DNA from: Phycisphaerales bacterium
GTDB lineage: Bacteria > Planctomycetota > Phycisphaerae > Phycisphaerales > UBA1924
Assembly: GCA_040221175.1 (NCBI GenBank)
Contig: JAVJVK010000004.1
Location: forward strand, 310,001-374,000
Reading direction: 5' to 3'
Length of the DNA stretch: 64,000 bases
The notes beneath the pieces were generated by a model that was not told the origin of the DNA, did not search any database, and saw nothing but the letters and a program-made list of their open reading frames with translations. Positions 1 through 64,000 of this stretch are shown here, piece by piece. The position numbers were made by a program, and so were the translations under genes. Position 1 is the stretch's first letter; each line of letters begins with the position of its first letter.

Positions 1-221
1 ACCGGCTTGGTGTCCAGAGGCTTCAGGGCGCCGCGCATCCGCAGCTTGGGCGGTTGGTCGGTCTTGATGATCAGGTCCGATGCGCCGAACTTGATACACG
101 CCTTGAGGAACTCGCCAAGCCGGGTCGCGTGCGGGTCGCGCTGCCCGCCGAAGATGTCCGCGATCGGGGCCGTATGGCCCTCGGTTTCATCGCCCTGGAC
201 CGCCGTGTGTGCACTGCTCAT
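1..221 (-). CDS. PilT-like type IV pilus retraction ATPase, 5' end only
   Basis: Only the first 73 codons lie inside the window; the rest continues beyond its left edge. The visible protein reads MSSAHTAVQGDETEGH and then LGEFLKACIKFGASDLIIK, TDQPPKLRMRGALKPL. This matches the N-terminal PAS-like domain of PilT/PilB-type secretion ATPases, where a segment of the form GASDLHL..G.PP..R..G.L.PL is characteristic. The Walker motifs are not in view, so retraction (PilT) rather than another role is inferred from the N-domain alone. A GGGAG element lies about 10 bases upstream of the ATG. PilT-type proteins are cytoplasmic hexamers at the pilus base. A lone MshEN-like domain at 28172-28657 is the only other hint of type IV pilus functions in the window. 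Confidence 0.8.
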   Translation of the reverse strand, partial: MSSAHTAVQGDETEGHTAPIADIFGGQRDPHATRLGEFLKACIKFGASDLIIKTDQPPKLRMRGALKPLDTKP

Positions 222-547
222 GCTCTGCCAACTCCCGTCGCCGCCGGGCGACGCAAAAACCGAAGCATCGTTTCCGGCCTCCAGAAGAGGCCTACCAGAT
301 CCGACACGGGCAGGTTGCCCGACCGCCACGAGGGCTGGGGTTCGCCCCTACGGCATACGCAGGATCGAGCCCTAAATGTAGCGCCACTCACCCCCCCGAC
401 CGTTACCGACGATGGCCCATTCTTTGCTCTGAAGAGTCAGATTCCGGGTTCTCGTCGACGATGGCAGCCGGTCGGGGCCTTTCGTGGACCCTGTTCGTAG
501 GCGCGCGGGGGCGAGTTCCCCAGCCGCGCGCCCCCGTTGGGCGCACG
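222..547. other. Intergenic stretch between the pilT-like gene and the sigma factor gene
   Basis: No convincing coding frame is visible here. The stretch should hold the promoter of the minus-strand pilT-like gene, but I could not pick a clear -35/-10 pair. Its far side ends at the terminator of the sigma factor gene. Confidence 0.5.
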
Positions 548-570
548 AAAAGGGGCCCGCGCGGGCCCCT
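548..570 (-). terminator. Rho-independent terminator of the sigma factor gene
   Basis: A perfect 20-base palindrome (551-570, arms AGGGGCCCGC and GCGGGCCCCT) lies 22 bases after the stop codon of the minus-strand sigma factor gene. Read on the minus strand it is followed by TTTT. Confidence 0.75.
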
Positions 571-592
571 CAAGTCGTCGGCGTCCTGGGCG

Positions 593-1663
593 TCAGGCGG
601 TCGGTGCGACCTCGCCCGCCTCGGCGTTCTGCTCTTCCTCTTCCTGGTTGACGCCCAGGAAGTTGGCCTCGAGCTCGACGCGCAGCTTCTCCATCGCCTT
701 GTTCTGGATCTGGCGGACACGCTCCTTGGTGACGCCGATGATCTGCCCGACCTGCTCAAGGGTCATGGGCTTCTCTTCGCCGCTCTCCAGCCCGAAGCGG
801 TGCTCGATCACGGTCCGCTCCACGTCGGTCAGGTCGGCACGGTTATCCATGACGATCCGCTTGACCTCCTCGGCCGCGTCACGCTCGAAGTCGGCCCGCT
901 TGGTCTCCAGGAAGTTGGACTTCTCCAGCTTCGGATCGAAGTCGGTCGGGAAGCGCTGGCGGTACTTGCTCAGCTTCATGCCCTGGCGGCTGAAGGCCTT
1001 CAGGATCGCACGACAGGCGTACGTGCTGAACTTGTAGCCGCGACCAGCGTCGAACTTGTCCACCGCGCGGAGCAGGGCCATGTTGCCCTCGCTCACCAGG
1101 TCGGCAAAGTCGACTTCGCTCATGCGGGTCCGCTTGGCCATCGCCAGCACGAGAGCCAAGTTGGTCTCGGCGATCTGCTCGCGGATCAGGTCGGCCCGAC
1201 GGTACCACCACAGGATCTTCTCGGCCTGCTCGGGGTTCGGCTTGCGGTTGGGGTTCTCCCAGACCTCCTGCTGGAGCATCCACACGCGATGCCGCGCGTA
1301 GTTGAACTGGTGGAACAGCACCTTTTCCTCGGCCGCCGTCAGGATGACCTGCTGGCTGCTCTTGACGGTACGGGTCCGCGTGGCCGACAGGTCGTCCATC
1401 ACCGGGTGATACCACGCGGTATCGGGCTTCTGGATCTCGGGCGCCTCCTCGTAGATCTTGCCCTCGGCGCCGTCCTCGTAGAAGGCCGGGCTGTCGATGT
1501 AGTCCATCTCCTGGGCCATGATCTGGTCGAGCAGCCGCTCATCGTCGGGGCTCAGGCGACGGCGGGCGCCGCGCGCTACGACACCCTGACCGGCAATGCC
1601 GGCGTGCTGCCTGCGCCGAGCCTGCTCCAGCGGGCTCGGTCCTTTGCCACGATTCTGCCTCAT
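593..1663 (-). CDS. Sigma-70 family RNA polymerase sigma factor, divergent
   Basis: This 356-residue protein has sigma region 2 at about residues 160-228 (NLALVLAMAKRTRMS, LVSEGNMALLRAVDKFD, GRGYKFSTYACRAILKAFSR). It has a region 4 helix-turn-helix at about 278-332 (LTDVERTVIEHRFGL, TLEQVGQIIGVTKERVRQIQ). It would direct core RNA polymerase to promoters. Two things separate it from a housekeeping RpoD. There is no region 1.1. The region 2.3/2.4 segment, usually FSTYATWWIRQAI, reads FSTYACRAILKAF, so both tryptophans involved in opening the -10 element are gone. Region 3 between 230 and 275 also looks short. An N-terminal stretch of about 100 residues is not recognisable. It is therefore probably an alternative sigma factor. 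The gene stands alone and is followed by a strong terminator. The stated start is the only ATG that fits. Confidence 0.88.
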   Translation of the reverse strand: MRQNRGKGPSPLEQARRRQHAGIAGQGVVARGARRRLSPDDERLLDQIMAQEMDYIDSPAFYEDGAEGKIYEEAPEIQKPDTAWYHPVMDDLSATRTRTVKSSQQVILTAAEEKVLFHQFNYARHRVWMLQQEVWENPNRKPNPEQAEKILWWYRRADLIREQIAETNLALVLAMAKRTRMSEVDFADLVSEGNMALLRAVDKFDAGRGYKFSTYACRAILKAFSRQGMKLSKYRQRFPTDFDPKLEKSNFLETKRADFERDAAEEVKRIVMDNRADLTDVERTVIEHRFGLESGEEKPMTLEQVGQIIGVTKERVRQIQNKAMEKLRVELEANFLGVNQEEEEQNAEAGEVAPTA

Positions 1664-2289
1664 CGGTCACTTCCCTTCGCACTGGCCGGAACCCTTCAGG
1701 GTCCGGGCCGTGCGGCGACCCGCCAAGGGTCTTGCCATGCCGCACGTCATGCTGCCTTGCACTCGGGACGGATCACACCGGCCCGCGCGAATAACCCAAC
1801 ACCACTGGGTACGGCCTTGTTCGCCCGAGTGATACCAAAACCCGAGCGGCCGAACCACAATCACCACCCCGCCTCCCTCAAACGAGGGATTCGGGCCCCA
1901 TCAAGACTCGTACGGTCCTCCTACCGCCGAGACACGCAAAACACGGGTTTGCCCGTATACGAAAACACGGTTGAACCCTTGCTCGGTTGTCTTCGGCTCC
2001 GTCAGCGGCCTTCGCTTCGCCCTGGCTCGCTGCCCGTCGGAGACGCACCCATGATATACGACATGCGCAAAGAAAAAGTTTCCTCGCGGGCCGCGATCAC
2101 AACCGAATTCGCCGACGAGTTGACTTTCGGACCCCACGACCTCGGCAGCGGATCGTGTCATCGCGTTCCCTGCGACGACCCGCGCGAGCACTCACGTCAA
2201 GATAACGGCAAATTTCGGTTCTGTCTATGCGTTTTGTCCAGATTTGTTTGGCGGTTATCCCTAATCGGCTCCCTTCGCTATGATCTGAA
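1664..2289. other. Long intergenic stretch upstream of the sigma factor gene and the small membrane protein gene
   Basis: This 626-base stretch lies between divergent genes and is less GC-rich than its surroundings, notably around 1900-2290. Open frames exist on both strands, but none has recognisable protein character. GATAAC occurs at 2201-2206 and the inverted form GTTATCC at 2254-2260, resembling the half-sites seen at 33401-33456. I could not assign a promoter with confidence. Confidence 0.5.
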
Positions 2290-2444
2290 ATGGCCAGCCC
2301 CAACCGCCGCACTGGCTGGAAAAAAAATGCGATCGTGACAGGGGTCGTCCTGTCGCCGATCGCGGTTTTGATCGTGTTGTTCTGGCTTTTGAACCGGGCG
2401 TACCAGGCCGAACTCGAATCCGGCGCGACCTCCCGGCCGGCGGA

Positions 2445-2466
<22 letters not shown>
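2290..2466 (+). CDS. Small single-pass membrane protein, 58 aa, unknown function
   Basis: A short frame encodes 58 residues starting [14 protein letters not shown] basic N-terminus (R6, R7, K11, K12) is followed by an uninterrupted hydrophobic helix at about residues 14-36 ([20 protein letters not shown]) and a polar tail ending QPRALP. The pattern is that of an inner-membrane protein with a positively charged cytoplasmic N-terminus. The last 22 bases overlap the end of the oppositely oriented superoxide dismutase gene. No good ribosome-binding site precedes the ATG, which lowers confidence. The region upstream is the least GC-rich part of the neighbourhood, as expected for a promoter. I do not recognise a family. 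The charge pattern and helix are what I see; expression is inferred. Confidence 0.5.
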
Positions 2467-3056
<590 letters not shown>

Positions 3057-3209
3057 GATGAACTCTCCTTCATATCCGGGCCCATGCGGCCGGTCCGGGC
3101 TCGTCGCGCTGCATGAGGCGCGACCGCCATGTATGGGCCATGATACGGGCTGACGCCGGGCTCGTGCGTTGCACCCCGAAGTTGCTGGTTGTCTGCAGTC
3201 GGGGAACGG

Positions 3210-3236
3210 AAAACCCCCCGCCGTCGAGGCGAGGGG
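3210..3236 (-). terminator. Rho-independent terminator of the dockerin-tagged protein gene
   Basis: On the minus strand CCCCTCGCC pairs with GGCGGGG across a short TCGAC loop (one G-T wobble) and is followed by TTTT. It lies about 35 bases after the stop codon of the gene ending at 3272. Confidence 0.6.
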
Positions 3237-3271
3237 CATGGTCGAATCAAAACGTGTGCGACGCGCCAGGC

Positions 3272-4000
3272 TTACTCGCAGCCGGCGTCGAACTCGTTCT
3301 GGAATGCGAGGAAGTCGAAGAGCGTCAGCGAACCATCGCCATCGAAGTCCGCGAGCGGATCACCGGCATCGAAGGCGTTCTGGAACGCCAGGAAGTCGAA
3401 GATGGTCAACTGGCCATCGCCGTCGAAGTCGGCGCGGCAAGGCTCGCCACCGGCGAACACCATGTCGTCGGCATCGAAGATCTCACCCACCGCCGTCCCG
3501 CCGTAGCTGGGCGACGCGATGATGCGCACTTCGCTCACCGGCTCGCTGCTGGTGAAGCCCAGGAACGTGTCGTCGAAGCCCGTGGCGTAGTCAAACACAT
3601 CGGCCACGCCCTGATCGGTCTCGATCGCGATGCCGATGCCCGACGCGGCGCCGAAGGTCTCCCAGCCGAACGCCTGGATGGGGCTGTCGAACGTGAAGAC
3701 GTACTCGACGTGACCGGTGGCCGGAAAAATGGATCCCTGGAAGGTGCCATCGGCGATGGCGGGCGAGCCGGTGGTGCTGTCGACGCCGATCACTTCGATG
3801 CTGCCCCAGTCGGTCGCAATGACGCCCGAGGAGGGCTGGAGCGGATCGACCAGCAAGCCGCCGAAATCTTCGGTCAGGAAGTCGCCGCTGACGATTGGGT
3901 CGCTCTCCCACAGGGCCCGGTCGCCGTAGTCAGTAAACTGCGCTTGGGCGGCCGCCGTCACGCCGGCCAGGGCCAGAACGCTCGTGATACCATACTTCAT
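3272..4000 (-). CDS. Secreted protein with GC-type dockerin C-terminus, unknown function
   Basis: This 242-residue protein starts with a clear signal peptide ([21 protein letters not shown]). The body, about residues 22-185, is rich in Gly, Asp and aromatic residues and looks like a beta-sandwich or lectin-like domain of the kind found in exported planctomycete proteins. I cannot name it. The last 57 residues are two EF-hand-like repeats ([20 protein letters not shown] and [20 protein letters not shown]) between two cysteines (PCRAD at the start, DAGCE at the end). This is the GC-type dockerin tag also found at 38907, 52346, 54730 and 57142. The tag probably acts in surface attachment or sorting with Ca2+ bound, which is inference. 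An AAGGGGGAT site precedes the start at 4000, so the in-frame upstream ATG is rejected. Confidence 0.85.
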
Positions 4001-4203
4001 CTCTGATCCCCCTTCATTGGGTTGCATGCGTCTTGGAACTGCATGAATTCGAGTTTGTCCGAGGCTCGTACCGGACCTCAAAGTCTATTCGAGGACCCCA
4101 CGAATTCACAACCAATTTCATCGCAACGATGGGAAAATCACCCCCGGGACATCCCAAGAAGCGGTATCACAACGCCCGATAGAGCCCATCGCGGGAGCCC
4201 CGC

Positions 4204-5517
4204 ATGCTGAAGTCCGTCGTCATCGTCCTGGTAGTTCTGATAACCTTGGGCGTCGTCAGTGCCATCGGTTTGATGCAGGTCGGCGGCGTGGAAGGGTTGC
4301 GCACGCGTCTGACGCCTGCGGAAGAGCCCACGCGTGTCATCGTCGAGTCGGCCAGGCGCAGCGACCTGCGGCGCACCATCAACGCCCCGGGCGCCATCGA
4401 GCCCAAGCAACTCGTGCAGATTTCTGCTGAGGTCAGCGCGCGCATCGTGGCGTTGCCATTTGGCGAGGGCGACCCGGTGCGCGAGGGCGACATCATCTGC
4501 CGGCTCGACTCGATCGACCTGCAGGCCCGCCTGGACGCCGCCGAATCGAGGGTTCGTTCGCAGGAGAGCCAACTCGACGGCGCCCGAGCCGAGCTCGAAC
4601 TGGCCCAGCTCGAGCTGGGGCGCTTGCAGGAACTGCTGGACACAAAGGACATCGCCAAAGCGGAGTTCGACGCCGCGAACACGCGCGTGCTTCAGGCGCG
4701 CAGCAGCGTGGCGGTGATCGAGGCGGGCATCGAAGCCGCCCGGGCCGACGTGCGCGCCGCCAAGCGCGACCTGGAGAACGCCGTCATCGCCAGCCCGATC
4801 TCGGGCCGCATCGTCAACCTCCCTGTCGAGGTGGGCGAGACCGTGCTGGGCACGTTCCAGAACCAAGGCTCGCTCATCATGGAAATCGCCGACCTGGGCA
4901 CGATGCTCATGCAGGCGCGCATCGACGAAACCAGCGTCGGCCTCGTCGCCGAGGGACAGAGCGCCGATGTGCGGCTGCTGGCGTACGGCGATCGAGTCTT
5001 CGAGGGCGTGGTCGAGCGTGTGGGCCTGCAGCGTCGCGTGTTCACCGACGGCACCAGCTACGTGCAGGCGGAAATCCTGGTCGAACAGGCCGAGGGCGAT
5101 CTGCTGCGGACCGGCCTGACCGCCAACGCCGATATTCACGTCGAGACCGTGCGTGACGCGATCGTGGTGCCCAGCCAGTCGGTGCTCGATCGCCGCGTGG
5201 AGAACCTTCCCGACAATGTCAGGGCCTCGCCGCTGGTCGATCGCCTTCGGACCTTCACGACCGTCGTGTACGTTTTGGATGGCGGGGTTGCCCGGGCCCG
5301 CCCGGTTCGCACGGGCGTGAGCGACCTGACCGACACGGTGGTGCTCGAGGGTCTGCAAGCCGGGGATCCCGTCATCACCGGCCCGTTCCGCGTGCTACGC
5401 GACCTCGAAGACGGCGATGCGGTCACCCGCGATGACGCCGATGCGCAAGACGTTGCCGAGACACCGGGGTCCACGCCCGAACAAGGAGCCGGCGATGCCC
5501 CGACGAGGACGGGCTGA
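4204..5517 (+). CDS. Efflux periplasmic adaptor subunit (HlyD/MacA family)
   Basis: This 437-residue membrane-fusion protein has an N-terminal membrane anchor at about residues 4-24. A lipoyl-like segment follows (GAIEPKQLVQISAEVSARIV, then IASPISGRIVNLPVEVGETV). Between the two halves is a long coiled-coil hairpin at about 110-200 (AAESRVRSQESQLDGARAEL and following). A beta-barrel and membrane-proximal domain come after that (GTMLMQARIDETSVGLVAEG). It bridges an inner-membrane ABC transporter to an outer-membrane channel. The next three genes encode exactly those partners, so the call is well supported by context. The C-terminal 40 residues are acidic and overlap the start of the ABC gene. 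A GGGAG site lies seven bases before the ATG. The substrate is unknown; macrolides, lipids or peptides are all possible for this family. Confidence 0.9.
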   Translation: MLKSVVIVLVVLITLGVVSAIGLMQVGGVEGLRTRLTPAEEPTRVIVESARRSDLRRTINAPGAIEPKQLVQISAEVSARIVALPFGEGDPVREGDIICRLDSIDLQARLDAAESRVRSQESQLDGARAELELAQLELGRLQELLDTKDIAKAEFDAANTRVLQARSSVAVIEAGIEAARADVRAAKRDLENAVIASPISGRIVNLPVEVGETVLGTFQNQGSLIMEIADLGTMLMQARIDETSVGLVAEGQSADVRLLAYGDRVFEGVVERVGLQRRVFTDGTSYVQAEILVEQAEGDLLRTGLTANADIHVETVRDAIVVPSQSVLDRRVENLPDNVRASPLVDRLRTFTTVVYVLDGGVARARPVRTGVSDLTDTVVLEGLQAGDPVITGPFRVLRDLEDGDAVTRDDADAQDVAETPGSTPEQGAGDAPTRTG

Positions 5518-6298
5518 TCCCGAAGCCCCGGCCATCCGGGTCACGGGGCTCGAGAAGGTCTACAAGATGGGCGTCGAACGCGTCCGCGCGCTCGACGGCG
5601 TCGACCTGACCATCAACGCCGGTGAGTTCGTCGCCATCATGGGCGCGTCGGGCTCGGGCAAGAGCACGCTGATGAACATGCTCGGTTGCCTGGACCGCCC
5701 CACTGCCGGCGAGTACGAGCTGGCCGGCATTCCGACGCGAAAGATGAGCGCGACGCGGCTGGCCAAGGTTCGCAACGAGCGCATCGGATTCATCTTCCAG
5801 ACGTTCGAGCTCCTGCCGCGTGCCTCGGCCATCCAGAACGTCATGTTGCCGATGATCTACAGCAAGAAGCACGCCTTCGGCGCCCGCGGGCGCGCCAAGG
5901 CGGCGCTGCGAAAGGTCGGACTGGGCGACCGCATGCGGCATCGACCCAATCAGCTCTCGGGCGGGCAGCGTCAGCGCGTCGCCGTGGCCCGCGCCCTGGT
6001 GAATGATCCGGCGATCCTGCTGGCCGACGAGCCGACCGGCAATCTCGACTCGCACACGACGACCGAAATCATCCGACTGTTCACCGACCTTCACAAGGAA
6101 GGGCAGACCATCGTCATCGTGACGCACGAAGAAGAGGTCGCCGGATATGCCGATCGGATCGTTCGGCTCCGCGATGGCCGCGTGTTCAGCGACATGTCAA
6201 CGGCCGATGATCCGCTCCACACGGCCTACCTGCAGTCCATCGCGACGACGGCGGCCCGTCGGGCCCAGACCAGCGAAGCACAGGGAGCCCCGGCATGA
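5495..6298 (+). CDS. ABC transporter ATP-binding protein (MacB/LolD type)
   Basis: This 267-residue ATPase has Walker A GASGSGKST, signature LSGGQRQRVAVARAL, Walker B and following DEPTGNLD, and the H-loop in VTHEEE. The sequence MGVERVRALDGVDL near the N-terminus and the insertion TFELLPRASAIQNVMLP are typical of the MacB/LolD/FtsE group. It energises the permease encoded next. In E. coli MacB the ATPase and permease are one chain; here they are two genes. The start at 5495 has an AAGGAG site six bases upstream and overlaps the adaptor gene by 23 bases. A longer in-frame version from 5417 is less likely. The stop overlaps the permease start as ATGA, which suggests translational coupling. Confidence 0.93.
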   Translation: MPRRGRADPEAPAIRVTGLEKVYKMGVERVRALDGVDLTINAGEFVAIMGASGSGKSTLMNMLGCLDRPTAGEYELAGIPTRKMSATRLAKVRNERIGFIFQTFELLPRASAIQNVMLPMIYSKKHAFGARGRAKAALRKVGLGDRMRHRPNQLSGGQRQRVAVARALVNDPAILLADEPTGNLDSHTTTEIIRLFTDLHKEGQTIVIVTHEEEVAGYADRIVRLRDGRVFSDMSTADDPLHTAYLQSIATTAARRAQTSEAQGAPA

Positions 6299-7536
6299 TC
6301 ATCGTGCGTTTGCTCATGCAGACCGTGGTGCTGGCCATGGGCCAGATCTGGGCCAACAAGGTGCGGTCGTTGCTGACCACGCTGGGCATCGTCATCGGCG
6401 TGGCGGCCGTGGTGGCGACCGTCGCGGCCATCGAGGGCTTGCGCGGGTTCGTTCTGGCCGAGTTCGAGACTTTTGGCGCCACGAAGGTCTACATCGACGG
6501 CGACGTTCCCCAGAGCAAGCGGGCGGTCATGAGCTGGCGAGACGCCGCCCTCACGACCGACGAACTCGATGCCATCGTCGAACATGCGCCCTCCATCACC
6601 GCCATCACGCCGCACTGGTTTGCCTCGGCCCGCGTCGAGTACGGACAGTCGGCGATCGAGAGCGGCCGCGTCGTCGGCATCCGACCTCCATGGCATGAAA
6701 TCGAGAATCGCCAGGTGCTTGAGGGCCGACCGTTCAATCAATTAGATGAAGAGCAGCGGCGGTACGCCCTGCTCATCAACGAGCGGGCAATCGAAGAACT
6801 CAACCTGCCGCTGAACCCCGTGGGCCAGCACGTGCTGCTCGCCGGTCGACGGTTCCGAATCGTGGGCGTGGTGGAGACACCGGAGCTCAGCGGTATGTTT
6901 GGTGGTGGCGACAGCCGCGCTGAGTTCTTCGTGCCATTCACCACGGCAATGATCCTGAACCCCAACACCGTGATTGCCTATGCCGTGGCCACCATGCGTG
7001 AGCCCGAGGCCGCCGAAGAAGCGCGGGCCGAAGTCGATTTCGTGTTGCGTTCCATGCGCGGGCTCGACCCGGACGAAGACGCCACGTTCGACGTCGAGAT
7101 TCCCCAGGAGTACGTTGAGCAATTCAAGACGCTGTCGGCCGGCCTGATCGCAGGCGCGACAGGCATCGTCGGCATCAGCCTGCTCGTGGGCGGCATCGGC
7201 ATCATGAACATCATGCTCGTATCGGTCTCCGAACGCACGCGAGAGATCGGGCTGCGAAAGGCCGTGGGCGCCCGCCCGATGGTGGTCCTCATCCAGTTCC
7301 TCACCGAGGCCGTTGTGCTGTGCCTCATGGGCGGCGCCGTGGGCATCGTGATCGGCCAGGGCATCATCCTCCTGCTCAAGCAGATTCCCAACGCGCCCCT
7401 GGAACACGCCGACATGCCCCTCTGGGCAGTCGCCCTGGCCGTGGGCTTCTGCGCCGTGACCGGCGTGGTGTTCGGCGTGTTTCCCGCGATCAAGGCGGCA
7501 CGGCTCGACCCCATCGTCGCCTTGCGTCACGATTGA
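6295..7536 (+). CDS. ABC transporter permease (MacB/FtsX-like)
   Basis: The 413-residue protein has the four-helix MacB permease layout. A first transmembrane helix at about 30-55 (LLTTLGIVIGVAAVVATVAA) is followed by a large periplasmic MacB-PCD domain (about 60-275). An FtsX-type block of three helices ends the chain, with the hallmark GIGIMNIMLVSVSERTREIG and RKAVGAR. The start ATG shares four bases with the ATPase stop. With the adaptor upstream and the TolC-like gene downstream this completes a tripartite pump that moves a periplasmic or membrane-derived substrate out of the cell. All four genes are on the plus strand with at most 24 bases between them. Confidence 0.92.
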   Translation: MIIVRLLMQTVVLAMGQIWANKVRSLLTTLGIVIGVAAVVATVAAIEGLRGFVLAEFETFGATKVYIDGDVPQSKRAVMSWRDAALTTDELDAIVEHAPSITAITPHWFASARVEYGQSAIESGRVVGIRPPWHEIENRQVLEGRPFNQLDEEQRRYALLINERAIEELNLPLNPVGQHVLLAGRRFRIVGVVETPELSGMFGGGDSRAEFFVPFTTAMILNPNTVIAYAVATMREPEAAEEARAEVDFVLRSMRGLDPDEDATFDVEIPQEYVEQFKTLSAGLIAGATGIVGISLLVGGIGIMNIMLVSVSERTREIGLRKAVGARPMVVLIQFLTEAVVLCLMGGAVGIVIGQGIILLLKQIPNAPLEHADMPLWAVALAVGFCAVTGVVFGVFPAIKAARLDPIVALRHD

Positions 7537-7560
7537 CACCCCCTTCTCGTGGAGCCTTCC

Positions 7561-9237
7561 ATGCCGATGTTGCGTCGCGCCGCCCTTGCCTTGCCGCTGT
7601 TGCTCGCTGCTGGCTGTGTTACGCCCCTCGATCGAGCGCCCAAGAGCGAGTCGCTGCTGGGCCCGGACGGCCGGCTGAAGCACATCAAGCCGCTCGAGTT
7701 GCCCCGTGCCGCATCGCTCGAAGGCCCGGTCGAGCCCGCGCCGGAGTTGCCCCGCGCCGTCGTGGTGGATGCCAAGGCCGGCGCGGTTCCCCTGACGATC
7801 GAGGCCGCCCGGGCGGCGGCTATCGAGAACAACCTGAACGTGCGCGTGTCGCTCATCGCCCCCACCATCGCCGCCACCCGCGTGTCCGAGGAGGAAGCCG
7901 CGTTTGAAGCGACCTTCCGCGTCACGGGCGTGGCCCAGCAGACCGACAGGCCGACCTTCAGCGAATTGCAAGACGCTCAGCAGGAGTTCCAGTCGCTCAA
8001 TCCTTCGCTGAGCATTCCGACTCGGCTGGGTGGCGAAGCGACCATCGCGGCGCCGTTCACGCGGAACCAGACCAATAACCCCTTTGCGACCGTCGACCCC
8101 GCCTTCACCCAGGACCTGGAGTTCAGCATCAGCCAGCCGCTACTGCGCGGCGCGGGTCGGCGCGCAACGACCGCTGCGCTTCGCATCGCCGCGCTCGACC
8201 GCGACCTGGCCGCGGCACGCACGAAGCTGGAGGTCATCGCCCAACTGGCCGCGGTCGACCGCGCCTACTGGCAGCTGTACTCGGCCCGCCAGGAGATCGA
8301 GGTGCGGATCCAGCAGCGAGATCTTGCGATCGCCCAGCTCGAGCGGGCCCAACGACAGCTCGAAGCCCAACGCATCGCCGAGATCGAGGTGTTGCGGGCC
8401 GAGAGCGGCGTGGCGGATCGAGCCGAAGCGATCATCGTGGCCGAGAACCTGGCCGCCGCACGCCAACGCGAGTTGAAGCGTCTGCTCAACCTGCCCGAGC
8501 TCCCGGTCCAAAGCGACACGGCCATCGACCTGGCCAGCGTGCCCGATCCGGCGCTCTACGAGGCCAACACCACTACGCTCATCGACAACGCCCTGGCCTC
8601 ACGCATGGAACTGCTGGAGGTGGAGCTCCAGCTCGCCCAGGACCTGGTGCGCATCGAACTGAGCGAGAATCAGGCCCTGCCCCAGCTTGACCTCAGCGCG
8701 CTCTACCGCATCAACGGGCTGGGCGGCAATCACGGCGGGGCCACCGAGGTGCTCGTCGAGAACGACTTCGAAGACTGGCGCGTCGCGCTCACCGCGGCCA
8801 TTCCCATCGGCAACGAGTCGGCACTTTCCCGCCTGCGCGGCCTGGTGCTCAGCCGGCTGCAACGCATCGCCACGAAGCAGTCGCGCGAACAGACCATTCG
8901 CCAGGACGTACTCAATGCGCTCGACGACATGGCCACGAGCTGGCAACGCGTCATCGCCGCCCGCGAGCGCGTCCGCCTGGCCACACGCACCCTGCGCGCC
9001 GAGGAACGGCAGTTTGGCGTGGGCCGCAGCACCAGCACCGACGTGCTCGACGCCAGCGCACGCCTGGCCGACGCCCAGCTCAGCGAGCTCTCGGCCATCG
9101 TCGACTACCAGATCTCGCAGGTCAACCTTGCCGTCGCGACCGGCACGCTGCTGGGCCAGGCTCGCGTCGATCTCGAGTTCGCGCCCAAACCCGAGCTCGA
9201 CGGATTCCGCTACGCCCCCGACGCCAACACGCCCTAG
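7561..9237 (+). CDS. TolC-family outer-membrane efflux lipoprotein
   Basis: The 558-residue product begins MPMLRRAALALPLLLAAGC, a lipoprotein signal with the predicted lipidated cysteine at position 19. The rest is alpha-helical with two repeated outer-membrane-factor halves: QDLEFSISQPLLRGAGRRAT opens the first and RVALTAAIPIGNESALSRLR the second. Long helices rich in Ala, Arg, Glu and Gln follow each. It would form the outer-membrane and periplasmic channel for the pump encoded just upstream. A GGAG element six bases before the ATG at 7561 favours this start over an in-frame GTG at 7549. It is longer than typical TolC (about 470) because of an N-terminal linker of about 60 residues. The stop overlaps the stop of the convergent DUF1294 gene. 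Confidence 0.9.
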   Translation: MPMLRRAALALPLLLAAGCVTPLDRAPKSESLLGPDGRLKHIKPLELPRAASLEGPVEPAPELPRAVVVDAKAGAVPLTIEAARAAAIENNLNVRVSLIAPTIAATRVSEEEAAFEATFRVTGVAQQTDRPTFSELQDAQQEFQSLNPSLSIPTRLGGEATIAAPFTRNQTNNPFATVDPAFTQDLEFSISQPLLRGAGRRATTAALRIAALDRDLAAARTKLEVIAQLAAVDRAYWQLYSARQEIEVRIQQRDLAIAQLERAQRQLEAQRIAEIEVLRAESGVADRAEAIIVAENLAAARQRELKRLLNLPELPVQSDTAIDLASVPDPALYEANTTTLIDNALASRMELLEVELQLAQDLVRIELSENQALPQLDLSALYRINGLGGNHGGATEVLVENDFEDWRVALTAAIPIGNESALSRLRGLVLSRLQRIATKQSREQTIRQDVLNALDDMATSWQRVIAARERVRLATRTLRAEERQFGVGRSTSTDVLDASARLADAQLSELSAIVDYQISQVNLAVATGTLLGQARVDLEFAPKPELDGFRYAPDANTP

Positions 9238-9536
9238 GCCGCGAACGCCCACCACCCCAGCCCGCAGACGATGGCCCCGTGCACCGCCGTGATGAGCAGC
9301 GTGAGCGCCCGGAACCCCGGTTTGCTGGTCTTGTGCCGCAGCACTTTCTGGGCCAACGCCGCGCCGAACGCTCCGCCGAGCAACTCGATGCTCCGCAGCT
9401 TTGCCTCGGCCGTCCGCCGATGACTGCGCTGGGCGGCTCGCTTATCGCGGGCATAGACCGCGAACGCGATCACGCCCCACACGAGATACCAAGCGAGGAC
9501 GACGAGTAGCAACGAGACCCGCGAGTTCTCCGGCAC
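9234..9536 (-). CDS. DUF1294 family small membrane protein
   Basis: The product is 100 residues long with a helix at about 8-30 (LLLVVLAWYLVWGVIAFAVY), a basic cytoplasmic turn and a second helix near the C-terminus. The order YARDKRAAQRSHRRTAEAKL, then LELLGGxxGAxxAQ-like text, then LRHKTSKPGFR, is the DUF1294 signature. Function in this family is unknown. The start is a GTG that begins immediately after the TGA of the upstream CRTAC1-type gene, so the two are probably translated from one message by coupling. Convergent with the TolC-like gene, sharing bases at the stop codons. Confidence 0.82.
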   Translation of the reverse strand: MPENSRVSLLLVVLAWYLVWGVIAFAVYARDKRAAQRSHRRTAEAKLRSIELLGGAFGAALAQKVLRHKTSKPGFRALTLLITAVHGAIVCGLGWWAFAA

Positions 9537-11093
9537 TCAGCGAGGCTCGGTGATGGTCAGGATCTGGTTCGCCGCGACGTCTTCAAGCACCACCTCGCGA
9601 CCGCTGGGGAACAGCACCCGCAGCAGATCGATCGTGTCGGTCTGGCCCAGCCCGAAGTGGGCCTCCAGCGGCGGGGCGCTGTAAAAGCTGCCGCCCACGA
9701 AGATGTCGCTGCGCCACGTGCGGTCGCCCACGGTCACCCAGATCTTGCTGCCAACGCCGTTGCGGTTGCTCACGGTGCCGCGAGCCTCGACGCGCAGCCA
9801 CGCGTTGCCGTTGCGTTCCGTGTCGTTGCGGAGGATGACCGCCTTGCCGTACACGTCGCTGAGGACGAAATCGATGTCGCCATCGTTCTCCAGATCGATG
9901 GGCGCCAGGCCGCGCGTATCGCCACGGTGGTCGAGCCCGCTGCCCAGCCCGGCATCCTGAAATCGCCCGTCACCCAGCCCGCGGAAGAAGACCGCACGCG
10001 TATGCCACTCGGGCTGCACCCAGCCATTGACGGCCATCAGGTCGAGGTTGCCGTCCAGGTCGGCGTCCCACAACCATGTGCCCCACGCGAAGAACGTGTT
10101 GTCCACGCCCATCTCGGTGGCGAGTTGCTCGAACCGCCCGGTCCCGTCGTTCATGTAGAGCGCGTTCGGTCCGGGCTCGTCGTTGGTGTTAAAGGGGCTG
10201 AAGGACATGTTGGTGGTGTACAGATCAAGCCCGCCGTTGCCGTCGACGTCGCCTACCGCCACGCCCATGTCGTTGGCGTGGTGGATCATGTTCCACTCGT
10301 GGCTCACGTCGGTGAACGTGCCGTCGCCGTTGTTGCGCAGGGCGTAGTCCTCGTCGAAATCGACCGCAGCGTAGAGGTCCAGTAGCCCATCGTCGTTGAG
10401 GTCGAGCATGACCGGCTGCCAGTGGAAACGATCATCGGCCGGGAAACCGCCCACCGCATCGGTAATGTCGGTGAAGCGGAAGTTGCCGTCATTGCGCAGC
10501 AGGTGGTGCGTCTGCTCGAACCAGCCCCCGATGAACAGGTCCAGATCACCATCGCCATCGATGTCGCCAGCCGTGGCGCCGCCGTGTGTTGCCTCGTAGT
10601 GCACGACGCCACTGGCGGCGGTCATGTCGGTGAAGGTGCCGTCGCCATCGTTGCGGTAGATACGGCTGGTCGGGAAGCTGTCGTCGAATATCGAAGAATC
10701 GTTGAACACGATCAGGTCGTCGAAGCCGTCGTTGTTCAGGTCGAGCCAGAGCGCCTGCTTGCTGAAGCCAGCGACGTGATCGACCCCAGCAGCCGCGGCT
10801 ACTTCGGTGAAGGTGCCGTCGCCGTTGTTGCGGTACAGGTGGTTGGCGTAGCCAGCGGAGTTTGGGATGTAGATGTCCAGCAGTCCGTCGTTGTCGTAGT
10901 CGCCGATGGCGGCGCCCACGCCGAACCGCTCGTTCTGCCCGGGAAAGAGCGGCGGCACCGGCCACACCGCCTGCCGGTGCGTGAAGTCGATGCCGCTCCC
11001 GTCGGTCATGTCGGCGTAGTGCACGCCCTGTGCCAAGGCCGGTGCGGCGCCGACAAGCGCAGCAATACCCAACAACTTCCTCACCTTGCGCAT
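9537..11093 (-). CDS. CRTAC1 family secreted protein with FG-GAP repeats and ASPIC/UnbV domain
   Basis: This 518-residue protein has a signal peptide (MRKVRKLLGIAALVGAAPALA). At least seven FG-GAP/VCBS repeat units follow with calcium-binding loops, for example GDYDNDGLLDIYIPNS, DLNNDGFDDLIVFN, GDIDGDGDLDLFIGG and DLENDGDIDFVLSD. These should fold as a seven-bladed beta-propeller. The C-terminus (about 430-518) matches the ASPIC/UnbV domain: GVGSKIWVTVGDRTWRSDI, then HFGLGQTDTIDLLRVLFPSG. Such proteins are extracellular; their ligand is unknown. No dockerin tag is present, unlike the other large exported proteins in the window. The start at 11093 has a GGAGG site nine bases upstream. It probably shares a message with the DUF1294 gene. 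Confidence 0.88.
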   Translation of the reverse strand: MRKVRKLLGIAALVGAAPALAQGVHYADMTDGSGIDFTHRQAVWPVPPLFPGQNERFGVGAAIGDYDNDGLLDIYIPNSAGYANHLYRNNGDGTFTEVAAAAGVDHVAGFSKQALWLDLNNDGFDDLIVFNDSSIFDDSFPTSRIYRNDGDGTFTDMTAASGVVHYEATHGGATAGDIDGDGDLDLFIGGWFEQTHHLLRNDGNFRFTDITDAVGGFPADDRFHWQPVMLDLNDDGLLDLYAAVDFDEDYALRNNGDGTFTDVSHEWNMIHHANDMGVAVGDVDGNGGLDLYTTNMSFSPFNTNDEPGPNALYMNDGTGRFEQLATEMGVDNTFFAWGTWLWDADLDGNLDLMAVNGWVQPEWHTRAVFFRGLGDGRFQDAGLGSGLDHRGDTRGLAPIDLENDGDIDFVLSDVYGKAVILRNDTERNGNAWLRVEARGTVSNRNGVGSKIWVTVGDRTWRSDIFVGGSFYSAPPLEAHFGLGQTDTIDLLRVLFPSGREVVLEDVAANQILTITEPR

Positions 11094-11166
11094 CGTCTCG
11101 TCCCTCCGATGCAAGCTATACGCCCAGGGCTAGACCAGCGTTTTCCACTGATCCCACGAGGGTTAT

Positions 11167-11184
11167 CGGGAACATCCGTTCCCG
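11167..11184 (-). terminator. Stem-loop just after the B12/MeaB fusion gene
   Basis: CGGGAAC and GTTCCCG form a perfect seven-base stem with a four-base loop, starting nine bases after the stop codon at 11194. There is no T-run, so it may be a weak terminator or an mRNA-end hairpin. Confidence 0.4.
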
Positions 11185-11193
11185 GCTTGAACC

Positions 11194-12348
11194 TCAAGCC
11201 AGCGCGTCGAGCAACTCGGCGATGCCCTGGCCGTGCGTCGCGACGGTCTCGAGGATCGGCCGGCGGCCGGCGATGTCCCGAAGGTCGCGCACCAGCTCGT
11301 TCTCGCCGGGATGATCGGCCTTATTGCACACGAACAGGTCGGCGATCTCCAGGATGCCGGCCTTGTCCATCTGCACGGCGTCGCCCATGCCCGGCGTGAG
11401 CACCACGATGGTCTTGTCGACGTGGTCGCTGATTCGAGTCTCGTTCTGACCGGCGCCCACGGTCTCGATGAACAGCGTGTCGTACGCGTCGGCTCCTTCG
11501 CATGCGCCACCGATGAGGTCGGTCACGTCTTCCAGGGCGTGGTAGTCCTCGCCGCGGATCGCCAGCGAGCGGTAGTAGGCCGCCTCGCCCAGTCGGTTGA
11601 AGTCCACGCGCAGGCGATCGCCAAGCAGGGCTCCACCCGTGATCGGGCTCATCGGGTCGAACGCCACCACCGCACACCGGCCCAGGCTCGAGTCTTCCTC
11701 GGCCCGGCGGGCATGCTCGGCCACGAGCTGTGCCACCAGCGTGCTCTTGCCCGCGCCGGGCGAGCCGGTGATGCCGATGACGCGCTTGGGCCTGCGGCGA
11801 ACCGCGTTCTTCCGCACGGGCCGCTCAAGGTGCGCCAGCGAGATGTCCCTGGCAAGCTGCGCCGTGGGGTGCCCGCCGGGCACTTCCTGGTCGTACGCCG
11901 ACACGGTCGAAGCGGCCGCCTCGACGATGTCGAGCAGCCCAACCCCCGTGGTAAAGCAGCGCGCGATGCCGGCTTCCTTGAGCGCCGGCAGGTCTTCCTG
12001 GGGCAGGATGCCGCCCATGTGCACGGGAATGTCGCCGCGGCCGACGCTCTTGAGCGCCTTGAGCAGGTTCGGGCCAAGCGTCAGGTGGCTGTTGCTCATC
12101 ATGCTGGCGGCGATGACGTCCACGTCTTCGTCGCGGGCGCTGATGGCCAGACTCTTGGGCGTCTGCCAGAGACCGCTGTAGATCACGTGCACGCCCGAGT
12201 CGCGCATGGCCCGGGCGATGACTTTTACGCCCCGATCGTGGCCGTCCAGGCCCATCTTGCCGAGAAGCACCCGGGGGCGGTGGTCCAGCTCGCCGCAACG
12301 GTCGGCCTTCTCGAACTCGGTAGTGGCAGCGCCAAGGGGCTGGGCCAT
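11194..12348 (-). CDS. Cobalamin-binding domain fused to MeaB/ArgK-type GTPase
   Basis: This 384-residue protein joins two modules normally separate or part of a larger enzyme. Residues about 25-155 are a B12-binding domain with the base-off motif DGHDRG (H37 as cobalt ligand), a serine-rich SMMSNSHLTLG and the HMGG segment (110-113). Residues about 185-384 are a G3E GTPase of the MeaB class: Walker A GSPGAGKST (195-203), DPMSPITGGALLGDRLR, ETVGAGQ (295-301) and NKAD (342-345). MeaB proteins protect and load B12 mutases. The order B12 domain then GTPase is that of IcmF, but the mutase barrel of IcmF is absent here and no mutase gene is in the window. The start at 12348 has an AGGAG site six bases upstream. 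It may be a stand-alone cofactor-handling chaperone. Confidence 0.9.
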   Translation of the reverse strand: MAQPLGAATTEFEKADRCGELDHRPRVLLGKMGLDGHDRGVKVIARAMRDSGVHVIYSGLWQTPKSLAISARDEDVDVIAASMMSNSHLTLGPNLLKALKSVGRGDIPVHMGGILPQEDLPALKEAGIARCFTTGVGLLDIVEAAASTVSAYDQEVPGGHPTAQLARDISLAHLERPVRKNAVRRRPKRVIGITGSPGAGKSTLVAQLVAEHARRAEEDSSLGRCAVVAFDPMSPITGGALLGDRLRVDFNRLGEAAYYRSLAIRGEDYHALEDVTDLIGGACEGADAYDTLFIETVGAGQNETRISDHVDKTIVVLTPGMGDAVQMDKAGILEIADLFVCNKADHPGENELVRDLRDIAGRRPILETVATHGQGIAELLDALA

Positions 12349-12496
12349 GGAAGCTCCTGGAAGCAGTTGCGCTCGAACGGGCCTGCGAGGCAGGCCAAAC
12401 AAAAACCCATCGAACCGTCGCCGATTCGGTCGGTGCAGAGGATATGCCCCCCGCTCCCACCATTCGCCGGAAACACATCAGGCAGGTGGCGGCACG

Positions 12497-12518
12497 AAAA
12501 AACCCCGCCGGAGCGGGG
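12497..12518 (-). terminator. Rho-independent terminator of the coiled-coil protein gene
   Basis: CCCCGC and GCGGGG pair around a four-base loop, followed on the minus strand by six T. It sits about 40 bases after the stop at 12559. Confidence 0.75.
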
Positions 12519-12558
12519 CTGGCATGGATTCACTTGGTTTGGGGGCGAACCCCGCGGA

Positions 12559-13473
12559 TCAATACACGCGGCTGTTCTTGGTCTCGATCTCGGGCACCTC
12601 GATGATGGTCGGGGCAACCTCGATCACGCGGTCCTCGCGGCTGACGGCGTCCTGGCCGCCGATGCTCAGCTTGGCGCGGTCCTCGTAGCTGAGTTCCTTC
12701 TCGCCGGTCGCCAGGCTCTCCAGCTTGGCCTCCTGCTCGGCGCGAACCTGGGCAAGGCGGTCCTTCACCTGATCGATGCTGTGAGCCTTATAGGGGCCAA
12801 GCTCGTCAAGCGTCTGCTGGCGGGCCTCCATCATGTCGATCATCCGCTCGTTGCGGGCGATCGCGTCGATCTGCTGGTTGAGCCTCCACAGCTCGCTCTG
12901 GAACTGGGCCCGCTCGCTCTCGAGCTTGGCCAGCAGGTCGTGCAGGCGGTCGCGCTGCTTGCTCAGCAAATCGATGTCACGCGAGATCGACTGGGCCTCG
13001 AGTTCGTAGGCGTCGCGGGTCTTGGCGATCTGCGCCGCCTTGGCCTGCGCCTCGCTCAGGTCCATCTTGCTGCCGTTGAAGCTCACACGCACGATGGCGC
13101 TGTGGCCGGCCTGGGCCCGGGCGTGCTCGGCACGCTCAAACAAACCGTTCATGGCGTCCAGATCCGCCTCGGCCAGTTCAACGACGCGCTGGGCGACGGC
13201 AAGTTCGCGCTCGTACTCAGCGGTCTGGGTGTCAAGCGTCGCCAGGTCGTGGCGGACGCGGGTGATGCGCTCGGGATACTGGCTCTCGAGCTTGCGAAGC
13301 TGGGCCCGCATCTTCACCGGGTCATCGATGCTGCGATCGATGGTGTCGTTCACGGTGTCGCGGGCCTGGGTCAGTGCGGCGCCGACGCGCTCGGGGCCGG
13401 CCACGGCGATCAGCCCGCCGCCCACGAGGGTCCCGATGACGCCGACGCGAATGATGGTCTTGACGAGTGGCAT
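12559..13473 (-). CDS. Membrane-anchored coiled-coil protein, unknown function
   Basis: The 304-residue protein starts with a hydrophobic segment (VKTIIRVGVIGTLVGGGLIA, about 4-25), which is either an uncleaved anchor or a signal. Most of the remainder is charged, heptad-like helix, for instance RKLESQYPERITRVRHDLAT, ELEAQSISRDIDLLSKQRDR and RNERMIDMMEARQQTLDEL. The C-terminal 50 residues are acidic and end in IETKNSRVY. It is probably a periplasmic or inner-membrane rod. I do not recognise a named family. A perfect AAGGAGGT ribosome-binding site precedes the ATG, and a good terminator follows, so this looks like a well-expressed single gene. Confidence 0.82.
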   Translation of the reverse strand: MPLVKTIIRVGVIGTLVGGGLIAVAGPERVGAALTQARDTVNDTIDRSIDDPVKMRAQLRKLESQYPERITRVRHDLATLDTQTAEYERELAVAQRVVELAEADLDAMNGLFERAEHARAQAGHSAIVRVSFNGSKMDLSEAQAKAAQIAKTRDAYELEAQSISRDIDLLSKQRDRLHDLLAKLESERAQFQSELWRLNQQIDAIARNERMIDMMEARQQTLDELGPYKAHSIDQVKDRLAQVRAEQEAKLESLATGEKELSYEDRAKLSIGGQDAVSREDRVIEVAPTIIEVPEIETKNSRVY

Positions 13474-13803
13474 GTGCCGACCTCCTTAGGCGTTCGTGTC
13501 TCCGGCTCATCGCGGGACGCTGGCCCCTGTCCGAGTCCGCCGGCGGGCGTCGGCCCCTCCCTTCCGGAGCCGCTCGCCCTGTCACCGGGGTTGTTGGGAA
13601 GCAAGGCCGTGAGATTTCACGCGCCGCCACCCTCGCCACGGATTTCGACGCCATCGGGGGTAACCGGACTTTCCCCTTTCCCAAGAGAACTGGTGTGGTC
13701 GCCCCGAAGGGCCTTTTTGCAACGCAGGGCCTGTTGGCGCGTCATAATGAAGGGGGCACGCGTTCCATCGCCCCCACGAATCGAGGACTGAGGGGACCTG
13801 TGG
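13474..13803. other. Intergenic stretch between divergent coiled-coil and sigma factor genes
   Basis: This 330-base stretch should carry two divergent promoters. A CATAAT hexamer near 13744 could be a -10 element for the plus-strand sigma gene, but the nearest TTGCAA is 20 bases upstream, too far for a standard promoter. I see no coding frame. Confidence 0.45.
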
Positions 13804-14559
13804 ATGCTGCATTCTGTCACCACGAGCTTTATCGGGCGATTGAGAAACAACGACGAAGCCGCGTGGTTCGAGCTGTGGGAAACCTTCGGCCCGGTCGTTC
13901 GCACCCAGCTCACACGCTGGGGCAAGGGCCGCATCGGCGTGGAAACCGTCCGTGATCTCTCTCAGGAGACCCTCGCGGCCCTCAGCGACTCGATCGACCG
14001 CTACGACCCCAGCCGCGGGGCCCGCTTCAGCACTTGGTTGCTGGCGATCGCCAAGCACGTGTTGGGCGACGAGATCGACCGCCGCATGGCCCAGAAACGC
14101 GGCTCGGGCAAGAAGGCCGTCGCCCTGGACGAACGGTGGGCCACCGTGCCCACCAGCATCGGCGCCGACGCCGAGTACGAGGCGGCCGTCTTCCGGGCCA
14201 AGATCGAGGCCGCCCTCCGGGCCGTCGAGCACGAGGCCGAGTTCGTGGACTTCTCGATCTACCGGATGCGCGTGCTGGACGGCATGACCGGCCGGGACGT
14301 GGCCGCCCAGATCGGGGTCAGCGAGCCCACCGTCAGCCGCCGGCTGAGCAAGATCCGCGACATGGTTCGCGAGCGCTCGCGGGCGATGATCCAGCAGTTC
14401 AGCTTCACCGAGGACGAATTGGCCGAGGCGGCGCGAAACGGCCTCGACCTGAATCCGACCAAAGCTGACGACGACCTGTTCGATGAGGCCATCGCCGAGA
14501 TCTACCACCGGCAGGCCGAACTCCGCAGGAGGGACGAACAGGCCGCATTGGACGGCTGA
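13804..14559 (+). CDS. ECF-like sigma factor paired with a Ser/Thr kinase
   Basis: The 251-residue product has region 2 at about 8-95 (NNDEAAWFELWETFGPVVRT, VRDLSQETLAALSDSIDRYD, RGARFSTWLLAIAKHVLGDE). A region 4 helix-turn-helix follows at about 150-195 (IYRMRVLDGMTGRDVAAQIG, VSEPTVSRRLSKIRDMV). The fragment RFSTWLLAIAKHVL is the usual ECF -10-reading helix. The extra C-terminal 50 residues are not recognisable. The next gene, 35 bases on, encodes a transmembrane Ser/Thr kinase. Planctomycetes are known for ECF factors genetically linked to such kinases, so kinase-controlled transcription is a reasonable inference. A GAGG element lies about ten bases upstream of the ATG. Confidence 0.82.
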   Translation: MLHSVTTSFIGRLRNNDEAAWFELWETFGPVVRTQLTRWGKGRIGVETVRDLSQETLAALSDSIDRYDPSRGARFSTWLLAIAKHVLGDEIDRRMAQKRGSGKKAVALDERWATVPTSIGADAEYEAAVFRAKIEAALRAVEHEAEFVDFSIYRMRVLDGMTGRDVAAQIGVSEPTVSRRLSKIRDMVRERSRAMIQQFSFTEDELAEAARNGLDLNPTKADDDLFDEAIAEIYHRQAELRRRDEQAALDG

Positions 14560-14594
14560 CCGATTACCTCCCCCCGGTCAGCCAGGAGGCTCCG

Positions 14595-16862
14595 ATGACA
14601 ACCCCGCTGCTGCTGATCCTTGCCGTCCTGCTCCTGCTGCCCGCAGCCGTGGTCATCATCGTGTACGCCATCAAGGCGTTCTCGTTCATCGTCAAGCGCG
14701 TGTTCGGGTTCATCTTCGGCATGGTCGGCGACGCGCTGCGCCTCATCGGCACGCTCATCGTCGTCCCCATCCTCAGCCTGCTGGTCGTGGCCAACATCAT
14801 CATCGGGCGGTGGTCGGCCGCCAGTCACTTCGGAAAGGGCGTGGCCGACGAGGTCCGCACGTTCGGCGCGGCCCTGTACCGTCTGGTCATCGGCCACCCG
14901 GCCCGCCTGCTGTGCCTGACGCCGCTGACCGAGGGGCTCGAGCGTCGCCTGCCGCAGATCGTGGCCGACGCGCCCGGACCGGACAAGCCCACGCGCCGCA
15001 CGGGCGCCTTCGAGGGCTACGAGGTCACCGGCTCGCTGCCCGGCGGTGGTTCGGGGGGCAAGCTCTACCTCGCCAAGCCCGATGAGCGCAAGCGCGGGTC
15101 ATTCCTGCGACAGAACCTGGGCGAGGTCGACCAGGTCGTCATCAAGTCGTTCCACCTGCGCGAGGGCTCAAGCCTGCCGCAGATCGTCCGCGAGAGCCGA
15201 AGCCTGGACGCCGCCCGCAAGATGGGTCTGGTGCTCGAGCATGAACTGACCGACGAACGGTTCTTCTACGTCATGCGCTACGCCCCGGGCGAGTCGCTGG
15301 CCCGCGTCACGCAGCAGATGCACGCCATGACGGGCGGCAAGGGGCTGAGCAAGCGCGACCTGCGCACCGTGCTGAACTACCAGCGAGACCTGCTGGATAC
15401 GTTGGCCGCCTACCACGTCGGCGGGCTCTGGCACAAGGACGTCAAGCCCGACAACATCATCGTCGACGGAGACAAGGCCCGCTTGGTGGACTTCGGGCTC
15501 ATCACCCACCTCCGCTCGGCCATGACCCTGACCACCCACGGCACCGAGTACTTCCGTGACCCCGAGATGGTCCGCATGGCGCTGCGGGGCGTGAAGGTCA
15601 ACGAGGTCGACGGCGAGCGCTTCGACGTGTACGCCGCCGGAGCCGTGCTGTACTCGATGATCGAGAACAGCTTCCCGGCCCACGGCGGGCTCAGCCGCGT
15701 CAGCCAGCCGTGCCCCGAGGCCGTGCGATGGATCATCCGTCGCGCCATGACCGACTACGACAAGCGGTACCGCTCGGCCAAGGAGATGCTCGACGACGTG
15801 CAGTATGTGCTGACGTCGCAGGACATGTTTGCCATCAAGCCCGCCGAGCTTCCCAGCATGGGCGGTGGCGCCGCCGTTGCATCTGCGATCGACGCCGACG
15901 AGGTCGACGCCCCCCGTGTGGCCTCCCACGCCGCCCATCACGCACCGCCGCCGCCATTGCCCGAAGGCGACCAGGCCGACGCGGCGCCCTCGCGTCGCAT
16001 CCGAGTCTTGAACTGGTGGTCGGGCAGCTTCACCGTGGGCGGCGAGGACGCGAAGCCCAAGGCGGACGTGCCCGTGGAGGTCGGTGCGCCCAAGCCGGCG
16101 TTCATCCGGGCTGGTGCGCCGCTGCCCGGGGCCAAGAAGCATCGCGCCGCGGCCGAGCAGCGAGCCGCCGCACGCCAGCGCGCTCACGACCGGCGCACGC
16201 GGGCGCACGAGCGCCGCCGCGCCATCACGGGCCGGGGCGCCAAGCCCGGCAGCGGCGCACGCTTCGGCGTGGGCCTGGCCATCATCCTGGTCGTCATGCC
16301 CGCCATCGCCGCGGGCCTCATCACGCTGCGGTACGCCGGCCCGGACAGCAACTACTACGAGGGCGGCGCCCACATCAGCGCGCCCGACGCCCCCGATGCG
16401 CCGTGGAAGCCCCGGCGCTTCGAGTCTCCCGAGGACCTGGCCGAGGAAATCCGCCACGCCGTCCGCCTGACCGCCGAGCATAAGGACGACGTGGATGGCA
16501 CGCTGCTGGTGGTCCGCGACGCCACGGGTTTGAGCCTCGAGCAGCGGGCGGTGCTCGAGCATCGCCTGGCCGCCTTGCGTGCCGCGGGCGTCCGCGTGCT
16601 GGATGCCCAGAACGCCGATCAGGACGAACTGGCCCACGTCACAGAGTTGCTGGCCAAGCTCCGCAGCTACGTTGGCATGAACGATCCGCGGACCAGTTCG
16701 GGCAGCAAGCTGCTGGGCGAGTGGATCCGCGAGGCCGACGACGTCGACGCGATCTACTGGATCGCCGCGGACGAGCGCGACGCTACGAACGCGACGACCA
16801 TCACCGGCGCGCGAGGCGACGCGGGCGAGTCGATCATCAACGCCCTGCGCCGATTGCCCTGA
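14595..16862 (+). CDS. Transmembrane serine/threonine protein kinase
   Basis: The 755-residue protein has two hydrophobic helices at the N-terminus (about 3-27 and 45-72) and a third at about 556-580 (GLAIILVVMPAIAAGLITLR). Between them lies a kinase domain at about 140-410. Visible are the glycine loop LPGGGSGGKLYLAK, the lysine K184 in VVIKSF, E200 in the C-helix, the catalytic loop HKDVKPDN (D282, N287) and DFG at 299-301, so it should be active. Residues 420-555 are a low-complexity Pro, Ala and Arg-rich linker. The last 170 residues lie beyond the third helix and may be the sensor. Having helices on both sides of the kinase differs from the usual one-helix PknB layout. The gene follows a sigma factor gene and an AGGAGG site. 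Confidence 0.92.
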   Translation: MTTPLLLILAVLLLLPAAVVIIVYAIKAFSFIVKRVFGFIFGMVGDALRLIGTLIVVPILSLLVVANIIIGRWSAASHFGKGVADEVRTFGAALYRLVIGHPARLLCLTPLTEGLERRLPQIVADAPGPDKPTRRTGAFEGYEVTGSLPGGGSGGKLYLAKPDERKRGSFLRQNLGEVDQVVIKSFHLREGSSLPQIVRESRSLDAARKMGLVLEHELTDERFFYVMRYAPGESLARVTQQMHAMTGGKGLSKRDLRTVLNYQRDLLDTLAAYHVGGLWHKDVKPDNIIVDGDKARLVDFGLITHLRSAMTLTTHGTEYFRDPEMVRMALRGVKVNEVDGERFDVYAAGAVLYSMIENSFPAHGGLSRVSQPCPEAVRWIIRRAMTDYDKRYRSAKEMLDDVQYVLTSQDMFAIKPAELPSMGGGAAVASAIDADEVDAPRVASHAAHHAPPPPLPEGDQADAAPSRRIRVLNWWSGSFTVGGEDAKPKADVPVEVGAPKPAFIRAGAPLPGAKKHRAAAEQRAAARQRAHDRRTRAHERRRAITGRGAKPGSGARFGVGLAIILVVMPAIAAGLITLRYAGPDSNYYEGGAHISAPDAPDAPWKPRRFESPEDLAEEIRHAVRLTAEHKDDVDGTLLVVRDATGLSLEQRAVLEHRLAALRAAGVRVLDAQNADQDELAHVTELLAKLRSYVGMNDPRTSSGSKLLGEWIREADDVDAIYWIAADERDATNATTITGARGDAGESIINALRRLP

Positions 16863-16868
16863 TGCGGG

Positions 16869-17696
16869 TCAGTCCGCGTCCACCGGCTTGGGCTGGGCGC
16901 CCGATACCTTCTCCAGCGCACGCTTGGCAATGTAGCCGATCACGCCCAGCACGACGAACGTCACGGCCAGGGCGATGAAGATCTCCAGCTTGTCCCGCTT
17001 GAACAAGTCAACGAGGTTGTCCCCACGCTTGGCGCCTTCCGAGGCAAGCCACACCGCCGCGAACGTGCGCGGCGCCATGCCCAGGGCCGTCCCGATGACG
17101 TAGGGCACCAGCCGAACGCCCGAAGCCGCCATCGCCAGGTTCGTCAGCGCAAAGGGCGAATTGGGCGGCACACGGATGAGCCCGACGATGGCCGTCGTAC
17201 GCAGCATGCCATGGCCGATGAGCGCGTCGCGGACGGCCCGAGCTTTGGCGTTCTCGTCGATCATCTTTTCCACGCGACGCTTGGAGATCGTCCGTGCGAT
17301 GGTGTAGCCGATGAGCGAGGCGCCGACGAAGCCGGCCCACGCCGCCAGGAAGCCCACCACCGGCCCGAACGCCCACCCGCCCAGCAGGGCTTGGGAGTAC
17401 GTCGGCAACGCACCAAAACCCGCACTGAACATGAACAGCACGGCATAGAGCACCACGCCCATGATCTTGTGGGTCTCGAGCCAAGCCGAGATGTCGCCGA
17501 TGAACGCAAGCAGCAGGAAGCCGCCCAGCGGCGGCATGGCCGTCCACGCGATCGCCAGGAAGCCCGCTGGCCCCAGACGCTTGAAGAAGGCAACGAACCC
17601 TTCCTTCTGCGGAACCTCGCCCGCCACGGTCGGTGGGGTGCTCGGGCTCTCGTTGGGCTGACCAGCTTGGCTCTCGGGCGGCTGCGGCGTCGTCAT
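16869..17696 (-). CDS. TVP38/TMEM64 family membrane protein (VTT domain)
   Basis: The 275-residue protein has a polar Pro-rich N-terminus of about 30 residues followed by five to six hydrophobic segments. The VTT core is visible as FSAGFGALPTYSQALLGGWA, FGPVVGFLAAWAGFVGASLI and LIRVPPNSPFALTNLAMAAS. The last two resemble the re-entrant loops and the conserved R.....P...N segment of DedA/TVP38 proteins, which act in lipid or undecaprenyl-phosphate flipping. It is an inner-membrane protein; substrate unknown. It is convergent with the kinase gene (6 bases between stops) and divergent from the MBL-fold gene. The ribosome-binding site is weak. Confidence 0.85.
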   Translation of the reverse strand: MTTPQPPESQAGQPNESPSTPPTVAGEVPQKEGFVAFFKRLGPAGFLAIAWTAMPPLGGFLLLAFIGDISAWLETHKIMGVVLYAVLFMFSAGFGALPTYSQALLGGWAFGPVVGFLAAWAGFVGASLIGYTIARTISKRRVEKMIDENAKARAVRDALIGHGMLRTTAIVGLIRVPPNSPFALTNLAMAASGVRLVPYVIGTALGMAPRTFAAVWLASEGAKRGDNLVDLFKRDKLEIFIALAVTFVVLGVIGYIAKRALEKVSGAQPKPVDAD

Positions 17697-17827
17697 GGCC
17701 CCAGCGTACGCGGGGCAGCCCCACCGCGAGCCCGCCTACGCTCATCGGCATCCGAGAAACCCGCGCCCGACGGCCCACCGGCCGCCCCAGCGCCTTTCAG
17801 CCCACCGGGCCGAGGTCCCCCACCCCC

Positions 17828-18754
17828 ATGCTGCCCAAGCCGCCACCGCGTGAGCCCTCGCTGGGCTTTATCTACTCGGCCCCGTACCGCATCCAGGGCA
17901 TCTCCATCGCCGGCGAGGCCACGGCCATCCAGGTGCCCGAGCTCGACGTGTGCTTCGACATGGGCGCCTGCCCCAGGCCCATGCTCGCAAGCCCCATTTG
18001 CGCCCTCAGCCACGGCCACATGGATCACGTGGGCGGCCTGGCGTACTACCTGAGCCAGCGGCAGTTTCAGGGCATGGGCACGGGCGCCATCGCCTGCGAC
18101 GCGCGCATCGAGGGCGACCTCCGCCGCATGCTGGAGGGCTACGTGGGCCTGGAACGCCAGCGGACCCCCTACGAGCTCTTCCCGCTCGAAGACGGCCAGA
18201 GCCACCCCCTGAAGCCCAACCACTACCTCCGGGGCTTCCATACCGAGCATACGGCCCCCTCCATGGGCTATGTCGTCTACGAGAAGCGGACCAAGCTCAA
18301 GGACGAGTTCGTGGGACTGCCCCAGGAGAAGCTCGTCGAGCTCAAGAAGCGGGGCGAAGAGATCACACGCAGCTTCGAGGTGCCCCTGGTGGCCTACACG
18401 GGCGACACCCTGCCCGGGGCCCACCTGCTGCGCAGCGACGTGCGGGAAGCCCGCGTGGTCATCGCCGAGTGCACGTTCTTCGAGAAGGGCCACCACAAGC
18501 GTTCACGCATCGGCATGCACATGCACGTGGACGACATCGCCCAGTGGCTGCCGCTGCTGGAATGCCAGACGCTGATCCTGGGCCACATCTCCCGCCGCAC
18601 GCAACTGGGGGATGTCCGACAGGCGTTGGAAGAGCGCTTGCCCCCCGACCAGCTCAGCCGCGTTCGGGTGCTGATGGATCATCGCGCGAACCGCCAGGAG
18701 TACGAGCGGCTCGTCGCTCGCACGGCCGAGGCAGACGGCGATGGTGAAAAGTGA
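17828..18754 (+). CDS. MBL-fold metallo-hydrolase, RNase Z-like
   Basis: This 308-residue protein has the metallo-beta-lactamase metal motif SHGHMDHVGG (H62, H64, D66, H67). GYVVYEKRTKLKDEFVGL and VAYTGDTLPG follow, the latter being the third-metal-binding aspartate context of RNase Z-type enzymes. The terminal histidine is in LILGHISRRTQ. The sequence FHTEHTAPSMGYVVYEKR resembles the tRNA 3'-processing endonuclease family, but length and detail leave open a different phosphodiesterase. It is cytoplasmic. The ATG at 17828 is preferred because the fold begins soon after it; a longer in-frame start at 17633 would overlap the upstream divergent gene and yields an unlikely Arg/Pro-rich extension. 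No strong ribosome-binding site is visible. Confidence 0.82.
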   Translation: MLPKPPPREPSLGFIYSAPYRIQGISIAGEATAIQVPELDVCFDMGACPRPMLASPICALSHGHMDHVGGLAYYLSQRQFQGMGTGAIACDARIEGDLRRMLEGYVGLERQRTPYELFPLEDGQSHPLKPNHYLRGFHTEHTAPSMGYVVYEKRTKLKDEFVGLPQEKLVELKKRGEEITRSFEVPLVAYTGDTLPGAHLLRSDVREARVVIAECTFFEKGHHKRSRIGMHMHVDDIAQWLPLLECQTLILGHISRRTQLGDVRQALEERLPPDQLSRVRVLMDHRANRQEYERLVARTAEADGDGEK

Positions 18755-18806
18755 CGCCCTGATCCGCACCAACGCCCGTTGCGAGCGATCAGAGCGGCAG
18801 GAGCGG

Positions 18807-18835
18807 TTGACACGCGCGGCGAGTTGTGGTATCTT
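18807..18835 (+). promoter_or_regulatory. Sigma-70 type promoter of dnaA
   Basis: TTGACA (18807-18812) and TATCTT (18830-18835) are separated by exactly 17 bases. This is the best -35/-10 match I found in the window and lies about 130 bases upstream of the dnaA start, implying a 5' leader of roughly 125 bases. Confidence 0.75.
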
Positions 18836-18967
18836 GATCCCCGCGTCTGTTCGAGCGGTGGGAAAGTGGGCCACCCGTTACCGTCTTGGCTGAGCAGGCC
18901 GCGGAAGCGGCGATGGTCTCCTGCGCTCAGCGGCAAGTCAGGTAGCTACGCGCTTTTGGGGGCGTCC

Positions 18968-20326
18968 ATGGGACAGTTTGCCAGCGAAGGCTCACGAAAC
19001 GGTTCGCCCAACGGACGGCACGAGGCCATGGCGCTCTGGGCCGACGCGCTCTCGACCGTTCGATCCGAGCAGCCAACGCTGGTTCGCGTGTGGTTCGAAG
19101 AACTCGAGCCGATCTCCCTCGACTCGGGCCTGCTGACCGTGCGCTGCGCCAGCGAGGTGCAACGCGACCACATGGACCGCAACTGCGGGCGGGTCTTCAC
19201 CCAGGCCGCCCGCGTGGCATCGGGCCAGTTCGTCAACGTCCGATTCGTCGGGCCCGCGGGCCAGACTGCCGGTCCGGTGCGAAACGCACGGCAGCTGGCC
19301 ATCAACGCCGACAACACCTTCCAGAATTTCATCGTTGGTCCGGGCAACCGGCTCGCCCATGCCGCCGCACAAGCCGTGGCCGAGGAGCCCGGCCTGCGAT
19401 ACAACCCGCTGTTCATCCACGGCGACGTCGGGCTGGGCAAGACCCACCTCCTCCAATCGATCTGCATCCGCATCAAGGAGCAGCACCCCGACTGGGTCAT
19501 CGAGTACGTTTCGTGCGACGAGTTCACCAGCCAGTTCATGGAGGCGGTGCAGGCGGGCCGCATGAGCGACTTCCGCAACGAGTTTCGTCAGGTGAACATG
19601 CTCGTCATCGACGACGTGCACTTCCTGGCAAAGCGTGACCGCACGCAGGAAGAGTTCTTCCACACCTTCAACGCACTCTACCAGACCAATCGGCAGATCG
19701 TGTTGAGTTCCGATGCCCCGCCCGAAGACATTCCGGACCTGGAAGACCGCCTGGTCAGCCGGTTCAAGTGGGGCCTGGTCACGGCGGTCGAAGCGCCCGA
19801 CTACGAGACCCGGATCGCCATCGTCCAGACCAAGGCACGGCTGCGCGGCCTCGAACTGGGCGACGGCGTGGCCGAGCACGTGGCCGCCTCCATCGACTCG
19901 AACATCCGCGAGCTCGAAGGGGCCATCACCAACCTTCAGATCCGGGCATCGGTCGATGGCCGCGATATCGACCTCGACCTGGCACGCAAGACCATCGTCG
20001 CCCAGGAACCGGACCGCACCGCGACAAGCGCGACCATGCAGGCCGTGCTCGACGCGGCGATCAGCTTCTACGGCGTCAAGCTCAGCGACTTGCAGGCCAA
20101 GAAGAAGACCCGCTCGATCGCCCGACCCCGGCAGGTCGTCATGTATCTGGCCCGAAAGCACACCCGCCACTCGCTCGAAGAGATCGGCGGCTATCTGGGC
20201 GGACGCGACCACACCACCGTCATGCACGGCGCCAGCAAGGTTGCAGACCTCTGCAAGGCCGACCCGCAGTTCGCCAGCGAACTCGAGCGGTTGGAAGCCC
20301 GCATCGTGGGGAACAACCCCGGCTGA
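18968..20326 (+). CDS. dnaA: Chromosomal replication initiator protein DnaA
   Basis: The 452-residue protein carries the DnaA domains in order. These are an N-terminal domain I (about 20-95), a short linker, and AAA+ domain III from about 110 with TFQNFIVGPGNRLAHAAA, Walker A GDVGLGKTH (152-160) and Walker B VIDDVHFL (213-220). The DNA-binding domain IV ends the chain with the signature GGRDHTTVMHGASKV. It binds DnaA boxes and opens the replication origin. The gene stands alone: neither dnaN nor recF nor gyrB follows, and no DnaA-box cluster is visible next to it, so the origin probably lies elsewhere. The start at 18968 gives the standard N-terminus, although only a weak GGGGGC precedes it. 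A strong promoter is present at 18807-18835. Confidence 0.97.
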   Translation: MGQFASEGSRNGSPNGRHEAMALWADALSTVRSEQPTLVRVWFEELEPISLDSGLLTVRCASEVQRDHMDRNCGRVFTQAARVASGQFVNVRFVGPAGQTAGPVRNARQLAINADNTFQNFIVGPGNRLAHAAAQAVAEEPGLRYNPLFIHGDVGLGKTHLLQSICIRIKEQHPDWVIEYVSCDEFTSQFMEAVQAGRMSDFRNEFRQVNMLVIDDVHFLAKRDRTQEEFFHTFNALYQTNRQIVLSSDAPPEDIPDLEDRLVSRFKWGLVTAVEAPDYETRIAIVQTKARLRGLELGDGVAEHVAASIDSNIRELEGAITNLQIRASVDGRDIDLDLARKTIVAQEPDRTATSATMQAVLDAAISFYGVKLSDLQAKKKTRSIARPRQVVMYLARKHTRHSLEEIGGYLGGRDHTTVMHGASKVADLCKADPQFASELERLEARIVGNNPG

Positions 20327-20530
20327 GGACGGCTGGAAGTCGCCAACAACGCGCGCTTGCGCAGGGTCACCCCAGAATAAATACAAAATCACCCTTGCTT
20401 CAGCGGGGCTCCACGCTGGCCGGGGAAGCTTCTCTCATGCAACCGTCCGATCGGTGATCGGCACGGCGTGACAGAAGACCACACGGTCGCGACCACGGCG
20501 TCGCTCGACCGCCCACACAGGAGCCTCTCC

Positions 20531-21664
20531 ATGCATGCCAGGAAACTCGTTCTCTTGAGCGGCCTTGCCCTGACCATCTCCGCGGGTACCGCAATCGGCC
20601 AGAATCGTGGCACGACCGCGCCCAGGGAAGGCCAGGAAACCCAGCAGGATCGACAGGACAGGCTGGAGCGCGCCAGCCAGGCTGCTCGCGATCGCGAGAG
20701 CCGTTACGGCGCCTCCAGTAACATACTCACGTCGCTCGAGGGCATCTGGAACGTCAAGGTCCAGGTGAATCGCACCAACTGGGACGCGATGAACGCGCCA
20801 ACCGGTGATCGAGGCTCGCAGGGGCGTCGCGATGAAACCAACCCACAGCGCAATGAAACCGAACGCCGCGAACGGGCCGAACGTCAGGCCGAGAGGGGCG
20901 AGCGCCAGGGCGCAAATCCCCAGCGCGAGCAGGACATGCGTGCGGCCAGCGTCGATGGCATGGCGCGATCGCACACCATTCTGGGCGGCGACATCCTCCG
21001 CACCACCGTGCTCTTCGGCCAGGGCGTGACCCAGTCGGATGGCACTGGCAACGACGGTCGCGAGCAGGACGCCGATCGCATGCGTGATCGCGCCGCGGGC
21101 GGCCAACTCGACCACAACAGTCTGCAGAGCGTGTCCTTCCTTGGCTATAACGATCGTGCGGACGAGTACCAGCTTGCTCTCATGTCCGGCCAAGGCGGCG
21201 CGATCCACTACTTCACGGGCAAGTACGATCCGGGCGCTCGTCGCATCGTCTTCACCAGCACCGATCGCACGCCCCAGTCGAGCCTCCGCGATGAGCAGGA
21301 CGGCGCAAACCCCAACGATGATGCGACCAGTTCCATCGCCCAGACGGGCACGACCGAGGGCATGAGCGTCGTGCTGCAGTTGGAAGGCGACGACCGCTAC
21401 ACGGTTACGGCCTATCGCGGCCCGACATCCGTCGAAACGGTCACGCAGCGCGGCACCGATCTGGGCGGCCAGCCCGCCCAGCGTCGCGAAGACGGGCGCG
21501 AGGCCGACCAGCGGCAGGACCGCTATGACGGTCGGGCCACCATCGCCCCCAACGTCATCTACAAGGCAACGTACACCAAGGCCGATGCGGGCATGCGTTC
21601 GCAGCACGATCGCTTGTTCGACGAGCACGATCGCAACGAGCGTTCGACCTCTCGCAGCCGCTAG
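20531..21664 (+). CDS. Exported protein with DUF1579-like domain and charged insert
   Basis: The 377-residue product begins with a signal peptide (MHARKLVLLSGLALTISAGT). After a Gln/Arg-rich stretch comes LTSLEGIWNVKVQVNRTNW, and later SHTILGGDILRTTVLFG, SVSFLGYNDRADEYQLALM and KYDPGARRIVFTSTDR. The order (LxGxW, LGGxxL, GYxxxxxxYxxxxM, G.YD) matches DUF1579, a lipocalin-like fold that may bind a hydrophobic ligand. A highly charged insert rich in Arg, Glu and Gln separates the first strand from the rest (about residues 95-145). A second such stretch lies near residues 315-340. An AGGAG site sits upstream of the ATG and a terminator follows at 21753. The family call is by pattern only. Confidence 0.75.
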   Translation: MHARKLVLLSGLALTISAGTAIGQNRGTTAPREGQETQQDRQDRLERASQAARDRESRYGASSNILTSLEGIWNVKVQVNRTNWDAMNAPTGDRGSQGRRDETNPQRNETERRERAERQAERGERQGANPQREQDMRAASVDGMARSHTILGGDILRTTVLFGQGVTQSDGTGNDGREQDADRMRDRAAGGQLDHNSLQSVSFLGYNDRADEYQLALMSGQGGAIHYFTGKYDPGARRIVFTSTDRTPQSSLRDEQDGANPNDDATSSIAQTGTTEGMSVVLQLEGDDRYTVTAYRGPTSVETVTQRGTDLGGQPAQRREDGREADQRQDRYDGRATIAPNVIYKATYTKADAGMRSQHDRLFDEHDRNERSTSRSR

Positions 21665-21673
21665 AAACACGAA

Positions 21674-21700
21674 CGCCCGGGCCTGGTGTGGACCCGGGCG
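21674..21700. other. GC-rich stem-loop between convergent genes
   Basis: CGCCCGGG and CCCGGGCG form an eight-base perfect stem around an 11-base loop. There is no T-run on the plus strand and only a weak one on the minus strand, so it may help end the clpP message. Confidence 0.4.
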
Positions 21701-21752
21701 AAGCGGTTCGTGGTGCTCTGGAGTCGAGCCACGGGGTCGGCTCTTCTCCTAC

Positions 21753-21794
21753 ATCCCCGACGGTCACGCGCGTGCGTGGCGTCGGGGATTTTTT
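21753..21794 (+). terminator. Rho-independent terminator after the DUF1579-like gene
   Basis: ATCCCCGACG and CGTCGGGGAT form a ten-base stem, with an inner CACGCGCGTG palindrome in the loop, followed by six T on the plus strand. Confidence 0.8.
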
Positions 21795-21807
21795 GCTGGG
21801 CAGAGGC

Positions 21808-22440
21808 TCAGTCGTCCTTCTCATGGTGGGTCGATCGCGGCATGTTCTCGAGCACCTTGTCGACCAGACCGTACTTGAGCATCTCCTGGTCATCCAGCCA
21901 CAGGTTGCGATCACAGTCGCGTTCGATCTTGTCCTTGTTCTGGCCGGTCGCATCGGCATAGATCTGGTAGAGCCGCTCGCGCAAGCGGATGATTTCCTTG
22001 GCCTCGATCTCTAGGTCGGTGGCCTGGCCCTCCATCACGCCGCCGATCAGCGGCTGGTGCATCAGGTTGCGGCTGTTGCGCAGGCAATACCGCTTGCCCT
22101 TGGCCCCGCAGGCGGCAATGACCGAGCCCATGCTCGACGCCTGGCCGATGATGTAGGTGCACACGTCGGCCTGGATGAAGTTCATCGTGTCGATGATGCC
22201 AAGCCCGCTGGTCACGCTGCCACCGGGCGAGTTCACGTACAGGTGCACGTCGCTCTCGGGGTCCTCGTTGGCAAGGAACAGCAGCTGGGCCACGATCAGG
22301 TTGGCCATGTCGTCCATGACCGGCCCGCCCAGGAAGATGATCCTGTCCTTGAGCAGGCGAGAGTAGATGTCGTACGACCGCTCGCCGCGGCCGGTCTTCT
22401 CGATGACGATGGGCACGAGGTAGTTCGATTCAACGCTCAT
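21808..22440 (-). CDS. clpP: ClpP-family serine protease with Asn in the triad position of Asp
   Basis: The 210-residue protein is a clear ClpP fold: [29 protein letters not shown] with nucleophile S103, and [18 protein letters not shown] with H128. The third triad residue, Asp in the ERDRF-type context of most ClpP, aligns with N179 in [15 protein letters not shown] similar Asn occurs in Listeria ClpP1, which works best with a second ClpP. The HQPL loop is also two residues longer than in E. coli. The gene lies 69 bases after a second clpP whose triad is intact, and the pair is probably co-transcribed. Products would degrade substrates fed by ClpX or ClpA. No Clp ATPase gene is in the window. 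A GGAG element precedes the ATG. Confidence 0.93.
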
Positions 22441-22509
22441 GGGCGGGTGTCTCCGGCTTGGGGTGGTCTTCTACGGTCAGTGGGTTGACGAGGAAACGAA
22501 GGGTGCGGC

Positions 22510-23094
22510 TCAGCCACCGGTCTTCTTCGTGTGCTGGAGCACCTCGTCGACGATGCCGTAGGACTTGGCCTCTTCGGCGCTGAAATAACGGTCACGCTCG
22601 CTGTCGCGCTGGATGGTCTCGGCGTCCTGGCCCGTGTGATTGGCCAGGATCTCGTTCAGGGCGCGCTTGCTCTTGATGATCTGTTCGGCCTGAAGGCGGA
22701 TGTCCTCGGCCTGGCCGGTGATGCCGCCGTAGGGCTGATGGATCATGACCTTGGCGTGCGGCAGGATGTACCGCTTGCCCTTCTCTCCGGCGGTCAGCAG
22801 AACGGCGCCGCCCGAGTATGCCCGGCCGATGCAGTACGTAGCTACCGGGCTGGAGAGGAACTGCATGGTGTCGTAGATGGCCAGCGTGTCGTCGACGGCG
22901 CCGCCGGGGCTGTTGATGTAGAAGTTGATCTGCTGGCCCCGCTTCTGGTCTTCGAGGTACAGCATCTGCATCATGACCCGGGCCGCCGAAGCGAAGTTGA
23001 TCTCGCCGATCAGGAAGACCACCCGATTTTCGAGCAACAGCTCGTCGATGGTCATCTCACGCGTGCGCTGGTAGGAAACTGCCGATGCGGGCAT
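22510..23094 (-). CDS. clpP: ATP-dependent Clp protease proteolytic subunit, intact triad
   Basis: This 194-residue ClpP has the standard length and a complete catalytic triad: S94 in GRAYSGGAVLL, H119 in KVMIHQPYGG and D168 in RDSERDRYFSAEEAKSYG. The serine context (AYSGG) differs from the usual AASMG. It is the first gene of a two-clpP operon on the minus strand and likely forms heptameric rings alone or with the downstream paralogue. The start at 23094 is chosen for its GAGGAGAAGG site; a version 60 residues longer is in frame but lacks family resemblance in the extension. The protein lacks the propeptide of E. coli ClpP. Confidence 0.95.
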   Translation of the reverse strand: MPASAVSYQRTREMTIDELLLENRVVFLIGEINFASAARVMMQMLYLEDQKRGQQINFYINSPGGAVDDTLAIYDTMQFLSSPVATYCIGRAYSGGAVLLTAGEKGKRYILPHAKVMIHQPYGGITGQAEDIRLQAEQIIKSKRALNEILANHTGQDAETIQRDSERDRYFSAEEAKSYGIVDEVLQHTKKTGG

Positions 23095-23502
23095 GGGCGG
23101 ACCTTCTCCTCTCTGAAGCCGACTCGCAGGCCGACCCGAATCCGTGTAAATACCGACCAGATCGGACCGCGTCCGCCGGCCGGGGTGGGAGCTTTCCGAC
23201 AAGCCGTTCATCGGCTCGCCGGAGGCGGGGCTGCAACCGGCAGGCCAGATCGCCCACCGTTCCCAGCCGCCCAAGGTTACCCCGGACCGCCGCCCGAGCC
23301 CATATCGGCTGGAACAGCCTGCCTGGTTCGCCCAATCAGCCGCCGTTCCGGCAGACGGCCCGCGGTGCGGACCCGATCATCGGCCTGCGGGGGTCGATGG
23401 CCTTGGGCCCATCGGTTCCGTACACTCCCGCCCACTGCCGTCCCGGCGGGGATTTCGTGGGGTTGAGGTTGCCAGCGGGCACGCCCGCGGAGGATTTGTT
23501 CA
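23095..23502. other. Intergenic stretch between clpP pair and phosphoesterase gene
   Basis: The 408 bases lie between divergent genes and should carry both promoters. I see no coding frame of protein-like character, no clear -35/-10 pair and no strong stem-loop. Confidence 0.5.
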
Positions 23503-24279
23503 TTGCCGACCGCCGTGATCAGCGACATGCACGGGAACGCCACGGCCCTTCGCGCGGTCCTGGCGGATATCGAGAGCCGGGGCGTCGATCGCATCGTCTG
23601 CCTGGGCGACATCGTGGGCTACGGGCCCGAGCCGCTGGCGTGCGTCGATCTGGTCCGAGAACGCTGCGCCTGGTCGCTCATGGGCAACCACGACTTCGCC
23701 GTGCTCTACGAGCCCACCAACTTCAACCCCATGGCCGCCGGCTCTGCTTACTGGACGCGCGAGCAGTTCGACGCCGAGCCCGACGAGGCCAAGCGCACCG
23801 AGCGGTACAACTTCCTCGGCCGCCTCCGCGTTCGCGTCGCCGACGCCGATTCGCCCTTCAAGGTGTCCCTCCTTGCCGTCCACGGCTCACCGCGGCGCCC
23901 CATCAACGAGTACATCTTCGATAAGGACGTCCGCGATGCGCCCGAGAAACTCGAGGCCATCTTCGAGCGTTTCGAAGGCGCCTGCATGGTCGGGCACACC
24001 CACGTGCCGGGCGTCTTTACCGACGAGCCGGACTTCTACCCGCCCGACGAACTGGGCGACTCGGGCTTCAAGCTCCGCGAGGGCGAGAAGATCATCATCA
24101 ACGTGGGCTCGGTCGGCCAACCGCGCGACGGGGACCCACGGGCCTGCTATGCGATGCTGCACGAAGATCGCGTGGAGTTCCATCGCGTCGAGTACGACAT
24201 CCAGGATACCGCCGACAAGATCAAGGCCATCGCCGAGTTGGACGACTACCTGGGCGATCGCCTCTTTGGCGGACAGTAA
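23503..24279 (+). CDS. Calcineurin-like metallophosphoesterase, YfcE/MJ0936-like
   Basis: The 258-residue product has the dimetal phosphoesterase motifs in order: ISDMHGN (7-13), LGDIVGYGP, GNHDFAV, a histidine in LLAVHGSP and VGHTHVPG. The pattern GDIVGYGPEPLACVDL followed by MGNHD is typical of a group of small cytoplasmic phosphodiesterases whose natural substrate is not known. The start is a TTG with a GGAGG site nine bases upstream; it places the metal motif seven residues from the N-terminus, as is usual. The yidC gene starts seven bases after the stop, so these genes and mnmE are probably one operon. Confidence 0.88.
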   Translation: MPTAVISDMHGNATALRAVLADIESRGVDRIVCLGDIVGYGPEPLACVDLVRERCAWSLMGNHDFAVLYEPTNFNPMAAGSAYWTREQFDAEPDEAKRTERYNFLGRLRVRVADADSPFKVSLLAVHGSPRRPINEYIFDKDVRDAPEKLEAIFERFEGACMVGHTHVPGVFTDEPDFYPPDELGDSGFKLREGEKIIINVGSVGQPRDGDPRACYAMLHEDRVEFHRVEYDIQDTADKIKAIAELDDYLGDRLFGGQ

Positions 24280-24286
24280 GAGACCC

Positions 24287-26623
24287 ATGGCAGCACCTAC
24301 CAAGAGCCTCGCTCGAATCCTCGTCCCGTTGGCCATCCTGGCCGCACTCGGGATTCTCATTGCCCTTCCGGTCATCAACAACAGTGGCGCGCCCAATACG
24401 CCCGCCCAGCAGCAAACGCCCGATCCGGTTCAGGGCGAGCCACCCGTTGCGGGAGGCTCCAGCGAGTCTGCGGACCAGCAAGGGCCTGACCAGCCGACCA
24501 GCACCGAACCAACGGACTCGGCACCGGATTCGGGCGAGTCCGCCGCTGAGCCCCCACAGGCAACTCCCCCAGCCTCTGAGCCCACGACCGAGGCGCCATC
24601 GCCCGGCCAAGCCGACACGACCACCGGCTTGCGCGTGCTTCCGGCCGTCGATCCTTCGGCCTCACTCTCACCAACGCGGATCGGCGGCGTCGATCCCGAC
24701 GCGTACGCCCTCGAGTTGATCTTCTCTCCGCTGGGCGCGGGCGTGCAGCGAATCGAGCTGGCCGGCTACACCCGCAAGCTCGGCTCGGCCGATCCGGTCC
24801 ATGTCCAGCAGGCATGGGACCTGCCCACGGCTTCGGGTGGCCGCGTCCGCATCGTGCCCTTCGCCGCCATCGCGGTTGACGTCAATGGCGAGCGCGTCTC
24901 CATCTACACCGCCGTGGACGCAGACGGAAACGTGCAGCCGGCATGGAACCAGGTGGCACCCGGACGCTTCCAGGCCACGATCGCCAATGCCCTGGGCGAG
25001 CCCGTGCTCACGCTCGAACGCCACTACCAGGCCGATGGCACGAGCCACGACTTCTCGCTCCAGCAGAGCGCCACGAATCTCACCGACGAGCCCATCGACG
25101 TTCGCTGGATCACCTTCGGCCCGGCGCAGCTCTACCAGGAAAGCCAGGGCTATGGCGGAGACAAGCGACGCGTGCGCTTCGGCTACGTCGAGCCGGGCAA
25201 CCCGGAATTCGTCGTCGGCGGCGACTTCATGGAGAATATCGGCGGGGTCTCGGGAAAGCGCGATAAGCAGTCCGGCCTCTACCAGCCCACGCTCCAGCTC
25301 TGGCCGACGCCCAAGGCCGAAAACACCGGCGACAAGCTCGCTTGGGCCGGGCTGACCAATCGATACTTCGGCGTCGCGGTGCATGGCGTTGCCAACGGCG
25401 ATCCCAAGCCCGGCGTGGCGCCAGTGCTCACCCCAGTCGAGACCGTGTCGCGCGTGCTGCTCGATCCGGCCGCGCGACCGAGCGAGCCGAACTACGTGCT
25501 GGGCCTGGAACTCGCAAGCCCCGCGTACGGCATCGCCGCTGGCGAGCAATCGGAGCACCTCATCGGCATCTACGCGGGACCGCTCTCGCGTTCGCTCATC
25601 TCGTCAAACCCATCGGCCAACGCCGTCATGCTCCGGCAACTGGTGCAGTACACGTTTGGCGGGCCGTGCGGCTTCTGCACGTTTCCATGGCTGGCCCACA
25701 TCCTGGTGTGGCTGCTGAACCTCATCCACGACTACGTGACGCTCGACTGGGCCTTTGCAATCATCGTGCTGGTCCTCATCGTCCGCACGGTGTTGCATCC
25801 GGTGACCAAGTGGAGCCAGATCCGCGTGCAGCGATTCAGCCATCAGATGCAGCAGATGGCGCCCAAGCAGAAGAAGATCCAGGAAAAGTACAAGAGCGAT
25901 CCCAAGCGCATGCAGGCCGAGATGGCCAAGCTCTGGCGCGAAGAAGGCATCAACCCCGCCGGCATGCTGGGCTGCCTGCCCATGTTCCTCCAGACGCCCG
26001 TCTGGATCGCCCTGTACGCGTCGCTCTACTTCGCCATCGAATTGCGCCACGAGGCGGCCTTCTTCGGCGTGTTCCAGCACCTGGGCGGCTGGCCGTTCCT
26101 CGCTGACCTGGCCCAGCCCGACAGCGCGATCCCGCTTCCCCAGGCAATGCACTTTGCCCTGCCGCTCATGGGCACGATCACGGCGATCAACATTCTTCCG
26201 CTGCTGCTGGGGGTGGTGTTCTTCATCCAGCAGAAGTACATGATGCCTCCGCCCTCGGCCACCATGACACCCGAGCAGCAGGCCCAGCAGCGCATGATGA
26301 AGGTCATGATGGTGGTCATGTTCCCGGTCTTCATGTACAACGCGCCAAGCGGCCTGGCGATTTACTTCATTGCCAACTCCACGCTGGGCATCCTCGAAAT
26401 GCGGTACATCCGCGCCCACATCAATAAGAACGACCTGCTGACCCCCAAGCAGCGCGACCCCAACAAGAAGACCTACATGCAGCGCCTCATGGAACGCGCC
26501 CAGCAACGCCAGGAGATGATGCAGGCAGCCCGCGGTCAAGGGCCGGCCAAGGGCCCCACCAGCGGCGCCTTGGGCGCACGCCGCAAGAAGACCGAGAACC
26601 GCCGAAAGGGTCGGCGTCCCTAG
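24287..26623 (+). CDS. yidC: Membrane protein insertase YidC
   Basis: The 778-residue protein inserts and folds inner-membrane proteins. An N-terminal helix at about 8-28 (RILVPLAILAALGILIALPV) is followed by a Pro/Gln/Ser/Thr-rich linker of about 100 residues. A large periplasmic beta domain covers about 125-450. The conserved YidC core comes last: LDWAFAIIVLVLIVRTVLHP with the groove arginine, FSHQMQQMAPKQKKIQEKYK, GCLPMFLQTPVWIALYASLY and MFPVFMYNAPSGLAIYFIAN. A basic C-terminal tail ends the protein, suited to ribosome contact. The low-complexity linker and length make it larger than the E. coli protein (548). It is followed 16 bases later by mnmE, the same neighbour as in many bacteria. 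A longer in-frame version upstream overlaps the phosphoesterase gene and is rejected. Confidence 0.96.
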   Translation: MAAPTKSLARILVPLAILAALGILIALPVINNSGAPNTPAQQQTPDPVQGEPPVAGGSSESADQQGPDQPTSTEPTDSAPDSGESAAEPPQATPPASEPTTEAPSPGQADTTTGLRVLPAVDPSASLSPTRIGGVDPDAYALELIFSPLGAGVQRIELAGYTRKLGSADPVHVQQAWDLPTASGGRVRIVPFAAIAVDVNGERVSIYTAVDADGNVQPAWNQVAPGRFQATIANALGEPVLTLERHYQADGTSHDFSLQQSATNLTDEPIDVRWITFGPAQLYQESQGYGGDKRRVRFGYVEPGNPEFVVGGDFMENIGGVSGKRDKQSGLYQPTLQLWPTPKAENTGDKLAWAGLTNRYFGVAVHGVANGDPKPGVAPVLTPVETVSRVLLDPAARPSEPNYVLGLELASPAYGIAAGEQSEHLIGIYAGPLSRSLISSNPSANAVMLRQLVQYTFGGPCGFCTFPWLAHILVWLLNLIHDYVTLDWAFAIIVLVLIVRTVLHPVTKWSQIRVQRFSHQMQQMAPKQKKIQEKYKSDPKRMQAEMAKLWREEGINPAGMLGCLPMFLQTPVWIALYASLYFAIELRHEAAFFGVFQHLGGWPFLADLAQPDSAIPLPQAMHFALPLMGTITAINILPLLLGVVFFIQQKYMMPPPSATMTPEQQAQQRMMKVMMVVMFPVFMYNAPSGLAIYFIANSTLGILEMRYIRAHINKNDLLTPKQRDPNKKTYMQRLMERAQQRQEMMQAARGQGPAKGPTSGALGARRKKTENRRKGRRP

Positions 26624-26639
26624 AACTCCGACTCCCCCG

Positions 26640-27989
26640 ATGGACACCGCCTCGATCATCGTTGCGCCGGCCACCCCCATGGCCCCCGGCCGGCGCGCGG
26701 TCGTGCGTCTTTCGGGCATCGGCGTATTCGACGCCGTCGATGCGCTGGCGACCAGCCCGATCGATCGCAGCCGCGGCGTCGGACCCGTTCGACTGCGACT
26801 GCCCGTGGGAGAACTGCCTACCCTGGCCGTACGGCTGCCCGGTCCTTACTCCTACACCGGTGAGGACACCATCGAAATCTTCTTACCTGGCTCGCCCACG
26901 TTGGTGACCGCATTGGTCCGCGCCATGATCGCCCAGCCCGACGTCCGGCACGCCGAAGCTGGTGAGTTCAGCGCTCGCGCCTACCTCAACGGTCGCCTGT
27001 CGCTCGAGCAAGCCGAGGGCGTGGCCGCGACCATCGCCGCGAGCACGGACGCGCAGCTCGAGGCATCCCATCGGTTGCTCTCGGGCCAATCCGGTCGTCG
27101 CTACGCCGCCATGGTCGATCAACTGGCCTCCCTTCTTGCCCTGGTCGAAGCGGCGGCCGACTTCAGCGAGGAGGAACACGTCGTCCCCATCGCCGCGGGC
27201 ACGCTGCACGCTCGGCTCCAGACGCTTCACGACGCGCTACACCGCGAAATGACGGGCCGCAGCGGCAAGGAAAGCCTCTCGGCCCGGCCGCTCGTCGTCC
27301 TCGCGGGCGCACCCAATGCGGGCAAGACGAGCCTGTTCAACGCCTTGCTCGGGCGCACGCGATCGGTGGTCTCCTCGATCGAGCACGCCACGCGAGACGC
27401 GGTCGTCGAGCCGCTTCGCCTCGAACACCCAGACCTGGGCGCGATCGAGTGCGAACTTGCCGACCTCCCGGGCTTGCAGGACCAATCCATCGCGGCGCTG
27501 GCCGACGATGAGCAGGCCAGCGTGCAGTCGGTCATTGATGCCGCGATGGAGCAGGCCGACCTTGTGCTGCTGTGCGATCCAGAAGCGCGCTATGACAGCG
27601 TTGGCACCGGCCACGCCACGATCCGGCTGCGGACCAAGTCGGACGCGATCGACGCCGACGGCGCAGGCACCATGGCCGTCAGCGTGCGCACCGGGCTGAA
27701 CCTGGATTCGCTTCGGCTTGTGATCGCCGAGGCCCTTGACCAGGCGCGCCAGGACGTCAACGCCGGGCTGCTCCCCCGCCACCACGCGCTGGCCACGACG
27801 GCCCTGCATTCGCTGCATCGCGCCATCGAGTCGGTCTCGGAAGACCCCCCCGAGGGACTGCCCGCCGAGGGAGAACTCGTGGCCGCCGAGATGCGATTGG
27901 CCCTCGACGCCCTTGGCGAGTTGGGCGGCAAGGTCTCGCCCGACGAGGTGCTCGGCCGCATCTTCGCGAGCTTCTGCGTCGGTAAGTAA
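26640..27989 (+). CDS. mnmE: tRNA modification GTPase MnmE, divergent
   Basis: The 449-residue protein matches MnmE overall. The N-terminal folate-binding domain reads SIIVAPATPMAPGRRAVVRL, then SYTGEDTIEIF and HAEAGEFSARAYLNGRLSLE. The G domain follows, and the C-terminal cysteine motif is FASFCVGK. With MnmG it forms the 5-substituent on wobble uridine of certain tRNAs. The G domain is degenerate in places: G1 is GAPNAGKT (Thr for Ser), G3 is DLPG where DTAG is usual, and G4 reads TKSD where NKxD is expected. The protein is therefore recognisable but may have altered GTP handling. The gene follows yidC closely. No clear ribosome-binding site is visible, consistent with coupling to yidC. Confidence 0.9.
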   Translation: MDTASIIVAPATPMAPGRRAVVRLSGIGVFDAVDALATSPIDRSRGVGPVRLRLPVGELPTLAVRLPGPYSYTGEDTIEIFLPGSPTLVTALVRAMIAQPDVRHAEAGEFSARAYLNGRLSLEQAEGVAATIAASTDAQLEASHRLLSGQSGRRYAAMVDQLASLLALVEAAADFSEEEHVVPIAAGTLHARLQTLHDALHREMTGRSGKESLSARPLVVLAGAPNAGKTSLFNALLGRTRSVVSSIEHATRDAVVEPLRLEHPDLGAIECELADLPGLQDQSIAALADDEQASVQSVIDAAMEQADLVLLCDPEARYDSVGTGHATIRLRTKSDAIDADGAGTMAVSVRTGLNLDSLRLVIAEALDQARQDVNAGLLPRHHALATTALHSLHRAIESVSEDPPEGLPAEGELVAAEMRLALDALGELGGKVSPDEVLGRIFASFCVGK

Positions 27990-28171
27990 GCTCTGGCGTC
28001 GAGTCCGGATAATCCGTCGACCCTGTCGATTGCACGGGCGCCGACGATTGCACCGCCATTGGCGTCGCTGGACTGACGTCCGGCCCGCATTGTCGCTTTC
28101 GGTCCTGCGTTCAACGCCCGATGCCACTGCCGACGCGGCTCTACGAACCGGCCGCGCCGGAGGGTTGCGGC

Positions 28172-28657
28172 ATGTCCAAGCCGATGGGCGAGATCCTGGT
28201 CGATCGAGGCATCCTGAGTGAAACGCAGCGGGACCAGGTTCTCCGTGCCCAACGCGGGACCAACAGGCCCTTCGGCGAGCTGGCCGAGAAGATGTTCGAG
28301 GTCAGCCAGCAGGAAATCGAGGCTGTTTGGGCCGAGCAGTACGGCGCCATTGCCGAGTGGATCGACCCTGGAAACCTGCAGATTCCCGACCACGTGCTGT
28401 GCGTGCTCTCGGGGCGGCAGGCGGCGCAGTTTGCGATGATCCCGATCCGTTACGACGGTCGTTCGCTCGTACTCGTCACGACGCGCGAGCAACTGCCCCG
28501 GGCGCTCCGGTTCGCGTCTTCGACCTTCGGCGCCGAGTGCACCTTGGCGCTGTGCGACATCGACCAACTCGGTGAAGGCCTGCGCCGCCACTACGGCGTG
28601 GACGCACAGGCCTGGAAGTCACTCATGCGCCCCGACCAGTCCGGCGAGGCCGCCTGA
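28172..28657 (+). CDS. Stand-alone MshEN/GspE N-terminal-like domain protein
   Basis: The 161-residue protein begins MSKPMGEILVDRGILSETQR and continues VLRAQRGTNRPFGELAEKMF, the helical repeat typical of the N-terminal MshEN domain of PilB/GspE secretion ATPases. Residues about 75-140 resemble the second half of that domain (IPIRYDGRSLVLVTTR). No ATPase domain follows. MshEN domains bind c-di-GMP in some ATPases; whether this one does is unknown. The ATG at 28172 has a GGAGGG site eight bases upstream, better than an in-frame ATG at 28121. The stop is adjacent to the stop of aroC. Confidence 0.7.
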   Translation: MSKPMGEILVDRGILSETQRDQVLRAQRGTNRPFGELAEKMFEVSQQEIEAVWAEQYGAIAEWIDPGNLQIPDHVLCVLSGRQAAQFAMIPIRYDGRSLVLVTTREQLPRALRFASSTFGAECTLALCDIDQLGEGLRRHYGVDAQAWKSLMRPDQSGEAA

Positions 28658-29851
28658 TCAGGCGATCGTCGTCATCGGCGGATCGAGCGGCAGGATCTTC
28701 ACCAGGTCCATGTACGATTCATGGTGGGCCTGCACCTCGGTCAATGAATCGCCGCCGGTCTTCTCAAGGAACGCCCGGGCGATCTCGAACGCAATGACGT
28801 TCTCCATCACCACGCTGGCGGCCGACACCGCGCACACGTCGCTGCGCTCATAGTCGCTCTGCTGGGCTTCCTTGGTGTTCAGGTCGATCGAAGGCATGCC
28901 GCGCAAGAGGGTGGAGATCGGCTTCATCGCGCCCGTCACCACCACGGGCTGGCCGTTGGTCATGCCACCCTCGACCCCGCCGGCGTTGTTGGTGTCTCGC
29001 ACGAATCCCATGGAGGGACCGTCGGCCTTGGACCGGTCATAGCGGATCGGGTCGTGCACCTGCGAGCCGGGCAGTTCGCTCACGCGGCGGCCCATGCCCA
29101 TCTCCACGCTCTTGAACGCCTGGATGCCCATGACGGCAAAGGCGATCCGCGCATCGAGCTTCAATCGCCAGTCGACGCAACTGCCCAGCCCGGGCGGCAC
29201 GCCGAAAACGTGCACCTCGCACAACCCCCCGGCGGTGTCCTTGTCGACCTTTGCCTGGCGGATGACGTCGATTTGCTTCTTCGTCGCTTCGGCGTCGGGG
29301 CAGTAAGTCTGGCTGGCGTCTCGGGCTTTGAGCAGGGCTTGGTAGTCCTCGGGCCTGACCACCGCATCCGTGCGCGCGGCGCCCGCGCTGCGAACGAAGC
29401 CGAAGACATGGATGCCGAAGAACTCCAGCAGGCTTCGCGTCAGCGCCCCCGCCGCCACGCGTGCCGCCGTCTCGCGAGCGCTGGCTCGCTCGAGCGTGCC
29501 GCGGCAGTCGGTGGTGAGCCACTTAAGCGAGCCGGCCAGGTCGGCGTGGCCCGGCCGGGGACGATATACCGGCGGCGTGCGTTCCAGGTCGCCCATGCGC
29601 GAGTCCTTGTTGGCCACGCGCATGGCGATGGGCGAACCCAGCGTCTTGCCCAGGCGCACGCCGCTGAGGAACTCGACCACGTCGGTCTCGATGCGCTGCC
29701 GCCCGCCGCGCCCATAGCCGCCCTGCCGGCGCGCCAGTTCGCGATTCATGCCGTCTTCGTCGATCGGCACGCCCGCGGGCATCCCCGTCACGATCGTGAG
29801 CATGCCCGGGCCGTGGCTCTCTCCGGCTGTCTGATAGTCAAGGGTCGGCAT
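28658..29851 (-). CDS. aroC: Chorismate synthase
   Basis: The 397-residue enzyme makes chorismate from 5-enolpyruvylshikimate-3-phosphate, the last step of the shikimate pathway, using reduced FMN. Family signatures are clear: [19 protein letters not shown] near the N-terminus, [44 protein letters not shown] and, near the C-terminus, [19 protein letters not shown]. Length and motif order match the monofunctional bacterial enzyme. It is cytoplasmic. The gene is convergent with the MshEN-like gene: stop codons sit in adjacent codons within TGATCA. The next gene upstream on the same strand starts 18 bases before its ATG. Confidence 0.97.
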
Positions 29852-29869
29852 CGGCGATGGTATGGAGCC

Positions 29870-32143
29870 CTAGCCCTGCGGCGGGGCGCCCAGCACCGAG
29901 AGGATGTTGCTGCGGTCGTCGGTCCAGGGCCGGAAACCCTCGGGAGCCCGCGGCGGGCGCCACAAAGATCGGCGGGCCAGGGGCGCCAAGTCCTCGGGCT
30001 TGCGCGACAGCATGACCCACGTGCTGGTGTACCGCCCGGTCTGCAAGCTCTCTTCCGCGTCTCGCAGGTCAAAACGCATGGTGGCGAACAGGCCCAGCCG
30101 CTCGGCCACTTTGGCCACGACCGGCTCAAGATTCAGGTAGACGTTGGAGATATGGACCGCCAGAACGCCGCCCTGGGCGAGATGATCGAGATAGACCTCG
30201 AACGCCTCGATCGTCAGGAGGTGCACGGGTATGGCATCCGAACTGAACGCATCGAGCACGATCAGGTCGTACGGCTCGCCCTCATGGGCTTCCATCAGCA
30301 GCCGACCGTCTCCGACGAAGTAGTCGATCTCGTCCGCCCGGCTCTCGCTCAGGAAGGTGAAGTACCGTGGATCGGTCGCGATGCGCACGACCGCGGGATC
30401 GATCTCGTATGCGTGCATCGTCATGCCCGGCCTGCCATATGCGGCGATAGCTCCGGTCCCCAGACCCACAAGCGCCACGCGATCGAGCCGGTTGTGCGGC
30501 TGGGGCACGCCCTGGCCGTCGATGAGGGCGAACACTTCAGCGATCGGGCTGCGGTCGTGGTAGTAGGCAAGCGGAACCGGCACGCCGCCCTGGTCTACCC
30601 GCTGCAAGCCGTGGGCCGTCGAACCATGCCTGAGCTGGTGGAGCGTTGCGATCGAGCCATCACGCCATCGCGTACGGACCTCTTCCACCGTGTGCACGCC
30701 GAAGAACGTGCGCTCGATGTGGATCACCTCGGCCGGTCCCCTCCAGAACGTGGCGGTCAGCAGCACGCCACCAACGGCCAGCGCAAACGCCAGGGCCCGG
30801 GCGTTGATTAGATACAACACCACCGCCGGCGCTCCGACGGCAATCGCGCGCTCCCACCATGTTGCCGAACTGGAGAGGGGCTGGTAGCCAAACGATCCGA
30901 GGGTGATCAGGATCGCGATGAAGCCGGCGATGACCCCGAACCCCAGCACCACGTGTCCGGCAAGTTTGTCCAGGCTGCTCGCGTCTTCGGACTTGCGAAC
31001 CGGCAGTCCGGGCAATGCGAGCATCGCAAGGGCGATCGCGATCGGATACTCCAGCACGCGATCGAAGATCATGGGGGCCAGGAGCGCGTTGAACGCGCCA
31101 CCGAGGACGCCACCGAGCGCCACGAGCAGGTAGAACTCGGTCAGATGGCCGGCATGCGGTCGCAACGACGCCAGCCGCTGATGACACAAGAGCGCCGCCA
31201 AGGCGAACGCGGCGATGTGGGCTCCCGCGACGGCCAGGAGCGGCTGTCGCGCATGCAGCAGTATGGCAACCACCACCCCCACCACCGCGATGGGCGTGAG
31301 CCGCTGCACCCACCGATCGACGCCAGGCTTGGTCACGCCGAACGCGACGATAAAGGTCAGCAGGTACAGCGCGAGCGGCACGACCCACAGCAGCGGAGCG
31401 GCCGCGACGTCCGTGGTCAGGTGCTGGGTAACCCCGAGCATCAGGCTTGATGGAACGAACGCGAGCCCGACCCAGGCCAGCCTTCGGGGCCAATGGACCG
31501 GTTCGCAACGGACCGGCTCGGACTTTGCGGCGTCATTCGGTGCTCGCGATGCTCTGGCTCGACGTACCACCGCGGCTCCGCCCATCGCCAGCACCACGAC
31601 CAGCGCGACATAGCCCGCCGACCACCAGGTGCGTTGCTGATCAAGGCTCAGCATCGGTTCAACCAGGAATGGGTAGGCGAGCAGGCCCAGGAGGCTCCCG
31701 GCGTTGCTCGCGGCATAAAGCGGGTAGGGATCCGCGGCCAACGCGTGGTCGGTCGTCGAGATCCACCGTTGCAGCAGGGGCGAAACCGAGGACAGCACGA
31801 GGTATGGCGCCCCAACGGCCCCGGCGAGGGCCACCATCACCCACAGTGCTGGCGATTCCCCCGGCGTGCCCATCGGCAGCGCCAGCGGCAGCGTGAGCAC
31901 GGCGCCCGCCGCCAGCACGACGTGAGCGCCGATGGCCACGCGCGGCGCTCGACGCCCGAGCAGACCCAGCAGGTGTGCCGCAAGGTATCCCAGCAGCAGT
32001 CCCGACTGGAAGAACAGCATCGCCGCCGTCCAGACCGCGGGGCTTCCGCCCAGCCTGGGGAGGAGCATCCGCGCCAACATCGGCTGCACGCAGAACAGCA
32101 GAGCGGCGGCCAGAAAAATGGCAATGGTGTACAGCGCGAGCAT
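29870..32143 (-). CDS. Fused membrane transporter-like / spermidine synthase-like protein
   Basis: The 757-residue protein begins with about a dozen hydrophobic segments (YTIAIFLAAALLFCVQPMLA first) covering about 1-460, of the MFS-like kind. They are followed by a spermidine synthase-type domain at about 500-720: VALVGLGTGAIAAYGRPG, MHAYEIDPAVVRIA, VGDGRLLM and LDAFSSDAIPVHLLTIEAFE. The methyltransferase-like fold should bind decarboxylated or normal S-adenosylmethionine. Fusions of this type are known as MFS/spermidine synthase proteins and their reaction is mostly undetermined. The N-terminal pattern FxxxxLLFxxQPMxxRxLLPxLGGSPAVW is characteristic. It overlaps no neighbour and precedes aroC on the same strand. 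A GAGGGGGG stretch lies upstream of the ATG. Confidence 0.88.
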   Translation of the reverse strand: MLALYTIAIFLAAALLFCVQPMLARMLLPRLGGSPAVWTAAMLFFQSGLLLGYLAAHLLGLLGRRAPRVAIGAHVVLAAGAVLTLPLALPMGTPGESPALWVMVALAGAVGAPYLVLSSVSPLLQRWISTTDHALAADPYPLYAASNAGSLLGLLAYPFLVEPMLSLDQQRTWWSAGYVALVVVLAMGGAAVVRRARASRAPNDAAKSEPVRCEPVHWPRRLAWVGLAFVPSSLMLGVTQHLTTDVAAAPLLWVVPLALYLLTFIVAFGVTKPGVDRWVQRLTPIAVVGVVVAILLHARQPLLAVAGAHIAAFALAALLCHQRLASLRPHAGHLTEFYLLVALGGVLGGAFNALLAPMIFDRVLEYPIAIALAMLALPGLPVRKSEDASSLDKLAGHVVLGFGVIAGFIAILITLGSFGYQPLSSSATWWERAIAVGAPAVVLYLINARALAFALAVGGVLLTATFWRGPAEVIHIERTFFGVHTVEEVRTRWRDGSIATLHQLRHGSTAHGLQRVDQGGVPVPLAYYHDRSPIAEVFALIDGQGVPQPHNRLDRVALVGLGTGAIAAYGRPGMTMHAYEIDPAVVRIATDPRYFTFLSESRADEIDYFVGDGRLLMEAHEGEPYDLIVLDAFSSDAIPVHLLTIEAFEVYLDHLAQGGVLAVHISNVYLNLEPVVAKVAERLGLFATMRFDLRDAEESLQTGRYTSTWVMLSRKPEDLAPLARRSLWRPPRAPEGFRPWTDDRSNILSVLGAPPQG

Positions 32144-32291
32144 GCTGGTGCAACCCCCCTCGGGGGCTCATGGTACCGCCCGGGTGCGTTCGGGCCGTGG
32201 TTCGGGCCGGACGGAGCGTTTCGGAGGGATTGCCCGCCCGTCTGAAACGCCCCATACGCACCAGCCCTATGCAGGCGTGGGGAGCCCTGCG

Positions 32292-33398
32292 GTGGTCAGA
32301 CCATGCTTGAGAATTCCGAGGTCACCGTGGACCGCGTGGCTGACATTGCCGTTGATCATTTGGATGCTCCCGGCGTCACACACGGCCGCCGAGACCGGCC
32401 CCATTCCCGAAGAGTGGGTCGCCGAGGGCAGTGATTGGGTGGTGCACGTCGATGCGGAGCGTCTGAGGGCCGCCGACGCCCTTCGGCCGGTCTTCGACGC
32501 CTTGGTGGCCTCGGCGTGGGGTTCGAGCCTCAGCGACATGGGCATCGACGCCCGCATGGACTTGACCGACATCACCATGTTCGGCACCATCACCCGCGGT
32601 CCGGAGGCCAAGGGTCAGACCACCACGATGCTGCGAGGCGGGTCGGCTTTACGTGACGCCATCCAGCGCCACGTCGCGATGCATAAGGGCTATCCCCTAC
32701 TTCTCCGGCCCGCACGTCGGACGGACGGCCGCGGCATTACTGCGTGGACCATCGAGCAACTCTCCGTGCACGTGGCCTTGGTCCCTGTGGGCGCGAGGGG
32801 TGAAGGCGAGGCGAACGAACTCGTCGCCGTGCTGTCGGATCATTCCGATCAGCTCCAGGCGTGCATCGGCCTGCTGGTCGAAAGCCAGACCGAGTTTGAG
32901 CCCGAGAACAGCGACCAGAGGCTCTCCAACGGTTCCAAATCGCCCTCCGATCGCGAGGAAGCATGCCCGCCGGGTTGCGTCATCGTCGTGCGAGCAAAGG
33001 ACCTGAACCGCGCACATCCGCCATTGCGGTCGGCGTTGCTCGCATCGGCCAGCGACATGGAGGGATACCTCGGCTTTCGGGAGGAGGTCGATCGCACCGT
33101 GGTCTTTGCACGTCTTCGCGTCGATGGCGGGGACGAGTCCAACGGCGATCGGATGGTCTCTTCACTCGACAGCATGGTCACCTACTGGAACCACGCCGCT
33201 CAAGAAATGGCGCAGGCCACGCCCGCCCTCCAACCGTTGGTTGATCTGATTGCCTCCGGCTCGGTATCTCGAGAAGGCCAGGTCGTCGAGTTGACGATGG
33301 AGGACTCGATTGCGAAGGCTGTCCCGGACGAGTCCGTAGGTTCCGGCGGCCGGACAGCCACACAACCCGACGAGACTCGGCCTGGCGAAAGGGAGTGA
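32292..33398 (+). CDS. Exported or anchored protein, unknown function
   Basis: The 368-residue product starts with a GTG preceded by a GGGGAG site. Its N-terminus carries a hydrophobic stretch (WTAWLTLPLIIWMLPASHTA) that looks like a signal peptide, with AETGPIPEEWV likely near the mature start. The body is mixed alpha/beta with DWVVHVDAERLRAADALRPV, DLTDITMFGTITRG and VIVVRAKDLNRAHPPLRSAL. That layout resembles periplasmic proteins of planctomycetes that precede ECF sigma factors, though I cannot name a family. The C-terminus is polar. The sigma factor gene starts 105 bases downstream on the same strand. A longer in-frame extension upstream lacks protein character. Confidence 0.72.
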   Translation: MVRPCLRIPRSPWTAWLTLPLIIWMLPASHTAAETGPIPEEWVAEGSDWVVHVDAERLRAADALRPVFDALVASAWGSSLSDMGIDARMDLTDITMFGTITRGPEAKGQTTTMLRGGSALRDAIQRHVAMHKGYPLLLRPARRTDGRGITAWTIEQLSVHVALVPVGARGEGEANELVAVLSDHSDQLQACIGLLVESQTEFEPENSDQRLSNGSKSPSDREEACPPGCVIVVRAKDLNRAHPPLRSALLASASDMEGYLGFREEVDRTVVFARLRVDGGDESNGDRMVSSLDSMVTYWNHAAQEMAQATPALQPLVDLIASGSVSREGQVVELTMEDSIAKAVPDESVGSGGRTATQPDETRPGERE

Positions 33399-33400
33399 CC

Positions 33401-33456
33401 GATAACAGTTGCTTCTGCGTGTTATCCGACAGTGTGAATCCAAATTTATGGATAAC
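33401..33456 (+). promoter_or_regulatory. Three GATAAC half-sites upstream of the ECF sigma gene
   Basis: GATAAC occurs at 33401-33406 and 33451-33456, and the inverted GTTATC at 33421-33426. The outer pair GTTATCC/GGATAAC (33421-33427, 33450-33456) is a perfect seven-base inverted repeat with a 22-base spacer. The stretch is markedly less GC-rich than its surroundings and ends about 48 bases before the sigma gene start, where an operator or promoter would be expected. Confidence 0.4.
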
Positions 33457-33503
33457 CCCAAGCGTGCAACCGCATCGGATTTTGCTACGGATGCGTTAAC
33501 CTA

Positions 33504-34175
33504 ATGGCAATGTCTGCGTCCGTTGCTGGCCCCATTCCGTTTGAAGTCCCCATCCAGGGGCGCCCCGGCCAGCCGGTCGACACCCTGAGCGATCAGGAAC
33601 TGTCCGAATTGGCCAAGGAAGGGTCGGTCGCGGCGTACAACGTCCTCGTCACCCGCTACCAGGATCGCGTGTATCGCTTCCTGCTCCGGCGGACGGGCTC
33701 GTCGGCCGAGGCCGAAGACGTCGCCCAGGACACGTTCCTGCGGGCTTGGCAGAAGCTCCACACGTACGAGCCCGAGCGTCCGCTTGCACCGTGGTTGCTG
33801 ACCATTGCCGCCCGCCTGGCGGCGTCGGCTGCCCGTCGACGTGCCCGCGTCCGCGTCGCCCCGGAGTCGGCCATCGGGTACGTCGATGCGGCCGCACCCA
33901 GCTTGGAGCCGGCCAACCCCGACGCGAGCCATGACCGCCGCCGCATCTGGCAGATCGCCGAATCGGTGCTGAATCGCGACCAGCTGACCGCCGTTTGGCT
34001 GCGTTACGTTGAAGGCCTGAGCCCTGCTCAGATCGCCCGCGTGATGGACAAGTCCGGCGTGGCCGTGCGAGTCATGCTGCTGCGGTCGCGAAACGTCCTG
34101 GGCGAAGCCCTGCGGGAGCGGGCCGGCGACATCGCCTCGCCGAATCAGGACATTCCCTCAAGCACGCAAGACTGA
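33504..34175 (+). CDS. ECF RNA polymerase sigma factor
   Basis: The 223-residue protein shows region 2 at about 30-105 (DQELSELAKEGSVAAYNVLV, TRYQDRVYRFLLRRTGSSAE, AEDVAQDTFLRAWQKLHTY, PWLLTIAARLAASAARRR). Region 4 is at about 145-195 (LNRDQLTAVWLRYVEGLSPA, QIARVMDKSGVAVRVMLLRS). This is the classic two-domain ECF layout. It would direct transcription of an unknown regulon on an envelope or stress signal. The next gene, 99 bases later, encodes a small one-helix membrane protein that may be its anti-sigma partner. Two in-frame ATGs lie six bases apart (33504 and 33510). No strong ribosome-binding site precedes either. Confidence 0.93.
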   Translation: MAMSASVAGPIPFEVPIQGRPGQPVDTLSDQELSELAKEGSVAAYNVLVTRYQDRVYRFLLRRTGSSAEAEDVAQDTFLRAWQKLHTYEPERPLAPWLLTIAARLAASAARRRARVRVAPESAIGYVDAAAPSLEPANPDASHDRRRIWQIAESVLNRDQLTAVWLRYVEGLSPAQIARVMDKSGVAVRVMLLRSRNVLGEALRERAGDIASPNQDIPSSTQD

Positions 34176-34274
34176 AGGGCGTTGTCAAGGGCGGCGCACA
34201 AAACGGTGGGACCCTGCGTTACGCTCGGTTCCGGCGGAGCGAATACATAGCAGGACGGACGTAGGATCAAGAAC

Positions 34275-34877
34275 GTGAACCGCTCGAACCGCCAACCCGC
34301 TCGCCAGAACCAACGCCGGCACAGGGCCATGCGCCGCCGGCTAGAGACGCTGCTGCGCGATCCGAAGGGCTGGCCGAACGAGAATGCCCCGCTGCGGGTG
34401 CGTGCCGGCGTGATGTCGAACCTGGCCGCACAGCGCCAGGCCGCGGCGCACGGCGAGCGGATCACGATGTATCGCGACAGCCGCTGGTCGAACCGCCGGC
34501 TCGAGTTCTCGCTGAGGCCGCCGCTGGTCGCCGCGGCGATCATCGCGATGATCGTGTCCGCCGCGGTGCACTTCATGGGCGGCGTTGAAGCGTGGCAGCC
34601 CTGGGCCGATGGTCTGGCGAATCGCTTCTACGACGTCGATCAGGGCAACGCCCGGTTCAACGGTTCGGCCATCGTCGATGCCGGGCCCGAGCAGCGTCCG
34701 ATTGTGCCCGGCCAGGACGAGGCCGCCGCGCTTCGCTCCGACGTCGCACGCTTCCGCGCTCACCTGAACGGACGGATTCCGATGGGCGAGCCCGAGGCCA
34801 CGCCCTCTCGCAACGCGCCGCGCGAGCAGAGCCCCGCCCCGCGCCGATCGAACAAAGCGGATCCCGCCTCGTCGTAG
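34275..34877 (+). CDS. Single-pass membrane protein, possible anti-sigma factor
   Basis: The 200-residue protein starts at a GTG and has a very basic cytoplasmic N-terminus (NRQPARQNQRRHRAMRRRLE). A single hydrophobic helix at about 83-103 (LVAAAIIAMIVSAAVHFMGG) and a polar C-terminal half of about 95 residues follow. The topology, one helix with an N-terminal intracellular part, and its place directly after an ECF sigma gene fit an anti-sigma factor. No zinc-binding HxxxCxxC motif is present, so the assignment is only contextual. I do not recognise a family. An AGGA element lies seven bases upstream of the GTG. Confidence 0.65.
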   Translation: MNRSNRQPARQNQRRHRAMRRRLETLLRDPKGWPNENAPLRVRAGVMSNLAAQRQAAAHGERITMYRDSRWSNRRLEFSLRPPLVAAAIIAMIVSAAVHFMGGVEAWQPWADGLANRFYDVDQGNARFNGSAIVDAGPEQRPIVPGQDEAAALRSDVARFRAHLNGRIPMGEPEATPSRNAPREQSPAPRRSNKADPASS

Positions 34878-34919
34878 GCTGCTTCGCTCGCGTCCGGCCG
34901 TCGTGGGCGGCTCCTGAAT

Positions 34920-35960
34920 TCAGTCCAGTGCCACGCTGCCGACCAGTTCGGTCAGCTTGATCGCGCCCATGCTCTCGGTCCAGCGCTTCAGGCCCTTGTG
35001 GATGCGTGCCGGGCAACTCGGATCGGCCAACGCCCCCGTCCCGATACCCACGGCTGACGCGCCGGCCAGGATGAACTCGGCTGCATCCCGCCATGTGGTG
35101 ACCCCGCCCAGCCCGATGATCGGCACGCCCTGATCGCGGCCCACCGCGCGGTACGTGTCATGGATGAGCTTCACGACGATCGCATGTACGGCTGGCCCGG
35201 ACAAACCGCCGGTGATGTTCGTAATCCTCGGTTTGCGCGTATGCACGTCGATGGCCATGGCCGGCGTGGTATTCGCCAGGCAGAGGATATCGGCCCCCGG
35301 CCGCTGGTTCGGCCCGGCGGATCGACCTTGCCCTTCGATGGCCGAGCGGGCGACTTCGACGATGCCGGGCATGCCCGTGGCGATGGGCGGGAGCTTCACG
35401 ATGAGCGGCTTGCTTGGCAGCGCCGCTCGACACTCGGCGACGAGTTGCGAAAGAGCCGCGGGATCGACGCCGAAGTCGGCGCCGCCGTGCACGTTCGGGC
35501 ACGAGACGTTGAGCTCGACCGCATCGACGCCCTCGAGGCCGTCCATCTCGGACACCACGCGGACGTAGCCCTCGATGGTGTCTCCGGCGACCGAGCCAAT
35601 CAGCCGTACGTCGTGGGCGTGCAGCCTGTGGGTGGGCGCCACGTGCTCGGCAAAGCGGTCGATGCCGGTGTTGGCCAGGCCGATCGCGTTGAGCATGGCT
35701 CCACGCAAGGGCACCATGCGCCACGTGGGATGGCCCTCCCGCGGTTGCGCCGTGATGGACTTGCTGGTGACGGCGCCCAGCACGCGCGGCGGCAGCACGT
35801 CGAGGATCTCGTCGGCATACCCGGCCGTGCCTGCGGCGAGGATGATGGGGCTCTGCAGTTCAAGCCCGGCAAGATCGACCGCCATGGGGCCCTTGGGCGG
35901 CGGGCCCGGAGCGTCAGGCTGCGACGGTGGCGTCGAGTGGGTTGCGTCGGGCACGGTCAA
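34920..35960 (-). CDS. pyrD: Dihydroorotate dehydrogenase, class 1
   Basis: The 346-residue flavoenzyme oxidises dihydroorotate to orotate in pyrimidine synthesis. Motifs are visible in order: LQSPIILAAGTAGYADE, TSKSITAQPREGHPTWR, AMLNAIGLANTGID, the catalytic cysteine in VELNVSCPNVHGG, IVKLPPIA and LANTTPAMAIDVHTR. NITGGLSGPAVHAI and IIGLGGVTTWRDAAEFILAG, which hold the FMN phosphate site, follow. A catalytic cysteine rather than serine marks class 1. The GGLSGP segment favours type 1B, which normally works with PyrK; no pyrK gene is in the window. A Pro/Ser-rich N-terminal stretch of about 25 residues precedes the core. It lies 49 bases downstream of a pseudokinase gene on the same strand. 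Confidence 0.95.
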   Translation of the reverse strand: MTVPDATHSTPPSQPDAPGPPPKGPMAVDLAGLELQSPIILAAGTAGYADEILDVLPPRVLGAVTSKSITAQPREGHPTWRMVPLRGAMLNAIGLANTGIDRFAEHVAPTHRLHAHDVRLIGSVAGDTIEGYVRVVSEMDGLEGVDAVELNVSCPNVHGGADFGVDPAALSQLVAECRAALPSKPLIVKLPPIATGMPGIVEVARSAIEGQGRSAGPNQRPGADILCLANTTPAMAIDVHTRKPRITNITGGLSGPAVHAIVVKLIHDTYRAVGRDQGVPIIGLGGVTTWRDAAEFILAGASAVGIGTGALADPSCPARIHKGLKRWTESMGAIKLTELVGSVALD

Positions 35961-36009
35961 GTGTTCGCACCAACGACCCCCGGGGCCACCGCGCGTGCTT
36001 CAGCAGATC

Positions 36010-36819
36010 TCAGGAGCGATCAACCCCGGTGCGGCGGAACCCCGTGAGCAATCCGGGACGAGCCGGACGCTGAGCCTCGGGCTCACGGTCGAAGCTTGCG
36101 CTGGGCAGGGCCTCGATCGCCTGCGCGGCCGTATCGAAGCCCTTGATGGGATCCAACCCCTGGACAAAGAAAGCATCCCAAGCCGGATCGAGACGGCGCA
36201 CGAGCTTGCTCGCCGGCAGGCCGACCGTGCTGGCATCGTGGCCCGTCAGGCAGGTAAACCCGAGTTCGACGACGCTGCGGATCTCGTCGCGCTGCACTTC
36301 GGTGGAGAACCCCCGGAGGCCCTCGAGCGTGCGGGCCACGCCCAGCATCTCGATCGTGGCGCTGCCTCGACGATCGACCAGGACGTCACGGGTCCGCACG
36401 GTGCCATGGTGCAAGAGCTTCTCGTGGGCGGCTTCGAGCCCGTCGAGGATCTGACGCAGCAGGCGATCGGTCTCGCCGGGTTCCATGTGGCCGCCCTTTT
36501 CGGCGAGCAGGGACTCAAGATCGATCAGGCCGTCCTGGTGTCCGGTGTAGGGCGTGACGGCGCAGGGCTGGTGGACAATACCCAACAGCAGCTTTTCGAC
36601 CGGCAGCACGTGCCGGTTGTCGATCATTCGGATGTTGTCGACCGCGCGACGCAGCACCGCGACCTGAGCGTCGTCAGGCCGGATCGGAAACAGGTGCAAG
36701 ACCTTGGCATCGCGGCCGCCGGGCTCCATCGCCAGCAGCCTGCGCGCGATCGGTGATTCGGGGAGTTCGCGTGTGATGGTGTAGTCACCAAAGCGCACAC
36801 GAGGGTGGGTTTCGCCCAT
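36010..36819 (-). CDS. Pseudokinase (degenerate Ser/Thr kinase-like protein)
   Basis: The 269-residue protein keeps the outline of a protein kinase but not its catalytic residues. RFGDYTITRELPESPIARRL is a kinase-like N-lobe start. The C-helix region (VAVLRRAVDNIRMIDNRHVL), then LRQILDGLEAAHEKLLHHGT, then a pseudo-loop RTRDVLVDRRGSATIEMLG, follow where HRDxKPxN and DFG should be. The catalytic Asp, the Asn and the DFG Asp are absent, so catalysis is unlikely; ligand sensing or scaffolding is more likely. A later C-lobe is visible (RSVVELGFTCLTGHD). The ATG at 36819 has an AAGGA element ten bases upstream; another in-frame ATG lies at 36852. The gene probably belongs to the pyrD side of a minus-strand cluster. 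Confidence 0.7.
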   Translation of the reverse strand: MGETHPRVRFGDYTITRELPESPIARRLLAMEPGGRDAKVLHLFPIRPDDAQVAVLRRAVDNIRMIDNRHVLPVEKLLLGIVHQPCAVTPYTGHQDGLIDLESLLAEKGGHMEPGETDRLLRQILDGLEAAHEKLLHHGTVRTRDVLVDRRGSATIEMLGVARTLEGLRGFSTEVQRDEIRSVVELGFTCLTGHDASTVGLPASKLVRRLDPAWDAFFVQGLDPIKGFDTAAQAIEALPSASFDREPEAQRPARPGLLTGFRRTGVDRS

Positions 36820-36875
36820 CAGCGGGGATCCTTTTGGGCCCGACTGCGCCATGAAGGGCGATCGGACCCGGACTT

Positions 36876-36899
36876 CGAGCTAGTCTCAATACTAGCTCG
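36876..36899. repeat. Perfect 9-base inverted repeat between the dehydrogenase and pseudokinase genes
   Basis: CGAGCTAGT and ACTAGCTCG flank a six-base spacer. There is no T-run, so it may be an operator for the pseudokinase gene (start about 57 bases away) or an end-of-message hairpin for the upstream gene. Confidence 0.45.
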
Positions 36900-36956
36900 C
36901 CGCCTAGGTCGGCATATTCCGCGCGGGATCACCACAAACCGTCCGCATAACCATTA

Positions 36957-38054
36957 TCACGTACCGTACATTTCCTGTACGGCAGGAATCAGCTGCTCGG
37001 CGAGCACGGATCCGAACTCGCGATGCGTCTGGAGTCCAAGATCCGCGGCGGCGGCGGCCCGATCGACGTCGCCGGGCCAACTGGAAACGATTGCCGCCCG
37101 ACCGGGATGGATCTCGTAGCGAGGCTTGAACCGCGGGAAGTGGATTGCAATGGCCTTGGCGATCTCGCCGGCCGTGGGCGCGAAGCTGGCCACGTTGTAC
37201 ACGCGGCGGGTCAGGTTCTCTGCCTTGGCCAGTGCCAGGGTGGCGTCGATGGCGTCGGCCATCAGCATGAAGGGCAGCCGCGCATCTTCCTCAACGAAAC
37301 ACACCGCTTCCTCGCCCTTGGCGGCAGCGTGCAGCATCAGGGGGCCGTAGTCGCTGGTGCCGCCGCTGGGCGCGGTGTGGGGGCTGATCAGGCCGGGGTA
37401 CCGCACGCAGCGGAAATCGATGGGGGCTGGTGCGTCGCCGCGATCGAGCAACTGGTAGTGCTCGGCGTAGTACCGACCCAGGTGCTCGCAGCACAGCTTG
37501 TTCACGCCGTACATCGTGATCGGATTGAGGTATTCGTCTTCGGAGACGGCGCCCGCGCGGCGCTTCTCGGCCTCGCTGGGAAGGCCGTAGACGGCGATGG
37601 AACTGGGGTAGATGAACTTTACGGGCCGGCCGGTGGCGCCCGCCTGCTCGGTGAGCAGGCGCAGCAGGTTCATCGTGCCCTGGGTGTTGACCTCGTGGGC
37701 GAGCGATGGGTTTCGCTCGCCGGTGGAACTCAGCAGCGCGGCGAGGTGGTAGACCTCGGTGATCTCGTAGCGAGACAGGATCGGAGCCAACGCGAAGGGG
37801 TCGCGGACGTCGCCGGTAAACACGGCGTGGCAGCGGCTGGCCAGGTCCTCGTCGAGGCGGCGCAGATCGAGGGCAACGATGGGCGTGCTGGCGTGTTCGC
37901 TCAAGCGATGGATGAGCCCGTGCCCCACCTCGCCGCCGGCGCCGGTGAGCAGGATTGCCTGGCGGCGCGGGGTCGACGCCGGCGCGGAAGCGTCGGGGCG
38001 CGAGGAGGGCTCCAGAGCCGTTGGAAACAGACGCATTGCAGGATTCGTGGTCAC
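36957..38054 (-). CDS. L-threonine 3-dehydrogenase, SDR (epimerase-like) type
   Basis: The 365-residue protein has an N-terminal NAD-binding glycine motif TGAGGEVGHG (37-46), the serine region YPSSIAVYGLPSEA and the catalytic YGVNK (Y182, K186). The later sequence RYPGLISPHTAPSGGTSDYG, then CFVEEDARLPFMLMADAID, then YNVASFAPTAGEIAKAI and IVSSWPGDVD, matches the extended-SDR threonine dehydrogenase of Flavobacterium and archaea. That enzyme oxidises threonine to 2-amino-3-ketobutyrate. The Pro-rich N-terminus of about 30 residues is extra. The start is an ambiguous GTG; an ATG six codons later is possible and neither has a clear ribosome-binding site. It lies 54 bases after a membrane protein gene on the same strand. 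Confidence 0.85.
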   Translation of the reverse strand: MTTNPAMRLFPTALEPSSRPDASAPASTPRRQAILLTGAGGEVGHGLIHRLSEHASTPIVALDLRRLDEDLASRCHAVFTGDVRDPFALAPILSRYEITEVYHLAALLSSTGERNPSLAHEVNTQGTMNLLRLLTEQAGATGRPVKFIYPSSIAVYGLPSEAEKRRAGAVSEDEYLNPITMYGVNKLCCEHLGRYYAEHYQLLDRGDAPAPIDFRCVRYPGLISPHTAPSGGTSDYGPLMLHAAAKGEEAVCFVEEDARLPFMLMADAIDATLALAKAENLTRRVYNVASFAPTAGEIAKAIAIHFPRFKPRYEIHPGRAAIVSSWPGDVDRAAAAADLGLQTHREFGSVLAEQLIPAVQEMYGT

Positions 38055-38108
38055 GAACGAGGATAGGTTGGGCGTTGCAGCGTTGCGACGAGCGAGCCGA
38101 CTAGATCG

Positions 38109-38753
38109 CTACTCGTCCTTGCCGCCCTGGCCCAGTCCGAAGGCCGAGCCGACGGCCAGGAGGATCCAGATGGCGTCGAAGCCGCTGAGGAAGTTCTCGC
38201 CGCTCAGGCCGGCGTATTCGGCCTCGACCAGCGCGACGTTTGCCTCGTGCTGCTCGCGGAAGGCCTTGCGCGCGGCGGCCTGGTGTTCGGGGGTCTGCTC
38301 GTCCCAGTACTCCAGGGTGGCGGCCCAGAGGTCCGGCGGATAGTCGGCTTCTCGCCAGCGAAACCACTGGTTGTCGGGCAGTTCGGGCCAGTCGATGGCG
38401 TAGCCCTCTTCCTCCCAAAACTTCACGACCTCGTCGGCCACGTAGCACATGAGGATCTCGTTGTTGAATTCCGATGCCAGGGCCAGGTCGGCGTCGTTCT
38501 GGTAGAGCAACTCGACGACGGTGAGTTTGCCCACGCCGACCGCGGCAAGCGCGACGACCGCTGCCAGGACACCCGTGCCCGTACTCGGCCCGCCACCGAG
38601 CAGATTCGCACCGACCATGGCCCCCGCGCCGGCGAGTACGCCCACGGCCCAGGCGATCCAACCCACTTCGTAGCCTGTGTAGAAGCCGACCGCAGCCCAG
38701 ATGGCCGCACCAGCCGCTCCCCCAATGGCGGATCCGATCAATGCCCCAAACAT
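38109..38753 (-). CDS. Membrane protein, unknown function
   Basis: The 214-residue protein starts with about four hydrophobic segments (MFGALIGSAIGGAAGAAIWA, VGWIAWAVGVLAGAGAMVGA, GVLAAVVALAAVGVGKLTVV). A soluble part of about 110 residues follows, rich in Glu, Asp and Trp (FWEEEGYAIDWPELPDNQWF, WDEQTPEHQAAARKAFREQH). A final hydrophobic stretch (IWILLAVGSAFGLG) ends the chain. The glycine-zipper-like N-terminus and acidic domain are planctomycete-typical, but I cannot name a family. An AGGAG site nine bases before the ATG decides the start; an in-frame extension upstream is not supported. It is the upstream gene of a minus-strand group with the dehydrogenase. Confidence 0.75.
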   Translation of the reverse strand: MFGALIGSAIGGAAGAAIWAAVGFYTGYEVGWIAWAVGVLAGAGAMVGANLLGGGPSTGTGVLAAVVALAAVGVGKLTVVELLYQNDADLALASEFNNEILMCYVADEVVKFWEEEGYAIDWPELPDNQWFRWREADYPPDLWAATLEYWDEQTPEHQAAARKAFREQHEANVALVEAEYAGLSGENFLSGFDAIWILLAVGSAFGLGQGGKDE

Positions 38754-38906
38754 GTCGCCCACTCCTGCACGAGCGCCGGGTGGGCGCTTCCCCGTTGAGA
38801 CCCGGTGCGGCGGACTCCCGCCGTCGAGGATCAGAATACCTGAAACGGGCCTGCCATGCAAGCCCATTTTCATGGTTTACCAGAATGGGGCGAGGGAGGT
38901 TGCAGG

Positions 38907-40346
38907 TCAGCCGCCGCAGCCAGCGTCGAAGGCGTTCTGGTAGGCCAGGAAATCGAAGATGGTCAGCGAGCCATCGCCGTCGAAGTCGGCCGCCAGGTCG
39001 CCCGCGTCGAAGAGGTTCTGGAAGCCCAGGAAGTCGAAGATCGTCAGCAGGCAGTCGCCGTCGATGTCCGGGCGGCACACATCGATGCTCAAGGCATGGA
39101 GGGCCCCCACGTCCGGGTTGCCAGCGATCGGGTCGCCCGCATCGTCGGCCGGAGCCCCGGCGAACAGGCGGAGGCCCGTGGGGCTCTCGTAGAGGGCCAC
39201 GGTTGCCCCGAACTGTGCAAACGTCACCGGGTTGCTCGGACGGATGATGGAGGTCTGGACCGGATTGGCCGGGTCGGAGATGTCGAAGCTGTAGGCGGTG
39301 CCGGCCAGGGTGGTCTCGCCCGAGAGGGCGCCCACAAGCAGGACGTCGGGCGTGAGCGATACAGAAACACCAAAGTCGCTCGCGCTGAGCGTGTCCGTCG
39401 CGGTGACCTTGGACAATTGGACGGGGTTGGCGCGATCCGAGATGTCGAAGAGGTAGACCGAGCCGTCGCTGCCGTCGGGGTTGTTGGTCTTCGCGCTCAC
39501 GGCCGCGAGCGCCACGTCGCCTTCGATCAGCAGTTCGACCTGGTAGCCGAACTGCACGCCCGCGGAAGCGTCGGCGGCGACGAGCTTGGCGACTTCCTGG
39601 CCGGTCTCGATGTTGAAGAGGTACGCCGAACCCGAACTGGCGCCGGCGTCGTCGTTGCCCGGCGCGCCGATGAGGGCGTAGCCGGTTTCGCCCGCGCCGC
39701 CGCCTCCGCCGTCGATCGAAACCGACCGGCCGAAACGGTCGACGGCCGACGCGTCCGAGGCCGTGAGCTTGAACCGTTCCACGGCATCCAGGCCCACGAT
39801 CTCGAAGACGTACACGGCCCCGGTCGAGCTGGCTTTGTCCGAAGCGCCGATCACGGCGCGATCGAAGTCGATGTCGACCGAACCGCCAAACAGGTCCAGG
39901 CCCCGGCCGTCGCTGGCGGTGAGCTTGTCGATCTGCATGCCCGTCGACCGCAGGTACAGGTAGGCGGCGCCGGCGGCGGGCCCCAGGGAGCTCTCGGCAG
40001 GCGCCCCGACGAGTGCCAGGGCGTTGTCGGCGGCCACGGAGCGGCCGAAGTCGATGCCGTCCGCGCCGTCATCGGCCGCGAGCTCGAAGAGCAACTGTGG
40101 CACGGTGGTGTTGAGGGTGTAGAGGTACGCCCGGCCGGCCCCGCTGCCCTCGTCGCCGGCCTCGGGGGCTCCGACGATACCGAAGCCGGCGGCCGCGGCG
40201 TCGAGCGAGGCTCCGAAGAGGTCCCCCGCTTGACCGGTTGACGGCGAGACCTTGGCGTCCTCGCTGCCGCACAAGGTCTGGGCGTGGGCCGTCGCGGCCA
40301 GGCCGGTGATGGCGCAGAAACACGTCGTGATTACCGTTCGATGCAC
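38907..40346 (-). CDS. Secreted beta-propeller protein with GC-type dockerin C-terminus
   Basis: The 479-residue protein has a signal peptide (MHRTVITTCFCAITGLAATA). At least six FG-GAP-like repeats follow with the pattern A.D...D.FG.SV......A..GA........G.AYLF; examples are GIDFGRSVAADNALALVGAP, VDRFGRSVSIDGGGGGAGET and ASDFGVSVSLTPDVLLVGAL. These should form a beta-propeller. The C-terminus is the Cys-bounded double repeat DIDGDCLLTIFDFLGFQNLF and [20 protein letters not shown]. The first loop has a cysteine in place of glycine (DIDGDC), which may weaken Ca2+ binding. Start is a GTG with a GGGAGAG site. A TTGCCG / TAAAAC pair 17 bases apart lies upstream (near 40396-40424, minus strand) and could be the promoter. 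Function unknown. Confidence 0.85.
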   Translation of the reverse strand: MHRTVITTCFCAITGLAATAHAQTLCGSEDAKVSPSTGQAGDLFGASLDAAAAGFGIVGAPEAGDEGSGAGRAYLYTLNTTVPQLLFELAADDGADGIDFGRSVAADNALALVGAPAESSLGPAAGAAYLYLRSTGMQIDKLTASDGRGLDLFGGSVDIDFDRAVIGASDKASSTGAVYVFEIVGLDAVERFKLTASDASAVDRFGRSVSIDGGGGGAGETGYALIGAPGNDDAGASSGSAYLFNIETGQEVAKLVAADASAGVQFGYQVELLIEGDVALAAVSAKTNNPDGSDGSVYLFDISDRANPVQLSKVTATDTLSASDFGVSVSLTPDVLLVGALSGETTLAGTAYSFDISDPANPVQTSIIRPSNPVTFAQFGATVALYESPTGLRLFAGAPADDAGDPIAGNPDVGALHALSIDVCRPDIDGDCLLTIFDFLGFQNLFDAGDLAADFDGDGSLTIFDFLAYQNAFDAGCGG

Positions 40347-40491
40347 GTCTCTCTCCCTTGCGGTGGTCTTCCTCTGGGGCGTTTTATGCTTATGCGGGAA
40401 GTCCGGCAAGTGAACGCATCGAGACGTAAGAGTTGTGATCTCTGAGCAAATCGCCTGTGTTGCCCCGTTTACCAAACTGGAGCGTGGTGGC

Positions 40492-40830
40492 TCAACTCGC
40501 CATCGCCAAGCAGGATTTCTCACAGGCCCGGCAGGACTCGGCACACTGCTGGCAATGGTCGTGGTCGTGGGCCCCGCACTGCTCGGCACACCAGGCGCAC
40601 AGGTCGGCGCAGAGGCGGCAGATCTCCGCTTGCTTGGGGCTGCGGCGGGCCATGGCGTTGGAGCAGGCGATGCAGATGGCTGCACAGTCGGCACAGCACA
40701 GCGGGCAGTCGTTGTCGCTGCCCGAGCCGATCATGGCCGAGAGGCATGCCTGGCACTCGGCGGCACACCGCTGGCACCGCTCGATGCACTGGCGGGTCTG
40801 TTCGTCGAGGTCGTTGATGGTCATGGTCAT
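40492..40830 (-). CDS. Cys-rich four-helix-bundle copper-storage protein (Csp-like, DUF326)
   Basis: The 112-residue protein contains many cysteines spaced as CxxC and CxxxC along helices: CIERCQRCAAECQAC, CPLCCADCAAICIACSNAM, ICRLCADLCAWCAEQCG, then CQQCAESCRACEKSC. This is the pattern of Csp proteins, four-helix bundles that store many Cu(I) ions in their core. There is no signal peptide, so it is of the cytosolic Csp3 kind. Two in-frame ATGs (40830 and 40824) are possible. An AAAGGGGAT site precedes the first. The gene is alone on the minus strand, back to back with the topoisomerase VI operon. Confidence 0.85.
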   Translation of the reverse strand: MTMTINDLDEQTRQCIERCQRCAAECQACLSAMIGSGSDNDCPLCCADCAAICIACSNAMARRSPKQAEICRLCADLCAWCAEQCGAHDHDHCQQCAESCRACEKSCLAMAS

Positions 40831-41009
40831 GGTGGATCCCCTTTCGTTCGCACTGTCGGTTGCGTCATGCTGCCAATGAGGGAGTGTGGCCCTGGGCCCT
40901 AATCGGCCGCTGAACGCTCCGTGAAATGGGGATCATGTTCGGGCCTATGCTGGGAAGCACGACCCCGCCAGCCCGTTTCCAGAGGCCCACAGCACCACGG
41001 AGGGTGACC

Positions 41010-42950
41010 TTGGCCGCCAGAAAGCCCGCAAGCAAGAGCCGCGCGACCGCCGAGACCATGGCGGGCAAGCAGCGGGACATCTCCGTCAGCGAGTTCTTCT
41101 CGAAGAACCGCCACCTGCTGGGCTTCGACAACCCCCGCAAGGCCCTGTTGACCACGGTCAAGGAGGCGGTCGACAACGCCCTGGACGCGTGCGAAGAGGC
41201 GGGCATCCTGCCGGACATCGAGGTGCTGATCGAGGAACTGGTGGCCCCGCCCAGCCCCAGCAAGCCCGGGCGGTATGCGGTGACCATTACCGACAACGGG
41301 CCGGGCATCGTCCGCAAGCAGGTCGAGAACATCTTCGGGCGACTGCTCTACGGCAGCAAGTTCCACCGCATGAAGATGAGCCGCGGCCAGCAGGGCATCG
41401 GCATTTCCGCCGCGGGCATGTACGGCTTGATGACCACCGGCAAGCCCATGGTCATCACCACCAAGCCCAGCAAGACCAAGCCGGCCCACCACCTCGAGCT
41501 GGCGATGGACACAACGAAGAACAAGCCCGAGGTGACCATCGACGTCGAGACCGACGACTTCCCCCCCACCTCCAACGGCACGGGCACGCGCGTGCGCATC
41601 GAGATGGAAGCCCGCTACCAGCGGGGCAAGACCAGCGTAGAGGCGTACCTCGAGCAGACCGCCATCGCCAACCCGCACGCGCAGATCACGTTCATCCCGC
41701 CCGAGAAGGCGGCGGGCGGGCCGGCGCTGGAGACCGAGGACACGTCGGTCGAGCTCTCGCACACCACCGAACTGGCCGATCGGTACATCTTCCCGCGAGC
41801 CGTCGAGGAACTGCCCCCCGAGACCGAGGAGATCAAGCCCCACCCCTACGGCGTCGAGCTTGGCAACTTCCTGCGGATGCTCAAGAGCACGAACGAGAAG
41901 CAGCTCACTGGTTTCTTCAAGAACGAGTTCAGCCGCGTGCCGCCGGCGATCGTCAAGGACATCACGTCCAAGGCGTCGGTCAAGGGTGGCAAGACGCTGA
42001 CGGGGCAGACGTACGTCAGCACCGTCGATCACGACGCGGCCGAGCGCCTGTACCGGGCGCTGCAGGACAGCAAGCTGCGGGCGCCGCCGACGGACTGCCT
42101 GGCGCCCATCGGCGTGCGGCAGATGCTCAGCGGGTTGCTCAAGGGCGTGAAGGCCGAGTTCTACGCCGCGAGCACGCGCGACCCGGCGGTCTATCGCGGC
42201 AACCCCTTCCAGATCGAGGCGGCGATCGCCTTCGGCGGCGAACTCTCGGGCGATGAGCCGGCGCGGGTGATCCGCTTTGCCAACCGCGTGCCTTTGCTGT
42301 ATCAGCAGAGCGCGTGCTCGTCGTTCAAGGCGGTGGTCGAGACGGGCTGGAAGAACTACGGCCTCAGCCAACCCCGCGGCTCGCTCCCCGTTGGACCGCT
42401 GGTGATCATGGTGCACATGGCCAGCGTGTGGGTGCCGTTCACCTCTGAGTCGAAAGAGGCGATCGCCGACTACGACGAGATCCGCAAGGAGATGCGGCTG
42501 GCGCTCCAGGAGTGCGGCCGTAAGCTGGGCACGTATCTGCGCCGCCGCCAGAAGATGAAGCGCGAGGGCCAACGCCGCGACATCTTCAGCCGCTACATCG
42601 CCGAGATCGCGCGCTCGACGGCGGCGCTGACGGGCGAGGACGAGGGTAAGTTGCTGGACGCGCTGCTCGAGCAGGCCCAGGCCCGCACGGCCATCGCCGA
42701 CGCCGAACTCGACGAGGACGGCAACTTCGTGAAGAAGGAGAAGACACCGGCGGACGACGACGGTGTGATCATTGTCGACAGCGACGCGCGGCCGTCGCAG
42801 GTGGAGGCGAAGTCGAACGGGGCTGTGGCGAAGGGGGAATCGGAGGATTCGGGCCGCGGGCTGTTTGGGGATGATGAGGAAAGCGTGCCGGTGCGGCGGA
42901 AGAAGAGTGGCAAGAAGGTCGGAAAAAAGAAGCGCGTGAGCCGGAAGTAG
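41010..42950 (+). CDS. DNA topoisomerase VI subunit B (type IIB, GHKL ATPase)
   Basis: The 646-residue protein is the ATPase subunit of topoisomerase VI, an enzyme mainly of archaea and plants. SVSEFFSKNRHLLGFDNPRK opens the domain. The GHKL motifs follow: VKEAVDNALDACEEAG (Mg-binding Asn and catalytic Glu), ITDNGPGI, GQQGIGISAAGMYG and GTGTRV. The transducer domain contains VETGWKNYGLSQPRG, where the lysine of the WKxY-type motif senses ATP. The helix-two-turn-helix region (LGNFLRMLKSTNEKQLTGFF) lies between them. A Lys-rich tail (KKSGKKVGKKKRVSRK) after an acidic segment is an extra. The start at 41010 is a TTG with GGAGG six bases upstream; an ATG at 40926 in frame has no such site. The gene is first in an operon with the A subunit, two genes on. 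Confidence 0.93.
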   Translation: MAARKPASKSRATAETMAGKQRDISVSEFFSKNRHLLGFDNPRKALLTTVKEAVDNALDACEEAGILPDIEVLIEELVAPPSPSKPGRYAVTITDNGPGIVRKQVENIFGRLLYGSKFHRMKMSRGQQGIGISAAGMYGLMTTGKPMVITTKPSKTKPAHHLELAMDTTKNKPEVTIDVETDDFPPTSNGTGTRVRIEMEARYQRGKTSVEAYLEQTAIANPHAQITFIPPEKAAGGPALETEDTSVELSHTTELADRYIFPRAVEELPPETEEIKPHPYGVELGNFLRMLKSTNEKQLTGFFKNEFSRVPPAIVKDITSKASVKGGKTLTGQTYVSTVDHDAAERLYRALQDSKLRAPPTDCLAPIGVRQMLSGLLKGVKAEFYAASTRDPAVYRGNPFQIEAAIAFGGELSGDEPARVIRFANRVPLLYQQSACSSFKAVVETGWKNYGLSQPRGSLPVGPLVIMVHMASVWVPFTSESKEAIADYDEIRKEMRLALQECGRKLGTYLRRRQKMKREGQRRDIFSRYIAEIARSTAALTGEDEGKLLDALLEQAQARTAIADAELDEDGNFVKKEKTPADDDGVIIVDSDARPSQVEAKSNGAVAKGESEDSGRGLFGDDEESVPVRRKKSGKKVGKKKRVSRK

Positions 42951-42952
42951 CG

Positions 42953-43591
42953 ATGGACGCGCCCGTCCCCAAGACCGTGACGTCCGCCGACCGCTGGGGT
43001 CAGTTCGCCGCCGAGCATCGGCTGAACCCCGAGCGCGCAGCATTGGTGTACGCCCTCCTCGATCACTTGTACGAGACGCCCAGGCGGGCGTATCACAACA
43101 TCGAGCACGTGACGCAGTGCCTCGATGCACTGGTTGAGCTTGAGGCACTCAGCACCGAGTCGCAGTTGGCGCTGTGGTTCCATGACGCGGTGTACGTTGC
43201 CGGGAGTGATGGGAACGAGCGCGCCTCAGCGGAGCTCTGTCGTACTTACGGCACGTGGCTGGGCTTCGAGAAGGCAATCCTCGACTCGGCGGCCGACGCC
43301 GTCTTTGCGACCACGCACGATGGAATGCCACGATCCGAAGTTGCCTCGAGCGTCGCGGATGCGGATCTATCAATTCTGGGAGCTGCAACCGACCGGTATC
43401 GTTCCTACGCCCGATCGATCCGTATCGAATGGTCGCACGTACCCGATTCGGACTTTAACACCGGGCGTGCGAGCCTGCTGAGAGGGTTCCTGGATCGGTC
43501 GAGCATCTATCACACCGCGCGGGGCCAAGAGTTGTACGAGGACGCCGCCCGCGAGAACCTGACCAACGAGATCGAAACACTCACCCAGTGA
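42953..43591 (+). CDS. HD-domain metal-dependent phosphohydrolase-like protein
   Basis: The 212-residue protein has an HD-type core: RAYHNIEHVTQCLDALVELE (first His), LALWFHDAVYVAGSDGNE (the HD pair) and SSVADADLSILGAATDRY (final Asp). The pattern YHNxxHxxxxL followed by AxxFHDxVY is that of predicted HD-superfamily hydrolases of about 200 residues whose substrate is unknown. It is cytoplasmic. The gene lies between the two topoisomerase VI subunit genes: 2 bases after the B stop and 9 bases before the A start. This spacing implies co-transcription. Whether the protein acts on nucleotides or on topoisomerase function cannot be told from sequence. Confidence 0.8.
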   Translation: MDAPVPKTVTSADRWGQFAAEHRLNPERAALVYALLDHLYETPRRAYHNIEHVTQCLDALVELEALSTESQLALWFHDAVYVAGSDGNERASAELCRTYGTWLGFEKAILDSAADAVFATTHDGMPRSEVASSVADADLSILGAATDRYRSYARSIRIEWSHVPDSDFNTGRASLLRGFLDRSSIYHTARGQELYEDAARENLTNEIETLTQ

Positions 43592-43600
43592 GCGAGCACC

Positions 43601-44770
43601 ATGGCCAAGAAAACCACCAAGAAAGTCCGCTCCGCCCCTCGCAAGCGCTCGGCCGAGGCCAAGGAACGCGACGCGAAGACACAGGAGTCGTTGAAGGCTC
43701 TGGCCGGCAGCGTGGCCAAGAGCGCGCTCTCGGGTGTCGAACCCACGTTCGACGTTCCCACTCGCTCGTCCAGCAACACGAGCTGGAACAAGAAGCGCGG
43801 CATCCTGCAGATGGGCGACGCCACCAGCACGCGGCAGATCTTCAACCTGGGCCAGGCGCGCAAGTTCATGCAGAGCCTGCGGCATGCCCACGGCATCAGC
43901 CGCCTCATCGACCAGGACAAGACAACGAGCCTCCGCGGCATGTTCTATACCGGGCTGGGCGACGTGCACGACGCCAAGGGCAAGAAGACCGGCGAGAAGA
44001 CGTTCGACGACCAGACCGAGAGCGACGCGATCCTCGAGGATCTCGAAGTCACGCTGGGCGCGCTCCGGGAAGAACTGCACATCTTCGCCAAGAAGCGCGG
44101 CGCGATGGTGGGCAACATCACCATCGAGGACAGCGGCGACACCATCGACTGCCGCAAGATGGGCAGCGGAGGCTACGCCATCCCGAGCATCTGCGAGCCC
44201 GACCGCGTGAAGTTCGGCAAGTGCGAGGCCGACTTCGTGCTGCACGTCGAGAAGGACACCGTGTGGCAGCGCTTCAACGAGGACCGCTTCTGGAAGACGC
44301 ACAACTGCATCCTGACCGAGGGCAGCGGCCAGCCCCCGCGCGGCGTGCGCCGCCTGCTGCACCGGCTGAACAAGGAACTCGGCCTGCCCATCATCTGCCT
44401 GCTCGATTGCGACCCCTGGGGGCATTACATCTACAGCGTTATCAAACAGGGCAGCATCTCGCTGGCCTTCGAGAGCGAGCGGCTGGCCATCCCCGAGGCG
44501 AAGTTTCTGGGCATCCGCTCGAACGACTTCGAGCGCTGCAACCTGAGCGATAGCGTGCAGATCAGCCTCAACGACCGCGACATCGCGAGAGCGAAGCAGA
44601 TCGCCGCCTACCCGTGGTTCCAGGACCACAAGGGCTGGCAGAAGGAGATCAGCAAGCTCTTGAAGAACGGCTTCAAGCTGGAGGTGGAAGCATTGATCAA
44701 CATCGATATCAGCTATGTGACCGAGACGTACGTGCCGGAGCGGTTGGAGGCGGAGGATTGGTTGGATTGA
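43601..44770 (+). CDS. DNA topoisomerase VI subunit A (Spo11-like)
   Basis: The 389-residue protein is the DNA-cleaving subunit. The winged-helix 5Y-CAP domain shows TSLRGMFYTG, with the likely catalytic tyrosine Y116 (archaeal enzymes usually have YY here; F115 replaces the first). The Toprim domain carries LHVEKDTVWQRF with E217 and CLLDCDPWGHYIYS with D269 and D271. Together with subunit B it makes double-strand breaks, passes a second duplex and reseals, relaxing and decatenating DNA using ATP. The first 60 residues are Lys/Arg/Ser-rich and not part of the fold. It ends a three-gene cluster with 2- and 9-base gaps. No strong ribosome-binding site is visible before the ATG. Confidence 0.93.
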   Translation: MAKKTTKKVRSAPRKRSAEAKERDAKTQESLKALAGSVAKSALSGVEPTFDVPTRSSSNTSWNKKRGILQMGDATSTRQIFNLGQARKFMQSLRHAHGISRLIDQDKTTSLRGMFYTGLGDVHDAKGKKTGEKTFDDQTESDAILEDLEVTLGALREELHIFAKKRGAMVGNITIEDSGDTIDCRKMGSGGYAIPSICEPDRVKFGKCEADFVLHVEKDTVWQRFNEDRFWKTHNCILTEGSGQPPRGVRRLLHRLNKELGLPIICLLDCDPWGHYIYSVIKQGSISLAFESERLAIPEAKFLGIRSNDFERCNLSDSVQISLNDRDIARAKQIAAYPWFQDHKGWQKEISKLLKNGFKLEVEALINIDISYVTETYVPERLEAEDWLD

Positions 44771-44797
44771 TCGCCGACTTATTCGGAGGCTGATGCG

Positions 44798-45706
44798 ATG
44801 GACGAGTTGGCCGCCGCTTTCGCCGACTTCGAAGCCCTTCTTGACGATCTGCCTTCGGTTGCGACCGACGAGCGGATCAAGTCAGAGTGGCGTGAGGCGA
44901 TGGTGGTATACGGCCCGGCAGCCATCGCGGCGATCGCGAACAGCCGGGCGATCGTCGTCGACAACTCTGTCGCGACACCGTCGATGATGGCTCCCATCAT
45001 CTGGTGTTGCGGCAGGCCTGACAAGGAACGCGACACGCGTTGGGTTGGCCACTCACTGCTCGGCGTACTCGTGCATCACGATCCGTTGGCATTGGACACA
45101 CTACGGTGGATGCTCGACCGACCCGAGTGGATCCTCCGAGCGACCGCACTCGAATCACTGCGGAGCGATCATCCCGCTGCGCTCATCAGAGAGTTGGTGG
45201 ATCGAGGGCTCAATGATCGGCACCGCTTCGTACGCAGCATGGCCAGCCACATGATTTACGCCTGCGAGCAGCGGCCATTACTCCCACGCCTGCGTGAGGC
45301 GGCTTCGCGAGAAAGGCTTGATTGGTTGCGCGAGGGAATGGAAGACCTCGCCATGTTGGGCGAACGCGGGTTCAACCTGAAGCCGGATAACGAACATTGG
45401 ATCAAGGTTCAGCTTCGAGAAAACCTCGATGGACGAGTCCGCAAGGTCTGGTGGAGTGTGAAACGCGAGGTGTATGAAGAGGGCGGTATCGACCGTATCC
45501 TGCGCGAGCACTACGGCCGGCGCAATCCGAGCCCGCAACCACAGCCACTGCCACCAAAACCACCGCAGCCGATTGCGCCGTGGCTATTGTTTAGCGACCG
45601 ACCGATGGGCTACCTCTTCATGAACCGCCTCGAAGGCCCCGACGTCGTGCAAGTCCTCAAAGCACGGCATGGTGTGGAAGGCGATGGCAAATGGCCGCCT
45701 CTTTAA
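44798..45706 (+). CDS. HEAT-like helical repeat protein, unknown function
   Basis: The 302-residue protein is mainly helical with repeat-like units in the middle: HDPLALDTLRWMLDRPEWIL, RATALESLRSDHPAALIREL and RFVRSMASHMIYACEQRPLL. This resembles HEAT or armadillo-type repeats used for protein contacts. A proline run (NPSPQPQPLPPKPPQPIAP) near residue 245 links to a short C-terminal part. I do not recognise a family. It follows the topoisomerase VI A gene by 27 bases on the same strand with a GGAGG site, so it may belong to the same operon. It is convergent with the MDR oxidoreductase gene. Confidence 0.7.
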   Translation: MDELAAAFADFEALLDDLPSVATDERIKSEWREAMVVYGPAAIAAIANSRAIVVDNSVATPSMMAPIIWCCGRPDKERDTRWVGHSLLGVLVHHDPLALDTLRWMLDRPEWILRATALESLRSDHPAALIRELVDRGLNDRHRFVRSMASHMIYACEQRPLLPRLREAASRERLDWLREGMEDLAMLGERGFNLKPDNEHWIKVQLRENLDGRVRKVWWSVKREVYEEGGIDRILREHYGRRNPSPQPQPLPPKPPQPIAPWLLFSDRPMGYLFMNRLEGPDVVQVLKARHGVEGDGKWPPL

Positions 45707-45709
45707 TGA

Positions 45710-46768
45710 CTACCGCCAGTCAATCACAATCTTCCCCAACTGCTCCTGCGCCTCCAGCCGCTCATATGCCGCGCGGCCGTCGCTCGCCTTGAAGACCTGA
45801 TCGACGACGGGCTTGAGCGCGCCGGCCTTGAAGAGGCTGGCGACCTCGCGGAACTCGGCGGGCGTACCCATGGTCGAGCCCAGGATGCGGAGCTGGTTCC
45901 AGAAGATGCGGGCCAGGTCGGTGGTGGCGTCGGGGCCGGTGGTGCAGCCGGGGGTGACGTAGGCGCCGCCGCGGGCGAGGCTCTTGATGCAGGGCAGGTG
46001 CGTGGCCTTGCCGATGCTGTCGACGGCCATGTCGACGCCGCGCTTGCCGGTCCAGCTCCGCACGTCACGTGACCAGTCTTCGCCAGTATCCAAGACGCCG
46101 TGGTCGGCGCCCATCTCGATGGCCTTGTCGATCTTCCACTGGTGACGGCTGGTGACGACCACGGGGCAGCCGAAGTGCTTGGCGATCTGCATCGCGCTCG
46201 TCGCCACGCCGCCGCCGATGCCGGTGACCAGCACGGATTGGCCTGCGCGCAGCCCGCCCTTGGTGACCATCATGCTCCACGCCGTAAGCGCCGTGAGGCC
46301 AAACGCGGCGGCTTGGATCGGGTCGATCTGACTTGACGTGTCATCGCCGAGATCCGCCAGGTGTGTCGCTGGCGCGTGGAAGAACTGGCGGTGCATGCCG
46401 TTGTGGTGCTCGCCGATGAGCTCGTAGTCGGGCGCGAGCGTGCTGCCGGGCGGGTCGGTCGGTCGCTCCTTCGGCGGCACCTCGACGGCGGCGTTGATGA
46501 TCACGCGCCGGCCGACCCAAGACGCGTCGACACCCTCCCCCACTTCCTCGACGACGGCGCACGCGTCGCACCCGCTGACGCGGGGCCAGGTGAGGTCGAC
46601 GCCTGGGATGCCCATGCCCACCCACAGGTCCATGTGGTTGAGCGCGCTGCAGAGTGTTCTGAGCTTTGCGTGGCCGGGCGGCGTAGGTTCCAGGTCGGGC
46701 CAGTCGGTCTGGTATTCGATGTTGGGAGCGACGGTCTTGGACTGTTTGGTGCAGACGAGGGCGTTCAT
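45710..46768 (-). CDS. Zinc-type alcohol dehydrogenase-like oxidoreductase (MDR family)
   Basis: The 352-residue protein has an N-terminal GroES-like domain (SALNHMDLWVGMGIPGVDLT, WPRVSGCDACAVVEEVGEGV) and a Rossmann domain with VLVTGIGGGVATSAMQIAKH and VVTSRHQWKIDKAIEMGADH. This is the quinone-oxidoreductase-like MDR pattern. The catalytic-zinc cysteine of classical alcohol dehydrogenases is not evident (SALNHMDLW has Ser-Ala-Leu-Asn in that place), so it probably reduces enals or quinones with NAD(P)H. The start is taken at MNALVCTKQSKT; the ribosome-binding site is weak and an in-frame extension is possible. It is convergent with the HEAT-like gene. Confidence 0.85.
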   Translation of the reverse strand: MNALVCTKQSKTVAPNIEYQTDWPDLEPTPPGHAKLRTLCSALNHMDLWVGMGIPGVDLTWPRVSGCDACAVVEEVGEGVDASWVGRRVIINAAVEVPPKERPTDPPGSTLAPDYELIGEHHNGMHRQFFHAPATHLADLGDDTSSQIDPIQAAAFGLTALTAWSMMVTKGGLRAGQSVLVTGIGGGVATSAMQIAKHFGCPVVVTSRHQWKIDKAIEMGADHGVLDTGEDWSRDVRSWTGKRGVDMAVDSIGKATHLPCIKSLARGGAYVTPGCTTGPDATTDLARIFWNQLRILGSTMGTPAEFREVASLFKAGALKPVVDQVFKASDGRAAYERLEAQEQLGKIVIDWR

Positions 46769-46788
46769 GGGGCAGGGTAGCGCCCACG

Positions 46789-46812
46789 AAAAAGCCGCCC
46801 AACCGGGCGGCT
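46789..46812 (-). terminator. Rho-independent terminator of rplS
   Basis: AGCCGCCC and GGGCGGCT form a perfect eight-base stem with a four-base loop, followed on the minus strand by five T. It lies 24 bases after the rplS stop. Confidence 0.85.
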
Positions 46813-46835
46813 CAACGATCTTGCTCGTGCGTGCC

Positions 46836-47246
46836 TTACTTCTGCACGGTCGCCAGACCCTCAACGTGCTTCATGCCGCGGCGGCGGTCGCGGAGGCGGC
46901 GCTTCTTGCCCACGCGGTCGCGCAGGAAGTAGAGCTTGGCCCGGCGGGCGTCGGCCCGGCGGACGACCTCGAACTTGGCGATCAGCGGGCTGTTCAGGGG
47001 CCAGGTGCGCTCGATGCCGATGTCGTCGACCACGCGGCGGACGGTGATGCTCTCGTTGATGCCCCGGCCCTTGCGGCCGATGAGTACGCCGGTGAACATC
47101 TGGGTCCGCTCGCGCTCGCCCTCGACGATGCGGACGTGCACCTGGATGGTGTCGCCGATGTCCATGCGGGGGACTTCGGTCTTGATGTGGTCCTGGGCAA
47201 CCGAGTCCAGGATGGCCTGTTGGCTCTTGGGGTTGGAAAGCGACAT
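46836..47246 (-). CDS. rplS: 50S ribosomal protein L19
   Basis: The 136-residue protein has the L19 signature: IGDTIQVHVRIVEGERERTQ, FTGVLIGRKGRGINESITVR, IGIERTWPLNSPLIAKFEVV and RRADARRAKLYFLRDRVGKK. It sits at the interface of the ribosomal subunits. A C-terminal extension of about 20 residues (KRRLRDRRRGMKHVEGLATV) goes beyond the usual end near 115. It is the last gene of an rpsP-trmD-rplS order, with rimM missing. A GGAG element lies nine bases before the ATG at 47246; a longer in-frame start gives no family match. A terminator follows directly. Confidence 0.97.
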   Translation of the reverse strand: MSLSNPKSQQAILDSVAQDHIKTEVPRMDIGDTIQVHVRIVEGERERTQMFTGVLIGRKGRGINESITVRRVVDDIGIERTWPLNSPLIAKFEVVRRADARRAKLYFLRDRVGKKRRLRDRRRGMKHVEGLATVQK

Positions 47247-47302
47247 CGAGTGCACTCCAGCGTTCAATAGGCAAGCCGCCCGAAACGGGGCGGGTCGAGA
47301 TG

Positions 47303-48115
47303 TTAGGCCCCAGGACCCTCGCCTGCAAGGGCGTCCGGCGCATCCGCAGGGGGCTCGAGGAGGTCGGGCCGACGCTCGCGGGTGCGGGCCAGGCGTTGCT
47401 CCAGCCGCCAGCGGGCCACTGCGGCATGGTCGCCGCCCAGCAGCACGTCGGGCACGGCCATGCCCATCCACTCCCGTGGCCGGGTGTAGTGCGGGCAGTC
47501 CAGCAGCCTGGCGTCGGGCGGGATGCCCATCTTCGCGGCCAGCCTGGCATCGAGCGGATCGCCGTTCGGGTCCTTGTCGGGCGTGGGGCCGAAGCTGTCC
47601 TGGCCGGCGGATTCTTCGCTCCCCAGCACGCCGGGGAGCTGGCGGATGACGGCGTCCATGAGCACCATCGCCCCCAGCTCGCCGCCGCTGAGGACGTAGT
47701 CGCCCAGGCTGATCTCTTCGGGCTCGAGCTTCTCGATGACGCGTTCGTCGAGCCCCTCGTAGTGGCCGCAGATCAGCAGCAGGCGGGGCAGGTTCGCCAG
47801 CCGCTCGACCGTCGGCTGGGTCAGCGGCCGGCCCTGGGGCGTCAGCAGCACGCGGTGGGCCGGGCGGGTGTCCATCGCCTCGGCCGCCATGACGGCGTCA
47901 TAGATCGGCTGGCAGGTCATGACCATGCCCGGACCACCGCCGAAGGGCCGGTCGTCGGTCTTGTTGTGCTTGTTGCCGGCGTAGTTGCGGATGTCGGTGG
48001 CGTGCCAGTTGACCAGCCCCGCCGCCCGCGCCCGGCCCGGGATGCTGACGGCCATCGCCGCGGGCGGCTCCGCAGCGAACATCTCGGGGAAGGTTGTGAG
48101 GACGTCGATGCGCAT
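47303..48115 (-). CDS. trmD: tRNA (guanine-N1)-methyltransferase TrmD
   Basis: The 270-residue enzyme methylates G37 next to the anticodon of several tRNAs, using S-adenosylmethionine bound in a trefoil knot. Motifs in order are MRIDVLTTFPEMF, the FGGGPGMVMTCQPIYDAVM segment, LLICGHYEGLDERVIEKLE, YVLSGGELGAMVLMDAV and CPHYTRPREWMGMAVPDVL. These define the family and cover its full length. The start at 48115 gives the conserved N-terminus; an in-frame extension of eight residues is not needed. A stem-loop with a T-run separates it from rpsP upstream, so it may have its own promoter or rely on read-through. It lies 56 bases before rplS. Confidence 0.97.
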   Translation of the reverse strand: MRIDVLTTFPEMFAAEPPAAMAVSIPGRARAAGLVNWHATDIRNYAGNKHNKTDDRPFGGGPGMVMTCQPIYDAVMAAEAMDTRPAHRVLLTPQGRPLTQPTVERLANLPRLLLICGHYEGLDERVIEKLEPEEISLGDYVLSGGELGAMVLMDAVIRQLPGVLGSEESAGQDSFGPTPDKDPNGDPLDARLAAKMGIPPDARLLDCPHYTRPREWMGMAVPDVLLGGDHAAVARWRLEQRLARTRERRPDLLEPPADAPDALAGEGPGA

Positions 48116-48146
48116 GGCGGGGCCTCGGATGACTCGCAAGCCTATG

Positions 48147-48172
48147 AAAAACCCACACCTTGCGATGTGGGT
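48147..48172 (-). terminator. Terminator or attenuator between rpsP and trmD
   Basis: ACCCACA and TGTGGGT form a seven-base stem with an eight-base loop, followed by five T on the minus strand. It lies inside an otherwise co-oriented ribosomal gene group, so it may reduce trmD-rplS expression relative to rpsP. Confidence 0.65.
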
Positions 48173-48199
48173 CGGCGTGATTGCGATGGTCGAGCCTGG

Positions 48200-48853
48200 T
48201 TACTCGCTCTTCTCTTCGCCACCCTCGCTGGACTCCTCGGCGGGAGCCTCGGCAGCAGCGGCGGCCTCTTCTTCGGCCTTCTTCTTGGCTTCGGCTTCCT
48301 CGGCGGCCTTCTTGGCGACCTGGGCGTCCTGGACGGACTTCTTGGCGTCGCTCAGGGCGCTCTCGGCCTTGGCCTTGGCGGCGTCGGCGGCCGTGGGGTC
48401 GGCGGCGGAGACCGCGGCCTTGGCCTCGTTGACGGCCTCGCTGATGGTCGACGCATAGCCGGCAAGATCAACGCCCTCGGCATCATCGCTGCTGGCCAGT
48501 TCGCCGATCTCGGTCTGGGCCTTCTCGGCGGTCGCCAGGCCCACCTTGCAGCCCACGCGGTTGCGGTCGGCCTCGCGCTTGGCCTCCCACTTGTCCTTGA
48601 GCTTGGGAGTCAGCAAATCCTGCTTGCCCAGGATGTCCATGACGGTATCGCTGGGCTGGGCGCCGACGCTCAGCCAGTACTTGATGCGCTCGGCCTCGAG
48701 CTTGAGCTGCTTCTCGGGGTCCTTTTCGACGGGGTTGTACCACCCCAGGTTCTCGAGGACCTTGCCATCGCGCTTGACCCGCTTCTCGGCGGCGGCGATG
48801 CGGTAGAAGGGACGGTGGGTGCGCCCGAGGCGCTGCATGCGGATCCGGACCAC
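48200..48853 (-). CDS. rpsP: 30S ribosomal protein S16 with long C-terminal extension
   Basis: Residues 1-85 are a standard S16 (MVRIRMQRLGRTHRPFYRIA, ENLGWYNPVEKDPEKQLKLE, ERIKYWLSVGAQPSDTVMDI). S16 usually ends near residue 80-100, but this one continues to 217 with an Ala/Glu/Lys-rich tail, ending EESSEGGEEKSE. The tail (about 120-217) looks like a charged helix or disordered arm, with stretches such as KAKAESALSDAKKSVQDAQV and AEEAEAKKKAEEEAAAAAEA. The function of the tail is unknown. It is the first gene of the S16-TrmD-L19 order. The usual second gene rimM, whose product matures S16-containing subunits, is absent here. Confidence 0.95.
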   Translation of the reverse strand: MVRIRMQRLGRTHRPFYRIAAAEKRVKRDGKVLENLGWYNPVEKDPEKQLKLEAERIKYWLSVGAQPSDTVMDILGKQDLLTPKLKDKWEAKREADRNRVGCKVGLATAEKAQTEIGELASSDDAEGVDLAGYASTISEAVNEAKAAVSAADPTAADAAKAKAESALSDAKKSVQDAQVAKKAAEEAEAKKKAEEEAAAAAEAPAEESSEGGEEKSE

Positions 48854-48991
48854 TGGATGCTCCTTTGGGTCTGGTTTTCTGAGCCTGCCTGCTGGTCGGG
48901 GGCTTCGTCCGGCACGGGCCGGGCCCGCAGGCGGGTCGAGATGGTAGGCGGGAAGGCCCGGCAGGGACCGATGGACCGCCCGCCGGGGCCG

Positions 48992-50323
48992 CTAGTCGGC
49001 CCTGGGCACGATCGGGTAGTCGACGCCCTGGGCATCCAGCGATGTGGCTTGGGCCCGCTTGCCCTGCTCATAGTTGCCCCCGTCGTCCCGGCCGTCGGCC
49101 CCGAGTGCGTACAGCCGATAGCCGTCAGGCGTGTCCGGGTCGACCACGTAGACGAGCGGTTGCCCAGAGAACGGATCCACGGGCACCGCTGGCAGAACAT
49201 CGGGCACGAGTACCTCGAGCGAAGCCGGCAGCATGCCCTGGGTCGCCCGGTGCAACTCGATGGCCAGTACCGTGCGCTCTGCGATTCGCAGGAGCTCGAG
49301 TTGCGTGACGGCGGCAAGGTACCGTTCGGTTGATGGCAGAAGGATGTCTGCGAGCAGGCCGGATCGCCCGTCGTCTGCGGTCCGCTCTCGGAGCGCACGC
49401 AAGCCCGCGACCGGACCCTGCGGATGGCCGCTCCACAGATCGACGGCGGTCTGGTAGTTCTCCGACATCACCCCGATCTGGTATGCTGGGTTCATGGTCT
49501 TCAGCGGGGGGTTGCCGAGCTGCGAAGTCATGTGCTTCGCGACGATGAGTTCGCCCTCAAGCACTACCGAGATCTCGGGCCACTGATCCTCGATCGAAGA
49601 AACGGCCCATACGGCATCGAGAAACGCCCGATCGTGCTCACGCTCGCAGACCGCGTCCAACAGAGCCTCGATGCCGTGCGATCGGAGCGCGATCGCGATG
49701 AGGTGCACCAGGACGCCGCCGCCGCTTGAGGCCGCCAGGTCGGCGAGCCGCGCGATGCGCTCGTATGCCTCGACCACGCCCTGGGAGTCGCCCGCCCGGG
49801 CCGCGAGCACGAGAAAATCCGACTCGATCTTGCCCAGTCGCCTCAAAGTGGCAATGTGCGGCGGCCCCATCTGGTCCCGGCCCTCGACCTTGATGATGTT
49901 GGGATCGACGAACACGCCGATGTCGATGAGCTCATCCGTGAGCCTCCGGATGCCCAACCGCTCGACCGCTTGCAGCGACGAGCGCACGATCGGCTCGGTG
50001 TCTTGCCAGTCTTCCTCGTGTTCGGCCTCGCTGTTCAGCATGCCGAAGTGCGCATCCGCGTCGTGCAGTTGCGGCAAGATCTCGCCTCGCAGGATCTCCT
50101 CGATCTCGATGAGCTTGGCGGTCGCGGCTTCGGCCGCTTCGAAGGACTTTCCGGAGGCGCGTACGCCGTGTTGCGTGTAGTCGGCGATGTAATCGCGCTG
50201 GGGCAGGCCCGGGCCGAAGTACAAGAACCGCTGGGCGAGGAAGACGACGCCGGCGACCACCATCGCTGCCACCGTGAGCACAACCACGACTCTCTTCGAG
50301 ACGACGCCGTTCGCATGGGTCAT
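48992..50323 (-). CDS. Membrane-anchored exported protein, unknown function
   Basis: The 443-residue protein begins MTHANGVVSKRVVVVLTVAA and has one helix at about 10-35 (VVVVLTVAAMVVAGVVFLAQ). A helical domain fills most of the rest (for example TAKLIEIEEILRGEILPQLH, RDRAFLDAVWAVSSIEDQW-type text). The C-terminal segment PVDPFSGQPLVYVVDPDT, DGYRLYALGADGRDDGG resembles an ending found in many planctomycete anchored proteins with a pseudopilin-like tail. I cannot assign a function. An AGGA element lies about ten bases before the ATG at 50323; a longer in-frame version extends into the promoter region and is rejected. Confidence 0.75.
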   Translation of the reverse strand: MTHANGVVSKRVVVVLTVAAMVVAGVVFLAQRFLYFGPGLPQRDYIADYTQHGVRASGKSFEAAEAATAKLIEIEEILRGEILPQLHDADAHFGMLNSEAEHEEDWQDTEPIVRSSLQAVERLGIRRLTDELIDIGVFVDPNIIKVEGRDQMGPPHIATLRRLGKIESDFLVLAARAGDSQGVVEAYERIARLADLAASSGGGVLVHLIAIALRSHGIEALLDAVCEREHDRAFLDAVWAVSSIEDQWPEISVVLEGELIVAKHMTSQLGNPPLKTMNPAYQIGVMSENYQTAVDLWSGHPQGPVAGLRALRERTADDGRSGLLADILLPSTERYLAAVTQLELLRIAERTVLAIELHRATQGMLPASLEVLVPDVLPAVPVDPFSGQPLVYVVDPDTPDGYRLYALGADGRDDGGNYEQGKRAQATSLDAQGVDYPIVPRAD

Positions 50324-50470
50324 GCTCGTATCCTCATCCCGGTTCGCGTGTCCCTGCCACATACATGCCGCATGAGAACGGAACGCCCGCGCGCCGGAGA
50401 GTCTATCCCATGCGCGCGGGCGTCTGATGTATGCGGGTGATTGGCTCAACCTCCGACGGTGATCGCGCGC

Positions 50471-52198
50471 TTACCGATCCCGGATCGCCCGGACCACCAG
50501 CAGCACGTCGATGATGTCGACGCGGCCGTCGCCGTTGAGGTCCTCGGGGCAGCCGACGCAGGGGCCCAGGGCGTGCAGGACGGCCAGCAGGTCGTGGATG
50601 TTGACCTCGCAGTCGCCGGTGACGTCGCCGAAGACGCTGCAGCCGCCGCCCGTGACGCGGAAGATGGCCGTGGTGCCCGAGACCTCGTGGGCCGCCAGCA
50701 GCAGGGCCTCGCCCGTGGGGCTGTCATCGGCCGAGATAAACACCAGGCCCTCGGGAGCCAGATCGCCCGCGGTGCCCAGTGCCGGGTCGCCCGAGAAGTC
50801 GCGGGTGTTGATGTAGCTCTCGAAGGCTGGCTCGTTCGGGTTGGTGATGTCGTAGACGAAGATGCCGCCGACGCGCTCGGCGCCGATGAAGGCGTAGGTG
50901 TTGCCACCGATGGCGCCCAGCGTCAGCGCCTCGGGCTCGGGGCCCTTGTCGTCGCTGCGGTTGTCGAAGCTGTCGTTCTCGTCGTTGGTGCTGTTGAAGT
51001 CGTCGGGCAGCAGCATGGCGGTAATCTCTTCCAAGTCGCTGCCCGAGTCGAAGACCAGGCTGCCATCGGTCGAGTAGATGCTGAAGCTGCGGGCGCCGTA
51101 GCTGAACAGGCGGTCGTAGTCGCCGTCGCCGTCGGTGTCGCCGGCCGTTGTCGTGATGTTCAGGCGGCCGAGGTTCTCGTCGAGCTGCAAGGTCGCCGCA
51201 TCGGGGAAGGCGTCCGGATCGAGGGTCAGGTCGCCCACGCGGGCCTCCTCGCTGAAGCCGTCGTAGTCACGGGCGTCGCCCTCGTTGGCGGTGACGATGA
51301 ACGTGCGGCCGCCGGTCTCGTACGTTGCGATCGAATCGGGCAGCGGGAAGCCGAAGACCGGCCACGTCGTGATGTTGATCTCGCCGTCGCGGTTGCTCAC
51401 GTCCATTGCGTTGGCCGCCAGGCCGTGGTTCTTGACGCCAAGGCCCCAGATGTCGCTCACGCGGGCGGCGCGGATGTTCACCTCGACGATCGCGTTGTTC
51501 TCCTGGCACACGACGTAGGCCGTGCGGCTATCGGCGTCGACGGCGATGTACTCGGGTTCGAGGTCCTGGGCGATGGTCGCGCCCGGGCCGAAGATGCGGA
51601 CGCTCTCGTTCAGGTCGCCCGGGCGGATGCGGCCGAAGTCCGCCGTGCGCACATCGCGCTGGCGAACGGTGCGGCCCGGGCGGATGCGGATGACGCTGAC
51701 GCTGCCCTCGGGGTCGACGGCGTAGTCGGCGCTCGGCTCGCCCTCGTTGGCGACGAGGAGGTAGCGGCCATCGGGCGTGAAGGTCAGCATGTCGGGCAGT
51801 GCGCCCACCTCGACGGCCGACTCGAAGGCGCCATCGGTTCCAAAGAAGGCGACGGTGCCGTTGTCCTGGGCGACGTCGGCCTCGACGGCGACCGCGACCC
51901 GGCCGTTGCTCACCGCCACGGAGTTCACGCCCGCGCCGTAGGGCGCCAGGTCGATGGTGAAGGCGAGCACGGGGTTGCTGGGGTCGGCGATGTCCAGCGC
52001 GTCGACGGTGTTGGCGTTGGCGTTGGTGACGAAGGCCAGGCCGCTCTGGGCGTCGTAGGCCACGATCTCGGCGGCGCCCTCGTCGAAGGCCCCGGTCTCG
52101 TAGCGGCCGAGGAACTCGAGTTCCACGGTCTGGGCGATGGCGGGTGCGGCGGTGGTCGCCACGGCGAGTCCGCAGACGGCAAGCACGCTCTTGAACAT
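50471..52198 (-). CDS. Choice-of-anchor I family exported protein with classical dockerin C-terminus
   Basis: The 575-residue protein has a signal peptide (MFKSVLAVCGLAVATTAAPA). A beta-propeller-like region of the choice-of-anchor I type covers about 25-510: FVTNANANTVDALDIADPSN, GVNSVAVSNGRVAVAVEAD, PDGRYLLVANEGEPSADYAV, EYIAVDADSRTAYVVCQENN and RTFIVTANEGDARDYDGF. These resemble extracellular phosphatase-like proteins of that family. The C-terminal 60 residues are a dockerin with FGDVTGDCEVNIHDLLAVLH and EDLNGDGRVDIIDVLLVVRA. This differs from the DFDGDG type used elsewhere in the window, so two sorting or binding tags coexist. A GAGGAGAG site precedes the ATG at 52198. Confidence 0.87.
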   Translation of the reverse strand: MFKSVLAVCGLAVATTAAPAIAQTVELEFLGRYETGAFDEGAAEIVAYDAQSGLAFVTNANANTVDALDIADPSNPVLAFTIDLAPYGAGVNSVAVSNGRVAVAVEADVAQDNGTVAFFGTDGAFESAVEVGALPDMLTFTPDGRYLLVANEGEPSADYAVDPEGSVSVIRIRPGRTVRQRDVRTADFGRIRPGDLNESVRIFGPGATIAQDLEPEYIAVDADSRTAYVVCQENNAIVEVNIRAARVSDIWGLGVKNHGLAANAMDVSNRDGEINITTWPVFGFPLPDSIATYETGGRTFIVTANEGDARDYDGFSEEARVGDLTLDPDAFPDAATLQLDENLGRLNITTTAGDTDGDGDYDRLFSYGARSFSIYSTDGSLVFDSGSDLEEITAMLLPDDFNSTNDENDSFDNRSDDKGPEPEALTLGAIGGNTYAFIGAERVGGIFVYDITNPNEPAFESYINTRDFSGDPALGTAGDLAPEGLVFISADDSPTGEALLLAAHEVSGTTAIFRVTGGGCSVFGDVTGDCEVNIHDLLAVLHALGPCVGCPEDLNGDGRVDIIDVLLVVRAIRDR

Positions 52199-52345
52199 AT
52201 TCGGGCTCTCCTCATCGATGCCAGCGAGCGCCGCGCGGCATCCGTTGCCGCGCCGGCGTGGCCCGAAGATAGAGAGCACGCGCGCTCCCCTCACGCACGC
52301 TGCGCATTGCTTGCCAAGTCTTCACGATTCCTGAACGCCCGGGCG

Positions 52346-53695
52346 TCAGGGGCAGCCGGCGTCGAAGGCGTTCTGGAAGGCCAGGAAGTCGAAGAGCGTG
52401 AACTGGCCATCAGCGTCGAAGTCGGCCCGGGGGTCCATGGCGTCGAAGAGGTTCTGGAAGCACAGGAAATCGAACACCAGCAGCAGCCCATCGCCGTCGC
52501 AGTCGGCTCGGCAGTCGGGCAGCGGGCAACCCCATCGCGCCACGCTCCGAGCACTGGTCGAGCCGGCGAGGGTGAAGTCGCCGCCGGCGTATGCCTCGGC
52601 ACGGCCGGGCGGGCCAGCCCCTGGGTGAACCGCGAGCACGGTCCCGTTCACGCCCTCGCCGAGGGTTCGCCAGGCGATCCCGTCCCATCGAGCGATGTTC
52701 ACGAACGCCTCGCCACCGATCCGAGAGAACTGCCCCGCCGCGATGAGCCCGCTCGGGGTGCTGGCCAGCGCGCGCACGGCGTCGTTCATGCCGGCGCCGA
52801 CGGCCGCCCAGCGGTCGCCATCCCATCGCGCGATCGAGCCGGTGAAGACGCCGCCAGCCATGGTGAATCGACCGCCAGCGAACAGGGCCGGGCCGCTGCC
52901 GTCGTCATGGACGGCCAGGTCGTACACGGCGGCCCGGAAGCCGGACAATCCCTCGCCCAGGCCGGACCAACGCCGACCGTCCCATCGCGCGATATACGGA
53001 AGCGGGTCGCCCCCGGCACGAAGGAAATCGCCCGCAGCGTACAGCGCCGGCCCATCGCCGTCATCGAAGACCGCCAGCGCTTCGACGGCTCCGGGCGTCC
53101 CCCCGCCGATACCGCCGCCTAACGCCGACCACGTCGCGCCGTCCCATGCTGCGACGGACGCGGCGTCGACGCCGCCCGCGCGATCGAAGAGGCCACCGGC
53201 AACCAGCCTCGGGCCGTCGCCAAGGTCGACGACCTGCAATGCCAGCACCCGTCCTTCGATGCCACCGCCGACGCCGGACCACGACTGGCCGTCCCACCGC
53301 GCAATCGACGCGGCGTCGACGATGCCGGCGCGCGTGAACAGCCCGCCCGCGTAGAGAGCCGGGCCGGTTCCGTCGTCGTATACGGCCAGCGCCTCGACGT
53401 CGCCGTCCAGGCCAGGCTCCAGCCGCGGCTCGAGCGAACTCCAGCACTCGCCATCCCACTGGGCGATGTTGCCGGCCGGTTGCCCGCCGGCCAGCGTGAA
53501 AGAGCCCCCGGCCACGAGCACGCGGCCGCCATCGCCGTCGTAGTCGGCCAGCACCCGCACGATGCCGCTGATCCCCGGCCGGCCGATGGGCCCGTCCCAG
53601 GTCGGCTTGCAGTGCTGCGCCGCCGCGGACGTGCCCGCCGCGAGGGCGATGAGCGCGGCGGCCGCACGGGAGGCACGAAGCATCGGCGATCGCAT
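52346..53695 (-). CDS. Secreted Kelch/propeller-like protein with GC-type dockerin C-terminus
   Basis: The 449-residue protein begins with a signal peptide (MRSPMLRASRAAAALIALAA). Repeats of about 50 residues follow with a fixed word order: LYAGGLFTRAGIVDAASIAR, WDGQSWSGVGGGIEGRVLAL, then VDLGDGPRLVAGGLFDRAGG. At least six copies are visible. The repeats should fold as a beta-propeller. The C-terminal 55 residues carry DCDGDGLLLVFDFLCFQNLF and [20 protein letters not shown] between cysteines. A DADG loop and a Cys in DFLCFQ are departures from the consensus tag. The start at 53695 has an AAGGAG site eight bases upstream. The open frame continues far upstream on the same strand, but the extension lacks protein character and overlaps another gene. 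Confidence 0.86.
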   Translation of the reverse strand: MRSPMLRASRAAAALIALAAGTSAAAQHCKPTWDGPIGRPGISGIVRVLADYDGDGGRVLVAGGSFTLAGGQPAGNIAQWDGECWSSLEPRLEPGLDGDVEALAVYDDGTGPALYAGGLFTRAGIVDAASIARWDGQSWSGVGGGIEGRVLALQVVDLGDGPRLVAGGLFDRAGGVDAASVAAWDGATWSALGGGIGGGTPGAVEALAVFDDGDGPALYAAGDFLRAGGDPLPYIARWDGRRWSGLGEGLSGFRAAVYDLAVHDDGSGPALFAGGRFTMAGGVFTGSIARWDGDRWAAVGAGMNDAVRALASTPSGLIAAGQFSRIGGEAFVNIARWDGIAWRTLGEGVNGTVLAVHPGAGPPGRAEAYAGGDFTLAGSTSARSVARWGCPLPDCRADCDGDGLLLVFDFLCFQNLFDAMDPRADFDADGQFTLFDFLAFQNAFDAGCP

Positions 53696-54049
53696 CGGTG
53701 GACTCCTTCCGTGCCCAGCATACCAGAAAGCGCGGCGGCACGCAAGGGCGGTGATGGCAACCTTGACGCCCCCGTTGCCCGCGCGGGCCGCTGATGCGGT
53801 CCCACCGGCCCCCGATCGGGCCGGACGAGCCCCCGGCGCGGCCGGACCAGAGCCCGATCCGGCCGAACCGAGCCTCGGCACGGCCAAACCAACCCCCAGC
53901 GCGGCCGAACCAACCCCCGGCGCGGGCCCACCGGCCGCTCGTCCGGCCCGACAGGAACTTCCGCTGGGCAACCGGATTCCAATCAAGCCGCCCCCGAACC
54001 CCGCCGATAGCCACGCTGGAGACCGTTCGAGCACCCAGGAGACCCGGCC
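53696..54049. other. Intergenic stretch with tandem repeat between divergent genes
   Basis: The 354 bases separate the dockerin-tagged gene (minus) from the unknown plus-strand gene at 54050. They contain the six-unit repeat at 53809-53934 and no convincing coding frame. Both promoters should lie here; none could be picked. Confidence 0.5.
53809..53934. repeat. Six tandem 21-base imperfect repeats
   Basis: Units begin at 53809, 53830, 53851, 53872, 53893 and 53914. The best-conserved unit is close to CCCCCGGCGCGGCCGAACCA plus one base. Units differ by three to seven bases. Because 21 is a multiple of three, the repeat is open in several frames and would encode a seven-residue repeat such as PPARPNQ, but no start or family feature supports translation. 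Confidence 0.85.
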
Positions 54050-54733
54050 ATGGCACGCTACCCCCGCCCCCAGCAGGAACTGGCCCAGTGGGCCACGCAG
54101 AAGGCCGCCGTGTGGGCGAGCGCCGAGAACATCGGGCTCACCGAGGGCCAGACCGCCCTGCTGACCCAGCGGGCGGCGGCGTTCGCGCTCGCCCTCAAGC
54201 AGCACCTGGCCGCCGAGGCGGCGGCGCGCAGCGCCCGGCAGAAGAAGGACACCACGCGCGACGAGCTGCGCCACCTGCTGACCGGGTGCATCGGCGCCAT
54301 CGACAACCACGCGGCCCTGACGCACGATCCGAGCGTCTATTCGCGGGCGTTGCTCGAGGCCCCCGGCACGCCAAGCAGCAGGCCAACCCCAGCGCCGCCC
54401 CGGATCGCCGAGCTGCGGATGAACCGCGGCGGGCGCATCGAGATCACGATTGAAGCCACCACCGGCGGCTCGGCGATCTTCGAGATCGAGCGGTCGTCCC
54501 AGGGCCTCGACGGCCAGGAGGGCCCCTTCGAGTTCGTGGCCGCCACGGCGAGCAAGACGCACGTGGACGCCGACACCCCCCGCGGCATCGCCATGGCCTG
54601 GTACCGCGTGCGCACGCGGCTGACCAACGGCAAGGTGAGCCAGTGGACGCTGCCCCACGGCCTGCCCTACGGCCCGCTGCGCACGGCCGAGCCGGGGGCG
54701 GGCCACGACGCCGCCCCGCGCGCGGCCGGCTAG
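54050..54733 (+). CDS. Protein with helical N-domain and beta-sandwich-like C-domain, unknown function
   Basis: The 227-residue protein has a helical part at about 1-100 (LAQWATQKAAVWASAENIGL, TEGQTALLTQRAAAFALALK, RDELRHLLTGCIGAIDNHA). A Pro-rich linker and a C-terminal part with strand-like text (AELRMNRGGRIEITIEATTG, AMAWYRVRTRLTNGKVSQW) follow. That C-terminal part resembles a fibronectin type III domain. There is no signal peptide. I do not recognise a family, though this two-part layout appears in planctomycete proteins of similar size. An AGGAG site lies nine bases before the ATG. The stop overlaps the convergent dockerin-tagged gene by four bases. Confidence 0.72.
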   Translation: MARYPRPQQELAQWATQKAAVWASAENIGLTEGQTALLTQRAAAFALALKQHLAAEAAARSARQKKDTTRDELRHLLTGCIGAIDNHAALTHDPSVYSRALLEAPGTPSSRPTPAPPRIAELRMNRGGRIEITIEATTGGSAIFEIERSSQGLDGQEGPFEFVAATASKTHVDADTPRGIAMAWYRVRTRLTNGKVSQWTLPHGLPYGPLRTAEPGAGHDAAPRAAG

Positions 54734-57036
54734 CAGCCCGCGTCGAAGGCCGTCTGGAACGCGAGGAAGTCGAAGATCGTCAGCACGCCGTCGCCGTCGA
54801 AGTCGGCGACGGGGTCGCCCGCGTCGAAGCTGGTCTGGAAGGCCAGGAAGTCGAAGAGCGTCAGCGCGCCGTCGCCGTCGACGTCGACGCGGCAGATGCG
54901 CGGCAGGCGGGTGAGGAAGGACTGCCCCCGATCGGAAGCCTCGTAGGCCATGGCCACGTCGGGCACGCCGTCGCCGTCGATGTCGCCCAGGTCCGCGTCG
55001 GCGGGCACGCGGTTGGCGACCTGCCGGTACAGCGTGCCCGGGGCCGGCTCGCCACGCACGCCAACGTGCAGGCCCAGGGTGTTCTCCTCGCGTCCCACGA
55101 CCACGGCCTCGGGCAGGCCGTCGCCGTTGAGGTCGGCGACCCGCAGGCGCTGGGGCCGCGGCACGGTGGGCGTGGGGCTTGGCTCGCCGAAGACGCCCCC
55201 GCCCAGGTTCTTCAGGATGGCGATCGTCCCGTCGGCCTCGTTGACGGCGTAGAGATCGGGCCGCCCATCCCCGTCGGCGTCGGCCAGGGCGACGCCGTGG
55301 GGCCGATCGCCCACGGGGTACCGCCCGGCTTCGGCGAACGCGCCCGCGCCGTCGTTGAGCAGGATGCTCGCGTCGTCGTTGAACTCGTTGACGACGGCGG
55401 CGTCCAGGTCGCCGTCGCCGTCCAGGTCGGCCAGGGCGATGTCCCACGGCCGGATGCCCACGGCAACCGGCGGCAGTTCCTCGAACCGGCGGTCGCCCAG
55501 GTTGACCAGCACGCGCACGTCGTTGCTGCTGACGCACGCGACGGCGAGGTCGCCCAGCCCGTCGCCGGTCAGGTCGCCGATCGCCACGCCCCGGGGCCCG
55601 TTGCCAAGGGGCAGGCGGACCTCGTCCAGCAGCGTGCCCCCGCCGCGGACAAAGACCACGCTGACGTCGTCGGAGATCTCGTTGGCCACGGCGATGTCGC
55701 CCCGACCGTCGCCGTCGAGGTCGCCGATGGCGATGCCGGCCGCGCCGCGTCCGATGTCCACGGCCCGGGCGACGGCGAAGTTCGCATCGCCCAGGTTGCG
55801 CGAGACAAGCAGGCGATCGAGATGGTCGGCCACGACGATGTCGGCCAGCCCGTTGCCGCTGATGTCCCCGGCGGCGACCGCCCGGCCGACCTCTACCTGG
55901 CCGCCGTTGAGCGACTCGAAGCCCGCCAGGTGCGCGCCGCCCCGGGCGTCGAACACGAGCACCTCGCTCTGCTCGGTGTTGGTCGCCACGGCGACCTCGG
56001 CGACGCCGTCGCCATCGAAGTCTTCGGTCAGCACGGCGACCGGGCGGCTGCCCGTGGCGTAGCGGCCGCCGACGACAAAGTCGCCGTCGCCGGTGGCCAG
56101 CAGCGTGCCGACCTCGTCGGAGAAGAAGTTGGCGGTCACCAGATCGGCTCGGCCGTCGCCATCGACGTCGCCCGCGGCCACGGCGTGCGAATCGAGGATG
56201 TAGACCGAGTATCCGGTGCGCGTGCCCAGCCCGCCCGCGCGGTCGTTCTCGAAGATTGCGACCGTGCCCGAACCGCACGAGGGATGGACGATGTAGCCGG
56301 AAGTCGCCACGACGTCGGGCCACCCGTCGCCCGTCACGTCGGCGACGGCCATCTCTTCGATCTCGCACTCGGTCGCCAGGATCGTCTCGGGCCCCATCAC
56401 GCCCGCGCCCTGGTTTGGCACCAGCACGATGCGCCCCCGCGCGGGCGCGAGGCGGATGCAGTCGAGGTCGCCATCGCCGTCGAAGTCGGCAAGTTCGATC
56501 TGCGTGGAATCGAACTCGATGGGGTATCGCGTGATGCTCGAAAAATTGCCCTCGCCGTCGTTGAGCATCACCGCGAGTTCGCCCCGCTCGAGGCTGGCGA
56601 CGATGTCCAGGTCGCCGTCGCCGTCCATGTCTCCCAGGCGGATCGCCTGGGCCTCCTTGAGGAAGAATTCGTATCGCACGGGCGCGGCCAGCAGCCCGTC
56701 GCCGAGGTTCCGCATCACCGAGACGGCGTCGTCGTATGGCCTGCCGGTCACCACGTCGGCCAGGCCGTCGCCGTTCAGGTCGCCGGCGTCGCCCAGGGTG
56801 CCGATGCCGGTGGTGTCGATTGGCGCACCGAAGCCGTCTGGCCCATTGGCGATGACCAGCAGTCGCTGGCTACCCGCGAACACGAGCAGGTCCTGCCGGC
56901 CGTCGCCGTTGAAATCGGCCGCCCGCAGCCCGGAGCAGCCGCGACCGATGGCGATGCGCTCGGGCGCGGGCAGGTCCTGGCCCGCTCGGGCAACGCAGGC
57001 AAGCAGCATGATGGTGAGCGGAACGAGTCGGGTCAT
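54730..57036 (-). CDS. Secreted FG-GAP repeat protein with GC-type dockerin C-terminus
   Basis: The 768-residue protein has a signal peptide (MTRLVPLTIMLLACVARA). About fifteen FG-GAP/VCBS-like repeats follow, each with a calcium-type loop: AADFNGDGRQDLLVFAG, LGDMDGDGDLDIVASLE, ADFDGDGDLDCIRLAP, AGDVDGDGRADLVTANF, IGDLDGDGRGDIAVANE, IGDLTGDGLGDLAVACV, LADLDGDGDLDAAVVNE. The repeats suggest one or two beta-propellers in a row. The last 55 residues are the GC-type tag: [20 protein letters not shown] and [20 protein letters not shown]. An exported, surface-associated role is likely; ligand unknown. The gene is in a row of large dockerin-tagged genes on the minus strand. Confidence 0.9.
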   Translation of the reverse strand: MTRLVPLTIMLLACVARAGQDLPAPERIAIGRGCSGLRAADFNGDGRQDLLVFAGSQRLLVIANGPDGFGAPIDTTGIGTLGDAGDLNGDGLADVVTGRPYDDAVSVMRNLGDGLLAAPVRYEFFLKEAQAIRLGDMDGDGDLDIVASLERGELAVMLNDGEGNFSSITRYPIEFDSTQIELADFDGDGDLDCIRLAPARGRIVLVPNQGAGVMGPETILATECEIEEMAVADVTGDGWPDVVATSGYIVHPSCGSGTVAIFENDRAGGLGTRTGYSVYILDSHAVAAGDVDGDGRADLVTANFFSDEVGTLLATGDGDFVVGGRYATGSRPVAVLTEDFDGDGVAEVAVATNTEQSEVLVFDARGGAHLAGFESLNGGQVEVGRAVAAGDISGNGLADIVVADHLDRLLVSRNLGDANFAVARAVDIGRGAAGIAIGDLDGDGRGDIAVANEISDDVSVVFVRGGGTLLDEVRLPLGNGPRGVAIGDLTGDGLGDLAVACVSSNDVRVLVNLGDRRFEELPPVAVGIRPWDIALADLDGDGDLDAAVVNEFNDDASILLNDGAGAFAEAGRYPVGDRPHGVALADADGDGRPDLYAVNEADGTIAILKNLGGGVFGEPSPTPTVPRPQRLRVADLNGDGLPEAVVVGREENTLGLHVGVRGEPAPGTLYRQVANRVPADADLGDIDGDGVPDVAMAYEASDRGQSFLTRLPRICRVDVDGDGALTLFDFLAFQTSFDAGDPVADFDGDGVLTIFDFLAFQTAFDAGC

Positions 57037-57141
57037 GGCGTCTCCCCCGGTGTGTGCGGTTGCACCCTGCCCGCGGGCGTGTATACGCCCGCACGCTCGG
57101 ACCGGTTGCCCCGCACACCCGCGCTCGGCAACGCTGGCCGC

Positions 57142-58995
57142 CTACGCGCACCCCGCGTCGAAGGCGTTCTGAAAAGCAAGGAAGTCGAAGATCGTGAACG
57201 CGCCGTCGCCGTCGAAGTCGGCACGGGGGTCCATCGCGTCGAAGAGGTTCTGGAAAGCGAGGAAGTCGAAGATGGTCAATTCGCCGTCGCCATCCAGGTC
57301 GGCCGGGCAATCGTCGCACTCGGTGGCGATGGGGTCGAAGGCGACGACGCCCTTGGTCGGGTCGTCGCTGGCATCGAAGATGCGCCCGGCGATGGCGGCG
57401 AGGTCATCGGTGCCCCAGCAGTTTCCGGTGGCGTCGACGCCGGCGCGGGCGTTGTTGTAGATGTCGGCGCCCTGGTCGGCCGTGTTGCCCGTGAAGCGGT
57501 TGCGCAGGTCGCCCTCGGCGGCCAGGGTCGCGAGCTGGGTGGTTCCCGAGCCGATGTGCACGGCCCCGCCCAGGCGCGCGGCGTTGGCCTCGAACGTGTT
57601 GCCGGCGATCTCGATCCCGAAGTTGGTGAACGCGCCGCCGATGGCCCCGCCCAGGTCGGCCGCGTTGCCGCGGAACGTGTTGGACTCGATGCGCAGGCGG
57701 TCGCCGAAGAACCCCGACGCGTCGATGGCGCCGCCGGCGGCCTCGGTCGTGTTCTCGATGAACGCGTTGTCGCGCAGCACCACCTCGTTGATGCCCGAGC
57801 CGCGGAAGATCCGCACCGCGCCGCCGCTGCGGACGGCCGTGTTGCGCTCGAAGGTGTTGCGCGCGACCACCGCGTCCCACACGCCCAGCGCGAGGCCGCC
57901 GTTGAGGTCGCCGTGGTTGTCCTGGAACGTGCAGTCCAGGACCTCGACCAGCGACGGGGCGACGGGGACCTCCACGAGCAGCCCCGCGCCCGAGGAGGTC
58001 GCCGACGTGTTGCCGATGAAGCGGCACCGCTCGAACCGCACGGTCCTGGACGCGCCCAGGGGCGACTCGACACGCACGTCGGCCCCGCCGCCGGACCGCG
58101 CGCTCGTGTTGGAGAGGAAGTCGCAGTCGATGACCGCCGAGGAGAGCCTGGGGTTCAGCAGGAGCCCGCCGCCGCCGCGCGTGGCGTCGTTGGACTCGTT
58201 CATCTCGAACACGCACTGGCGGATGGTCCAGCCGCCCGACAGGACGGCCCCACCACCGAAGATGCTCGCGCCGCCGACGCCGTTGCGCCGGAACACGCAG
58301 CGGAGCACCTCGCCCCGGGCCGAGTCGAAGATGCCCATGCGCAGGCCCCCGCCGGCGTTGTCCTCGAAGACGCAGTCGTGCAGCATCAGGCGGGCGGCCG
58401 AGCCCCCGCGAAACTGCACGCCGACGTTGGCATGGCGGATCGAGACCCGCTTGATCCACATGGCGGGCTCTTCCAGGAAGGCCGCGAAGTGCACGCCCGA
58501 CTCGGAGCAATGCTCGATCTCGACGCCCTCGAAGTACACCGGCGTGGGACCGATCTCGACCGCTCGCACGGCCTCGCTCATTGCCACGTTGCGAAAGATC
58601 GGCCCGCGGATGTAGTCGCCCTCGGGCGTGGTGACCGCCGGCGTGTCGAGGCTGGAGAGAACCCCCTGCCACCCGCCGACGGCGCCCGAGGCCGACCGCA
58701 GCACGATCTCGCCCCCGCCCTGCCCGTCGGCGATGAGGACGCCGAGGCTCGCGTCCAGGGCCGTGCCGCCCTCGAAGGCGACCTCGACGCCCGGCTCGAT
58801 GGTCAGCACCGCCCCGCCGATGAGTGCCACCGTCTCGGTTGCGAGGTACGGGCTCTGGGCGAGCGTCCAGGTCGTGTCCTGGTCGATGAGCCCGCCCACC
58901 GTGGTCTGCCCGAAGGCCACGCCGCCGCCCGGGCCCGCGGTGATGCCCACCACGGCCGCCACGATCGCCCAGCACGCACGAATTCCGCTCCGCAT
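57142..58995 (-). CDS. Secreted right-handed parallel beta-helix protein with GC-type dockerin C-terminus
   Basis: The 617-residue protein has a signal peptide (MRSGIRACWAIVAAVVGITA). A long region follows (about 100-520) with repeating FxxNxaxxGGGxxx and NTFxxNxA units: HDCVFEDNAGGGLRMGIFDS, RCRFIGNTSATSSGAGLLVE, NTFERNTAVRSGGAVRIFRG and NTFEANAARLGGAVHIGSG. This is the pattern of right-handed parallel beta-helix proteins, including polysaccharide-binding or -cleaving enzymes and polymorphic outer-membrane proteins. No catalytic residues could be assigned. The tag is [20 protein letters not shown] and [20 protein letters not shown] between CPAD and DAGCA. The start at 58995 has a GGGAGGG site; an upstream in-frame ATG gives an unlikely Arg/Gly-rich extension. 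Confidence 0.87.
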   Translation of the reverse strand: MRSGIRACWAIVAAVVGITAGPGGGVAFGQTTVGGLIDQDTTWTLAQSPYLATETVALIGGAVLTIEPGVEVAFEGGTALDASLGVLIADGQGGGEIVLRSASGAVGGWQGVLSSLDTPAVTTPEGDYIRGPIFRNVAMSEAVRAVEIGPTPVYFEGVEIEHCSESGVHFAAFLEEPAMWIKRVSIRHANVGVQFRGGSAARLMLHDCVFEDNAGGGLRMGIFDSARGEVLRCVFRRNGVGGASIFGGGAVLSGGWTIRQCVFEMNESNDATRGGGGLLLNPRLSSAVIDCDFLSNTSARSGGGADVRVESPLGASRTVRFERCRFIGNTSATSSGAGLLVEVPVAPSLVEVLDCTFQDNHGDLNGGLALGVWDAVVARNTFERNTAVRSGGAVRIFRGSGINEVVLRDNAFIENTTEAAGGAIDASGFFGDRLRIESNTFRGNAADLGGAIGGAFTNFGIEIAGNTFEANAARLGGAVHIGSGTTQLATLAAEGDLRNRFTGNTADQGADIYNNARAGVDATGNCWGTDDLAAIAGRIFDASDDPTKGVVAFDPIATECDDCPADLDGDGELTIFDFLAFQNLFDAMDPRADFDGDGAFTIFDFLAFQNAFDAGCA

Positions 58996-59108
58996 CGCTC
59001 GCCCTCCCCGCGACCGATGCCGCGTTGGGCCCAGCATACCGCAAACGCCGCCGCGACGCAAGCCGATCTGGCCCCACGGCCCCGCCGGGCCGCTAGCGTC
59101 CACGCGAG

Positions 59109-59798
59109 ATGCCCGAGCCGCTGCCCGCAACCACCGGCCCCGCCGTCCCCGCCGACCACGCCTGCGCCGCGTGCGGCTACCTCATGGGACCGGCGGGCGG
59201 CCGGACGTGCTCCGAGTGCGGGCGCGTGGCGACGGATGAGGATCAGACGCAGCCGCTGCGCCGCCGCGTGTATGTTGAGGCAACATTGGTGCCCACGGTC
59301 GCCGCGTGGCTCGTCGCGACGGTCGGCGCGATGTCGCTGCTGGGATACGCGCCGATTACCATCGGATACGCGATCTTTGCGTTGCTGCACGCTGGCGTCA
59401 TGGCGGCCGTCGTCGGTCACTGGGGCAGCCGTATGACGGCCGATCGCGTCATGCACATCGCCACCCTCCGCAGCGGCTGGGTGCTGCACGTGCCTTTGCT
59501 CGCCGGCATCGCTGCGCTCGAGTTCATGGAAGCAAACCGATGGCGGTTCATGCTCGGCAGCCCGAGGCAGGGCAACCTCGCGATGCCCGACGCCATCGGC
59601 ATCGGCGCGCCGCTGCTCGTGCTGCTGGGCATCGTGCTGCACCGCGCCATGGCCCGCCGGGCGCACCGCATCGCGGGCATCACCGAGTTCGCGCGCGAGC
59701 GCACGACGCCGTTCGTGCAACGCGGCTGGCTCTACCCCCCGCTCTTCGCCTCGGCCCTCATCGCCATCGGCTACGTGCTGCACGTGCTGACGCGTTGA
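59109..59798 (+). CDS. Membrane protein with N-terminal zinc ribbon
   Basis: The 229-residue protein has an N-terminal CxxCG pair (CAACGYLMGPAGGRTCSECG) that should bind one zinc ion. Five or so hydrophobic segments follow (TLVPTVAAWLVATVGAMSLL, YAPITIGYAIFALLHAGVMA, WVLHVPLLAGIAALEF, GAPLLVLLGIVLHRAMA, YPPLFASALIAIGYVLHVL). Such zinc-ribbon-plus-membrane proteins are common in Planctomycetes and of unknown function. The ATG at 59109 fits the zinc motif near the N-terminus, but no strong ribosome-binding site is visible. It stands alone between oppositely oriented genes. Confidence 0.78.
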   Translation: MPEPLPATTGPAVPADHACAACGYLMGPAGGRTCSECGRVATDEDQTQPLRRRVYVEATLVPTVAAWLVATVGAMSLLGYAPITIGYAIFALLHAGVMAAVVGHWGSRMTADRVMHIATLRSGWVLHVPLLAGIAALEFMEANRWRFMLGSPRQGNLAMPDAIGIGAPLLVLLGIVLHRAMARRAHRIAGITEFARERTTPFVQRGWLYPPLFASALIAIGYVLHVLTR

Positions 59799-59920
59799 GG
59801 CCCGGGGAGGCCCGCCCCCGCGTACGAGCCCGCGGCCCCGCCGGCAAGGCGATAAGACCAAAGTCGCCCGCTCGCCGGCGCAAGCCCGAAGGGCGCGGCT
59901 CCGCCGACGAGGCGACAAGC

Positions 59921-61516
59921 TCAGTGCGCGTTGCGGTGCACGAAGCCGCGGAGCGGCGTCATCGCCAGGATGCGCAGGTCGAACAAGAGCGACCAGTGGC
60001 GGACGTAGTAGAGGTCGTAGCGCAGGCGGCGGCGCAGGCTCGTGTCGCCGCGCAGGCCGTTGACCTGGGCCCAGCCGGTCATGCCCGCCTTGACGTGCTG
60101 GCGGAGCATGTAGCCGCGCCAGTCTTCGCGGAACTTCTCGATCAACTCGGGCCGCTCGGGCCTGGGGCCCACCAGGCTCATCTCGCCGCGCAGCACGTTG
60201 AACAGCTGGGGCAGCTCGTCCAGGCTCGTGCTGCGAAGGAAGCGGCCGATGGGCGTGATGCGGGGGTCGTTGCGCCGTGTCCACCCCGGCTCGCCATCGC
60301 CGGCGCCCTCGGCGTCCGAGCGCTGGGCGGACTGCTCGAGCTCTTCGGCCTCGTCGCTGGCCTGCATCATCGTGCGGAACTTGTACATCCAGAACACCTC
60401 GCCGCCCAGGCCCACGCGGCGCTGGCGGAAGATGATCGGCCCGGGCCCGCTGAGCGCGACCGCAAGGGCGCACGCCAGCATGGCCGGGCTGAGCAACAGA
60501 AGGGCCACCAGTGCGCCGGCCAGGTCGAGCCCGCGCTTGAGCGCCCCGCCCACGCCGTGGGCCGGGCTTTCTCGATAACTCAGGACGGGCATGCCGTCCA
60601 GCTCGTGCACGGCCATCGACTGCTGCACGTAGCGGGGGTTGACGTCGGGGATGATGCGCACGTCGACGGGGAAGCGCTCCAGCCGGCGCAGGATGCGCCC
60701 GGTGATGGGCGTCTCGCGGCTGGGCAGGGCCAGGTACACCGCGTCGACCTTGCACGCGCCCATGGTCTGCTCAAGGTCTCGAAGCCCGCCGAACACCGGC
60801 TTGCCCATGCACTCGGGCAGGCGATTCTCGTGCTTGTGGCTGATGAAGTAGGCCACGCGCAGGCCCGTCCAGCTGTTGCGGTCCAGCGTCTGGGCGGCGA
60901 TGCGGCCCGTGCGTCCCACGCCGATGATCGCCACGTGCCGCAGGTTGTAGCCGCGGCGGCGCAGCCACCGCAGGAACATGCGGAATCCCGTCCGGTGGGC
61001 GGTCATCATGCCCAGCAGGAGGATGCCAAAGAGGATGATCTGCACGCGGCTGGCGTCCAGCTCGAAGCCCAGCAGCATCAGGTGGCGGCTGGGGATGTCG
61101 CCGCCGGCCAACTGGCTGCTGCCCACGCCCCAGAGCACGACGACCATCGCCACCACCGAGACGGCCGTCGCCTTGGCCACCTGCGTGAGCTCGCCGGCCA
61201 GCGAGCGGTCTCGCCGCGGGCGATAGAGCTTGAACGCATAAAAGCTGATCATGCAGCACAGGAGCGCGGCGAGGAGCAGCGGCTGCTTGAAGTAGTCTTC
61301 CCAGGCCTGGGGCCAGAAGGGGTAATCACGCTGGTAGGCGCTCCACGGATCGAGCAACACCTGCGAGAGCGTGCGGGGCGACTCGAGGTCGCCCTGGGAG
61401 ATCGGCACGACCAGCACCTTGCGGCCCAGCCACGCCAGGAACGCCGCCCCCAGCACGACCGCGGCGTCGGCGGCGGCCAGCATGACCAGCAGGTATTGAT
61501 GCTGTTGCTTCAGCAC
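59921..61516 (-). CDS. Exopolysaccharide polyprenyl glycosylphosphotransferase (WcaJ/EpsE-like)
   Basis: The 531-residue enzyme transfers a sugar phosphate to undecaprenyl phosphate, the first step of capsule or exopolysaccharide synthesis. Five hydrophobic helices (about 10-150) are followed by a CoA-binding-like Rossmann domain (VAIIGVGRTGRIAAQTL). The C-terminal sugar transferase domain comes last: KRGLDLAGALVALLLLSPAM, then FRQRRVGLGGEVFWMYKFRT, GRFLRSTSLDELPQLFNVLR and GEMSLVGPRPERPELIEKF, ending WRGYMLRQHVKAGMTGWAQV. These are the known catalytic and substrate motifs. The start is a GTG with GAAGGGGAG nine bases upstream. No further polysaccharide genes are adjacent; DnaJ-like and FKBP genes lie upstream on the same strand. 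Confidence 0.93.
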   Translation of the reverse strand: MLKQQHQYLLVMLAAADAAVVLGAAFLAWLGRKVLVVPISQGDLESPRTLSQVLLDPWSAYQRDYPFWPQAWEDYFKQPLLLAALLCCMISFYAFKLYRPRRDRSLAGELTQVAKATAVSVVAMVVVLWGVGSSQLAGGDIPSRHLMLLGFELDASRVQIILFGILLLGMMTAHRTGFRMFLRWLRRRGYNLRHVAIIGVGRTGRIAAQTLDRNSWTGLRVAYFISHKHENRLPECMGKPVFGGLRDLEQTMGACKVDAVYLALPSRETPITGRILRRLERFPVDVRIIPDVNPRYVQQSMAVHELDGMPVLSYRESPAHGVGGALKRGLDLAGALVALLLLSPAMLACALAVALSGPGPIIFRQRRVGLGGEVFWMYKFRTMMQASDEAEELEQSAQRSDAEGAGDGEPGWTRRNDPRITPIGRFLRSTSLDELPQLFNVLRGEMSLVGPRPERPELIEKFREDWRGYMLRQHVKAGMTGWAQVNGLRGDTSLRRRLRYDLYYVRHWSLLFDLRILAMTPLRGFVHRNAH

Positions 61517-61672
61517 GCGCCCGTGCTCCCCTTCCGTGGGCCCCTGCCGGGGGCCGTCGATGTCCGGGCTCTCCGCGGGGGCTGGCCCGGGGTCCCGCTG
61601 CTGAGTTTATCGGCTCCGATCCGTCGCTTCGCTCCAGCGGACCCCCTGGCCGCCAGATTGTGCCCGCCGTCG

Positions 61673-62638
61673 TCAGCCCTGCGGCTCGGGCCAGGGCGGA
61701 TTGGGCCGCGGCGCGGGCGTGCGGTCGCTCAGCCGTTCCAGCGCGGCTCGATCCTCGTCGGTCAGGGCGTCGGCTGGGGGCGGCACGATTTGGATGACGG
61801 CGTACAAGTCTCCACTCGTGCCCTTCGCGTCGGTCAGCCCCCGGCCGCGAAGGCGCAGCCGCTTGCCGCTGCGCGTGCCCGCCGGCACCGTGATGTAGAC
61901 CTCGCCCTCGAGCGTCGGGACGGCGATCTCCTTGCCCAGCGTTGCCTCTGCGATGGTCAGGGGCAGGTCGATGGCCAGGTCCAGCACGCCCTCGCGCCGG
62001 TACAAGGGGTGCTTGCCGACACGGATGGTCAGGATCAGGTCGGGCTCGCCCCGCCCGCCGGCCACGCGCAGCTTCGCCCCGTCGGCGATGCCCTTGGGAA
62101 TGCTCACCTCGATCGTCGTCGCCTTGCCGCCCCGCCGCACCGGCACGCGCTCGGTGCCGCCGCGGGCCATGGTCATAAAGGACACATCGAGCTCGGCCTG
62201 GGCCGCCGGCTGGGTGCGCTCCCGGACGCGGCCGCGCTGGGCCCGGGCGCCCCGTGGCGTGGGCCCGGCTCCGCCGCCGGCTGCACCCCCGCCGCCGAAG
62301 AACGCGTCGAACATCGAGCCCAGGTCGTCCAGGTCGAAGTCGGACGCCGCACCGCCCCGGCCACCGCCCACGTTGCTCCACGAGTAGTGCGCCCCCCCGC
62401 CGGCGCCCGCCGCGGCCGCGGCGCCGGCCCGGCCGAAGCGATCGTACTGGGCGCGCTTCTCCGGCTCGCCGAGCACGTCGTAGGCGGTCTGCACCTCGGC
62501 GAACTTCTCGGCCGCATCGGGCGCCTTGTTGACGTCCGGGTGCAGCTCGCGCGCAAGCTTGCGGTAGGCGGCGCGGATCTCCTCCTGCGTGGCCGAACGC
62601 TTCACGCCGAGCACGTCGTAGTAGTCACGCTCGGCCAT
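61673..62638 (-). CDS. DnaJ-family co-chaperone without zinc finger (CbpA-like)
   Basis: The 321-residue protein has a J-domain at about 4-70 with YDVLGVKRSATQEEIRAAYR and HPD at 33-35, a Gly/Ala-rich linker (about 75-140) and two C-terminal substrate-binding domains: ELDVSFMTMARGGTERVPVR, EVSIPKGIADGAKLRVAGGR and LPLTIAEATLGKEIAVPTLE. The four CxxCxGxG zinc-finger repeats of DnaJ are missing, which makes it CbpA-like. It would stimulate a DnaK ATPase. A GGGGAG site lies upstream of the ATG. It follows the CpcT-FKBP fusion gene by 30 bases on the same strand; an operon for protein folding is a reasonable reading. Confidence 0.92.
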   Translation of the reverse strand: MAERDYYDVLGVKRSATQEEIRAAYRKLARELHPDVNKAPDAAEKFAEVQTAYDVLGEPEKRAQYDRFGRAGAAAAAGAGGGAHYSWSNVGGGRGGAASDFDLDDLGSMFDAFFGGGGAAGGGAGPTPRGARAQRGRVRERTQPAAQAELDVSFMTMARGGTERVPVRRGGKATTIEVSIPKGIADGAKLRVAGGRGEPDLILTIRVGKHPLYRREGVLDLAIDLPLTIAEATLGKEIAVPTLEGEVYITVPAGTRSGKRLRLRGRGLTDAKGTSGDLYAVIQIVPPPADALTDEDRAALERLSDRTPAPRPNPPWPEPQG

Positions 62639-62668
62639 GACGCTCCCCGGATTGGGCGGGCACTTGTC

Positions 62669-63781
62669 TCAGGGCTGCCTCTTGTCTTGCTCGGGGCGCT
62701 TCACGCGCTCTTCCATCGGGATGGGGTCGGTCTGCTCCACGCGGATGATGTGGATGTGGAAGATGAGCGTGGAGTTGGCCGGCAGGTTCTGCATCACCAC
62801 GTCGCCGAACCCCAGCTCGGGCGGGATGACGAGCTTGCGCCGCACGCCCTCGAACAGCGGCTCGATGCCCTGCTTGAAGCCCCCCACCACGCGCAGCGGG
62901 TAAGCCACGCGCATGGCCAGCCCGCGCTCCCACGTCGAATCGAAGATCGTGCCGTCGGTGCGCCACGCCTCGTAGTTGAGGAAGACGATGTCGCCCTCGT
63001 CCGTGGGCGGGTCGTCGGTCTGGCCCTGGTCGTAGGTGATGGCGACCAGGCCGTCCTCGCCCACGTCGACCGAGACCGGGAGCGTGCCGCGCTCCCAGGT
63101 GATCGGCCCCGTGCCGGGGATGGGCGTGGCGTCGATGCCGTAGAAGGTGTCTTCGGACACGATGCGGTCGGGCCGCACGCGCATGGAGCTGGCCACCTCG
63201 ACCGATCCCGAATCGGGCGTAGGGTAGGGCTGGATCGTCTCGCCCGCGTAGCCCCCGCTGGCGCGCTCGAAGCGCAGGTCGCGCGTGGCCAGCAGCTCTT
63301 CGAGCCGGATCTCGTCCAGCGACATGTGGTCGGGCGCCAGCCACAGCGTGGTGAGCATCCGGGCCCGCTGGGGATCGCGGAACTCGTAGGTCCGCAGCCG
63401 CAGCGCGTCGCCGTAGCGGTACACGCGGAAGATCGCCTGGCGCACCGGCTCCCACGGCGTGCCGTCGGCGTGCACCTCGACGTAGATCGCCCGGCCCAGC
63501 AGGTCGGTCTCGAAGGGCAGCATGTGCATCCACAGCACCGCCGCCTCCTCGCCCTGGCCCACGGGCTGGGTGGTCTTCCAGCTTCCCTCGAGCATCGAGG
63601 TCAGGCGGCTGATGTCCGCGTCGATGGGCTGGCCCACGAACAGGCTGGGCTGGGGCCCGGGGCCGTCTTCGGTCTCGTCGGGGTTGTTGTGCGGGGTCGG
63701 CGCCGGCTGGGCGCACGCGAGCCACGCCGGGGCCAGCAGGGCCGCCAGCGTGGCGATCGTCAGGACGCGGAATGGGGACAT
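62669..63781 (-). CDS. CpcT/CpeT-like domain fused to FKBP-type prolyl isomerase, exported
   Basis: The 370-residue protein has a signal sequence (FRVLTIATLAALLAPAWLA; a Cys at 23 could be lipidated, but the box is not canonical). Residues about 55-215 match the CpcT/CpeT family: DISRLTSMLEGSWKTTQ, RAIYVEVHADGTPWEPVRQA, IFRVYRYGDALRLRTYEF. That fold acts as a bilin lyase in cyanobacteria. Residues about 262-349 match an FKBP domain: FLNYEAWRTDGTIFDSTWER, VGGFKQGIEPLFEGVRRKL, IPPELGFGD and LIFHIHIIRVEQ. A link between the two is unexpected in a non-phototroph. The FKBP motifs are largely complete, so isomerase activity is plausible. The ATG at 63781 has an AAGGAG site ten bases upstream. Confidence 0.82.
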   Translation of the reverse strand: MSPFRVLTIATLAALLAPAWLACAQPAPTPHNNPDETEDGPGPQPSLFVGQPIDADISRLTSMLEGSWKTTQPVGQGEEAAVLWMHMLPFETDLLGRAIYVEVHADGTPWEPVRQAIFRVYRYGDALRLRTYEFRDPQRARMLTTLWLAPDHMSLDEIRLEELLATRDLRFERASGGYAGETIQPYPTPDSGSVEVASSMRVRPDRIVSEDTFYGIDATPIPGTGPITWERGTLPVSVDVGEDGLVAITYDQGQTDDPPTDEGDIVFLNYEAWRTDGTIFDSTWERGLAMRVAYPLRVVGGFKQGIEPLFEGVRRKLVIPPELGFGDVVMQNLPANSTLIFHIHIIRVEQTDPIPMEERVKRPEQDKRQP

Positions 63782-63861
63782 GCGGGCACTCCTTGGCGGG
63801 CAACGGGCCATTCTACGGGCCGCCGCCGCCGACCGCCAAGGAGCCGCCCCCCCGGGCTGGC

Positions 63862-64000
63862 TTACGTGAGCTCGGGGAACATCTTCTGCACGATGCCCAC
63901 CAGGTCCTGCACGTGGCTGACGCTCTCGTCGAACAGGGCCTTCTCGCCGCCCTGGAACTCGAAGTCGACCACCTTCTCCACGCCGCCCTTGCCCAGCAGC
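63862..64000 (-). CDS. mdh: Malate dehydrogenase, 3' end only
   Basis: Only the last 45 codons are inside the window. They read LLGKGGVEKVVDFEFQGGEK followed by ALFDESVSHVQDLVGIVQKM and FPELT. This matches the C-terminal end of NAD-dependent malate dehydrogenase (pattern G..GVE.V...L...E...F..S...V..LV) of the TCA cycle. The same pattern occurs in lactate dehydrogenase-like members, so the exact enzyme cannot be fixed from the tail. The gene is upstream of the CpcT-FKBP fusion gene with about 80 bases between them. Confidence 0.75.
   Translation of the reverse strand, partial: LLGKGGVEKVVDFEFQGGEKALFDESVSHVQDLVGIVQKMFPELT

Follow-up and report, generated by a model that had tools for sequence, protein, structure and literature searches.

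A topoisomerase VI operon of a Phycisphaerales bacterium: a probable decatenase of likely hybrid origin

A complete operon for DNA topoisomerase VI (topo VI) is present in a planctomycete of the order Phycisphaerales, within a window of 64,000 nucleotides (the whole stretch of DNA that was analysed). Our preferred reading, to which we assign a probability of roughly 0.7, is that this operon encodes a working topo VI that serves as decatenase in a gyrase-only cell, that it became a hybrid by acquisition of a class I A subunit, and that the hybrid then spread among orders. The gene order proposed earlier from the sequence alone (B, HD gene, A) was confirmed, with gaps of 2 bases between top6B and the HD gene and of 9 bases between the HD gene and top6A, in one same-strand run:

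41010..42950, plus strand: top6B, ATPase subunit of topo VI (GHKL, H2TH region, transducer)
42953..43591, plus strand: gene for an HD-type putative phosphohydrolase, between top6B and top6A; not a conserved operon member
43601..44770, plus strand: top6A, class I DNA-cleaving subunit (NF003333 / PRK04342.1-2) with Tyr116, Glu217, Asp269 and Asp271
44798..45706, plus strand: HEAT-repeat-like gene 3' of top6A (Pfam HEAT_2 E 0.0018, under its cut-off)

The HEAT-repeat-like gene follows top6A on the same strand after 27 bases. It was also found 3' of top6A in congeners G002 (69% identity) and G077 (61%), whose A subunits showed 97% identity, and tblastn gave no match to it in the remaining searched loci. 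Large antisense open reading frames across the operon (e.g. 40899-43148 on the minus strand) were taken as G+C-driven frames.

The top6B reading frame is open from 40926 and its stop ends at 42950. Its start is likely the TTG at 41010, as the sequence-only reading had it, located behind a GGAGGG that was also present 5' of the matching B start in G002, G077 and the same-family genome G380. Top6B matched NCBIfam PRK04184 (E 1.7e-190) and the Pfam Topo-VIb transducer (5e-58), its Pfam domains being PF02518 and PF09239. Aligned to solved topo VI chains, its GHKL boxes are AVDNALDACE, DNGPGI, SRGQQGIGISAAG and NGTGTRV, and the switch lysine (WKxY) is present within the alignment as WKNYG. Residues 41-570 aligned with M. 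mazei B, taking in WKNYG and the H2TH region, the latter having no separate Pfam match. In contrast to archaeal B, no Ig-like C-terminal domain was detected by Pfam, and Top6B carries instead a C-terminal tail of about 100 residues, Lys-rich at its end. Top6A matched TOP6A-Spo11 Toprim (1.8e-59), TP6A_N (1e-14) and, above its cut-off, NF003333; its Pfam families (PF04406, PF20768 and PF21180) account for both winged helix and Toprim. Tyr116, Glu217 and Asp269/Asp271, which we take to be the catalytic residues, fall in motifs matched to solved topo VI chains and are invariant across 16 planctomycete sequences. Family models and these alignments thus bore out the earlier claim that the topo VI motifs of both subunits are intact. 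The system shares domain order, motifs and separate A and B genes with archaeal topo VI (M. mazei B, 2q2e; Saccharolobus (Sulfolobus) shibatae A, 2zbk); Top6A prefers S. shibatae (255 bits vs 156 for M. mazei) and Top6B prefers M. mazei (458 vs 275).

Judging from its complete motifs, the locus would encode a working A2B2 topoisomerase VI. By the mechanism established for archaeal topo VI, the B subunits would clamp a second duplex on binding ATP, and the A dimer would cleave the first one through its tyrosine and the Toprim metal site, opening a passage for the second. Topo VI is characterised by this ATP-dependent passage of a duplex through an A2B2 complex and by breaks with 2-base overhangs. 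Since the Toprim/GHKL architecture is common to type IIB systems, the genes might instead specify topo VIII, a Spo11-like nuclease or a defence nuclease. This is hardly conceivable: the separate, full-length A and B subunits are covered for the most part by matches to topo VI models and solved topo VI chains, and their phylum-wide spread and single copy per subunit in this genome fit a housekeeping gene. Topo VIII is described as a type IIB enzyme found mainly on mobile elements and mostly homodimeric (PMC8185306), unlike the two separate genes described here, which lie on a contig of 1.23 Mb and are spread over most of the sampled order. A viral or plasmid origin of A was also considered and rejected: Top6A gave no match against 50,697 phage records, it matched three haloarchaeal plasmids at only 32-35% identity, and the one IMG/VR contig that it matched also encodes a transketolase-like gene and looks bacterial.

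The sequence-only reading had called topo VI rare in bacteria, and a reviewer's text of 2008 counts it in 3 of more than 500 genomes (PMC2478661). This rarity does not hold in the present setting. In a set of 392 Planctomycetota genomes (a single draw from the phylum), Top6A was found in 187 and Top6B in 191, the two sets being nearly identical, so that A and B are kept together; the genome under study has one copy of each. As to close relatives, from which absence of the operon would have spoken against the earlier reading, two of the three congeners carry topo VI. The third, G157 (98% complete), has gyrase with a single PF00521 match, and neither subunit of topo VI was found in it; topo VI may therefore be dispensable, or the G157 draft may be incomplete.

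The sequence-only reading had also given the gene order as B, HD gene, A, which was not sustained as a characteristic order. The HN..H / HD motif of the middle gene (42953-43591) was spotted by eye; the gene had no Pfam or NCBIfam match and no credible relative among PDB sequences (best E 0.7), and its single-sequence AlphaFold model (pLDDT 42) was too poor for a structure search. Homologues on plasmids are annotated as 'NMDAR2C subunit' or 'hypothetical protein', or are unannotated, and the first label is presumably a mark of the COG4339 HD family. Gaps this short (2 and 9 bases) point to co-transcription, as would be expected if the phosphohydrolase regulated or served topo VI and the gene order were functional. 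That role is nevertheless very improbable and was largely refuted as a candidate, given that the gene occurs in one of 42 genomes of the class (its own) and in none of the three congeners, that other genes occupy the B-A gap in G002 and G077, and that B directly adjoins A in 63 of 101 related loci, a tally of loci rather than species because some genomes are counted twice (e.g. L037 with L132, L044 with L183). The HD gene would rather be recent, variable cargo within the B-A gap.

The genome has gyrase only, since it yielded one PF00521 match, sharing a 928-codon frame with six gyrA C-terminal repeats (PF03989), and one PF00986 match; topo IV, searched for as a further PF00521 protein lacking such repeats, was not found in it. 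Within the same order, families f1, f2, f4 and f5 had one PF00521 match in 24 of 24 genomes and topo VI in 23 of them (one with B only). The sister family f3 had two PF00521 matches and no topo VI in 7 of 7 genomes; the second copy lacked gyrA repeats in the three of these that were checked, and f3 probably has topo IV. Across the phylum, the 192 genomes with topo VI (A or B) had one PF00521 match in 168 cases, two or more in 19 and none in 5, against 91, 106 and 3, respectively, where topo VI was absent (Fisher p 5e-21, shared ancestry uncorrected). No second GyrA/ParC gene was found in 173 of the 192. Some second PF00521 matches may represent fragments; in each of the five genomes checked, out of the 19 with topo VI and two copies, gyrA repeats were missing from one copy. 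Two or more matches occurred in none of 48 genomes with class I A and in 12 of 61 with class II. One of the class II genomes, G025, carries topo VI alongside a topo IV-like pair, and therefore substitution of topo IV by topo VI is not a general rule.

On the basis of these gene inventories, topo VI is most likely the decatenase in this cell, in place of topo IV. It would do the job of topo IV (ParC/ParE), a type IIA enzyme of a different subfamily with the same proposed role, by unlinking sister chromosomes and removing positive supercoils. Unpublished data of Allen and Maxwell, mentioned in PMC11302465, indicate that the temperature-sensitive defect of an E. coli parE mutant is complemented by M. 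mazei topo VI. Against this role, a review describes decatenation by S. shibatae topo VI as weak and three bacterial enzymes as faintly active (PMC8185306).

The A subunits of planctomycetes fall into two classes, a split with which NCBIfam sub-models agree. Class was typed by score in 109 (48 class I, 61 class II) of the 187 genomes with A, and the Top6A of the window is class I. In class I-II pairs, A identity was 32.9% (27.7-39.0, n=2040) against 52.5% for B, and at 50-55% B identity, A identity was 27.7-38.3% for I-II pairs, 44.5-68.9% for I-I pairs and 51.3-70.2% for II-II pairs. Class I A was 41.6% identical to S. shibatae A, compared with 32.9% to class II A; class II A was 55.2% identical to M. 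jannaschii A. The topo VI studied here looks hybrid because one shallow B radiation is combined with a class I A that is nearer to the Sulfolobus type than to class II A.

For phylogenetic analyses, 112 A and 108 B sets were recovered, with 3 A and 2 B sets coming from two haloarchaeal plasmids and the IMG/VR contig. From seven A-only sets, Salinibaculum was kept in the A tree and six were left out, as were three B-only sets. The trees contained 91 bacterial rows (the window, 89 genomes and one IMG/VR contig; minimum lengths of 340 residues for A and 480 for B) and only five A and three B archaeal rows; AU tests were run on 42 bacterial rows, hand-chosen for spread. A named-genome scan gave no archaeal rows, since its best 80 of 568 relatives were named planctomycetes or 'uncultured bacterium', with no archaeon. 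One A clade for all bacteria was rejected with S. shibatae in the set (p 1.6e-7) and was not rejected without it (p 0.158). The branch of S. shibatae A is long, and the tree program raised a warning that long branches meet; formal rejection of a single A origin thus rests on this one long-branched row. The test without S. shibatae leaves room for a single transfer in which class I A merely accelerated, with no exchange of subunits. We regard this as distinctly improbable. An accelerated class I A should be no closer to S. shibatae than class II A is, yet the observed identities are 41.6% for class I and 35.0% for class II. Class I A also has in common with S. shibatae a KH...G..E segment C-terminal to the tyrosine that is not found in class II, M. 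jannaschii or M. mazei. Moreover, divergence within class I is no greater in A than in B (57.6% vs 56.1% identity), and class II A still grouped with M. jannaschii when S. shibatae was left out (97/95).

The B subunits of class I formed a single clade (100/99) in the B tree, next to those of class II and with a stem length of 0.10. Neither class I with S. shibatae (p 0.30) nor class II as one clade (p 0.41) was rejected, and topology alone is therefore no proof of discordance between A and B; the argument for discordance is carried by the identity gap. The same two results are compatible with two separate whole-operon transfers from archaea, A and B together. The bacterial enzymes have been interpreted in this way in print, Allen and Maxwell (PMC11302465) describing two bacterial clusters in each of their trees (A and B), and the single B radiation would then be only apparent because both donors were euryarchaeal and B evolved slowly. 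We consider it unlikely, though less so than acceleration of class I A: B identity between classes I and II (52.5%) exceeds that of either class to M. mazei (47.4 and 48.3%) or Natronorubrum (41.5 and 44.2%), A identity between the classes is 32.9%, and the stem that carries class I B, next to the radiation of class II, is short.

It is rather probable that the operon is a natural hybrid in which A was swapped from a distant archaeal-type lineage and B retained, and which crossed orders and trades places with a topo IV-like system in f3. A common planctomycete topo VI-B operon would have acquired the Sulfolobus-affine class I A, displacing a Methanocaldococcus-like class II A, and the hybrid operon would then have spread among planctomycete orders. 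Such spread is suggested because the B of the window is placed apart from that of class II relatives in the same taxonomic class; a single clade of the B of its order with families f6-f8 was rejected (p 1.8e-4). The unrelated placement of the subunits that was to count against the sequence-only reading was thus encountered in part, with B joining planctomycete B and A splitting into two distant classes. Of the transfer from archaea that it had proposed, archaeal-type descent stood, and a single simple transfer did not, A having two classes and B one radiation.

Planctomycete topo VI had already been published for Pirellulales and Sedimentisphaeraceae/Anaerohalosphaeraceae (Allen and Maxwell 2024, PMC11302465), and like those systems, the present one combines topo VI and gyrase without topo IV. 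The main text of that paper, as available, does not use words beginning planctomycet- or phycisphaer-, its Figure 6 list gives no Phycisphaerales family, and its available passages report no disagreement in origin between A and B save in Bdellovibrio, called anomalous. Topo VI, long called rare in bacteria, occurs in about half of the 392 sampled Planctomycetota, and 173 of 192 genomes with topo VI show no second GyrA/ParC gene, so that planctomycetes offer a natural setting in which to ask what topo VI can replace. If our reading is true, chromosome division in most of a bacterial order relies on an archaeal-type decatenase, and topo VI subunits would be interchangeable over very large distances. 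Should the discordance between A and B hold, the ATP gate and the DNA gate of a type IIB enzyme could be recombined from lineages that share only a third of their A residues.

The window derives from a 3.44 Mb genome (20 contigs, 100% complete), and, among the best 80 of 568 relatives, the named loci whose A subunits resemble its own most are labelled Phycisphaeraceae or Phycisphaerales. Both topoisomerase VI (topo VI) genes were identified by family models and solved structures, and alignments revealed that the key residues of the DNA-cleaving subunit (A) and of the ATPase subunit (B) are unbroken. The region contains the following genes:

41010-42950, plus strand, top6B (topo VI B subunit)
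42953-43591, plus strand, putative HD-type gene of 212 codons, between top6B and top6A
43601-44770, plus strand, top6A (topo VI A subunit)
44798-45706, plus strand, HEAT-like gene, directly after top6A

The TTG start at which the sequence-only reading had placed top6B is well supported by an upstream GGAGGG, which recurs before the matching start of two congeners and of another member of the family. Identity to congeners G002 and G077 was 97% for A and 92-95% for B, whereas the HEAT-like gene has drifted (61-69%). On the minus strand upstream of the operon (38907-40694 and 40492-40830) are the genes of a dockerin-anchored protein of the GC type and of a small protein rich in Cys; the small protein matches the Csp1 copper storage model, but at a score far under the cut-off.

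The gene order B, HD protein, A had also been noted, and it is present in the window, with 2 bases between top6B and the HD gene and 9 bases between this gene and top6A; but the HD gene was found in the window genome alone among 42 of its class, three congeners included. The B-A gap contains a different gene (173 codons) in G002 and a third kind of gene (128 codons) in G077. In a survey of 101 related loci, some genomes being counted twice, B directly adjoins A in 63, is separated from it by at least 200 bases in 20, is absent from the examined stretch in 17, and lies on the opposite strand in one. A few of the 20 wide gaps lack a clear gene (L186 contains the B tail in another frame, and L052 no ORF), and most of the inserted proteins share no relationship. 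Differing small genes recur in the gap of loci L032, L033, L038, L039, L113, L117, L120, L123, L126, L133, and L191. Besides the HD type of the window, they code for DUF3800 proteins (L039 and, probably as its homologue, L126), a SnoaL-like protein (L133), a PD-(D/E)XK protein (L191, an IMG/VR contig), and membrane-like proteins. The gap is therefore a slot for changing cargo, and the HD gene does not count as evidence of function.

Scores against the window A divided the A proteins into two non-overlapping groups: class I, the window's type (about 370 bits or more), and class II, the Methanocaldococcus-like type (191 or less). No comparable break between the classes was observed in the B scores. 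Over 91 bacterial rows, identity of I-II pairs was 32.9% in A and 52.5% in B, that of I-I pairs 57.6% and 56.1%, and that of II-II pairs 62.8% and 57.0%. Where B identity lay between 50 and 55%, A identity of I-II pairs (27.7-38.3%, n=1368) was clear of the ranges of I-I (44.5-68.9%, n=337) and II-II pairs (51.3-70.2%, n=403). The A subunit of S. shibatae is closer to class I (41.6%) than class II is, and that of M. jannaschii is closer to class II (55.2%) than class I is. Using NCBIfam, the three class I proteins scanned matched NF003333 best and then the model fitting S. shibatae; the two class II proteins scanned matched best the model fitting M. jannaschii.

Whether planctomycete sequences form one clade, a check raised from the sequence alone, was addressed with trees of both subunits: in B, class I forms a supported clade (stem 0.10) that shares one radiation with class II, while in A the classes are parted by long branches and have archaea to either side. 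A single bacterial A clade was rejected with S. shibatae in the set (p 1.6e-7) and not rejected without it (p 0.158), when class II still grouped with M. jannaschii (support 97/95). The B tree rejected neither a single class II clade (p 0.41) nor a grouping of class I and S. shibatae (p 0.30), and the branch joining all bacterial B against archaea had a support of only 89/85; archaea were represented by only five A and three B sequences. The case for an exchanged A subunit therefore draws less on the tree tests than on the contrast in identity and on the scores of the sub-models.

A clade uniting B of the window's order with B of families f6, f7, and f8 of the same class was rejected (p 1.8e-4), and the class I operon has therefore probably moved between planctomycete orders. 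In both quick trees, A and B of L205, from a genome (G038) labelled outside the window's class, were nested inside the window's order, indicating either a recent transfer or a misbinned contig. The "viral" contig L191 carries a full class I operon near recombinase-like and transketolase-like ORFs (named by eye), and is probably a bacterial or integrative-element fragment.

Of 392 genomes sampled from the phylum, 187 contain the Top6A Toprim domain and 191 the Top6B transducer. Since several planctomycete families appear as topo VI carriers in Allen and Maxwell (2024, PMC11302465), the enzyme was already known in this phylum, and the window operon is a further member of that group. No paper in the open-licence collection searched paired "phycisphaer" with "topoisomerase VI", and titles and abstract starts among the matches listed contained nothing further on planctomycete topo VI and nothing on exchanged topo VI subunits. 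Two partial transducer matches were observed in G121, G167, G205, G369, and relatives (families f72, f81, and f98), consistent with an insertion in the transducer; the same paper mentions that the transducer has a helical bundle, shared with PVC B subunits.

The window genome codes for a single GyrA, which bears six C-terminal repeats, and a single GyrB-type protein; a second copy of either was not found in it, and therefore it has no topo IV. In four families of its order (24 genomes), each genome has one PF00521 (GyrA/ParC-type) gene, and 23 have topo VI (G360 being counted by B only). Topo VI is missing from all seven genomes of family f3 of this order, each of which carries two PF00521 genes; the second gene lacked gyrA repeats in the three genomes checked, and a second GyrB/ParE-type gene was present in both of two checked. 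Across the phylum, topo VI and a second PF00521 gene were strongly anti-associated, in a count where related genomes are not independent.

Congener G157 has gyrase alone, both topo VI genes being missing, and no topo VI lies at the syntenic position beside its ADH-L19-TrmD-S16 genes; this points either to a topo VI that can be lost or to a gap in the draft. At this locus (L076, G157:C20:126000-145000), synteny with the window ends between the HEAT-like and ADH genes. G025 (class II, the only one of these with its A class assigned), G203, G100, G192, and G186 carry topo VI plus a second PF00521 gene that lacks gyrA repeats (loci among L254-L275), which in G025 and G203 is close to a second, weak GyrB/ParE-type match. 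By gene content, these five would possibly have three type II topoisomerases each. In the 2024 survey (PMC11302465), such sets were confined to Pseudomonadota and Terrabacteria, whereas these candidates are planctomycetes.

Topo VI is described as a preferential decatenase in one report (PMC8837201), and complementation of an E. coli parE mutant by the M. mazei enzyme is mentioned by Allen and Maxwell as unpublished data (PMC11302465). According to a review (PMC8185306), the S. shibatae enzyme decatenates weakly and three bacterial enzymes that were tested are only faintly active, which counts against assuming strong activity. Taking together this caveat, the decatenase reports, the gyrase-only genome, the contrast with f3, and the anti-association, the role of the window topo VI is most likely, although not proven, to be the replacement of topo IV.
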